Shown one piece after another: positions 1 to 38,443 of a stretch of 38,443 bases of DNA (the first letter of the stretch is position 1; every line of letters starts with the position of its first letter). The DNA is taken from positions 1 through 38,443 of the forward strand of contig JAIMKP010000029.1 of assembly GCA_020692355.1 (NCBI GenBank). Direction: 5' to 3'. The translations under genes and the position numbers were made by a program. This DNA comes from Desulfosporosinus sp. GTDB taxonomy: Bacteria; Bacillota; Desulfitobacteriia; Desulfitobacteriales; Desulfitobacteriaceae. A model generated the notes under the pieces. That model saw only the letters and a program-made list of their open reading frames with translations. It did no database searches and had not been told where the DNA came from.

Positions 1-39
1 CCGAAGTCTCGATGTTCAGCTTGAGCTGAACGAGTTCAC
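1..39 (-). ncRNA. HEARO/omega-RNA-like element, 5' end only (cut by window edge)
   Basis: Read on the minus strand, bases 35 to 1 match the first 35 bases of the element at 18560 at 32 of 35 positions. Bases 39-36 give GTGA, the same tetranucleotide that precedes the other copy. The end folds as a hairpin (CTCG-TTCAGC / GCTGAA-CAT-CGAG). The two stem differences between the copies (G-C here, A-T there) compensate each other and the third difference lies in the loop. The rest of the element lies left of the window. The family assignment is inferred from the larger copy. Confidence 0.6.
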
Positions 40-60
40 TGACTGAGGGAGGGATGGATC

Positions 61-813
61 ATGGGACAGACGATGGGACAGATGCTCCGGGAATGGGATA
101 TGATTCGAAACAACTTGCGTTCATTGTGGTACGAGGCACAGGAGCCCTGCCTCCTCTGTGGGGCAGATGAAGGGCCGATCTGTAAGAATTGTCAAGAGAT
201 GTATTTTACCTTAGAAATGGGCCGCTGCCAACAGTGCGGTAAGCTTGTTGAGCCGGATGTGGAACGTTGTGCAGACTGTGAGGAGGGCAAGGGCCCTCAG
301 GAAATTACCCGTGCCGCTGCCTGGGGGCACTATACAGGGCTTTGGAAGGATTTTATCTGGAATATGAAGTTCAAATCCCGTCCACTGCTCCTGCGGGGAC
401 TTGCCCATCCTGTGGGCGAAGCAGCCCTACGTTACCTGCCAGCCTCAGATGGTCTCGTACCCGTTCCTCTTCATCCGGAACGCTTAGCGGAGAGGGGGTT
501 TAATCAGGCAGAAGTAGTCGCTTCCCTTCTCCATTGGGAGCTAGGTCTGCCCTTGGTTCAAGGGCTTGAGCGGGTGCGTCCCACCCACCGTCAGGTGGGA
601 CTCAGGAGAGGTGAACGGCTAGAGAATCTTAAAGGTGCGTTTATCTTTCAGGGAGCCTCTATTCAAGGAAGGGAGTTGTGGCTCATTGATGATGTCATAA
701 CCACAGGTGCCACGCTGGAAGCTTGCGCTGAGGCTTTGCTCGAAGCTGGAGCTCGGCGGGTATATGCCTTCGCTTTAGCGGGGGGCCGGGAAGGCCAGAA
801 GGCAAGGGAGTGA
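61..813 (+). CDS. comF: ComF family phosphoribosyltransferase-like competence protein
   Basis: 250 residues, the usual length for ComF/GntX proteins. The N-terminal 75 residues carry four Cys pairs (C30/C33, C41/C44, C56/C59, C70/C73), typical of the zinc-binding region. The rest is a type I phosphoribosyltransferase fold with the PRPP loop IDDVITTGAT at 209-218. In naturally competent bacteria ComF is needed for uptake of single-stranded DNA; in non-competent relatives its role is unclear. GGGAGGG at 47-53 is the ribosome site for the ATG at 61. A second in-frame ATG lies at 73. The gene begins 22 bases from the end of a HEARO-like element. No competence pilus genes are in this window. Confidence 0.9.
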   Translation: MGQTMGQMLREWDMIRNNLRSLWYEAQEPCLLCGADEGPICKNCQEMYFTLEMGRCQQCGKLVEPDVERCADCEEGKGPQEITRAAAWGHYTGLWKDFIWNMKFKSRPLLLRGLAHPVGEAALRYLPASDGLVPVPLHPERLAERGFNQAEVVASLLHWELGLPLVQGLERVRPTHRQVGLRRGERLENLKGAFIFQGASIQGRELWLIDDVITTGATLEACAEALLEAGARRVYAFALAGGREGQKARE

Positions 814-835
814 GGATTGGCTTTTGATCACAAGG

Positions 836-920
836 TTATCCACATGAAAGGTGCGCATTTTTGCGGGCTGCGACCCTTTATCCACATTATCCACAGGGTG
901 GCACTTGATTCTGTGGATGA
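836..920. promoter_or_regulatory. cluster of DnaA boxes
   Basis: Three perfect DnaA boxes (TTATCCACA) lie at 836-844, 878-886 and 887-895, the last two directly abutting. A one-mismatch box in the opposite orientation (TGTGGATGA) lies at 912-920. They fill the first third of the gap between comF and the amino-acid transporter. No replication genes or AT-rich unwinding region are nearby, so this resembles the non-origin DnaA-box clusters known in Bacillus rather than an origin. Confidence 0.75.
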
Positions 921-954
921 AATCATAAAAAATTGACATCGGAGCAGCACGTTA

Positions 955-983
955 GCAGGAATAATCTAAATTTTGACGAATAA
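955..983 (+). promoter_or_regulatory. sigma-H type promoter upstream of the amino-acid binding protein
   Basis: GCAGGAATA (955-963), an 11-base spacer, then GACGAATAA (975-983) fit the Bacillus sigma-H consensus RNAGGAWWW-N11/12-RNNGAATWW at every defined position. The start point would be near 990, leaving a leader of about 120 bases before the GTG at 1110. Confidence 0.6.
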
Positions 984-1013
984 ATAATAGCTTAGGTTTT
1001 CGGCTATTCCGTG

Positions 1014-1042
1014 TTGTATAAAGATACATCAAAGTGTATAAT
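1014..1042 (+). promoter_or_regulatory. sigma-A promoter with overlapping inverted repeat, for the amino-acid binding protein
   Basis: TTGTAT (1014-1019), a 17-base spacer and a perfect TATAAT (1037-1042). TGTAT (1015-1019), ATACA (1024-1028) and TGTAT (1035-1039) form alternating inverted repeats across the promoter, a possible repressor site. A further inverted repeat, AATAGC/GCTATT, lies at 986-1008. I do not recognise the regulator. Confidence 0.6.
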
Positions 1043-1109
1043 GGCAGCACGGGTAAGCTCTAAAACAAGTAAATGAAAAAATAAACATGGAGAAAGGGGA
1101 TCCGAGACT

Positions 1110-1919
1110 GTGCACAAGAAAAGTTTTCACCTGATTTTAACAACCCTACTCATACTGAGCTTGGTGGTTCTTGCAGGGTGCGGGACAACGACACCCACAA
1201 CATCTGCACCTGCAGGAGGAACCGCTGCATCGACACCAGAGAAAATTCTTAAGGTTGGCTCCGACATTGCGTATGCCCCATTTGAATTTATGGATGAAAA
1301 GCAAAATCCAGTTGGTTTTGATATCGATTTAATGAATGCGATTGCTAAAGATATGGGTTACAAGGCTCAATTTGAGACCTCGCCATTCGATGGGTTGAAC
1401 CTTTCCCTGGCGTCAGGCAAATACGATGCCGTTATTTCTGCCATGACCATTACGCCGGAGCGGGCTAAAGTGGTTCTCTTCAGTGACAAATACTTCCTGG
1501 CCACTCAGTACATTGCCGTGAAGAAGGGCTCTGTGATTAAAACAGCGGCTGACCTGAAAGGGAAGCGTGTAGGAGTTCAAGCTGCGACTACGGGTCAATA
1601 TGCGATGGATAAAATGGGTGTAACGACTAAGAAGTATGACACCACCCCCGATGCTATGACGGATCTGGTGAATGGTGGGCTTGATGCGGTCGTCGCGGAT
1701 TCGCCGGTTATCCTTTACTTTATCAACAAGCAACCGAACGCCAATATTGTTGCACTGCAGGGAGACTTCGAGAAGGAATTTTATGGGATTGCAATGAAGC
1801 TCGACAACAAAGCACTGGCCGAAAAACTCAACGCTTCGTTAAAGAAACTGATCAGCAACGGGGAGTACGCCAAGATCTATAAAAAATGGTTTAATGCCGA
1901 TCCTCCCAGTTTAGCTTAA
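1110..1919 (+). CDS. polar amino-acid ABC transporter substrate-binding lipoprotein
   Basis: 269 residues of the family 3 solute-binding proteins (SBP_bac_3), which capture polar amino acids outside the membrane and deliver them to the permease. The signal peptide ends in a lipobox VLAGC with the lipidated Cys at 24, followed by a Thr/Ala/Ser-rich linker. The family signature around GFDIDLM follows at about residues 69-75, and length and fold pattern fit the glutamine/cystine/basic amino-acid subgroup. The ligand cannot be told from the sequence. The start is GTG with AAAGGGGA at 1094-1101. The permease and ATPase follow at 2209-3589, after two terminator-like hairpins and a separate promoter, so binding protein and membrane parts can be made in different amounts. 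Sigma-A and sigma-H type promoters precede it. Confidence 0.9.
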   Translation: MHKKSFHLILTTLLILSLVVLAGCGTTTPTTSAPAGGTAASTPEKILKVGSDIAYAPFEFMDEKQNPVGFDIDLMNAIAKDMGYKAQFETSPFDGLNLSLASGKYDAVISAMTITPERAKVVLFSDKYFLATQYIAVKKGSVIKTAADLKGKRVGVQAATTGQYAMDKMGVTTKKYDTTPDAMTDLVNGGLDAVVADSPVILYFINKQPNANIVALQGDFEKEFYGIAMKLDNKALAEKLNASLKKLISNGEYAKIYKKWFNADPPSLA

Positions 1920-1981
1920 GCCAGGCTGATCGGACAGATTTAGAAGTCCTGTCTACCAGCTACATGAAGCTTCTTGAATTA

Positions 1982-2016
1982 AACGGTGTTTCAGATGTCT
2001 GAGACGCCGTTTTCTT
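1982..2016 (+). terminator. intrinsic terminator after the binding protein gene
   Basis: A 13-14 bp stem (1982-1995 with 1998-2011, two G-U pairs) is followed by TTTTCTT. It separates the abundant binding-protein transcript from the permease genes. Confidence 0.75.
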
Positions 2017-2030
2017 CTCTGTTAACGCTC

Positions 2031-2072
2031 GCGCTGTAACGGTCAGCTTCGTTTGCAGCGCGTCTCGTTTTT
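2031..2072 (+). terminator. second terminator-like hairpin
   Basis: GCGCTG (2031-2036) pairs with CAGCGC (2056-2061), with a partial inner stem, and TTTTT follows at 2068-2072. It may be a back-up terminator; the loop is large. Confidence 0.4.
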
Positions 2073-2123
2073 CGTTCTCCTCATGGATGCTCAGCCTCAA
2101 CGATTACGAGGGTTAATTTCCGA

Positions 2124-2153
2124 TTGACTGAATGTTCCTGATAATTGTATAAT
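2124..2153 (+). promoter_or_regulatory. sigma-A promoter for the permease-ATPase pair
   Basis: TTGACT (2124-2129), an 18-base spacer and a perfect TATAAT (2148-2153). The translation start is 56 bases downstream of the -10. Confidence 0.75.
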
Positions 2154-2208
2154 GCCAAGGAATAGGTGAATAGGCATTATTAATACATCCTGGATGAGGA
2201 GGATTCTT

Positions 2209-2883
2209 GTGGTCATTGATTGGAGTGTGGCGATTAGGAGTTTGCCCATATTGCTGAAAGGGGCAGTCATCACCTTAGAACTCACGGCTGGTGCAGTGGC
2301 AATGGGCGTTGTGATTGGGATGTTTATGGCCTTAGCTCGCCTTTCGAAGCGCTGGCCCCTGCGGGCGTTCGCAACAGCGTACATCGATTTCTTGCGCGGG
2401 ACACCGCTCCTGGTTCAGATTTTCCTGGTCTATTTTGCCGCACCACAGTTGTTCCATTTCCAACCACCGGACAAGTATCCGTACATTGCTGGGATTTTGG
2501 CGATGGGGCTGAATTCTGGGGCTTACATTGCGGAAATTTTCCGGGCCGGGATTCAATCGATCGACCGGGGCCAATCTGAGGCCGCTCGTTCGCTGGGTAT
2601 GACCCAAGCCCAAGCCCTTCGTTATATCATCCTACCGCAGGCCATCAAACGGGTGATTCCCCCTCTGGGCAACGAGTTTATCGCGATGCTCAAGGATTCT
2701 TCGCTCGTGGCCGTCATTGCGATGGAGGAGTTGTTCTACTCGGGCAAACTTATCGTTGGCAACACGCTGCAATCGTTTCCGATCTATGGTACGGTGGCAC
2801 TCATTTATTTAGCCATGACCATGACCATCTCCAGGATTTTAGGGGTTGTCGAGAGGAGGTTGGGCAAGAGTGATATCCGTTAA
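2209..2883 (+). CDS. polar amino-acid ABC transporter permease
   Basis: HisM/GlnP-type inner-membrane permease of about 225 residues with five or six hydrophobic segments. The conserved cytoplasmic EAA loop is visible as [19 protein letters not shown], followed by [12 protein letters not shown], which contacts the ATPase. I place the start at GTG 2209, not at the in-frame ATG 2194: the bases after 2194 contain the ribosome site AGGAGG (2197-2202), which sits 6 bases before the GTG. The 3' end overlaps the ATPase gene by 14 bases, so the two are translationally coupled. It works with the lipoprotein at 1110 and the ATPase at 2870. Confidence 0.92.
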
Positions 2884-3589
2884 GAATTTGCATAAGTATT
2901 TCGGCAAGCTCGAGGTCCTCAAGGGTGTCAATCTCGAAGTCAAAGAGAAAGAAGTCGTGGTCGTCATTGGACCCAGCGGCTCGGGCAAGAGCACTTTTCT
3001 GCGCTGCCTCAACAAACTAGAGGAGCCCAATGACGGCGAAATCGTGATTGACGGAATTCCTCTTAGTTCGGATACGAATGTGAATGCTATCCGCCGGGAA
3101 GTCGGGATGGTTTTTCAACGCTTTAACCTTTTTCCTCACATGACGGCCTTGGAAAATATTGCACTTTCTCCCCAAATCGTGCGCAAGCTGAAGAAAGATG
3201 AGGCAGTGGCGGTTGGCTTGGAACTTCTGCGCAAAGTGGGACTCTCCGAGAAAGCCTACGAATATCCTGAACGGCTTTCGGGCGGCCAGCAGCAGAGGGT
3301 GGCGATTGCCCGGGCCCTAGCCATGAAGCCGAAAATCATGCTCTTTGATGAGCCGACTTCGGCGCTTGACCCCGAGATGGTGGGAGAGGTCCTAGCGGTT
3401 ATGAAGGATCTGGCTCAGGAAGGGATGACCATGGTTGTTGTCAGCCATGAAATGGGCTTTGCCAAGGAAGTAGGGGATCGGGTCATTTTTATGGATGAAG
3501 GGGTTATTATGGAGGCAGGGACGCCTGAGGCGCTCTTTAATCGCCCGCAGAACCTACGGACAAAGGCTTTCCTCAGTAAAATTCTTTGA
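2870..3589 (+). CDS. polar amino-acid ABC transporter ATP-binding protein (GlnQ type)
   Basis: About 239 residues, the usual size for GlnQ/HisP-type ATPases that power amino-acid uptake. Walker [11 protein letters not shown]-loop [10 protein letters not shown], signature LSGGQQQR, Walker [15 protein letters not shown] and the switch His (VVSHEM) are all present. I use GTG 2870, inside the permease gene, with AGGAGG at 2854-2859, rather than the longer TTG at 2846, which lies upstream of that ribosome site. A weak stem (3610-3636) after the stop is the only terminator-like structure. Confidence 0.92.
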
Positions 3590-3696
3590 TGATTCAGCGG
3601 AGAACGTTTACCCCTTTTGTGCGCTACATGAGGGGTTTATGTTTAAAGCGCGGCCTCAGTGGTTATCCTGCAGAGGAAGGGCACATGTTCCCTAAG

Positions 3697-3724
3697 CTGA
3701 CATGCCCGAGATTCGAGCTATACA
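3697..3724 (+). promoter_or_regulatory. possible sigma-A promoter for the cold-shock gene
   Basis: CTGACA (3697-3702), a 16-base spacer and TATACA (3719-3724). Matches are fair, not perfect. The leader to the start codon would be about 45 bases, shorter than the regulated leaders of Escherichia cspA. Confidence 0.4.
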
Positions 3725-3774
3725 GGCCAGGTAAGGGATGTTGCTTATGGATTTAGATTTAAGGAGGTTGTTTT

Positions 3775-3975
3775 TTGGTGGTTGGCAAGGTCAAATGGTT
3801 CAGTAAACAGAAAGGGTACGGATTTATTGAGCGCGAGAATGGACAAGATGTCTTTGTCCATTATGCGTCGGTTGTCGGTGAAGGGTTTCGTACTTTGGAA
3901 GAAGGACAAACGGTTGAATTCGACGTCATCGAAGGGCCGCGGGGAGAACAAGCAGCCAACGTAATTGTGCGCTAA
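3775..3975 (+). CDS. cold-shock protein (CspA/CspB family)
   Basis: 66 residues, a single cold-shock domain and nothing else. The RNA-binding motifs RNP1 (KGYGFI) and RNP2 (VFVHY) are intact, as are the GKVKWF start and the Gly-rich C-terminal strand. Such proteins bind single-stranded RNA and act as RNA chaperones. The ribosome site AAGGAGG (3761-3767) can serve either TTG 3775 (7-base gap) or GTG 3778 (10-base gap); the product differs by one residue. It stands alone between the ATPase gene and hpf. Confidence 0.93.
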
Positions 3976-4040
3976 GAGCTTCCTTCGGCAATAGTCGTAT
4001 ACATCTGTACTCAGATGAGAAAACTGACACTGTTGGTTCA

Positions 4041-4065
4041 GAAGGCAGGGCAAACCCCTGCCTTC
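4041..4065 (+). terminator. hairpin after the cold-shock gene, without T-run
   Basis: GAAGGCAGGG (4041-4050) pairs perfectly with CCCTGCCTTC (4056-4065) across a CAAAC loop. No T-run follows, so it may be an mRNA-stabilising end rather than a factor-independent terminator. Confidence 0.4.
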
Positions 4066-4129
4066 TCAGATCACTCTGCCGAGTTTCGCCCTTAACTCGG
4101 AAAAATTGACCAAACTAAGGGCGGAAAAA

Positions 4130-4158
4130 GCAGGATTTTTTCAGCACAGGGGGAATAT
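4130..4158 (+). promoter_or_regulatory. sigma-H type promoter for hpf
   Basis: GCAGGATTT (4130-4138), an 11-base spacer, then GGGGAATAT (4150-4158) fit RNAGGAWWW-N11/12-RNNGAATWW at every defined position. In Bacillus subtilis the hpf homologue yvyD is known to have sigma-H control, which supports the call. Just upstream is an inverted repeat, CGCCCTTA (4087-4094) with TAAGGGCG (4116-4123). Confidence 0.7.
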
Positions 4159-4193
4159 TATAAGCATAGATCGCTAAAGGGGGGTTGTCATCG

Positions 4194-4715
4194 ATGAACA
4201 TTATGATTCGCGGCAAACATATCGAGGTGACCGATGCACTCAAAGACTATGTCATGAAGAGGGTGAGCAAGCTTGAGCGCTATTCTGATGAATTTCAGGA
4301 TGTGCAGGTGACCCTTTTGGTAGAAAAGGATCGGCATCGGGTAGAGGTAACGGCCCCAATTAACGGAATGATCTTGCGGGGGGAAGAAGAGAGTTCTGAC
4401 ATGTACCAATCCATTGATCTCGTACTGGAGAAGCTGGAGCGGCAGATTGATAAATATCGGACGCGCATCGCTAAACGGCTGCGAACGAAGGTTCTGAAAG
4501 ATCACGAAGCAGAGCATCCTGTCGAGGAAGAAGCCCATCAGGTGGTGCGGAATAAGAAGTTCCAGGCGAAACCGATGTCCGTGGATGAGGCGATTATGCA
4601 AATGAATTTGATTGGACATAACTTCTTTGTCTTTTACGATGCCGATTCCCATCACATGAGTGTGGTCTACCGCCGTAAAGACGGGGGTTATGGTGTCTTG
4701 GAGCCTGAAATGTAA
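4194..4715 (+). CDS. hpf: ribosome hibernation-promoting factor, long form
   Basis: 173 residues: an N-terminal S30AE/RaiA domain (about 1-100), a charged linker, and the C-terminal dimerisation domain (about 115-173, NKKFQAKPMSVDEAI onward). The two-domain form occurs in most Firmicutes and joins 70S ribosomes into inactive 100S dimers in stationary phase. The ATG at 4194 has AAGGGGGG 9 bases upstream; the TTG at 4185 abuts that site and is rejected. A sigma-H type promoter precedes it and a strong terminator follows. Confidence 0.95.
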   Translation: MNIMIRGKHIEVTDALKDYVMKRVSKLERYSDEFQDVQVTLLVEKDRHRVEVTAPINGMILRGEEESSDMYQSIDLVLEKLERQIDKYRTRIAKRLRTKVLKDHEAEHPVEEEAHQVVRNKKFQAKPMSVDEAIMQMNLIGHNFFVFYDADSHHMSVVYRRKDGGYGVLEPEM

Positions 4716-4738
4716 GTTTATTCCAAACGGAACCCTCA

Positions 4739-4765
4739 GGCCCGCTTTTTGCGGGCCTTTTTCTT
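4739..4765 (+). terminator. intrinsic terminator of hpf
   Basis: GGCCCGC (4739-4745), loop TTTTT, GCGGGCC (4751-4757), then TTTTTCTT. Confidence 0.9.
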
Positions 4766-4770
4766 ACCAG

Positions 4771-4944
4771 TCAGAAAGTATAGCTTTATGGTGGCATAAG
4801 TGCAACCTCGGCTTCTGTCGTCGCCAAAGGCTTGCCACAAGCCGGGTTTTCTTTAGCATATCAGAAAGTATAAGTTTGTGGGTGCATAAGGGCAACTAGG
4901 CGGCCGCCTTCGCTAAGGCTTGGCGCCAGCCAAGTTTTCTTTAT
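4771..4944 (+). repeat. tandem pair of imperfect 90-bp intergenic repeats
   Basis: Both units (4771-4860 and 4861-4944) start with TCAGAAAGTATA, continue with a TGG.TGCATAAG-type block and a GGCAACT-type block, and end in a hairpin followed by TTTTCTTTA. The end hairpins are GGCTTG/CAAGCC (4829-4843) in unit 1 and CTTGGC/GCCAAG in unit 2. The core is conserved while the middle differs. Together with the hpf terminator they fill the 308-base gap between hpf and secA. They look like members of a dispersed REP-like family and may act as extra terminators. No other copy is in this window. Confidence 0.75.
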
Positions 4945-4957
4945 TACAGGCGAGCGG

Positions 4958-4986
4958 TTGCGAGTGATTCTAGTTGATGGTACAAT
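4958..4986 (+). promoter_or_regulatory. sigma-A promoter for secA
   Basis: TTGCGA (4958-4963), a 17-base spacer and TACAAT (4981-4986), followed by a leader of about 30 bases to the secA ATG. Confidence 0.75.
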
Positions 4987-5023
4987 AAATTGATCAGCGC
5001 TGGACAGGAAAGGTGGTTAACTG

Positions 5024-7525
5024 ATGGGGTTTCTCGGCAGTTTGTTAGACGACAATGCCCGTGAAATAAAAAAATATCAAAAAAAGGTACAAGCCATTAA
5101 TGCGCTTGAACCCGAAATAAAAGCGCTTGCAGATGAAGAATTAAGGAATAAAACCGCTGAGTTTCGTGAGCGCCTGGATCAAGGAGAAAATCTGGATTCT
5201 TTGCTTCCTGAGGCTTTCGCAGTCGTACGGGAGGCGGCCTGGCGGGTTTTAGGCCAGCGGCATTATGATGTCCAGTTGATCGGGGGCATGGTACTGCATG
5301 ACGGGCGCATTGCCGAGATGAGAACGGGGGAAGGGAAAACTCTTGTTGCTACCCTGCCTTCTTATTTAAATGCCTTGACCGGAAGAGGCGTCCATATTGT
5401 GACCGTCAATGATTATCTAGCCCGGCGGGACAGTGAATGGATGGGCCAAATTCATCGGTTCCTCGGCCTTTCTGTGGGCTTGATTGTCCATGGGTTGAAT
5501 TATGAACAACGGCGGCAAAGTTATGCTTCAGATATTACCTATGGCACCAATAATGAATTTGGTTTTGACTACTTGCGTGACAACATGGTCACGCGACCCG
5601 ATGGGTTGGTGCAGCGGGAACAGCATTATGCCATTGTGGACGAAGTCGATTCCATCTTAGTTGATGAGGCACGCACTCCCCTCATTATTTCTGGGGAAGC
5701 GGACAAACCGACGGATCTCTATCTTCGAGTGGCCCGCGTGATTCCCCGCCTCAAAGTAGAGGATGATTATCATGTGAATGAAAAAGACCGAGTGGTCACC
5801 TTGACCGAACACGGAGTGAGCCGGGTGGAGAGCATGTTGGGGGTGGAGAATCTCTATGATGATCTGCATACTGAACTTCATCACCATGTGAACCAGGCAC
5901 TGAAAGCCCACACCTTATTTCGACGGGATAGGGACTATGTCGTGAAAGATGGGGAAGTTATCATTGTTGATGAGTTTACAGGGCGTATGATGTTTGGGCG
6001 GCGCTACAGCGAAGGCTTGCACCAAGCGATCGAGGCCAAAGAAGGGGTTAAGATCGAGAAGGAATCCCAAACGCTAGCGACGATTACGTTCCAAAACTTC
6101 TTCCGCATGTATGAAAAACTCGCCGGGATGACGGGTACTGCCATGACAGAAGAACCAGAATTCAAAAAGATTTATAAGCTGGAAGTCATTGAAATCCCTA
6201 CCAATCGTCCGATGCGACGGACGGATCTTCCAGATGTGGTCTACCGGAGCGAAGATGGGAAGTTTAATGCGGTGGTCGAGAGCATTGTGGAACGGCATGA
6301 ATTGGGCCAACCCGTGCTGGTCGGAACCATATCGATTGAGAAATCAGAGCGCTTGAGTAGCATGTTGGAGCGCCGGGGGATAACGCATCAAGTCCTCAAT
6401 GCCAAGTTCCACGAGAAAGAAGCGGAGATTATCGCTGGAGCGGGCCAGCCTGGCGTGGTCACGATTGCCACCAACATGGCCGGACGTGGTACGGATATCA
6501 TGCTCGGCGAAGGGGTGGCGGATCGGGGTGGCTTGCATATCATTGGCACCGAGCGCCATGAATCGCGGCGGATTGACAATCAGTTGCGCGGCCGGGCTGG
6601 ACGCCAAGGGGATCCAGGTTCTTCGCAATTCTTTATTTCCCTAGAAGATGATCTCATGCGTTTGTTCGGATCAGAAAACATTATGGGGATTATGGATAAA
6701 TTAGGAATGGATGATTCTGTTCCTATTACCTCGAAAATGATCACCCGCTCGATCGAAACGGCCCAGCGCCGGGTGGAAAACCGGAACTTTGATATCCGAA
6801 AACATGTGCTTGAATATGATGATGTCATGAACCAACAACGCGAAGTGATCTATGCCCAGCGCCGCAAGGTACTTATGGGCGAGAGCTTGCGCGACAATAT
6901 CATGGAAATGCTGGAGAAAGTGGTTGCGGATACGATCGGAATGTTCAGCGGAGCAAGCCCGTATCCGGAAGAATGGGATCTGGCGAGCTTCCTGGAGTAC
7001 TGTGAGAACGCCTTCCTGCCAGGTCATGACTTGACCGCAGAGGAATTAGCGAACCAAACGAAAGAGGAAGTGGAAGAACTCTTGCTGGGGCGGGCACAAG
7101 CTCTCTATGAACAGAGAGAGGCCCTTTTCGGGAATGAACTCATGCGCGAGATTGAACGGGCGGTCATGCTTCAGGTTGTGGATGCCAAGTGGATGGATCA
7201 TCTCGATGCCATGGATATGCTGCGGGAAGGAATTGGCCTGCGAGCCTATGGACAAAGGGATCCCTTGGTAGAATACCGTCATGAAGGGTATGATATGTTC
7301 CAGGCGATGATTGATTCCATCCAAGAGGATATTATCCGCTACTTGATGCGTGTCACTCCCCAAGTTCGGGAGCAGGTGCCGGAAGAGCCTCAACACTTGA
7401 GCACGAACCGTGATCAGGAAGAACCGCAACGTCCCGTGCACACGGGGGGGAAAATTGGGCGCAATGATCCATGCCCCTGTGGCAGTGGCAAGAAATACAA
7501 AAACTGCTGTGGGATGAACAAATAG
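5024..7525 (+). CDS. secA: preprotein translocase ATPase SecA
   Basis: 833 residues, full length. SecA drives unfolded secretory proteins through SecYEG. Walker A MRTGEGKT is at 99-106 and the DEVD box at 206-209. The preprotein cross-linking domain lies between the two motor halves; the second motor half (TNMAGRGTD, then [30 protein letters not shown] split by short gaps) is intact. The C-terminal zinc-binding SecB/ribosome-contact tail has C817, C819, C828 and C829. The ATG is preceded by GGAAAGG. prfB follows after 18 bases with no terminator, a common secA-prfB pairing in Firmicutes. Confidence 0.97.
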
Positions 7526-7543
7526 GAAAAGGGTGATTGAGCC

Positions 7544-8648
7544 ATGTTAAGCGACTGGAAACGTGATATTGAAACCCTAACAATGCGTCTGGCAGATTTG
7601 AGGGTTTCTCTTTGACGTGGCTGTACGTCTGGAAAAGATTGCAGCCCTAGAACAGGAATTTCACCGCCCGAATATGTGGGATGATGCAGCAGCGGCCCAA
7701 ACGATTATGCAGGAACTCTCTTTCCACCAAGCCAAGGTGAAAACTTATCTCGATCTGGCAAGGGAACAGGGGGATTTGGAAGCGCTTTGGGAGCTAGCGG
7801 TTGAGGAAGATGATGCTAGCCTGGAAGCGGAGATTAAAGAAGGAGTGGCACATCTCAAAGAGCGGTTTGAGGCCCTGGAATTAGAAATCCTACTGAGTGG
7901 ACCTTATGACCGCAATAATGCCATCTTCACTCTGCATGCGGGTGCGGGAGGAACAGAAGCCCAAGACTGGGTTTCCATGCTTTACCGTATGTATGTGCGC
8001 TGGGGAGAGCGGCATGGCTATAAAGTCGAAACCCTCGACATTCTGCCAGGGGAAGAGGCCGGGATCAAGAGCTGTACCGTCTCCTTTTCCGGCGAAAATG
8101 CTTATGGCTATGCGAAAGCGGAGAAAGGCGTACACAGACTCGTGCGCATCTCCCCGTTCGATGCATCCGGGCGTCGCCATACCTCATTTGCCTCGGTCGA
8201 TGTCATTCCGGAAGTGACAAATGAGGCCGAGATCGAGATCAACCCGGAAGAATTAAGAGTTGACACCTATCGCTCAGGTGGGGCTGGCGGCCAGCATGTT
8301 AATAAAACCGATTCTGCGGTCCGGATTACGCATTTGCCGACAGGTATTGTTGTCCAGTGTCAGGCTGAACGTTCGCAGACCCAGAACAAGGCAGCGTCAA
8401 TGCGCGTCTTAGCCGCAAAACTTTTGGAGTTACAACGTAAGCAGCAGGAAGAGGAAATTTCCGAAATCCGAGGTGAGCAGCAAGAGATCGCTTGGGGGAG
8501 TCAAATTCGCTCCTATGTCTTTCACCCTTACAGCATGGTCAAGGATCATCGTACGAATGTGGAGACAGGGAATGTCTCGGCCGTCATGGATGGGGAGATC
8601 GATCTTTTCATAGCGGCGCATTTGCAGGCGACTAAGGGGGCGAGCTAG
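7544..8648 (+). CDS. prfB: peptide chain release factor 2 (programmed +1 frameshift)
   Basis: RF2 releases finished proteins at UGA and UAA stops. Translation starts at ATG 7544, reads 23 codons to an in-frame TGA at 7613-7615, and must shift +1 at CTT-T (7610-7613) to continue with GAC at 7614. The joined product is 367 residues (7544..7612 plus 7614..8648). The codon-recognition motif SPF (SPFDASGRRHTSF) and the peptidyl-hydrolysis motif GGQ (SGGAGGQHVNK) are intact. The ribosome site is AAAAGGGTGA before the ATG. This is a working autoregulated gene, not a pseudogene. It lies 18 bases after secA. Confidence 0.96.
7601..7616 (+). promoter_or_regulatory. prfB +1 frameshift site
   Basis: An internal Shine-Dalgarno-like AGGG (7601-7604) is followed by TTTCT, then the slippery CTT-TGA-C. 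The layout matches the classical RF2 site (AGG - two codons - CTT TGA C). When RF2 is scarce the ribosome pauses at TGA and slips to GAC, making more RF2. Confidence 0.93.
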
Positions 8649-8700
8649 GGGTTTCTCTCCAACCCCCGAACCATAAAGATCGCAAAAGGAGGATCGCGTT

Positions 8701-9531
8701 GTGAACGTTATAGACTTAAAAAGGATGGCGAACCAGATACGCCAGGATATCATTACGATGCTGGTGCCGGCGAAGAGTGGGCATCCGGGCGGAAGCCTTT
8801 CAGCTGCGGATATCCTGACGGTTTTGTATTTTCAGGAGATGAGAATCCGACCGGATGAGCCGCACTGGGAAGAACGGGATCGGTTTGTCCTCAGTAAGGG
8901 GCACGCTGCACCGGTGCTTTATGCGGCCTTAGCTGAAAAAGGGTATTTTCCCAAGGAGGAACTTCTGGGACTAAGGCAGACCGGGAGGATGCTGCAGGGT
9001 CACCCCGATATGAAAGGGATCCCTGGAGTGGACATGTCCACAGGCTCCCTGGGACAAGGGTTCTCAGCGGCGAATGGCATGGCCTTGGCTGGTAAGATGG
9101 ATGGCAAAGATTATCGGGTTTATGCCTTGCTCGGAGATGGGGAGTTAGCGGAAGGGCAAGTTTGGGAGGCGGCGATGGCAGCAGCCCATTTTAAGCTGGA
9201 CAATCTAACCGCTATTTTGGATGTTAACGGCCTCCAGATTGATGGAACAACCGATGAAGTGATGTCAAGTGCTCCGCTTCCGGATAAATGGCGAGCTTTT
9301 GGCTGGCATGTGATTGAACTCGATGGACATGACATCGAGGCACTGCTCAAGGGGTTTGACGAAGCGCACCGCGTCAAGGGCCGTCCGACCATTCTTATTG
9401 CTAAGACGGTCAAAGGCAAAGGGGTCTCTTTTATGGAGAATGCGGTGGGTTGGCACGGAAATGCGCCGAATGCCGAGCAAGCGGAACAGGCGCTTAAAGC
9501 GTTGCGGGAGGAGGCGGTCCAACTTGGCTGA
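8701..9531 (+). CDS. transketolase, N-terminal (thiamine diphosphate) subunit
   Basis: 276 residues corresponding to the first third of a full transketolase, which transfers two-carbon units between sugar phosphates. GHPGGSLSAAD near the start, the conserved SKGHA segment, and the thiamine-diphosphate motif GDGELAEGQ...NGLQIDG are present, as is the C-terminal WHGNAPN. The start is GTG with AAAGGAGG 9 bases upstream. The partner subunit overlaps its 3' end. Split transketolases of this type occur in many anaerobes and archaea. Confidence 0.93.
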   Translation: MNVIDLKRMANQIRQDIITMLVPAKSGHPGGSLSAADILTVLYFQEMRIRPDEPHWEERDRFVLSKGHAAPVLYAALAEKGYFPKEELLGLRQTGRMLQGHPDMKGIPGVDMSTGSLGQGFSAANGMALAGKMDGKDYRVYALLGDGELAEGQVWEAAMAAAHFKLDNLTAILDVNGLQIDGTTDEVMSSAPLPDKWRAFGWHVIELDGHDIEALLKGFDEAHRVKGRPTILIAKTVKGKGVSFMENAVGWHGNAPNAEQAEQALKALREEAVQLG

Positions 9532-10468
9532 GAAACAAGCGACACGGGAAGCGTATGGAAAGGCTTTGATCGCTTTAGGCGCTGAAAATCCCAACATTGT
9601 AGTTTTAGATGCGGATTTATCAAAGTCAACGAAGACGGCTGAGTTTGCCAAAACTTATCCAGAACGTTTTCTTAATATGGGGATTGCGGAACAAAACATG
9701 ATGGGTACGGCAGCGGGACTTGCCACGTCTGGGAAGATCCCTTTTGCCAGCACCTTCGCCGTGTTTGCAACCGGAAGGGCGTTTGAACAGATTCGCAACT
9801 CCATTGCCTACCCTAAGCTGAATGTCAAAATCGCCGCGACCCATGCAGGGATCACCGTAGGAGAGGATGGAGCGACCCATCAGGCGATAGAAGATGTAGC
9901 GATTATGCGGGCGTTGCCCAACATGACGGTGCTCGTCCCGGCTGATGGAGTGGAAACGCGTCAGGCGATTTTTGCGGCAGCGAAGCATCAGGGGCCGGTG
10001 TATATCCGTATGGGACGTCTTGAACTTCCGGTTCTTTTTGATAAGAATTATCATTTTGAAATCGGCAAAGCCAACATCTTGCGGAAAGGTCGGGATGCGG
10101 CCATCGTCGCGAACGGCGTGATGGTCGCTATCGCCATGGAAGCCGCTGAGGCGCTGGCTCAAGAAGGGATCTCAGTGACCGTCGTCAATGCGGCATCGGT
10201 GAAGCCTTTCGATAGGGAAACTTTGACTTTGGTTGCCAAGGAAGTGAAAGCGGTAGTGACTGCGGAAGAGCACACCGTCATCGGCGGGCTGGGAAGTGCC
10301 GTTGCGGAAGTGTTAGCGGAGGAATGGCCCCTGCCACTCGTCCGCGTTGGCTTACAAGACACCTTCGGTGAATCGGGTCGTCCCTACGAGCTGTTAGAGA
10401 AGTATGGATTGACGAAGGAACGCCTCGTTGAGGCTGTGAAGCAGGCTTTAAGTAAAGCGGGCAGTTGA
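9524..10468 (+). CDS. transketolase, C-terminal (pyrimidine-binding) subunit
   Basis: 314 residues carrying the pyrimidine-binding and C-terminal domains. The catalytic Glu lies in GIAEQNMMG; HAGITVGEDGATHQ and LVPADGVETRQA are typical family blocks. I start at TTG 9524 with GGGAGGAGG at 9506-9514. The open frame extends further upstream, but that part is just the other subunit read in another phase. It overlaps the N-subunit stop by 8 bases, so translation is coupled and equal amounts are expected. A terminator follows. 1-Deoxyxylulose-5-phosphate synthase is a related single-chain enzyme and less likely. Confidence 0.93.
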   Translation: MAEKQATREAYGKALIALGAENPNIVVLDADLSKSTKTAEFAKTYPERFLNMGIAEQNMMGTAAGLATSGKIPFASTFAVFATGRAFEQIRNSIAYPKLNVKIAATHAGITVGEDGATHQAIEDVAIMRALPNMTVLVPADGVETRQAIFAAAKHQGPVYIRMGRLELPVLFDKNYHFEIGKANILRKGRDAAIVANGVMVAIAMEAAEALAQEGISVTVVNAASVKPFDRETLTLVAKEVKAVVTAEEHTVIGGLGSAVAEVLAEEWPLPLVRVGLQDTFGESGRPYELLEKYGLTKERLVEAVKQALSKAGS

Positions 10469-10493
10469 GTCACATCGGGTCAGGCCGATTATG

Positions 10494-10521
10494 AGCGTCC
10501 AGGTAAAACTGGGCGCTTTTT
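10494..10521 (+). terminator. intrinsic terminator after the transketolase genes
   Basis: AGCGTCCAG (10494-10502), loop GTAAAA, CTGGGCGCT (10509-10517), then a T-run. One G-T pair in the stem. Confidence 0.85.
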
Positions 10522-10579
10522 ATGTTTTTGCTTCAGCACGACCCGTCATATGCCAAAAACCGGAATTGCTGATTTTTTA

Positions 10580-10608
10580 ACAGGAAATTTTGATTTAATG
10601 TCGAATTT
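10580..10608 (+). promoter_or_regulatory. sigma-H type promoter for the ftsEX operon
   Basis: ACAGGAAAT (10580-10588), an 11-base spacer, GTCGAATTT (10600-10608): every defined position of RNAGGAWWW-N11/12-RNNGAATWW matches. The predicted start near 10616 leaves about 40 bases to the ftsE ATG. No good sigma-A promoter is visible in the gap. FtsEX affects entry into sporulation in Bacillus subtilis, so stationary-phase control would make sense. Confidence 0.65.
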
Positions 10609-10654
10609 ATATCTATTAGCCCCAGGGAGAATCAGTGAGACCAAGGAGGGCCCC

Positions 10655-11341
10655 ATGATTCAGTTGAACAATGTAACGAAAATATATCCCAATGGTGCGA
10701 AGGCTTTAGTGGACGTTAATCTGCGCATTAGTAAAGGGGAGTTTGTTTTCCTCGTGGGACCCAGCGGGGCTGGCAAGTCAACCCTCGTGCGTCTGCTTTT
10801 TCGGGAAGAAGTGCCGACACGCGGGCAGGTTACATTAAATGGCAGGAATCTCGTGCGCATGCGGGAGCGGGAAGTCCCGTTGCTGAGGCGGACGATCGGG
10901 GTGATCTTTCAGGATTTCAAACTATTGCCGAACAAAACGGTGATAGAGAATACCGGATTTGCCCTCGAAGTGTTGGGTGTTCCGGCAAAGGAAGTACAGG
11001 CACGCACGCGCAGTGTACTCGATATGGTGGGCCTCTCTCACAAAACACGGGCCTTTCCGGGTGAGCTGTCCGGGGGGGAACAGCAAAGGGTCTGTGTAGC
11101 GCGGGCAATCATCAATAATCCTGCGTTATTGGTGGCGGATGAGCCGACCGGAAATCTGGATCCGGAGACGGCCTGGGAAATCATGGACTTGCTTTACAAC
11201 ATCAACAAACGGGGAACGACGGTTATCATGGCTACGCATGCGAAGGATATTGTAAATCAAATGAAAAAAAGGGTAATTGCTATCGAAAAAGGCCGGATTG
11301 CCCGCGATGAAGAGAAAGGGGCTTACGGGTATGAGCTTTAG
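10655..11341 (+). CDS. ftsE: cell division ATP-binding protein FtsE
   Basis: 228 residues. It forms an ABC-type complex with FtsX that transmits ATP hydrolysis across the membrane to peptidoglycan hydrolases. Walker A GPSGAGKST (about 35-43), VIFQDFKLLPNKTV Q-loop, signature LSGGEQQR, Walker B LLVADEPTGNLDP and the switch His (MATHAKD) are intact. ATG 10655 is chosen because AAGGAGGG (10643-10650) lies just upstream; the longer in-frame start at 10550 has no such site and precedes the sigma-H promoter. ftsX overlaps the 3' end by 11 bases. Confidence 0.96.
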   Translation: MIQLNNVTKIYPNGAKALVDVNLRISKGEFVFLVGPSGAGKSTLVRLLFREEVPTRGQVTLNGRNLVRMREREVPLLRRTIGVIFQDFKLLPNKTVIENTGFALEVLGVPAKEVQARTRSVLDMVGLSHKTRAFPGELSGGEQQRVCVARAIINNPALLVADEPTGNLDPETAWEIMDLLYNINKRGTTVIMATHAKDIVNQMKKRVIAIEKGRIARDEEKGAYGYEL

Positions 11342-12221
11342 TTCGGCCCAATATATCCTGCGGGAGACCCTGAATTCCCTTAAACGCAATCCCTGGTTGA
11401 GTGTAGCCTCTATCGTTACGGTCATGGTGTCATTGGTTATTTTGGGTTTTTCCGCCTTTTTTCTGGCCAATGCCTCCAACATGGCCAACATGTTTGAATC
11501 CCAGGTTGAGATTGCCGCCTTTGCACAGACGAATCTGAGCCAAAGCGAGGTTTTGGCTTTGGAAGACCGCATCAAAAGCATGCCCCAAGTAGCCTCTGTA
11601 GAGCTTGTCACTAAGGATCAAGCCCTCTTAGAATTCGGTCAGAGTTTAGGGGGGAAAAAGGGTGATCTTCTCTCTGACTTAGGGGGAACCAACCCGCTCC
11701 CCGACAAACTGACAGTGAAAGCCAATGACCCGCAAGAAGTCGCGGGATTGGCTGCTGAACTGACAAAACTTCCCGGCCTGGAAACCGTGAGTTATGGGCA
11801 AGGGGTTGTGGACAAGCTTCTTCCATTCACCCGTTGGCTACGCTGGTTGGGCGCTGTTGTGGTTGGCGCTTTTACGGTAGCTTCCCTTGTATTAATTTCT
11901 ATTAACATTAAGATGAACGTCTTTTCTCGACGCCGAGAAATCCAGATCATGAAACTCGTGGGTGCGAGCAATTGGTTTATTCGCTGGCCCTTCCTTGTGG
12001 AAGGATTGATTTTGGGCTGGGTCGGTGGGATTTTGGCCGCCCTCATTGTCGGGCTGGGTTACCGCTGGCTGGCAGATTACGTTCAGATGACACTGGCCTT
12101 CCTGCCGATGGTACAAAATTCTGCCCTGTTTTGGCAAGTGCTCTTCGGGCTGATCTTTGCCGGCATGGCCATCGGAGCGGTGGGGAGTGCATTCTCGTTG
12201 CGCAAATTTTTGCGGGTCTGA
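11331..12221 (+). CDS. ftsX: cell division permease-like protein FtsX
   Basis: 296 residues: one N-terminal membrane segment (about 22-46), an extracellular domain of about 120 residues, then three membrane segments in the MacB/FtsX-like C-terminal domain (with FSRRREIQIMKLVGAS). FtsX passes a signal from FtsE to the extracellular coiled coil of a murein hydrolase. I use ATG 11331, with AAAGGGG about 10 bases upstream; an in-frame ATG at 11307 is possible. The next gene encodes exactly the kind of hydrolase that FtsEX controls. Confidence 0.95.
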   Translation: MSFSSAQYILRETLNSLKRNPWLSVASIVTVMVSLVILGFSAFFLANASNMANMFESQVEIAAFAQTNLSQSEVLALEDRIKSMPQVASVELVTKDQALLEFGQSLGGKKGDLLSDLGGTNPLPDKLTVKANDPQEVAGLAAELTKLPGLETVSYGQGVVDKLLPFTRWLRWLGAVVVGAFTVASLVLISINIKMNVFSRRREIQIMKLVGASNWFIRWPFLVEGLILGWVGGILAALIVGLGYRWLADYVQMTLAFLPMVQNSALFWQVLFGLIFAGMAIGAVGSAFSLRKFLRV

Positions 12222-12251
12222 CGCTGAATGCTATGAAGAGGAGGGGGAAAA

Positions 12252-13376
12252 GTGAAGCGCAAGATAATACCGATGGTGCTGGCCTTTTCTTTGTTCGGCC
12301 TATCTGGCTTTCCTGTGCACGCCGATGAGCTAAGTGATGCGCTAGGACAGCAGCAGACTATCCAGCAACAACAGTCGCAAGCCAAGGGCCGTTTAAATCA
12401 ACTCAAATTTACTACTGATAGGCTCAAAGCTGAGGTTGCCCAGCTGAATGCGCAGGTGGCTGCAGCGGAAACGAACTTGAAGGCCAAGCAGCAGGCTTAT
12501 TCCCAGGCTCAGATGCAGGTGCAGGCGGCTGAAAAGGAGCTGGTTCAAAAGGGGGCAGAACTCGACAAACGGAGAGAGACATTGGCTAAACGCCTGAAAG
12601 GGATTTATGAGAATGGCCAGGTCAGTTATCTGGAGCTTTTATTTCAGTCCTCGGATCTGACGGATTTCATGACCCGGCTTGAATACCTGGGGAAATTGGT
12701 TGTGAATGACCAAAACATTCTCGCCGGAATTCAAGAACAGAAGGCTCAAATTGCCACGAAAAAAAATGAACTGGTTGCGAAACGGGATCAGGCGGCCAAG
12801 CTCCAGGTTCAGGCTGCCTCAGCCAAAACGGATCTTGACCGAAAAAGGGTACAGTACCAGAAGGCCTTAGCCGACAATAAGGCAGCGGAACAAGATGCCC
12901 TCGATGACATTGAAAAGTTAGAGGCCGCCTCCAATGCTTTGATTGATAAGATCAAAAAGCTCAGTTCTAAACACGGGGTGATTGGCAGCATCAAAGAGTG
13001 GCCTTTGCCAGGGAACTACGAAATATCGAGTCCGTTCGGTTGGCGAACTCATCCGATTACGCATAAGAAGAGTTTACATACTGGGGTTGACATTCCGGCC
13101 CCGTCCGATACGCCGATTCATGCGGCGGGCGACGGAGTTGTTATCTACACAGGGTATTTCGGTGCCTACGGAAATGTAGTGATTATCGACCACGGCGGCG
13201 GGTATTCCACCCTCTATGCGCATCAATCCAAGGTTGGTGTTTCAGAGAATGAACAGGTCAAGGCTGGTGAGATCATTGGCTACGTCGGTTCCACAGGTTG
13301 GAGCACGGGTCCCCACTTGCATTTTGAAGTGCGGGTCAACGGCAACCCTACCGATCCGTTAGCCTTCTTTAATTGA
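12252..13376 (+). CDS. secreted M23 murein endopeptidase with coiled coil (EnvC-like)
   Basis: 374 residues: signal peptide (cleaved near VHA-DE), a long Gln/Ala/Lys-rich coiled coil (about 28-230), and a C-terminal LytM/M23 domain. The zinc and catalytic residues are intact: H276 and D280 in HTGVD, and H355 and H357 in GPHLHFEV. Because the site is complete, it is probably an active endopeptidase, unlike Escherichia EnvC, which only activates amidases. The coiled coil is the known docking surface for FtsX in this family (functionally like PcsB and CwlO). It starts at GTG 12252 with GAGGAGGGGG upstream, 30 bases after ftsX. Confidence 0.93.
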   Translation: MKRKIIPMVLAFSLFGLSGFPVHADELSDALGQQQTIQQQQSQAKGRLNQLKFTTDRLKAEVAQLNAQVAAAETNLKAKQQAYSQAQMQVQAAEKELVQKGAELDKRRETLAKRLKGIYENGQVSYLELLFQSSDLTDFMTRLEYLGKLVVNDQNILAGIQEQKAQIATKKNELVAKRDQAAKLQVQAASAKTDLDRKRVQYQKALADNKAAEQDALDDIEKLEAASNALIDKIKKLSSKHGVIGSIKEWPLPGNYEISSPFGWRTHPITHKKSLHTGVDIPAPSDTPIHAAGDGVVIYTGYFGAYGNVVIIDHGGGYSTLYAHQSKVGVSENEQVKAGEIIGYVGSTGWSTGPHLHFEVRVNGNPTDPLAFFN

Positions 13377-13467
13377 GAGCGGAATTTGAACTCGTGGATA
13401 AGCATATAATAAGACAAACTGTATGGAGGCTCACTCACTGAGCGGGCTCCAAGGGAAGGGGCAACAC

Positions 13468-14658
13468 ATGCGGGAGAGGAATTGGGGAAGGACGTGGAGA
13501 CAGGTTGGGATCGTCCTGCTCGTTATGAGTGTGCTGATCTCCAGCACGGTCACGGGGTTTGTTCTGTTGAACGCGAATCATATTGGACGGCTGGTGAATG
13601 TTTTGTGGCTCGTCCACTCCGAATATTTAGAAAATATTACCACCGAGCAGTTGGTTGACGGGGCTACTAAAGGAATTGTTGATTCCCTGGGGGATCTCTA
13701 CTCGGTTTACATGAATGCTCAGGAGAATCAACAACTTCAGGAAATGATTACCGGTAAATTTGGCGGGGTGGGGATTGTCCTCAGTTTAAAAGATCCGAAG
13801 AAACTGGTGGTCTTGCGTCCCATTAAGAACACCCCTGCAGACAAAGCGGGGATTTTGCCTGGTGATGTAGTCACCAAGATCGATAATGTGGATACCTTAG
13901 CGATCGATCAGGACAAGGCTGTCGCCTTAATGCGCGGCGACCCGGGGACCAAGGTCACCTTGGCCCTCTACCGGGAAAGCTCGAAAAAGACGTTGAGCCT
14001 GACCCTCACCCGCGAAAATATCAGTGTGCCGACAGTGGAGGCACAAGCCCTTCCGGGACATCCGGATCTGGCGTATATCAATATCTCCCAATTCTCATTA
14101 GACACGGGAAATGAGTTGGCCGAAGTGCTAAAGAAGATGGACATCCAGAAATACAAAGGAATTATCCTGGATTTGCGTTACAATCATGGCGGAGAATTAG
14201 GGGCAGCGGTACAAACGGCGAGTTATTTCGTCACCCCAGGCCCTGTGGTCTACATCGTGGATAAGAAGGGGCACGTCGACCAGAAAGATGCCCTGAGCAC
14301 TTACTTAGGTAAGCCTTTAGTGGTTTTGGTGAACGAAGAGAGTGCCTCCGCTGCGGAAATTGTGTCTGGGGCTATCCGGGACAAAGGTACAGGAACCTTG
14401 GTTGGTGTTAAAACTTTTGGCAAGGGGATCGTTCAGACCATCTTTCCTTTGGACGGCGGGACGAGTGTTAAGTTGACCACCGCCAAATATCTGACACCGA
14501 ATAAGATCGATATTCACAAGAAGGGCATCGAACCCGATGTCAAAGTGGAATTGCCGAAAGGAAAGGATGCTACCCTCATGCCCACGGACACGAATTTTGA
14601 TCCCCAACTCCTTAAAGGGGCGCAGATGCTTCAGGAAAAAGTGAACTTGTCCAGCTAA
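13468..14658 (+). CDS. S41 family C-terminal processing protease with PDZ domain
   Basis: 396 residues, exported and anchored by one membrane segment (about 10-32). A PDZ domain follows, beginning at GGVGIVLSL. The S41 protease domain has the Ser-Ala-Ser segment at 292-294 and the catalytic Lys K319 in TFGKG. Bacillus CtpB, of the same type, cuts SpoIVFA during sporulation; other CtpA proteins trim cell-wall hydrolases. Lying directly after an M23 hydrolase gene, turnover of that hydrolase is a fair guess. I use ATG 13468 with AAGGGAAGGGG upstream, not ATG 13423. TATAAT at 13405-13410, read also as CATATAAT (sigma-E-like -10), may be a local promoter, but no good -35 is seen. Confidence 0.93.
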   Translation: MRERNWGRTWRQVGIVLLVMSVLISSTVTGFVLLNANHIGRLVNVLWLVHSEYLENITTEQLVDGATKGIVDSLGDLYSVYMNAQENQQLQEMITGKFGGVGIVLSLKDPKKLVVLRPIKNTPADKAGILPGDVVTKIDNVDTLAIDQDKAVALMRGDPGTKVTLALYRESSKKTLSLTLTRENISVPTVEAQALPGHPDLAYINISQFSLDTGNELAEVLKKMDIQKYKGIILDLRYNHGGELGAAVQTASYFVTPGPVVYIVDKKGHVDQKDALSTYLGKPLVVLVNEESASAAEIVSGAIRDKGTGTLVGVKTFGKGIVQTIFPLDGGTSVKLTTAKYLTPNKIDIHKKGIEPDVKVELPKGKDATLMPTDTNFDPQLLKGAQMLQEKVNLSS

Positions 14659-14673
14659 AGCTTAGATCACGAA

Positions 14674-14696
14674 AGCCCCCGATAAGGGGGCTTTTT
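14674..14696 (+). terminator. intrinsic terminator ending the ftsEX operon
   Basis: AGCCCCC (14674-14680), loop GATAA, GGGGGCT (14686-14692), then TTTTT. Confidence 0.92.
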
Positions 14697-14791
14697 GCGT
14701 CGATCAGAGCATGGAATAGCATAGGGTGCTCACCCTGCGGATTCGGGCCGCATACACTACCGTGAACGAAAACAAGCGGGGGGAAGCAGGA

Positions 14792-15823
14792 ATGGGCAGC
14801 AAAGCGTCAGTGCGCCATTATTTTGCAGAAGGATTCACTCTCAAAGGGTACATATCTCTTTTACCAAGCCGTTTGCCAACCTGGGAAAGGACTTATGTTT
14901 TGCTGGGAGGGCCAGGCACGGGAAAATCCACCCTGATCAAGGGGATTGGCTTGGAATTGCTGGATAGAGGGTATGAGCTGGATTTCTTGCGCTCGGTTCA
15001 TGACCCAGATGCCATGGCAGGGTTCATTCTGCCTCGCCAGGGCATCACTATGCTTGATGCCCTGAAAGTTTCGCCTCTGCGCTGGAATGTTCCCGGCATT
15101 GTCGAACGTTTTGTCGATTTTTCGCCCTATACGGAAAGACACCGTTTGGAACAGCGCCGGGGGGAGATTATGGCTTTGCAGGCGGCCTATGAGCAGGCCC
15201 AGAATCAGGTCGAGGAAGGGATGCAGCTCGAATTCGGAGAACGGCTGCGAAAAAAAGCGACAAAATATGAGCCCATGATCTTGGCATTAGGCTTGGAAGA
15301 GCAGGCAACCCCTTTGCTAGACAACGCTGCTCCGTGGCCGATAGCGGCTAGAGCTTTGGCACAATTACAACGAAGCACCCTGCACCCCTGTTTTGTCCAG
15401 GGGTTGACATCTGAAGGCTGGCTCAACTTAGCCCCTTATTTCCTCGGGGACTGTGATCAGATTCACTTGGAAGGGGAGGAAACCCCGGATGCCTTAAACT
15501 GGCTCCTGCGTGAAGTTCAACACCTTGGCCAAGTGGTGGACATTGTGCTTCACCCCTTGGATCCGGACGAAATCATCGGGATTGTTTTCCCAGAGCGGCA
15601 TTTGGCTATTTGGCAGGGAAACCCGGAACGTTTACAGGATCAGGGACTGAAGGAAGCTGTGGGGCCAGACCTCAAGGAAGCTTTGGCAGCACGTGCCCAC
15701 ATCCAAGCCCAGTTGAAAGGGCTCTATACAGAAACCGTGGATTTCATTAAGGTTGACAGTCTTCGCGAACAAGTGCTCAATGAAATTCTCAGAGAACTTG
15801 AGGCAAAGGACTTGTTTAGCTAA
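14792..15823 (+). CDS. P-loop NTPase of unknown function (PRK06851-like), duplicated fold
   Basis: 343 residues. The N-terminal half has an intact P-loop GGPGTGKST at 39-47. Residues 199-276 align with residues 9-90: FVQGLTSEGW matches FAEGFTLKGY and LHPLDPDEIIGIVFPE matches RSVHDPDAMAGFILPR. At the place of the second P-loop the sequence reads GEETPDALN, so the Gly-Lys-Ser/Thr loop is missing. I recognise this as the conserved Firmicute family labelled PRK06851, whose function I do not know. ATG 14792 has GGGGGGAAG upstream; GTG 14762 is in frame but lacks a ribosome site. The 3' end overlaps the convergent HDOD gene by 4 bases. Confidence 0.8.
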   Translation: MGSKASVRHYFAEGFTLKGYISLLPSRLPTWERTYVLLGGPGTGKSTLIKGIGLELLDRGYELDFLRSVHDPDAMAGFILPRQGITMLDALKVSPLRWNVPGIVERFVDFSPYTERHRLEQRRGEIMALQAAYEQAQNQVEEGMQLEFGERLRKKATKYEPMILALGLEEQATPLLDNAAPWPIAARALAQLQRSTLHPCFVQGLTSEGWLNLAPYFLGDCDQIHLEGEETPDALNWLLREVQHLGQVVDIVLHPLDPDEIIGIVFPERHLAIWQGNPERLQDQGLKEAVGPDLKEALAARAHIQAQLKGLYTETVDFIKVDSLREQVLNEILRELEAKDLFS

Positions 15824-16662
15824 TCAAATATATTGGGATCGCTCATGAGATCACCCAAGTCGGCGAGGAGCAAATCGATATCCTCTTCTTTTAATTTCAA
15901 AAGAGCAAGGCTTTCGGGGCGTAGCGGATTGAGAAAACTGTCAATCCCACCGCCGACTCCCAGGATGTTTGCCAGGACATTGGCCACATGGATGACGGCG
16001 GCGAGCACGGGTTCGACCAGGGATTTTTCGGGGTAGTGGTGGTGGGTGATCGTGTCGACTAAAGGTTCAGGGAGGTTCCAATGCTTGATAATAAATCCGC
16101 CGACGGTGGCGTGGTCAAAACCGATCACTTTCTGTTCCATTTCAACGTAGGACAGCTTTTGCTGTTCTATTTTTTTGAGCAGGTATCCCCCAACCTCCTG
16201 GACATAGATGGAAAGGATCAGCTTGCCGATGTCATGGAGGAGCCCCGCAGTGAAAGCCGTTTCTCCAATGGGCAGGCGCAGGCGGCGGCATAATTTGCGC
16301 GAGATGAGGCCAACCAGCAAGGAATGTTTCCATAGGCCCTCTTGGTCCAAGGAATACCCAGTTAGTTCTGTTTTAAGCATAGGTGCTACGGCCGCAGACA
16401 GGGTCAGACTGTGGATCGTTTGAAATCCGAGTAGCACCACCGCTTCCGCTAAAGAAGCGATGCGACGGGCATACCCATAAAATGCAGAGTTGGCCTGGCG
16501 GAGAATGCTGGCAGCTAAAGCGGGATCCTGGCCGATGAGATCAGCCAGGGCATTCACATCAGTATCAGAATTTTTGGTTAAATTCATCACACGCGTGGCC
16601 GAGGTGGGTAAAATAGGCAGCGTTTCGACCCGCTTTAAGACATGTTCCAATTTTACGGGCAA
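15820..16662 (-). CDS. HDOD domain signalling protein
   Basis: 280 residues, nearly all an HDOD domain (about 10-210). These degenerate HD-type proteins usually lack catalysis and take part in signalling, often with c-di-GMP or two-component systems. LPTSATRVMNLTKN and DPALAASILRQANSAFYG are typical. Here an HD-like pair (LLHDIGKL) and a second His-rich segment (ITHHHYPE) are present, so some metal-binding capacity may remain. The strong ribosome site GAGGGGTGA overlaps the first possible GTG (16671), so I place the start at TTG 16662, 5 bases after that site. The gene follows a holin-like gene by about 20 bases and converges on the P-loop gene. Confidence 0.85.
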   Translation of the reverse strand: MPVKLEHVLKRVETLPILPTSATRVMNLTKNSDTDVNALADLIGQDPALAASILRQANSAFYGYARRIASLAEAVVLLGFQTIHSLTLSAAVAPMLKTELTGYSLDQEGLWKHSLLVGLISRKLCRRLRLPIGETAFTAGLLHDIGKLILSIYVQEVGGYLLKKIEQQKLSYVEMEQKVIGFDHATVGGFIIKHWNLPEPLVDTITHHHYPEKSLVEPVLAAVIHVANVLANILGVGGGIDSFLNPLRPESLALLKLKEEDIDLLLADLGDLMSDPNIFD

Positions 16663-16682
16663 ATCAATCACCCCTCATCATG

Positions 16683-17021
16683 TTATGCAAAGATGTGGGA
16701 CAAAATAATGCTGATTACACTCAGAACCAAGGCCCCAATGACGGCGCTGCCGAAACTACGGATGCTGAAGCCAGGCACGAGATGGGCGGTGAGGGAGAGC
16801 ATGAGGCCATTGATGACCAAAGTGAAGAGGCCGAGAGTCAGAAATTGTAGTGGCAGGGTGAAAAACGACAAGATCGGCCGGATGAGGGTATTTGCCAGTC
16901 CCCAAATAAGAGCGGCACTCAAGGCTGTCCAAGGACTGGCGAGATGTAAACCACGCACGAATAAGGTTGTTAGGATCAGGGCTAAAGCATTGATTAGCCA
17001 GCGAGCAAGTAAACCAATCAT
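16683..17021 (-). CDS. phage holin family 4 / YvlD-like membrane protein
   Basis: 112 residues with four hydrophobic segments and almost no soluble part. NTLIRPILSFFTLPLQFLT and GLFTLVINGLML are blocks typical of the Phage_holin_4_2 family. In bacteria most members are chromosomal, like Bacillus YvlD, and not part of phages; the function is unknown. The ATG at 17021 has GGAGGGG upstream. It is probably co-transcribed with the HDOD gene and is divergent from the lipoprotein gene at 17099. Confidence 0.85.
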   Translation of the reverse strand: MIGLLARWLINALALILTTLFVRGLHLASPWTALSAALIWGLANTLIRPILSFFTLPLQFLTLGLFTLVINGLMLSLTAHLVPGFSIRSFGSAVIGALVLSVISIILSHIFA

Positions 17022-17043
17022 TGGAACCCCTCCGTTTGTATGT

Positions 17044-17071
17044 TTGGATTAAACCAGGGGAAAAATAAGAT
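17044..17071 (+). promoter_or_regulatory. possible sigma-A promoter for the lipoprotein gene
   Basis: TTGGAT (17044-17049), a 16-base spacer and TAAGAT (17066-17071), in the 77-base gap between divergent genes. Confidence 0.4.
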
Positions 17072-17098
17072 ATCCGGGCATGGAAAGGAGCGTGACCC

Positions 17099-18559
17099 AT
17101 GCTTAAACGAACGACCCATTTATCCATCATGTTGCTATGTCTTAGTTTAACCATATCCGGCTGCAGTCTACAAGACCTTTTAGGAAATAAGAAGAAATCA
17201 ACGGCTCAAGATAGTCAAAAACAAAAGCCAGTCATTGCTGTGGCCTTGGATGATAATGATCCAAATCAGGTGCTGATTAAAAAAGGAATCGAAGACATGG
17301 CCAGCAAGGAAAACGTCCAGATCAAGTACCTTTCCCCTTCAGGAACGGGCGGTCAACAGGCGCAGGGGCAATCCAGCCAGGATCAAAAGAGTAGTTCAGG
17401 GCAAACGGGAAGTTCCGGTTCTAAAGGTGGTGGGGACGATCCGCTGCAAGGAGCCAAAGTTCTCGTGTTCCAAGGGGGCAACCCGGAAGTTATACAGAGC
17501 GCGTTGAGTAAAAAAGTTCCAGTTCTAGCCCTCGGACAGGTGCCGCCGGGGAGTAAGCCCGCAGGGGTAATCCTCCCGAATCAGGAAAAGGTCGGCGAAC
17601 TGATGGCTCAAGCGCTTGTCAATAAGATTCAAGAAGGGCAGGCCATTATCCTGCAAGGGAACCCGAATGAAAACGGAACTCAGGAACGTTTGGCGGGGAT
17701 GCGCCAAGTGCTTGGCAAATATCCCAAAATCAGTGTACAGGTGATAGCAGGGCAACCGGGGTCAGAGTCGCTGGCTAAGCAAGCCTTGGTAGAATATATC
17801 CGCAAAAACCCGGATAAAGTCCAAGCGGTTTTGGCAGACAGTGAAACGACGGCGGCTCAGGCAGCAGAAGTCTTGCGCCAGACGGGTTTGGATAAGAAGG
17901 TTTTGCTCGTGGGCGGGCAGGCTAATGTGCTGTCCCTGCAGCGCATGGCCGGTGGAAATCAAAGTGGAGATGTGGATGTGGCTCCTTATCTTCAGGGTGT
18001 CAACGCCTATCAATGGGCTCAAAAGCTTCTCAAGAAGGAACCCTTGGATGTCAATGATTCGGTGACCAGCGATCAGGGCGAGATTCCGGCGAAAGTGCTT
18101 CCAGTCAAGGCGGTCACTCCGGAAAACCTGGCGATAACCCAAAAGAGCTACACCAAAGCTATCAGCATGGCCGAACAGGCGCAAAAGAGCCAGACGCAGC
18201 AGAGTGCTGCTGGAGCGAAGAGTTCCAGTAGCGGCGGAGACAATAAGGACTCCAGCAGCAGTGGGAGCAACCAGGACAAAAGCGGCGGTTCCAGTAGCCC
18301 CAGCGGAGCGAGCAGTGCCCAGATCCCCCAAGGGGCGAGCAAAGTTACCGAACACGTTAAGACAACCATCACCAGGGAGTACTTGAATGATAAGGGCACC
18401 GTCTTAGGAACCGAACAGAGTGCCAACGAACAAGTGCGTACCGTTCCCGCTGACGTGATTAAAAAGGAGCTGGAACAACAGAAACAGCCAGGCGGTCAAT
18501 CCGGAAAATCCGACCAAAAAAGCGGCGATAAATCCGGTGGAGAAGGCCAGAGCAAGTGA
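17099..18559 (+). CDS. periplasmic-binding-like lipoprotein with Ser/Gly-rich linkers
   Basis: 486 residues. The signal peptide ends in a lipobox ISGC with the lipidated Cys at 22. The middle (about 45-355) resembles type I periplasmic sugar-binding proteins: an N-lobe with VIAVALDDNDPNQVLIKKG, ILQGNPNENGTQERLAGM, then QAVLADSETTAAQAAEVLRQ and KKVLLVGGQ. A Gln/Ser/Gly insert (about 82-118) interrupts the first lobe. A second Ser/Gly/Asp-rich stretch (about 366-413) joins a C-terminal charged region (KVTEHVKTTITREYLNDKG) ending in another Gly/Ser/Lys tail. No ABC permease or ATPase gene is adjacent, so a surface sensor or wall-associated role is possible. The stop TGA is part of the GTGA abutting the HEARO-like element. 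Confidence 0.8.
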   Translation: MLKRTTHLSIMLLCLSLTISGCSLQDLLGNKKKSTAQDSQKQKPVIAVALDDNDPNQVLIKKGIEDMASKENVQIKYLSPSGTGGQQAQGQSSQDQKSSSGQTGSSGSKGGGDDPLQGAKVLVFQGGNPEVIQSALSKKVPVLALGQVPPGSKPAGVILPNQEKVGELMAQALVNKIQEGQAIILQGNPNENGTQERLAGMRQVLGKYPKISVQVIAGQPGSESLAKQALVEYIRKNPDKVQAVLADSETTAAQAAEVLRQTGLDKKVLLVGGQANVLSLQRMAGGNQSGDVDVAPYLQGVNAYQWAQKLLKKEPLDVNDSVTSDQGEIPAKVLPVKAVTPENLAITQKSYTKAISMAEQAQKSQTQQSAAGAKSSSSGGDNKDSSSSGSNQDKSGGSSSPSGASSAQIPQGASKVTEHVKTTITREYLNDKGTVLGTEQSANEQVRTVPADVIKKELEQQKQPGGQSGKSDQKSGDKSGGEGQSK

Positions 18560-18800
18560 ACTCGTTCAACTAAAGTTGAACATCGAGACTTCGGTGACGA
18601 AAGCCTCCAGTGACGTTAGTGTCCTGTGGACACTAACGCCGAAGCCGCCAACTGTCAAAGGATGACCTCACGACTGAGGATGGGTTTCGCCGAAGCAGCT
18701 TATCCCAAAAGGATACTTCGCGGCGAAGGGTGGAGTCTACCCCCACCGAAGCAGGGTACGGGGTACCACTCCCACTTGTAGAAGTGGGAGTCCCACGATT
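18560..18800 (+). ncRNA. HEARO/omega-RNA-like structured element without protein gene
   Basis: About 240 bases with no ORF but many stems. These are an end hairpin (18562-18587), an 11-bp perfect hairpin (18614-18638), CCTCA/TGAGG (18666-18679), CGAAG...CTTCG enclosing TATCC/GGATA (18691-18720), GGTGG/CCACC (18729-18747), and a right-end hairpin ACTCCCACTT/AAGTGGGAGT (18768-18791). It begins directly after GTGA (18556-18559), as does the copy at the window start. Hairpin ends, a fixed flanking tetranucleotide and the CGAAGC-type blocks fit an IS200/IS605-type element carrying HEARO RNA, the guide RNA of IscB/IsrB nucleases. No nuclease gene follows, so it would be an orphan. The right boundary is approximate and the family name is from memory. 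Confidence 0.6.
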
Positions 18801-18830
18801 GGATCAAAAAAAGTCAAATCAGTAAATACT

Positions 18831-18844
18831 CGAATGGGTGTTCC
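18831..18844 (+). promoter_or_regulatory. LexA (SOS) box upstream of uvrB
   Basis: CGAATGGGTGTTCC matches the Gram-positive LexA/DinR box CGAACRNRYGTTYC at 13 of 14 positions (T for C at position 5). It overlaps the predicted -35 of uvrB, so bound LexA would block RNA polymerase. uvrB is a classical SOS gene. Confidence 0.75.
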
Positions 18845-18869
18845 CACGAAGACCAAAATAGTGTAGAAT
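18841..18869 (+). promoter_or_regulatory. sigma-A promoter for uvrB
   Basis: TTCCCA (18841-18846), a 17-base spacer and TAGAAT (18864-18869). Confidence 0.6.
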
Positions 18870-18924
18870 GAGTGTGTGCTGCAGGCATTGCGGCTACTAT
18901 TCGTCAAGTACGAGGAGGCTCCCC

Positions 18925-20958
18925 ATGGATTTTCGTCTAAAATCGAATTATCAGCCGTCTGGGGATCAGCCTCTGGCTATTGAGGCTTTGGTCGCTGGAA
19001 CCAAGGGGAATAAACGCCATCAAACCCTTCTAGGGGTGACCGGTTCGGGCAAGACGTTTACCATGGCGAATATTATCGCAGAGGTGCAGAAACCGACTCT
19101 GATTTTGGCCCATAACAAGACACTGGCTGCTCAGCTTTACAGCGAATTCAAAGAGTTTTTCCCAGAAAACGCCGTGGAGTACTTTGTCAGCTATTATGAT
19201 TATTATCAGCCAGAGGCCTATGTGCCGTCAAGCGATACCTTTATCGAAAAGGATGCTTCCATTAACGACGAGATCGAGAAGTTGCGCCACTCTGCGACCG
19301 CTGCTTTGTTCGAGCGCCAAGATGTCATCGTCGTGGCGAGCGTTTCCTGTATTTACGGTTTGGGCTCTCCGGATGAATATCGGGATCTGGTGCTTTCCCT
19401 GCGTCAAGGGCAGGAAGTGGATCGGGACGAGATCTTGCGCAAGCTTGTTTCTATTCAATATGACCGGAACGACATGGCCTTTACCCGGGGTACCTTTCGG
19501 GTTCGTGGCGACGTCGTCGAGATTTATCCGGCAGCATCCACGGAACAGGCTATCCGGATAGAGATGTTTGGGGATGAGATTGAACATATTTATGAAATGC
19601 AGGTCCTGACCGGCGAAATTCTCGGTGAACGCCGACATGTCTCTATTTTCCCAAACTCTCATTATGTCACCGCTCGGGAAAAAGTTCTTTTGGCCGCAGA
19701 CCAAATAGAAAAAGAATTAGAGGAACGATTAAAGTTTCTCAAGTCTCAGGACAAGCTCTTGGAAGCTCAGCGCTTGGAACAGCGCACTCGCTATGATTTG
19801 GAAATGCTGCGCGAGATGGGTTTTTGTAACGGGATTGAGAATTATTCCCGGCATTTGACCTTCCGAGAGCCGGGAGAAACGCCCTATACCTTGTTGGATT
19901 ATTTTCCGGAGAACTTTCTTCTCTTTGTCGATGAATCTCATGTCACCTTGCCCCAGGTTCGCGGGATGTATGAAGGCGATCGCTCGCGGAAGACGACGTT
20001 GATTGAGTATGGGTTTCGGCTTCCATCCGCCCTGGACAACCGACCTCTTCGCTTCGAAGAATTTGAACGGAGGGTGCCTCAAGCTGTCTATGTGAGTGCG
20101 ACACCGGGGCCATATGAACTGGAGCATTGTCCGGTCTTGGTTGAGCAGATCATCCGCCCGACCGGGCTGTTGGATCCGGAAGTATCGGTGCGTCCGACCA
20201 AAGGCCAAATTGATGATCTCTTGGGGGAAATCAAAGCCCGCATTGCCCGAGATGAACGGGTTTTGGTGACAACCCTGACAAAGAAAATGGCCGAGGACTT
20301 AACCGATTACTTTAAGAACTTGAGCCTAAAGGTTAAATATCTACACTCAGACATTTCCACTTTGGAACGGGTGGAGATCTTGCGCGAGCTACGCCTTGGC
20401 GAGATTGATGTAGTCGTTGGCATCAACCTCTTGCGAGAAGGCTTAGACTTACCGGAAGTCTCACTTGTGGCCATTTTGGATGCAGATAAAGAAGGATTCT
20501 TGCGGGCTGAGCGTTCCCTGATCCAGACAATTGGCCGGGCGGCCCGGCATGCCAATGGACAAGTGATTATGTATGGGGATCGCATCACTGAGTCCATGCG
20601 GGTTGCCCTTTCGGAAACGAATCGCCGCCGAGCCATCCAGAAAACCTACAACGAGGTACACGGCATTACCCCTCAAACCATCCGCAAGCGGGTGTATGAA
20701 GTTCCGGAAGCGACCATGGCGGCTGAGAAGAAAGGGGCTTACGGCAGTAAGCTGCCGCCTGAAGAACGCACTCAGCTCATTAAGAGCCTCGAACAGCAAA
20801 TGCGCCTTGCAGCCCGCGATCTCGACTTCGAACGCGCCGCCGAACTCCGGGATGCGATTATCGAACTCAAAGGGGAAGAAAACAAACACCGCATTCCAGG
20901 GCAATACAGAAAACGAAGTCCGAGGTCCGAGGCCCGAAGTACGAAGGGCAAGACATAG
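18925..20958 (+). CDS. uvrB: excinuclease ABC subunit B
   Basis: 677 residues. UvrB verifies DNA damage handed over by UvrA and recruits UvrC for incision. Walker A GVTGSGKT (37-44), the beta-hairpin [12 protein letters not shown], the DESH box ([11 protein letters not shown]), helicase motifs through [13 protein letters not shown] and [10 protein letters not shown], and the C-terminal UVR domain (about 628-660) are present. ATG 18925 has GAGGAGG at 18912-18918; the longer frame from 18868 begins inside the promoter. The last residues ([15 protein letters not shown]) are encoded by 7-bp repeats and look foreign to the family. A LexA box controls the gene. Confidence 0.97.
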
Positions 20959-21072
20959 GGGACGGTTCTTGGTGTCGCAATACAGAGGCCTGAGGTCTGG
21001 TTCAGAAGTCAGAAGTCAGAAGTCAGAAGTCAGAGGTTAGAGGTTAGAGGTTAGAGGTTAGAGGTTAGAGGT
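20913..21072 (+). repeat. 7-bp tandem repeat array entering the 3' end of uvrB
   Basis: Block 1 (20913-20947) is five heptamers of the type NCGARGN (ACGAAGT, CCGAGGT, CCGAGGC, CCGAAGT, ACGAAGG) and lies inside the uvrB frame. Two more units (CAGAGGC, CTGAGGT) are at 20983-20996. Block 2 (21003-21072) is four CAGAAGT, one CAGAGGT and five TAGAGGT. Between them lies GGGGACGGTTCTTGGTGTC (20958-20976), which resembles the ends of REP-type elements common in Clostridia. Confidence 0.85.
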
Positions 21073-21116
21073 TAGAACAGGGACAGGAATGGAGTGAAAA
21101 ACAAAAAAAGCTTTCC

Positions 21117-21146
21117 TTGGTAAATTGAGTCAAATTATAGTATAAT
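21117..21146 (+). promoter_or_regulatory. sigma-A promoter for the 31-residue peptide gene
   Basis: TTGGTA (21117-21122), an 18-base spacer and a perfect TATAAT (21141-21146). Transcription should start near 21153, giving a leader of about 58 bases. Confidence 0.65.
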
Positions 21147-21210
21147 ATCGACAGGTACAATGAAATAGGTAGGGTGGGTGGCCAAACCTCCGGAAAGGGG
21201 GTGAGGCCAG

Positions 21211-21306
21211 ATGGATAAGTGCCAAAAAGTTTTAAAGATCGCTATGTTCATAGCGACATTGATCGTTGCGGTACTGAAATTCGTCCTTGACATACTGAAA
21301 AAGTAG
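21211..21306 (+). CDS. 31-residue hydrophobic peptide, candidate type I toxin
   Basis: ATG 21211 to TAG 21304, too short for usual gene finders. The peptide has Lys-containing ends (MDKCQKVLK... and ...LDILKK) around a central hydrophobic helix (IAMFIATLIVAVL), so it should insert in the membrane. The Shine-Dalgarno GGGGGTGA (21197-21204, 6 bases before the ATG) is paired in a hairpin, ACCTCC (21186-21191) with GGGGGT (21197-21202) across GGAAA. The leader TAGGGTGGG (21170-21178) is complementary to CCCACCCTA (21307-21315) just after the stop. A convergent antisense promoter lies downstream. All of this is the pattern of type I toxin mRNAs. I do not recognise the peptide family. A structural leader peptide is the main alternative. 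Confidence 0.7.
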   Translation: MDKCQKVLKIAMFIATLIVAVLKFVLDILKK

Positions 21307-21336
21307 CCCACCCTAGAAAGTAGCTACTTTTTCAGT
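21294..21336. terminator. bidirectional 13-bp terminator hairpin shared by peptide mRNA and antisense RNA
   Basis: ACTGAAAAAGTAG (21294-21306) pairs perfectly with CTACTTTTTCAGT (21324-21336). The A5/T5 runs lie inside the stem, so both strands carry a T-run on the 3' arm. The 17-base loop contains CCCACCCTA, complementary to the leader at 21170-21178. The left arm covers the last codons and stop of the peptide gene. Confidence 0.7.
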
Positions 21337-21412
21337 CCCTATGATATAGCCGCTCATTCTGTGCGGTTTGTTGTACCTGGGAACGCGAGTGTTCATTGCA
21401 TTCGCGTTCTCT
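21294..21412 (-). ncRNA. predicted antisense RNA (candidate antitoxin), about 120 nt
   Basis: The promoter at 21419-21448 would start leftward transcription near 21412. The RNA would open with a stable hairpin (GAACGCGA/TCGCGTTC, 21381-21409), pass through an unstructured stretch, and end in the shared 13-bp hairpin. It would overlap the 3' end of the peptide mRNA, as the RatA and SR4 antitoxin RNAs do in Bacillus. Predicted only from promoter and terminator signals. Confidence 0.55.
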
Positions 21413-21423
21413 CAGTTTATTAT
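21396..21423 (+). promoter_or_regulatory. possible sigma-A promoter for uvrA
   Basis: TTGCAT (21396-21401), a 16-base spacer and TATTAT (21418-21423); TATACT (21421-21426) is an alternative -10 at 19 bases. It overlaps the -10 of the antisense promoter on the other strand, so the two would compete. I see no LexA box of correct spacing here. Confidence 0.4.
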
Positions 21424-21448
21424 ACTCTACTTATTGGGAAATATGCAA
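21419..21448 (-). promoter_or_regulatory. consensus sigma-A promoter for the antisense RNA
   Basis: Read on the minus strand: TTGCAT (21448-21443), an 18-base spacer, and a perfect TATAAT (21424-21419). It points away from uvrA, toward the peptide gene. Confidence 0.7.
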
Positions 21449-21478
21449 GTGAACAACACTAAAAGCGAGGAGGACTCT

Positions 21479-24292
21479 ATGTCGGACTACCTTCGAGTGC
21501 GGGGAGCCCGCGCCCATAATCTCAAAAATATAGATATTGATATTCCCAGAGACAAGTTGGTCGTCATCACGGGCTTGTCTGGCTCGGGCAAGTCCTCTTT
21601 GGCCTTTGATACGATTTATGCCGAAGGACAGCGGCGTTATGTGGAGTCTTTGTCCGCTTATGCCCGTCAGTTTTTGGGTCAAATGGACAAGCCGGATGTG
21701 GACTATATTGAGGGGCTTTCTCCCGCTATATCAATCGACCAAAAGACCACGAGCCGTAATCCCCGTTCCACCGTAGGCACTGTGACGGAAGTCTACGATT
21801 ATCTCCGCCTGCTCTATGCCCGTATTGGGCATCCCCATTGTCCACGCTGCGGTCGGGAGATCAGCCAGCAGACCGTACAACAGATGGTGGATCAGGTGCT
21901 GCGCTTACCGGAGAAAACCCGGCTTCAGATTCTTGCCCCTTTGGTGAAGGGGAAAAAGGGCGAGCATGTAAAGCTATTTGATGAAGTTCGTAAAGCCGGA
22001 TACGTCCGGGCTCGGGTAGATGGGGAAACTCTTGATTTAAGCGAAGACATCAAACTGGAGAAAAATAAAAAACACTCCATCGAAGTTGTTATTGACCGGA
22101 TTGCCCTTAAACCCGACAGTGCCGCGCGTTTGGCGGATTCCTTAGAAACCGCATTGCAGCTCGGGGAAGGGAGCGTCATCGTGGATGTGACCGGCGGGGA
22201 GGAGGTTCTGTTTAGCGAGAACTTTGCTTGCCCGGATTGTGGGATTGCTTTAGAGGAGATTTCGCCGCGCCTTTTTTCCTTTAATAGCCCCTTTGGGGCC
22301 TGTCCGGCTTGCACCGGGCTGGGGGCAAATCTGGAAGTAGATATCGATTTAGTCATACCGGATCGGAGCAAGGCGTTGTCGCAAGGGGCTATCGCTCCTT
22401 GGGCTAAGTCAGCATCAAGTTTTTACCCGGAACTCTTGCAGGCTGTTGCAGATAACTTGGGCTTCAGCATGCTAACACCGCTGGCTCAGTTAACTGATGA
22501 GCAATGGGACGGATTACTGCAGGGCACGAAAACTCCGGTACGGTTTCGTTATTTCAATATTTTTGATCAACATAAAACGTATAATGCTCCGTTTGAAGGG
22601 CTGATCGCCTATTTCCAACGGCGGTATCGGGAATCAACTTCTGATATGGTGCGCACTGAGATCGAAAGCTATATGAGCGAGCGGCCCTGCCCAGTTTGCC
22701 AGGGTAAGCGGCTCAAGCCGGAGGCCTTGGCCGTTACCGTAGGGGAGTTGTCGATTGATGGCTTAACCCAATTACCGATCGTAGATGCTCTGGACTTTTT
22801 TAATCAGCTGGAAATGACAACCAAGGAAGAAACTATCGGTCGCCAAATCCTGAAAGAGATTCGGGAACGCCTCGGATTTCTCGTGAATGTCGGGCTTGAT
22901 TACCTCACGTTGAGCCGGGCGGCAGGCACGCTTTCCGGCGGGGAAGCTCAGCGGATCCGTTTGGCGACCCAAATCGGTTCGAGTCTGATGGGGGTTCTGT
23001 ATGTCTTGGATGAACCAAGCATTGGCTTGCACCAGCGGGATAATGCCCGCCTCTTAGCGACACTGCAGCGCTTGCGCGATTTAGGAAATACCCTTATCGT
23101 AGTGGAACATGATGAGGAAACGATGCGGACTGCCGATCATATTATAGACATTGGGCCGGGAGCAGGAGCCCATGGCGGCTATGTCGTAGCAGAAGGAACC
23201 TTGGAAGACATCAAGGCTCATCCGGATTCCATAACCGGGCAGTATTTAAGCGGACGTAAACAGATTGAGGTGCCCGTAGCGCGGCGTCAGCCTAACGGGA
23301 AATGGCTGGAGGTTGTTGGGGCACGACAGAACAATTTGAAAAATATCCATGTGCGTGTTCCCCTTGGGGTGTTTACTTGTGTGACCGGGGTTTCCGGTTC
23401 TGGCAAGAGCACCTTGGTGAATGAGATCATTTACAAGGGCTTGGCATCCCGCCTCAATGGGTCGCGAGTGAGGCCAGGGGCTATGAGTGAACTTCGGGGA
23501 CTGGAGCACTTGGATAAGGTCATTGATATTGATCAGTCCCCGATTGGGCGCACGCCCCGTTCCAATCCGGCTACTTATACGGGGGTCTTCGACTTTATCC
23601 GCGAACGGTTTGCCCAGACGCCGGAAGCGAAGATGCGGGGGTATATGCCAGGGCGTTTCAGCTTTAATGTCAAAGGCGGACGTTGTGAGGCCTGTCACGG
23701 AGATGGTATTATTAAGATTGAAATGCACTTTCTCCCGGACGTCTATGTCCCGTGTGAAGTCTGTCATGGGCAGCGTTATAGCCGCGAGACGTTAGAAGTG
23801 CGCTATAAGGGGAAGAGTATTGCTCAGGTTTTGGATATGACCGTGGATGAGGCTGCAGAATTTTTCCAGGCCGTTCCGAAAATCGCGCGCAAGCTCCAAA
23901 CCCTGCAAGATGTGGGCTTGGGCTATATCCACCTCGGCCAGCCAGCGACCACTCTGTCCGGGGGAGAGGCCCAGCGGATCAAGCTGGCGACTGAATTGAG
24001 CCGCAGGAGTACAGGCAAAACCATCTATATTCTTGACGAGCCCACGACAGGCTTGCACATGGCCGATATCGATCGCTTGCTCCAGGTGCTACACCGTTTA
24101 GTAGAGGCAGGGGATACCGTACTGGTCATCGAGCACAACTTGGATGTCATTAAAACCGCAGACTATTTAATTGATTTGGGCCCTGAAGGGGGACACCGAG
24201 GTGGTGAGGTTTTGATCGCCGGAACCCCAGAGGAGATTGCAGCATTTGCTGGTTCTTATACCGGACAGTTTTTGAAACGGTATCTTCACTAA
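21479..24292 (+). CDS. uvrA: excinuclease ABC subunit A
   Basis: 937 residues. UvrA is the damage-sensing ABC ATPase of nucleotide excision repair and loads UvrB. It has two ABC modules, with Walker [10 protein letters not shown] near residue 31 and GVSGSGKST in the second half, and two LSGGEAQR signatures. Zinc-binding Cys pairs include CPRCG, CPDCG...CPACTG, CPVCQG and CEACHG...CEVCHG. ATG 21479 follows GCGAGGAGGA; the longer frame from 21368 has no ribosome site and covers the promoter region. uvrB lies upstream on the same strand, separated by the repeat array and the small-peptide module. Confidence 0.97.
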
Positions 24293-24419
24293 GACCCTCA
24301 TGAACTGCTATGCGGCTACCTTCTGAACACGAACATCATCCCACGGATCCCTTCTAGGGCACGGGAGACACGTTTTTTCGAACGCCGAATATCGAACATC
24401 GAACAAGGGGGTATTAAAT

Positions 24420-25223
24420 TTGGGAGTTCGGCTGATAGCCATGGATTTAGATGATACGCTTTTGCGTAATGATTTAACGATTTCGTCCCGTGTGGTCAGT
24501 GCGATTCGAAAAGCCAGAGAGCAAGGGGTCATGGCCACTATCGCGACGGGACGAACTCCTGTGTCCATGAAGCGATATGCACAACAGCTCGAGATCGACG
24601 TGCCAGTGATTACGTTTCATGGAGCGCTGATTCAGCAGGCTCTGAGCGGGGAAATCCTCTTCCGGCGAGCCATATCGAACCGCTTGGCCACGGCGATTGT
24701 TTCAGGATTACTCGCTAAAGGGATTCATATTCAGATCTATATTGGCGACCATATTTTCGTTCAGGAAGAAAATGAGTGGTCTGAAGGGTATACTCGCCTA
24801 TCTTCTGTGCCGATTGAAAAAGCGGAGTTACTGTCACTCCTTGCGCAAAATACCGAGGGTGTGGAGAAGATCCTACTCATCGGGGAAGAAGCAGATTTGG
24901 AGGCTTTAGCCCCTTCGCTCGCAGCGGCCTACGGCGAGCGGATTCATCTGACAAAATCCAAACCTTACTTTTTGGAGATGACGGACATCTCGGTGAACAA
25001 AGGGATTGCCCTCAACGCCCTGGCCCAACGCTTGGGCATCGCTCAGGAAGAGGTCATGGCTATCGGAGACAGCTTCAATGACCTGGAGATGATTCGCTAT
25101 GCCGGCCTCGGTGTTGCTATGGGGAATGCCCGCCCGGAGATCCTTGAGGCTGCAGATGTTGTCACAACCACGAATGAAGAAGATGGTGTCGCGGAAGCGA
25201 TTGAGAAATATGTGCTGAAATAA
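24420..25223 (+). CDS. Cof-type HAD-IIB family phosphatase
   Basis: 267 residues. The HAD catalytic motif DLDDTLL is near the N-terminus, with the nucleophilic and acid Asp residues. ATGRTP gives motif II, a Lys near KSKPYFLEM supports motif III, and GDSFNDLEMI is motif IV. The C2B cap lies between. Such enzymes dephosphorylate sugar phosphates or flavin and pyridoxal precursors; the substrate cannot be told. It starts at TTG 24420 with AAGGGGG 8 bases upstream. The gap before it contains only degenerate repeats of the type CGAACATCGAAC (24379-24404). The next gene follows after 19 bases. Confidence 0.9.
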   Translation: MGVRLIAMDLDDTLLRNDLTISSRVVSAIRKAREQGVMATIATGRTPVSMKRYAQQLEIDVPVITFHGALIQQALSGEILFRRAISNRLATAIVSGLLAKGIHIQIYIGDHIFVQEENEWSEGYTRLSSVPIEKAELLSLLAQNTEGVEKILLIGEEADLEALAPSLAAAYGERIHLTKSKPYFLEMTDISVNKGIALNALAQRLGIAQEEVMAIGDSFNDLEMIRYAGLGVAMGNARPEILEAADVVTTTNEEDGVAEAIEKYVLK

Positions 25224-25242
25224 AATCGAGGAGGCCATCGTG

Positions 25243-26253
25243 ATGAATATCCAAGAAATTAGCCAATCCGCGCGTGAAAAACTTAAAGGCTATTGCCGGG
25301 TCTGTCCCGAGTGCAACGGTCGGGCTTGTGCCGGGGAAATGCCCGGGATGGGCGGAGTTGGCACAGGGGCAGGATTCAAGCACAACGTTGAATCTCTCGC
25401 AGCGGTGAAGATTAACTTAAGAACTCTGCATGGAGCCAAAACCCAAGCTACATCATTCAAATTGTTCGGGCGGGAACTCGCGGCTCCGATTCTCGCAGCT
25501 CCGATTACGGGAGTGACATTTAACATTGGTGGAGCCTTAAGTGAGGAAGAATGGGCTGAGGTTGTGGTCCAAGGCTCCCTTGCAGCCGGGATGCTGGCGA
25601 TGACAGGAGATGGGCCCAATCCCGTAATGTTCCGTTCAGGTTTGAAGGCCATTGAGCGGGTTCGCGGCCTGGGGATCCCCGTGATTAAGCCAAGGGAACA
25701 AGATGAGGTCTACCGCTACATGGCGATGGCTGAAGAGGCAGGAGCCTTGGGTATTGGGATGGATGTGGATGCAGCCGGAATTCTCCCCATGGCCTTGGCG
25801 GGTCAGCCCGTAGGGCCCAAAACACTCTCTGAGCTTAAAGATATCGTGGCCCATACCTCGCTCCCGTTTATTGTCAAAGGGATCATGACTGCGGCTGAAG
25901 CGGAAATCGCCGTGGAAGCGGGGGCAGCCGCCATCGTTGTCTCCAATCATGGTGGCCGGGTGATTGACCACACCCCGGGAACAGCAGAAGTCTTGCCGGA
26001 AATTGCAGCCAAAGTCAAAGGGCGTTTGGCGATTTTGGTCGACGGAGGTGTGCGCACGGGCCTGGATGTCCTGAAAATGTTGGCTCTGGGCGCAGATGCA
26101 GTTCTCATCGGTCGTCCGTTATTGATTGCAGCAGCCGGCGGCGGGCACGAAGGAGTCGCCTTAGTGCTGCAAACGCTGGAGAAAGAACTCAAGCATGCCA
26201 TGCTCATGACCGGGTGCGCGAATCTGGCACACCTTCGCGACGCAATCCGCTAA
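25243..26253 (+). CDS. FMN-dependent alpha-hydroxy-acid oxidase/dehydrogenase family protein
   Basis: 336 residues with the FMN-binding TIM barrel of L-lactate dehydrogenase/glycolate oxidase relatives. The active-site block SNHGGRVIDHTPGT holds the catalytic His and an FMN-contacting Arg, and DGGVRTGLDVLKMLALGADAVLIGRP is the phosphate-binding end. The N-terminus is unusual: C18, C21, C24 and C29 (in CRVCPECNGRACAGEMPG) could hold a metal or cluster; this subgroup occurs in anaerobic Firmicutes and its substrate is unknown to me. ATG 25243 is preferred over GTG 25240 because GAGGAGG (25228-25234) is better spaced. A strong terminator follows. Confidence 0.88.
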   Translation: MNIQEISQSAREKLKGYCRVCPECNGRACAGEMPGMGGVGTGAGFKHNVESLAAVKINLRTLHGAKTQATSFKLFGRELAAPILAAPITGVTFNIGGALSEEEWAEVVVQGSLAAGMLAMTGDGPNPVMFRSGLKAIERVRGLGIPVIKPREQDEVYRYMAMAEEAGALGIGMDVDAAGILPMALAGQPVGPKTLSELKDIVAHTSLPFIVKGIMTAAEAEIAVEAGAAAIVVSNHGGRVIDHTPGTAEVLPEIAAKVKGRLAILVDGGVRTGLDVLKMLALGADAVLIGRPLLIAAAGGGHEGVALVLQTLEKELKHAMLMTGCANLAHLRDAIR

Positions 26254-26301
26254 AATCGCTAAGCGTGGCGGTCCGAGAAGATAAACTTAACACGAACAAA
26301 G

Positions 26302-26328
26302 AACCAGGAGATTGCTCTCCTGGTTTTC
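26302..26328 (+). terminator. intrinsic terminator after the FMN enzyme gene
   Basis: AACCAGGAGA (26302-26311), loop TTGC, TCTCCTGGTT (26316-26325), then TTC. Ten perfect pairs. Confidence 0.88.
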
Positions 26329-26475
26329 GATTGAGATCGTGAGAGATCCTGTGAGCGTATGGCAAGATCCTAGTGACGCGTGTCGGAATAGGGTGAAGTT
26401 TATAGCCTGGGGAATGCAGGAATTTTACAAAATGACTCGAAATATGTAATGATTGCTTGCCAGGAGGAATGAACC

Positions 26476-29400
26476 GTGAAGAACCCTTTCCTTACGTTTT
26501 CGAAAAAAGCATCCGCCCCCGTGAGAATCAGCGCCTACTACGCCCTCATCAGCGGTATCTGGATTCTCTTTTCAGACACACTGCTTCACAGGTTGATTTC
26601 GGATCGCCAGATCCTTCTGCACCTCTCTGTGTTTAAGGGCTGGTTCTTTGTTGTTCTGACCACCGTCTTTCTCTACCTTTTCATGTTTCGGAGCTGGCAG
26701 GCGCTGCATACGGCCGAACAGACCATCCGGAAAAACTATCAGGATTTAGAGGCGAGCCACGAGGAACTCGTCGCGGCAGAAGAGGAATTGCGCCAGCAAT
26801 TCGTTGAACTTGAACGTCGCGAAGCGCATTTTCACCGTATCTATGATAGCGTTGCCGATGGGGTGATTCGACTAAATCCTTCAGGAAACATTCTCCATGC
26901 CAATCCTGCCGCGTACACCCTGCTCGGTACTTCCTTGGGCGAACTGACGCCCGATGTTTTTCCAGTCCAATCGTTTTCGAATTGGGATGCGCAGAACACC
27001 CCTTTTACCTGGCAGGTGCATGTTGCTAAGGTCCTCGCTGCTCCAGAATCTTATACGGAATGCTTCCTTGTGCAGAGCGCTCCCGATCGGCCGAAGCGTT
27101 GGCTGCGCCTGTACAGCATACTCCTCAAAGACTCCCAGGGGAAAGTGGAAGAAATTGTAAGCACACTCGCCGATCTCAGTACGCAAAAATACGTTGAACA
27201 GAACGAAGCGCTGCTCAATGCGATTAACCGTCGTATTTTGGCAGAGCAACCTCTCGGCGAAATCTATCAGTTTATTTGTCAGGAGTTAGTGCAAACCTTC
27301 GCCTATGCAGCTGTTTGGATCGGCCTTAAAGAGACAGATGGCGCTGTGAGAGTCGCGGCCCATGCGGGCCTGGGCGAAAAATACTTAAAAAGCCTCAATG
27401 TGCGTTGGGATGAGACCCCGGAAGGCCAAGGAGCGGTTGGCAGAGCGATCCGCAGCGGTCAGTCCCAAATCCACAATCTTATTGGCAACCCTCAGTTCAA
27501 ACCCTGGTGGCATATTTATGAGGATCTCAACCTCCAGTCAATTGCCGTGCTTCCCCTCAGCACGCATGGACAAACCCTGGGTACGCTAGCCTTGTTCTCC
27601 CCCTCCCAGGATTATTTTACGCCAAAGCTGCTCATGCCACTGGAAGCCATGGCCGGTCAGATCGCCTTAGCCATGCGCTTCGCGGACGACCGCCGGCAAC
27701 TTCTCATTTTGAATACCGCCCTCACAGCAGCAGCCAACGCTATTGTTTTAACCGACCAAACGGGGTATCTTATCTGGGCCAATCCTGCCTTCACCCAACT
27801 GACAGGCTATCCCCTGGAAGCCATCCTCGGTCAAAACCTGCGTTTTCTCAATTCCGGGCGTCAGGATCGTGCTTTCTACCAAACCTTGTGGCAAACCATC
27901 TTAACGGGGAGAATATGGAATGGAAAGCTCGTGAACCGTCGGGCGGATGCGACGCTTTACCGGGAAGAGATGACCATCACCCCCATCCGGGCGGAAGGCC
28001 AAGACATCACCCACTTTATCGCGATCAAGCAGGACATCAGTGAACGCTTGGCTTACCAGGAAAAGCTGGAGAGCAATGAAGAACGCTACCGGGAAATGTT
28101 TGAGCATATGAGCAGTGCGGCGATTGTCTTCGATATGGTTGATCATGGAGCAGACTTCCGGATCAAAGCCTTCAACCGAGCTGCGGAGGAAATGGAGAAT
28201 GTTGATCGTGGCCAGGTTATCGGCCAATCGCTCTCCGCAGCCTTTTCGGTACTGCATCTCATGGAGCTTCCCGTTCTCCTCCGCCGTGTGTTCCATACAG
28301 GAAAAGCCTTGCACTTCCCGCCAACGTTCTTCGAGGACAAGCCGCTCTCCGGCTGGCGGGAAGGCTTTGTCTATAAGCTCTCCAGCGGAGAAGTGGTCGT
28401 GCTCTATGAAGATATCACTCCGCGCAAATTGGCAGAGGATGTGATTTGGTTCGAAAAAGAACGGGCTCAGGTTACTTTGGAGTCCATTGGGGATGCAGTG
28501 ATCACCACCGATGCCCGAGGTTTGATCACTTACCTTAACCCTGTTGCGGAGGAGCTGACCGGATGGGCCAACCGCCAGGCCAAAGGATTACCCCTTTTGC
28601 ACGTCTTTAATATCGTCAATGAAAAAACCGGCCAGGCAGTGAAGAATCCAGTGGCTAAATGCCTGCGCGAGCAGCGGATTATATCTCTGGCCAACCACAC
28701 CCAACTGCTCCACCGAGACGGTCACGCCTTCGCCATAGAAGATTCGGCTGCCCCCATCCGCAACCGGGAGGGAACAGTCATCGGAGCGGTGCTGGTTTTT
28801 CATGATGTCAGTGACAAACGCAATTTGATCAAGCAGCTGGCTCACCAGGCCCATCACGATGCCCTTACAGGCCTGCCTAACCGCTTGCTGTTTAATGATC
28901 GCGCCAACCAAGCTATGGCCCAGGCCCAGCGACGTCAACTCCAAGCCGCGGTACTCTTTCTTGACTTGGATCGCTTTAAACTGATCAACGACACGCTCGG
29001 ACATGCACTTGGGGATCTACTCCTCAAAGCGGCTGCTGAGCGTTTAACTGCCTGCCTACGGGAAGGAGACACCGTAGCCCGGCAGGGAGGAGACGAATTT
29101 CTCATTTTCCTGCCGGAACTGCTTAAGGAAAATCAGGCTGCCTATGTGGCTCAGAAGATTCTTAAGCTCTTTGCCGAACCGTTTCACCTGTTTGAACAGG
29201 AGGTCTACATCACTCCCAGCATCGGGATTGCCCTTTTTCCCACGGATGGACAGGATTTGGACAGCGTGATTAAGCATGCCGACACTGCCATGTATCATGC
29301 CAAAGAACAAGGGCGCAACTGCTATCAGTTCTATACCATCGCTTTGAACCAAAGTATCTCTGAGCGCCTATCCCTGGAAAATGACCTGCGCCGGGCCCTG

Positions 29401-30141
29401 GAACGCGAGGAATTTGTCCTTTATTATCAACCCCAGTATGACTTACGCGATGCTCGGCTCTGCGGCGTGGAAGCCTTGGTGCGTTGGCAGCATCCGGAAA
29501 GAGGGCTCATCCCCCCTGGTCAGTTCATCCCCATCGCTGAAGATAGCGGTCTCATCCTCCCGCTCGGGGAATGGGTCTTACGCAGAGCCTGCACTCAAAA
29601 CCAACAGTGGCAAGAGAAGGGCTATTCGCCGATCCGCATGGCAGTTAACCTCTCCGCCCGGCAGTTCCGGCAGATTAACCTGGTTCGCACCATTGCCCAA
29701 ACGCTCCAAGCAACCGGACTGGAACCTCAATGGCTGGACTTGGAAATCACGGAAAGCATGAGCATGGAGAATGTGGCTTTCAGTATTACGATCCTCCAAC
29801 AGTTGAAAGACATGGGTATCCGCATTTCTGTGGATGATTTTGGTACGGGCTTTTCCTCGCTCAGTTACTTAAGTCGTTTTCCGCTGGACACCCTGAAAAT
29901 CGATCAGTCTTTCGTCCAGACGATTGCTGTCAATCCGGACAGCAACGAAATCGTCACAGCCATCATCCGCCTGGCCCGCAGCCTGGGGCTTAAGGTCATC
30001 GCCGAGGGTGTGGAAACCGATGATCAACTTAGTTTTCTCCGCCAGAAACAATGCGACGAAGTGCAAGGTTATTTGTTGGGCAAACCTGTGCCTGCAGGGG
30101 AGATGGAGAAGCATTTTATAGGAAATAGAAGCATCAAATAA
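26476..30141 (+). CDS. membrane PAS-GAF-PAS-GGDEF-EAL c-di-GMP turnover protein
   Basis: 1221 residues. Two N-terminal membrane segments (about 19-35 and 52-72) and a short coiled coil (80-120) come first. Then follow PAS (about 120-240), GAF (about 245-400), PAS (about 405-530), two further PAS-like regions (about 535-650 and 655-780), GGDEF (about 795-960) and EAL (about 970-1215). The GGDEF motif (871-875) is intact, with an I-site RxxD (REGD 862-865) exactly five residues before it. The EAL motif (999-1001), DDFGTG (1120-1125) and AEGVET are also intact. It could therefore make and degrade c-di-GMP, with the sensors choosing which. It starts at GTG 26476 with AGGAGGA. A sigma-H-like sequence (26416-26444) with two -10 mismatches lies upstream. 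The next gene follows after 36 bases. Confidence 0.93.
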   Translation: MKNPFLTFSKKASAPVRISAYYALISGIWILFSDTLLHRLISDRQILLHLSVFKGWFFVVLTTVFLYLFMFRSWQALHTAEQTIRKNYQDLEASHEELVAAEEELRQQFVELERREAHFHRIYDSVADGVIRLNPSGNILHANPAAYTLLGTSLGELTPDVFPVQSFSNWDAQNTPFTWQVHVAKVLAAPESYTECFLVQSAPDRPKRWLRLYSILLKDSQGKVEEIVSTLADLSTQKYVEQNEALLNAINRRILAEQPLGEIYQFICQELVQTFAYAAVWIGLKETDGAVRVAAHAGLGEKYLKSLNVRWDETPEGQGAVGRAIRSGQSQIHNLIGNPQFKPWWHIYEDLNLQSIAVLPLSTHGQTLGTLALFSPSQDYFTPKLLMPLEAMAGQIALAMRFADDRRQLLILNTALTAAANAIVLTDQTGYLIWANPAFTQLTGYPLEAILGQNLRFLNSGRQDRAFYQTLWQTILTGRIWNGKLVNRRADATLYREEMTITPIRAEGQDITHFIAIKQDISERLAYQEKLESNEERYREMFEHMSSAAIVFDMVDHGADFRIKAFNRAAEEMENVDRGQVIGQSLSAAFSVLHLMELPVLLRRVFHTGKALHFPPTFFEDKPLSGWREGFVYKLSSGEVVVLYEDITPRKLAEDVIWFEKERAQVTLESIGDAVITTDARGLITYLNPVAEELTGWANRQAKGLPLLHVFNIVNEKTGQAVKNPVAKCLREQRIISLANHTQLLHRDGHAFAIEDSAAPIRNREGTVIGAVLVFHDVSDKRNLIKQLAHQAHHDALTGLPNRLLFNDRANQAMAQAQRRQLQAAVLFLDLDRFKLINDTLGHALGDLLLKAAAERLTACLREGDTVARQGGDEFLIFLPELLKENQAAYVAQKILKLFAEPFHLFEQEVYITPSIGIALFPTDGQDLDSVIKHADTAMYHAKEQGRNCYQFYTIALNQSISERLSLENDLRRALEREEFVLYYQPQYDLRDARLCGVEALVRWQHPERGLIPPGQFIPIAEDSGLILPLGEWVLRRACTQNQQWQEKGYSPIRMAVNLSARQFRQINLVRTIAQTLQATGLEPQWLDLEITESMSMENVAFSITILQQLKDMGIRISVDDFGTGFSSLSYLSRFPLDTLKIDQSFVQTIAVNPDSNEIVTAIIRLARSLGLKVIAEGVETDDQLSFLRQKQCDEVQGYLLGKPVPAGEMEKHFIGNRSIK

Positions 30142-30177
30142 TAGTACATCGAACAATCGTGAAGAAGGCGGTACCAG

Positions 30178-31593
30178 GTGAAAAAGTTACAACTAACCCT
30201 AATCGTATTGATAATCCTTTTGACGAGCGCTTTAATCATGGCAAAATCTAGATTAGGGAAAATCGAACCGATCAGCGCTAGTCACACGCCAAGTAAAATC
30301 GAAAGTACTGAACATCAAATTCCTGAGGCCGTTAAACTTGCCTTGGAGAAAGCCGCGCCAACAAACCCAACGCAGCAATTGCGCAAGTTTCCTTTTCCTT
30401 ATGACGCCATGTTGGCGATTTCGTCCGATATCGACCTGACAACGCTGGAGGAATTTGAAGCCTATCATCGTTTTTTAAATACTAAAGAGGTAACCCCCGC
30501 TGGCCCCGGTTTAGGGTTGGATATCGGGGATTCAGCCTGGCTGTATATCGCCAGCGATTATCCGGAAAAAATTGATCAAGAAGGCCATTCCATCGAGTAT
30601 TCCATGTCCTTTTTTCAGGGGTTGGATCCGAGCCTTAAAGATGCGGACAAAATCAGCCATTATTTTAAGGTAGGGTGGATTGATTCCCTACATACTTTTG
30701 GCGATTTTTCTCGTAATGATCGGCGCATCTTGTTTACGCGTGATTTGGCGATTGCAGCTTGGAAAGCTATGAATCAGCGCGGATTTAAGCCTAAAGTTTG
30801 GATTAATCACGGTAGTGAAACCAACGTGCAAAACTTTGGGGCCTATAACCCTAAGAGGCCTTTTTTTAACTATCAGGCCGGTGATGACCCAAAATCCCGG
30901 TTTTACCATACCGATTTAACTTTGGGAAATGGTATTCGTTATGTTTGGAATTCGATCGGGATGAATCAATTTTCTTATGATGACCCCTTGTTTCCCCTAA
31001 AACTGCGGGATGGGCAACAGGTCTGGGGTTTCTACCGGTATACGCATGAAATCGTCAAGGGCAAATATCAGTGGACGTGGGAAACCCATGAACTACCCCA
31101 TCAACTTACGAACCAACGCTTACAGCAGTTGGTTCAAGAAAGAAAGTATTCGATTGTCACGCAACACCTCGGCAAGGGAAATGAAGGGTTTCCTTTTAAT
31201 CCGACCGATATTCAAACGCTGCGGTTACTTAAATCCTATCAAGATGAAGGCAAGATTTTGGTGGCCCGTACCGTACGCTTGTTGGATTACGCGAGAACCT
31301 GGAAATATGTTCGTTATGCCATGGCCTCAGTGGATGGCAAGACATATATCAACATTCGCGCCATTAAGGATCCTGTCTTGGGCTCGACAACCCCTTCTCT
31401 GGATGAAATTCGTGGACTTACATTTTATGTTGATGACCCTGACCATACGCGTCTGTTATTAAATCTCACCCCTATTCCGGAAAATGAAATCCAGCGTAAT
31501 AGTGTCGACAAAGAGGGGAAAAAGAGCATAGGGGTTCGCTGGTTTCAACCGGATTTTACGGATTATACGAAAACTCAGCGAAACGGTGTTTAA
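30178..31593 (+). CDS. exported protein, possible polysaccharide-deacetylase-like fold
   Basis: 471 residues with an N-terminal membrane segment (6-22), so exported or anchored. I do not firmly recognise the family. LAISSDID near residue 82, HTFGDFS, WINHGSETN and VTQHLGKG occur in the order expected for carbohydrate-esterase motifs (acidic pair, metal His residues, late His), which suggests a glycoside-hydrolase/deacetylase barrel. The metal site is not proven. It starts at GTG 30178 with only a weak ribosome site (AAGAAGG). It follows the GGDEF-EAL gene by 36 bases on the same strand, and c-di-GMP often controls exopolysaccharide enzymes. Confidence 0.55.
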   Translation: MKKLQLTLIVLIILLTSALIMAKSRLGKIEPISASHTPSKIESTEHQIPEAVKLALEKAAPTNPTQQLRKFPFPYDAMLAISSDIDLTTLEEFEAYHRFLNTKEVTPAGPGLGLDIGDSAWLYIASDYPEKIDQEGHSIEYSMSFFQGLDPSLKDADKISHYFKVGWIDSLHTFGDFSRNDRRILFTRDLAIAAWKAMNQRGFKPKVWINHGSETNVQNFGAYNPKRPFFNYQAGDDPKSRFYHTDLTLGNGIRYVWNSIGMNQFSYDDPLFPLKLRDGQQVWGFYRYTHEIVKGKYQWTWETHELPHQLTNQRLQQLVQERKYSIVTQHLGKGNEGFPFNPTDIQTLRLLKSYQDEGKILVARTVRLLDYARTWKYVRYAMASVDGKTYINIRAIKDPVLGSTTPSLDEIRGLTFYVDDPDHTRLLLNLTPIPENEIQRNSVDKEGKKSIGVRWFQPDFTDYTKTQRNGV

Positions 31594-31650
31594 ATTGATG
31601 CCAATGGACTTTGGATCTTCGACAAATTTCAGCGGAATTATCCTGGAGAT

Positions 31651-31661
31651 CATGCTAGAAT
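31651..31661 (+). promoter_or_regulatory. extended -10 promoter for the coiled-coil gene
   Basis: ATGC followed by TAGAAT (31656-31661) gives an extended -10 (TGN); no convincing -35. Confidence 0.35.
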
Positions 31662-31701
31662 AAAGAAACGTTATGATGAACAGGAAAGGAGGCAAGAGCG
31701 G

Positions 31702-31929
31702 GTGGAGCCCATCTTCGAGAAAATCCTAACCGAACTGCAAGCCCTCCGTGAAGGACAAGCCCGTTTAGAGAGTACGCAGCTCCAGCAAGGGCAAGAGCTG
31801 AAAGCCCTGCGAAAAGATGTTGCCGAGGTGAAAGTTGAGCTTCGGTATGTATGGGAAGATATCAAAAAACTGGATAAGCGGCTCGATGCCCAGGGCGAAG
31901 AATTGGTGATCCTCAAACGACTTAAGTGA
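31702..31929 (+). CDS. small coiled-coil protein, function unknown
   Basis: 75 residues, almost entirely a charged heptad pattern (LQALREGQARLE, LKALRKDVAEVKVEL, IKKLDKRLDAQGEEL), so a coiled-coil dimer or trimer is expected. Such short proteins are common and often multicopy in Clostridia; I know no function. It starts at GTG 31702 with AAAGGAGG at 31685-31692. The following small frame overlaps its stop. Confidence 0.7.
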   Translation: MEPIFEKILTELQALREGQARLESTQLQQGQELKALRKDVAEVKVELRYVWEDIKKLDKRLDAQGEELVILKRLK

Positions 31930-32162
31930 AAATCGAGCAAGATAATCAAGAGATGCTGGGCACTTATCAACAGCGGTTATCAGAAGCCGTAGCTGCCCCT
32001 GGCGTTATGCTCAATACGGACGAAACCGACTTTGTCAAAAAAGAACATGATTCGGTTGGTGTAGTAACGGATCTGAAACTGGCTCCGGACGAAAAACGAG
32101 GAGACAGGTACATCATTTCAAACTCAGAAACGACGACCTGTCCCTCTGTTTACTTTCCGTAA
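31926..32162 (+). CDS. doubtful small ORF, 3' half built from a REP-like element
   Basis: 78 codons from GTG 31926, overlapping the previous stop as GTGA. There is no ribosome site of its own beyond coupling. The last 20 codons run through the inverted repeat at 32098-32146. The protein shows no domain that I recognise. It may be a remnant or non-coding. Confidence 0.25.
   Translation: MKIEQDNQEMLGTYQQRLSEAVAAPGVMLNTDETDFVKKEHDSVGVVTDLKLAPDEKRGDRYIISNSETTTCPSVYFP
32098..32146. repeat. REP-like inverted repeat
   Basis: GAGGAGACAGGT (32098-32109) pairs with ACCTGTCCCTC (32136-32146), with one bulged base. GGGACAGGT-type ends are typical of REP/RAYT-related palindromes in Clostridia and related groups; no transposase gene is nearby. 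Confidence 0.55.
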
Positions 32163-32226
32163 AATATACTTTATGAAATGAGCTCTTTACGAGTAAGGAG
32201 CCGCAGATACCACGGGCCGGGGTAAT

Positions 32227-32649
32227 CTACTCCCGGATCACCAAGACCGGGATCGTGGAATAGCTAACCACTTTTTGCGCGACACTGCCCATGAGAAGTC
32301 TCTTGAATCCGCCTAAACCACGCGTGCCGATGACGATCAGATCCATCTTGTTTTGCTCGGCGTATTCAAGCAATTGTTCCGTTGGATGCCCGCTCAGGAT
32401 AACCGTTTGGATGTCGCTCCCTAGGCTGGAGGCATACGAACGTGTTTTTTGTAACACCGGCTCATAGTAAGCTTGTGCCTGATCGAGTTCTGCCACTTCG
32501 CCCCCACCGGGACTGAAATCCGGCAAATGCACGACCGTCAAGGTAGTCACTGAGGCACTCAGTTTGCGTCCAAGCTCTACCGCAGCGCGAAAAGCTTTTT
32601 TACTGCTTTCTGAACCATCTAGACCAACAAGGATACGACGAATATCCAT
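32227..32649 (-). CDS. universal stress protein UspA family
   Basis: 140 residues, a single Usp domain. The nucleotide-binding motif G-2x-G-9x-G-S is intact (GTRGLGGFKRLLMGS), placing it in the ATP-binding subgroup; ILVGLDGSESSKKA is the usual first strand. Such proteins bind ATP as dimers and help survival of starvation or stress by means that are poorly known. The ATG at 32649 has GAGAGGG upstream. It follows the YeiH-type exporter gene on the same strand by 81 bases. Confidence 0.93.
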   Translation of the reverse strand: MDIRRILVGLDGSESSKKAFRAAVELGRKLSASVTTLTVVHLPDFSPGGGEVAELDQAQAYYEPVLQKTRSYASSLGSDIQTVILSGHPTEQLLEYAEQNKMDLIVIGTRGLGGFKRLLMGSVAQKVVSYSTIPVLVIRE

Positions 32650-32730
32650 AAAATCAACCCTCTCTATAATTTAAGATCTTCTTCTTAGTTTAGCCACCGT
32701 TCAAGACGCTCACTTCTATCAAGTGGACGC

Positions 32731-33789
32731 TTAAAACCAACGCAACGTAACGTACGATACGGCTGATACCACGATCGAACCAAAAAACATGGCGACTAAT
32801 GGTCGTAAGGCCCGTGTTTTTAAGTGGGAAAGATGAACATTTAACCCTAGCCCTACCATAGCAGCTGCTAAGAGAAAGGCGGCAACGGTGGAGATGCTGT
32901 TTAAGACGGTCAGGGGAATGGACAGATAAGTTCCCATAAGGCTTGTCAGCAAAAACCCAAACAGGAACCAGGGGAACGGAGTGCTCTTCCTGCTCTCAGA
33001 AGTGCCTTTGCGGCGCATCCAAGCAGCCAGAACAAAACTCAAAGGTAGTATCAAAAACACCCGGCCTAACTTAGCCAACAACCCTTCGGCTAAAGCTTCG
33101 GCCCCGGCGGGTGCGGCCGCTGCCGCGACATGGGCTATCTCATGGAGACTGATTCCACTCCAGATTCCGTATTCCACGGCGCTCAAGGGAAGATAGGGAC
33201 GTAAAAAGGTATACGCCAAGGTAAACACCGTACCCATAAGGGCTACGATTCCCGCGCCCATGGCCGTGTCCTCATCATCCGCATTGAGAATTGGCGCCAC
33301 CGCGGCGATGGCGGCCGCCCCGCAAACTCCTGTTCCGATACCAAGCAGCAGTGAAAGTTCTTTTTCCGCCCGTATGAATTTGGCCAACGCCAGCGTTACG
33401 GCAATTGCCAAGATGATGGTCAGCGCACCGTGGAGCAAAAGGGGAAATCCCTTATGTAACACGATGTCAATGTTCAGCTTAAACCCATAAAGAATGATGG
33501 CAAAGCGCAGAATTTTATGTCCCGAAAAGCGGATACCTTCCCGCAGGGGCTCGGGATAACCCAGCAGATTACGGTAAAGGATTGCGATCAGGATCGCAGT
33601 AAGCATGGCCCCGACACGGTTGACCCCTGGGAGATTGGCCAAAGCCGTACCGGCTGCAGCTACGGCCATGGTGAACAAAATGCCCTGGATAAACAAGCGC
33701 CATGATGCCGACACGGGCACATCTGTTTTCTCTTTGTCTTGAAAATTCCCTGATAGATAAAGTACTTCCTCTTTCTCCGATAGTGACAT
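32731..33789 (-). CDS. YeiH/UPF0324 family putative sulfate exporter
   Basis: 352 residues with nine or ten membrane segments, matching the conserved hypothetical family PF03601 (YeiH-type). GVNRVGAMLTAILIAILYRN, LRFAIILYGFKLN, GIGTGVCGAAAIAAVAPIL and GISLHEIAHVAAA are family blocks. Members are annotated as putative sulfate or sulfonate exporters; direct evidence is thin. The N-terminal 28 residues are an additional hydrophilic tail. The ATG at 33789 has an excellent AAGGAGGT site. Confidence 0.88.
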   Translation of the reverse strand: MSLSEKEEVLYLSGNFQDKEKTDVPVSASWRLFIQGILFTMAVAAAGTALANLPGVNRVGAMLTAILIAILYRNLLGYPEPLREGIRFSGHKILRFAIILYGFKLNIDIVLHKGFPLLLHGALTIILAIAVTLALAKFIRAEKELSLLLGIGTGVCGAAAIAAVAPILNADDEDTAMGAGIVALMGTVFTLAYTFLRPYLPLSAVEYGIWSGISLHEIAHVAAAAAPAGAEALAEGLLAKLGRVFLILPLSFVLAAWMRRKGTSESRKSTPFPWFLFGFLLTSLMGTYLSIPLTVLNSISTVAAFLLAAAMVGLGLNVHLSHLKTRALRPLVAMFFGSIVVSAVSYVTLRWF

Positions 33790-33835
33790 CTTATACCTCC
33801 TTGAGCGTTTACGATTCCCTTCGAATCATAGGAAC

Positions 33836-33865
33836 ACTATAAGGGAGAGAATCGGAAGCGAGCAA
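33836..33865 (-). promoter_or_regulatory. sigma-A promoter for the YeiH-type gene
   Basis: Minus strand: TTGCTC (33865-33860), an 18-base spacer, TATAGT (33841-33836). Between promoter and start is a short inverted repeat, GATTC/GAATC (33813-33827). Confidence 0.6.
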
Positions 33866-33929
33866 CACGAATATCTTATGAAGGCGATAGGAAAAACTCA
33901 TAACTGCGTTTATCGATCCTCCATGGCCC

Positions 33930-33966
33930 CAAAAAAGCCCCGTGTTCTTCCTCAGAACACGGGGCT
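33930..33966 (-). terminator. intrinsic terminator of the ato-like operon
   Basis: A 13-bp perfect stem (33936-33948 with 33954-33966, loop TCCTC), followed on the minus strand by a run of six T (33936-33931). It ends the CoA-transferase transcript before the YeiH gene. Confidence 0.92.
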
Positions 33967-33981
33967 AGATTTTGTTTATTT

Positions 33982-34614
33982 TTAAAGCAATTTTGCTTTT
34001 GTTGCGGCCTGTATCTCTGCGAAAGTCACTCCGGGGGCCATTTCCTGAAGAACCAGGCCTTGGGGAGTAACCTCCATAACACCCATATCAGTGACGATCA
34101 GATTGACCTGGTGGGCTGCAGTCAAGGGCAACGAGCATTGCTTTAGTACCTTTGGAGTGCCGTTCTTGGCAGTGTGTTCCATAGCGACGATCACCCGGCG
34201 CGCACCGACGACCAGATCCATGGCGCCTCCCATACCCGGTACCATTTTCCCTGGTATCATCCAGTTGGCCAGATTCCCTTCTTCATCGACTTGAAGGGCT
34301 CCGAGCACCGTTGCATCGACATGGCCGCCCCGGATAATTGCAAAGGAAAGGGCACTGTCAAAACAGCTCCCTCCCGGTAGGATGGTGCTGTATTTTCCCC
34401 CGGCATTCACTACATCTGGATCCTCTTGCCCTTCCTGCGGCGAGGGTCCAAGACCTAAAAACCCGTTTTCTGACTGAAGAATGATCGTGATGCCCTCCGG
34501 TAGGGCGTTAGCTACTTTAACGGGCATGCCGATACCCAAGTTCACGACATCTCCTGTTTTGAATTCGCGAGCGACGCGTTGAATTAGCCACTCCATCCGT
34601 GCCTCTTTATCCAT
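33982..34614 (-). CDS. atoA: CoA-transferase subunit B (3-oxoacid/butyrate type)
   Basis: 210 residues. Beta subunit of a class I CoA-transferase that moves CoA between short-chain acids (acetoacetate, butyrate, acetate). The catalytic Glu is E49 in the SENG motif (48-51), followed by GLGPSP; GGAMDLVVGARRVIVAMEHT is also typical. I use ATG 34614, with AAAGGGGGTC upstream, not the longer frame from 34659. Its 5' end overlaps the alpha subunit by 8 bases. A strong terminator follows. Confidence 0.93.
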   Translation of the reverse strand: MDKEARMEWLIQRVAREFKTGDVVNLGIGMPVKVANALPEGITIILQSENGFLGLGPSPQEGQEDPDVVNAGGKYSTILPGGSCFDSALSFAIIRGGHVDATVLGALQVDEEGNLANWMIPGKMVPGMGGAMDLVVGARRVIVAMEHTAKNGTPKVLKQCSLPLTAAHQVNLIVTDMGVMEVTPQGLVLQEMAPGVTFAEIQAATKAKLL

Positions 34615-35281
34615 GCTGAGCGACCCCCTTTGGCCTCGCTTGAACCAGATAATGCACAAAGATGCCCGGAGTCATGACCTCATCCGGATCAATTTCCCCG
34701 AGAGGGACGATCTTTTCAACTTGTGCAATCACGGTCTTGGCCGCAGTGGCCATCACGGGATTAAAATTGCGGGCTGCACGGCGGTAGACCAAGTTTCCGG
34801 CCGGATCCGCTTTATAAGCCCTCAGCAAGGCGACATCCGCACTGAGAGGGAGTTCCAGGAGATATTCCTTATGGTCTATACTGATTTTTTGTTTTCCCTC
34901 CTCGACAATCGTTGCAACACCGGTAGGAGTCAGAAACCCTCCGAGACCGGCTCCGGCAGACCTGATTTGCTCCACCAGAGTGCCCTGAGGCACGAGTTGG
35001 ACTTCAAGCTCGCCCGCCAGCATTTGTTTCCCTGTTTCCGGGTTCGTTCCAATGTGGGAGGCGATCACTTTGCGAAAGCATCGGTTCACAATGAGTTGAG
35101 ACAAGGCGTCTCCGAGAATTCCCGTGTCATTGGCAATCAGGGTTAAACCCTTGATACCACGTTGGGCCAACAACTCCAAGATTTGATCCGGCGCTCCGGA
35201 ACCGATGAACCCTCCGACCATCACGGTCATCCCATCTTCTATTTTATTCACAGCTGCTTCAAGAGGAATTTGCTCCACCAC
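34607..35281 (-). CDS. atoD: CoA-transferase subunit A (3-oxoacid/butyrate type)
   Basis: 224 residues. Alpha subunit, with the CoA-binding GGFIGSGAPDQILELL segment near residue 23 and the GTLVEQIRSAGAGLGGFLTPTG block. It pairs with the overlapping beta subunit gene. It starts at GTG 35281 with AAGGAGGG 7 bases upstream. It lies 135 bases downstream of the fatty-acid transporter on the same strand with no terminator, so co-transcription is likely. The exact acid substrate cannot be told from sequence. Confidence 0.93.
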   Translation of the reverse strand: MVEQIPLEAAVNKIEDGMTVMVGGFIGSGAPDQILELLAQRGIKGLTLIANDTGILGDALSQLIVNRCFRKVIASHIGTNPETGKQMLAGELEVQLVPQGTLVEQIRSAGAGLGGFLTPTGVATIVEEGKQKISIDHKEYLLELPLSADVALLRAYKADPAGNLVYRRAARNFNPVMATAAKTVIAQVEKIVPLGEIDPDEVMTPGIFVHYLVQARPKGVAQHG

Positions 35282-35416
35282 GTTCGAGCCCTCCTTCAGT
35301 GTTTGCGCATTTCCGTGGACGGCGGGTAACTCACTCTACCCTTTTCTCATGAACAGGCGAGTCGCAGGCTCACGCTCCACGGCCCGCCCAGACGTTGAAT
35401 CCCTAAGCAAGAAACC

Positions 35417-36820
35417 CTAGAATACAGGCGGAAGATAAGGCAGGGTATTGGCCAACAGCCAGAGCATAAAGATGACCACAGGCGCGTGGAAAATCAGCTG
35501 CAGGATCGAATAGCCTGCCAGATCCCTGGCTCTCACGCCCATCAAGCCCATCAGCGGCAGCATCCAGAAGGGATTGATAAAGTTGGGCAACGCTTCAGCG
35601 GCATTATAGACCTGCACGATCCAGCCCATATTCACATGGAGTTGCTTCGCTGCTTCCAGAACATAAGGGGCTTCAACAATCCACTTGCCTCCGCCGGAGG
35701 GCAGAAAGAGTCCCAAGATAGCCGAGTAAATACCGACAATCGGTGCCAGGGTATTATGATTGGAGATGGAAACAAAAAACTTCATGAGGACATCGTTTAA
35801 CCCTGAACCCATCATGATCCCGAAGATTCCGGCATAGAGCGGGAATTGGATTAGCACTCCACTGGTAGCGGGTACTGCTTTGGCTGCCGCGTGCAAAAAG
35901 TTCCTGGGTGTCCAATGCAGAAGCATCCCCAGCATCAGAAACATGAAGTTATAGGTATTCAGATCGAGGGCTGCCAGGCCGCCTTTGGTCGCGAAAATAT
36001 AAGCCAGATAAACCACTCCGAGAGCGACCAGGATCAAAGATAAGATCGGGCTATATTCCAGGCGTTCCGCAGGTTTTTGCGGTTTTCCCGTCGGATAGGA
36101 AATGTCACCATATTGAATGCCTGCTGCTTCTGCTGTTTTGGCTTTCTCGGCCGATGGAGCGGAAAAATAGGCAATCCCTACGGAGAGAACGACTAAAACG
36201 ATGATCATGACCAGGTTTTGCCAGGTGAAGATCGTTTGAGACATGGGAATGGTGCCGCTGATCTTCAAAAGCGCTGGGGGAATAGAAGTTTTCGTCGCCA
36301 TAAGCAAGCTGGCAGACGATGATAAGCCCAGGGCCCAGATACTCCCGAGTCCCAGGTATCCCGCCGCGCCGATGGCCCGATAGTCAATTCCCTGGACACG
36401 TTTACTGACTTCCTTGATCAGTATTCCGCTGAAAATAAGACTAAATCCCCAACTAATCAGCGAAGCAGCCATGGCAAAAAAAGCAACAAAGGCAATCGCT
36501 GTTTTGGGGGTTTTCGGAATCGTGGCCAAGGTTTCGATCAAGCGGTGTACCGGTTTGGAAACCGCGACGATATAACCGGCGATCACCACGAAAGCCATCT
36601 GCATCGTGAAGGGAATCAAATCCCAATAATGCGAGCCAAAATCGATAGCAACTTTCTGGGGACTGCGACCCATCAGCAGAGCGGCTGCGGCAACAATGAT
36701 CACGGCCAAGATCGCAAAAACATAGGCGTCAGGAAACCAGCGCTCACTCCAATCGGCCAGGGAAACCCCCAGCCTGGCTAAAAGACCATTTTTTTCATCT
36801 TCCTTACGTCCTAAACTCAT
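35417..36820 (-). CDS. atoE: short-chain fatty acid transporter, AtoE family
   Basis: 467 residues with about ten to twelve membrane segments. WSERWFPDAYVFAILAVI near the start, SLISWGFSLIFSGILIKEV, and PSGGGKWIVEAPYVL followed by NFINPFWMLPLMGLMGVRARDLAGY are family hallmarks. It probably imports butyrate or acetoacetate for the CoA-transferase encoded downstream. The ATG at 36820 has AAAGGGGC upstream. A sigma-54 promoter lies about 100 bases upstream, and the sigma-54 activator gene lies just beyond it. Confidence 0.93.
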   Translation of the reverse strand: MSLGRKEDEKNGLLARLGVSLADWSERWFPDAYVFAILAVIIVAAAALLMGRSPQKVAIDFGSHYWDLIPFTMQMAFVVIAGYIVAVSKPVHRLIETLATIPKTPKTAIAFVAFFAMAASLISWGFSLIFSGILIKEVSKRVQGIDYRAIGAAGYLGLGSIWALGLSSSASLLMATKTSIPPALLKISGTIPMSQTIFTWQNLVMIIVLVVLSVGIAYFSAPSAEKAKTAEAAGIQYGDISYPTGKPQKPAERLEYSPILSLILVALGVVYLAYIFATKGGLAALDLNTYNFMFLMLGMLLHWTPRNFLHAAAKAVPATSGVLIQFPLYAGIFGIMMGSGLNDVLMKFFVSISNHNTLAPIVGIYSAILGLFLPSGGGKWIVEAPYVLEAAKQLHVNMGWIVQVYNAAEALPNFINPFWMLPLMGLMGVRARDLAGYSILQLIFHAPVVIFMLWLLANTLPYLPPVF

Positions 36821-36920
36821 CAGAACAGCCCCTTTCGTCTTTCTTTTCAGATTTTACTGAATATAACGTTTGGAACAGGCTCAGGAAAACATGCGCATCA
36901 CCCCCTTCGTCCACTTAGAA

Positions 36921-36936
36921 TGCAATTCCTGTTCCA
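36921..36936 (-). promoter_or_regulatory. sigma-54 (-24/-12) promoter for atoE-atoDA
   Basis: Minus strand, 36936 to 36921: TGGAAC-N5-TTGCA, differing from TGGCAC-N5-TTGCA at one base and keeping the invariant GG and GC at correct spacing. It lies between a sigma-54 activator gene and its likely target. Confidence 0.75.
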
Positions 36937-36967
36937 GCTCATAGCAGCGCTGACCGTCCGAAACCAA

Positions 36968-36998
36968 CAAAAAACACCCGCTCACAGACGAGGGGTGT
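36968..36998 (-). terminator. intrinsic terminator of the sigma-54 activator gene
   Basis: Minus strand: ACACCC-CTC (36998-36990), a loop, GAG-C-GGGTGT, then TTTTTT. One bulged C. It lies between the activator stop and the sigma-54 promoter. Confidence 0.8.
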
Positions 36999-37046
36999 GT
37001 AACTTTTTCACAGCAGCCATGCAGAATTTGCGCAGTGATGTGGGGG

Positions 37047-38426
37047 TTAGAGATGGTAATCTTGAATCTTGTAGATGAGGGCACGGCGCGAAATCTGCAA
37101 GAGGTTGGCAGCGTGCGCTTTATTGCCTCCGGTGATGGCCAGAGCGTCCGCGATATGTTTTCTCTCGGTCTCGGCCAGGACCTCCCGCATCGAGCGAAAG
37201 GGAAGCCGGGGGGTTCCATAACTTGTTCCGGCTCCCTCGCCCGTTAAATGGAGGGGGAGATGCTCCGGTAGAATGACTTTGGTGTTGCTCATGATCAGAG
37301 CGCGTTCAACCGCATTTTCTAATTCGCGCACATTGCCCGGCCAAGGATAATGCCGAAAGATTTCACTAACCTCGGGTGAAAACAGGATCCCTTCCTTATC
37401 CGTCCCAGCGGCGAAGCGATGCAGGAAATAATCGGCCAAGAGCACGATATCATCGCCGCGTTCACGCAAGGGCGGAAGATGCATGGTTACGACATTGAGA
37501 CGGTAATAAAGATCGAGGCGAAAACGTTTTTCTGCGATTTCCTGGGTTAAATCACGGTTGGTTGCGGCAATTACCCGGACATCCGCACTCAGCGTTTTGG
37601 TGCCCCCGACGCGTTCAAATTCGTGCTCCTGCAAGACCCTCAAGAGTTTCACCTGCAGACTTGGGCCCATCTCGGCAACTTCGTCCAGGAACAACGTCCC
37701 TCCTTCAGCCAGCTCGAATTTTCCCGGTTTCTGATTCCAGGCCCCGGTAAAAGCGCCCTTTTCATGTCCGAAAAGTTCGCTTTCCAATAAGCCTTCCGGA
37801 ATCGCTCCACAGTTAATTTGCAGAAAGGGCTTCTGCCAACGTTCACTGCTATAATGAATCGTTTTGGCCACCACCCCTTTGCCGGTTCCACTGTCACCGG
37901 TCAACAACACGGTGACCGTAGAATTGGCAATGCGCCCCACATCTTTGTAGATTTCTTGCATTTTCGGGCTCTCCCCGATCAGCTTGACGCTGCCTTCTAC
38001 CTCTTCGCTTAAGGCCTTCACTTCGCGGGCCAGCATGTCCACTTCACGGGCGAGTTTGCGCATTCTGAGGGCACGCTCGACCAGGATTCGGACTTCTTCC
38101 ACATTAAAAGGTTTGGGTATGTAATCGAAGGCACCTCGTTTCATGGCCTCTACCGCCATTTCCGCACTGCTGAAGGCCGTCATCAAAATAACGGGCAGAT
38201 CGGGTTGTTCCTGATGGATTTCATAGAAACACTGTAACCCATCCATTTGAGGCATGCGAATGTCCAGCAAAACGACCTCATAATCTTTTTCCCGGACTTT
38301 CTGCAAGGCATCAACCCCGTTTTCTGCGGTATCGACCCTGAAACCGGCTTTTTGTAAGACGGTTTGCAGGATAATGCGTAGACTCAACTCATCATCCGCC
38401 ACCAAAATAGTTACGGCCTCCGACAT
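37047..38426 (-). CDS. atoC: sigma-54-dependent response regulator (AtoC/NtrC family)
   Basis: 459 residues. Receiver domain (1-120) with the acidic pair D11/D12, phospho-acceptor D55 in LLDIRMP, T83 and K105. AAA+ domain (about 145-380) with Walker A GDSGTGKG (177-184) and the sigma-54 contact loop GAFTGA (224-229). A C-terminal Fis-type helix-turn-helix ends the protein. When phosphorylated it should activate the sigma-54 promoter at 36921. The ATG at 38426 has AGGGGGA upstream at the window edge. A sensor kinase gene may lie just outside the window; I cannot see it. Confidence 0.94.
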   Translation of the reverse strand: MSEAVTILVADDELSLRIILQTVLQKAGFRVDTAENGVDALQKVREKDYEVVLLDIRMPQMDGLQCFYEIHQEQPDLPVILMTAFSSAEMAVEAMKRGAFDYIPKPFNVEEVRILVERALRMRKLAREVDMLAREVKALSEEVEGSVKLIGESPKMQEIYKDVGRIANSTVTVLLTGDSGTGKGVVAKTIHYSSERWQKPFLQINCGAIPEGLLESELFGHEKGAFTGAWNQKPGKFELAEGGTLFLDEVAEMGPSLQVKLLRVLQEHEFERVGGTKTLSADVRVIAATNRDLTQEIAEKRFRLDLYYRLNVVTMHLPPLRERGDDIVLLADYFLHRFAAGTDKEGILFSPEVSEIFRHYPWPGNVRELENAVERALIMSNTKVILPEHLPLHLTGEGAGTSYGTPRLPFRSMREVLAETERKHIADALAITGGNKAHAANLLQISRRALIYKIQDYHL

Positions 38427-38443
38427 ATGGAACCATTCCCCCT

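Follow-up and report, generated by a model that had tools for sequence, protein, structure and literature searches.

What is a tight group of DnaA boxes doing between a comFC-like gene and an amino-acid transporter in a Desulfosporosinus genome, from a host that is not a Bacillus? What is known of extra-oriC DnaA-box loci comes, to our knowledge, mainly from B. subtilis and E. coli. The DNA analysed here, hereafter the window, is a stretch of 38,443 nucleotides of contig JAIMKP010000029.1 from Desulfosporosinus sp., a genus included in the family (Desulfitobacteriaceae) whose members form the nearest level of comparison below. The original prediction, made from the letters alone, placed the cluster between comF and an amino-acid transporter, as the gene neighbourhood confirms, and proposed a DnaA-binding site of the B. 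subtilis type that might link replication state to the transporter or to comF. The features concerned are as follows, in window coordinates.

61..813, + strand: comFC-like gene with a double zinc ribbon and a phosphoribosyltransferase domain; upstream neighbour of the cluster
836..844, + strand: DnaA box 1, perfect TTATCCACA; starts 42 bp (4 helical turns) before box 2, a spacing kept at 42-44 bp in relatives
878..886, + strand: DnaA box 2, perfect TTATCCACA, first of the abutting pair
887..895, + strand: DnaA box 3, perfect TTATCCACA, abutting box 2
912..920, - strand: inverted DnaA box, TCATCCACA, one mismatch; 25 bp after the start of box 3
974..980, + strand: TGACGAA, matching the Spo0A-box consensus TG[TA]CGAA (PMC4285127); weak, may be chance
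1014..1042, + strand: possible transporter promoter, TTGTAT-17 bp-TATAAT, picked by eye (-10 perfect, -35 3/6) and absent from the output of a consensus promoter scan
1110..1919, + strand: amino-acid ABC transporter solute-binding protein, SBP_bac_3 (family 3); downstream neighbour of the cluster
2194..2883, + strand: ABC transporter permease
2846..3589, + strand: ABC transporter ATPase
3778..3975, + strand: cspA-like cold-shock protein, member of the conserved cspA-hpf-secA block
4185..4715, + strand: hpf, ribosome hibernation factor, part of the cluster's conserved anchor
5024..7525, + strand: secA

The boxes are exactly where the original prediction had them: three perfect copies, two of them abutting, and an inverted copy with one mismatch. 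With four boxes in 85 bp, the element has the density of a DnaA-box cluster (DBC), defined as at least three DnaA boxes averaging less than 100 bp apart (PMC7561715). Chance is a poor explanation for it, as had been argued: at the observed density, three or more perfect boxes within 60 bp are expected anywhere in the genome about 1e-5 times per genome (Poisson). The window as a whole holds 17 matches at one mismatch or fewer, against 6.7 +/- 2.4 in shuffled sequence, with 0/100 shuffles reaching 17. Genome-wide, a count that the prediction had itself suggested as a check, the 3.36 Mb (101 contigs) contain 45 perfect boxes, compared with 15 for the reversed pattern as a control, and the abutting pair TTATCCACATTATCCACA occurs twice, at the comF locus and 3' of tsaD, the reversed pair not at all.

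A pattern search for DnaA-box clusters throughout the genome places the comF-side cluster among its two densest. The other lies just 3' of tsaD (L003:1781-1937, contig C57), with three perfect and two one-mismatch boxes. Between argH and a nicotinate phosphoribosyltransferase gene (pncB, identified by reading its translation), contig C41 (L005:2427-2522) carries four boxes, two perfect and two near-perfect; this cluster recurs in family members, and in G014 it lies 278 kb from the start of the dnaA-bearing contig. Two perfect boxes and one near-perfect box follow a nif3-like gene on contig C71, and two perfect boxes fall within a reading frame on contig C24. The genome encodes a canonical DnaA with N-terminal, ATPase and HTH domains, from a dnaA-rpmH region on contig C82 whose flanking intergenic regions are box-rich and which is presumably oriC. 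A second DnaA-like protein of 329 aa (L010:1483-2472, contig C47) has ATPase and C-terminal HTH domains and a degenerate box-recognition motif, KEHGAII versus RDHTTVI in DnaA; similar matches occur in 8/8 complete or near-complete family genomes searched.

Is the arrangement kept by relatives? Across the family, a cluster lies 3' of comF, in comF's orientation, at 23/30 comF loci, with box starts typically 42-44 and 9 bp apart; the conserved layout is a box, 33–35 bp, an abutting pair and often an inverted box. All four boxes of the nearest relative, the congener G040, are identical to those of the window, while its spacer differs at several positions. Abutting pairs are found in 45/46 family genomes, at one to four per genome (reversed pattern, 0), and recur at tsaD and argH-pncB as well as at comF. 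The seven comF loci without a cluster come from genera g2, g3 and g4 and from one g8 genome of the two (G001-G005, G007 and that g8 genome).

Beyond the family, the comF loci inspected came from the order (15 other genomes), the class (five) and the phylum (68). Their counts are not independent events, since the sampled genomes share ancestry, and the first 28 phylum loci were among the best ComF matches. In 13/15 order genomes there is an abutting pair whose boxes each have no more than one mismatch, and the remaining two keep the place with degenerate boxes; the inverted box of order-level relatives sits at +15, about one helical turn closer than in the window. The comF-side cluster was found in 0/5 genomes of the class sample and in 21/68 of the phylum sample (18 with an abutting pair, three looser), compared with 0/88 control regions upstream of comF. 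When 42 hpf/comF elements are aligned, the paired-box columns are near invariant and most flanking columns variable; the flanks are the informative part, since the elements were chosen for having the pair. Many phylum members also retain, 12 bp ahead of the pair, a sequence of the TTATTAACA type. Conservation in relatives thus exceeds chance, as expected of a DBC, and conservation at comF, on which the original prediction had staked its own refutation, was borne out in family and order. The recurrence of one arrangement in one gene neighbourhood across many relatives makes it very probable that the comF-side element is a real replication control element and not a coincidence.

What the cluster is anchored to is neither of its immediate neighbours. 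Within the phylum sample, it is present in 21/28 genomes with an SBP or Hpf gene after comF versus 0/40 without one (Fisher p = 6e-12, phylogeny ignored). Where comF and hpf lie apart (20 genomes), the same kind of module stands upstream of hpf in seven, in two of them about 3 kb upstream, where a transporter probably lies between, as in the window. The 5' flank of [transporter]-cspA-hpf-secA thus emerges as the constant anchor. An anchor at comF is ruled out, as the cluster goes with hpf where the two are separate, and so is the transporter as a conserved target, as the downstream gene varies. The preceding gene may be comFC, a zinc-ribbon protein (Desulfosporosinus) or, in some named Clostridia, FlgN-like genes further upstream; the following gene may encode a family-3 SBP, a family-5 peptide SBP, CspA or Hpf. 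Three Desulfosporosinus genomes (L072, L119, L209) have a small zinc-ribbon protein between comFC and the cluster and a family-5-like peptide-binding gene between the cluster and the amino-acid transporter. Since the immediate neighbours vary in this way, a specific link of the cluster to the transporter or comF, as originally suggested, is unlikely.

The cluster had also been described as far from any replication gene, which is right inside the window, with dnaA-rpmH on C82, and does not carry over to the chromosome at large: among complete chromosomes with a comF-side cluster, comF lies 105-221 kb from dnaA in 10/10. Complete relatives overall place comF 103-1070 kb from dnaA, outside oriC, and those with comF more than 250 kb away have a comF-side cluster in 0/8 cases. 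The module sits at hpf in G090, G136 and G163, where hpf is distant, and in G079, where it is nearer the origin. The distance trend (p = 0.009 without correction for phylogeny) is confounded by both synteny and phylogeny, and its distances come from complete relatives, the window's genome being a draft. Proximity alone does not predict the cluster, as eight origin-near comF cases are without one.

Nor is the layout peculiar to this neighbourhood. A box-31/36-pair scan of named genomes returned at least 118 loci, and the matches listed comprise 42 at dnaA, 14 at tsaD, 30 in a comF/hpf/SBP neighbourhood and 32 elsewhere, some of these 32 in a murC/DnaB_2 setting in Lachnospiraceae-type genomes; the narrower box-33/35-pair form is likewise found at oriC and 3' of tsaD. 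As it recurs at dnaA, tsaD, comF/hpf and other places, the layout is a general grammar of DnaA arrays, employed by oriC and by a small number of sites beyond it. Box clusters lie 3' of tsaD in more than half of 30 phylum genomes. Five Lachnospiraceae-type loci (L043, L051, L068, L079, L086) have the three-box module with a murC-like gene on one side and a DnaB_2 (replication initiation) gene on the other; the two neighbours were checked in L043 and L079, murC alone in L051. In L051, L068 and L086, a match to the Spo0A box falls 83 bp past the start of the pair.

Taken with moderate confidence, the best account of the element is an extra-oriC DnaA-box cluster, most likely one of a few redundant, origin-proximal DnaA sinks. 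The B. subtilis-type, DnaA-binding cluster of the original prediction remains the best reading. DnaA probably binds here, as the boxes are perfect consensus, the canonical DnaA is intact and the tsaD/gcp cluster is DnaA-bound in B. subtilis. In the proposed mechanism, DnaA would assemble on a helically phased high-affinity array of a box, four turns, the abutting pair and the inverted box; duplicated soon after initiation, the cluster would take up free DnaA and so delay the next initiation. The candidate sinks 3' of tsaD and between argH and pncB would be redundant with it. We propose sequestration because B. subtilis initiates early once six extra-oriC clusters are deleted (PMC5295017, PMC13220808); that sequestration, and not local transcription control, is the main function we suggest with less assurance than binding itself. 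The cluster is dispensable, as it is missing at comF in several close genera, which fits redundancy, although a minor role would explain it too.

Local transcription control, the main rival, draws support from the hpf anchoring and from a Spo0A box found in relatives. In 18 phylum elements outside the order (within L240-L267, L288-L327, L339 and L345), which precede cspA-hpf or SBP genes, the Spo0A box in its complementary form, TTCGACA, starts +53 to +57 from the pair start in constant orientation, and Spo0A is encoded in 18/18 of these genomes. Among the matches listed, a Spo0A box at that distance occurs in 6/30 comF/hpf loci and in 0/42 oriC, 0/14 tsaD and 0/32 other loci; the oriC and tsaD figures rule it out as a general feature of DnaA clusters. 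The window's genome does encode Spo0A itself, and the window has no Spo0A box at +53 to +57, reading ATTGACA at +54 to +60 where relatives have TTCGACA. The fixed Spo0A box is a feature of relatives, not of the window.

On this rival account, the element is a DnaA-responsive regulatory region at which bound DnaA would activate or repress the following operon (the transporter here, cspA-hpf-secA in most relatives) and so tie ribosome hibernation, secretion or uptake to the state of replication, as at sda and ywlC in B. subtilis. The tracking of the SBP/Hpf gene, the association with hpf where comF is separate and the fixed-distance Spo0A box all speak for it, as does the position of the window's cluster some 100-200 bp before the possible promoter. 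Yet the directly downstream gene differs by lineage (SBP3, peptide SBP5, cspA, hpf), three transporter genes separate cluster and cspA-hpf in the window, and the peptide-binding gene of the three Desulfosporosinus genomes stands between cluster and transporter; the same grammar 3' of tsaD, moreover, has no single downstream gene. We consider this possible, if on the unlikely side.

Doubtful, and put forward tentatively, is the idea that an ancient composite DnaA/Spo0A switch, widespread beside hpf-secA in this Bacillota phylum, survives in the cluster as a remnant or in a variant form. DnaA and Spo0A would bind such a switch at fixed spacing, so that replication state and sporulation or stationary-phase commitment jointly set DnaA availability and cspA-hpf (ribosome hibernation) expression. 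If true, it would wire replication to dormancy differently from the sda route of B. subtilis, and the fixed-distance Spo0A box of relatives would offer a directly testable link from replication control to dormancy entry.

It is improbable that the cluster is instead a site altering the nucleotide state of DnaA, a functional analogue of E. coli datA/DARS and not a passive sink. The phased multi-box geometry with its inverted box could suggest a defined DnaA oligomer, and the element is origin-proximal in relatives; against this, datA needs IHF, which B. subtilis is stated to lack (PMC13220808, PMC5295017), and no accessory site was found except the Spo0A box, missing at that place in the window's genome. 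Arrays of the same layout at oriC in many Bacillota might recall a second or relic replication origin, a highly improbable reading given that dnaA lies elsewhere with its own box-rich intergenic regions (C82) and that inspection by eye downstream of the pair showed no run of DnaA-trios, for which more than three [T/A]A[G/A] should follow a GC cluster. Chance, an RNA element or a mobile repeat containing the 9-mer has just as negligible a claim: the folding energy of the window's element is mildly low (z = -2.0), but there is no Rfam match, the mean folding z is -0.3 over 42 elements with no consensus structure, the genome holds only two abutting pairs, and the layout is conserved over many families while the flanks diverge.

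How, then, does the favoured DnaA sink compare with known systems? Like E. coli datA and DARS1/2, it is a non-coding DnaA-box locus away from oriC, putatively tuning initiation, for which distance from the origin may matter; the likeness is one of site type. B. subtilis oriC has overlapping DnaA and Spo0A boxes, and the phylum relatives' elements also combine both at fixed spacing; unlike that origin, they lie outside oriC beside hpf-secA, with a non-overlapping Spo0A box 53-57 bp after the pair start that is not at that place in the window. DnaA controls sda and ywlC in B. subtilis, and a box cluster upstream of a gene is common to the DnaA-regulated promoters of sda, ywlC and yydA and to our element, whose downstream gene, unlike theirs, is not constant.

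The closest parallel is with the extra-oriC DBCs of B. subtilis (Okumura et al. 2012, as summarized in reviews), which are likewise made of several near-perfect boxes, intergenic, outside oriC and few per genome. The second cluster of the present genome, 3' of tsaD, occupies the position of the gcp/ydiF cluster; B. subtilis has eight high-affinity DnaA regions, and the one downstream of gcp (= tsaD)/ydiF is among the most strongly bound, with a Kd of 0.15 uM for ATP-DnaA (PMC4447404, Smith and Grossman 2015). The high-affinity regions listed there include no comF or hpf-secA cluster (PMC4447404), and a literature search of incomplete coverage found no published DnaA-box cluster at comF or hpf. 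Also unlike the B. subtilis DBCs, the box-33/35-pair-inverted layout of this element is fixed and conserved through its Bacillota relatives. The cluster would be a new, deeply conserved case of the known extra-oriC DnaA-box clusters; the composite form seen in relatives is more novel. Many families of a phylum keep both the cluster's internal geometry and its position next to hpf-secA, and its companion at tsaD is common to B. subtilis; if the reading is true, DnaA sinks would belong to the ancient, fixed make-up of Bacillota chromosomes instead of being accidents of particular lineages.
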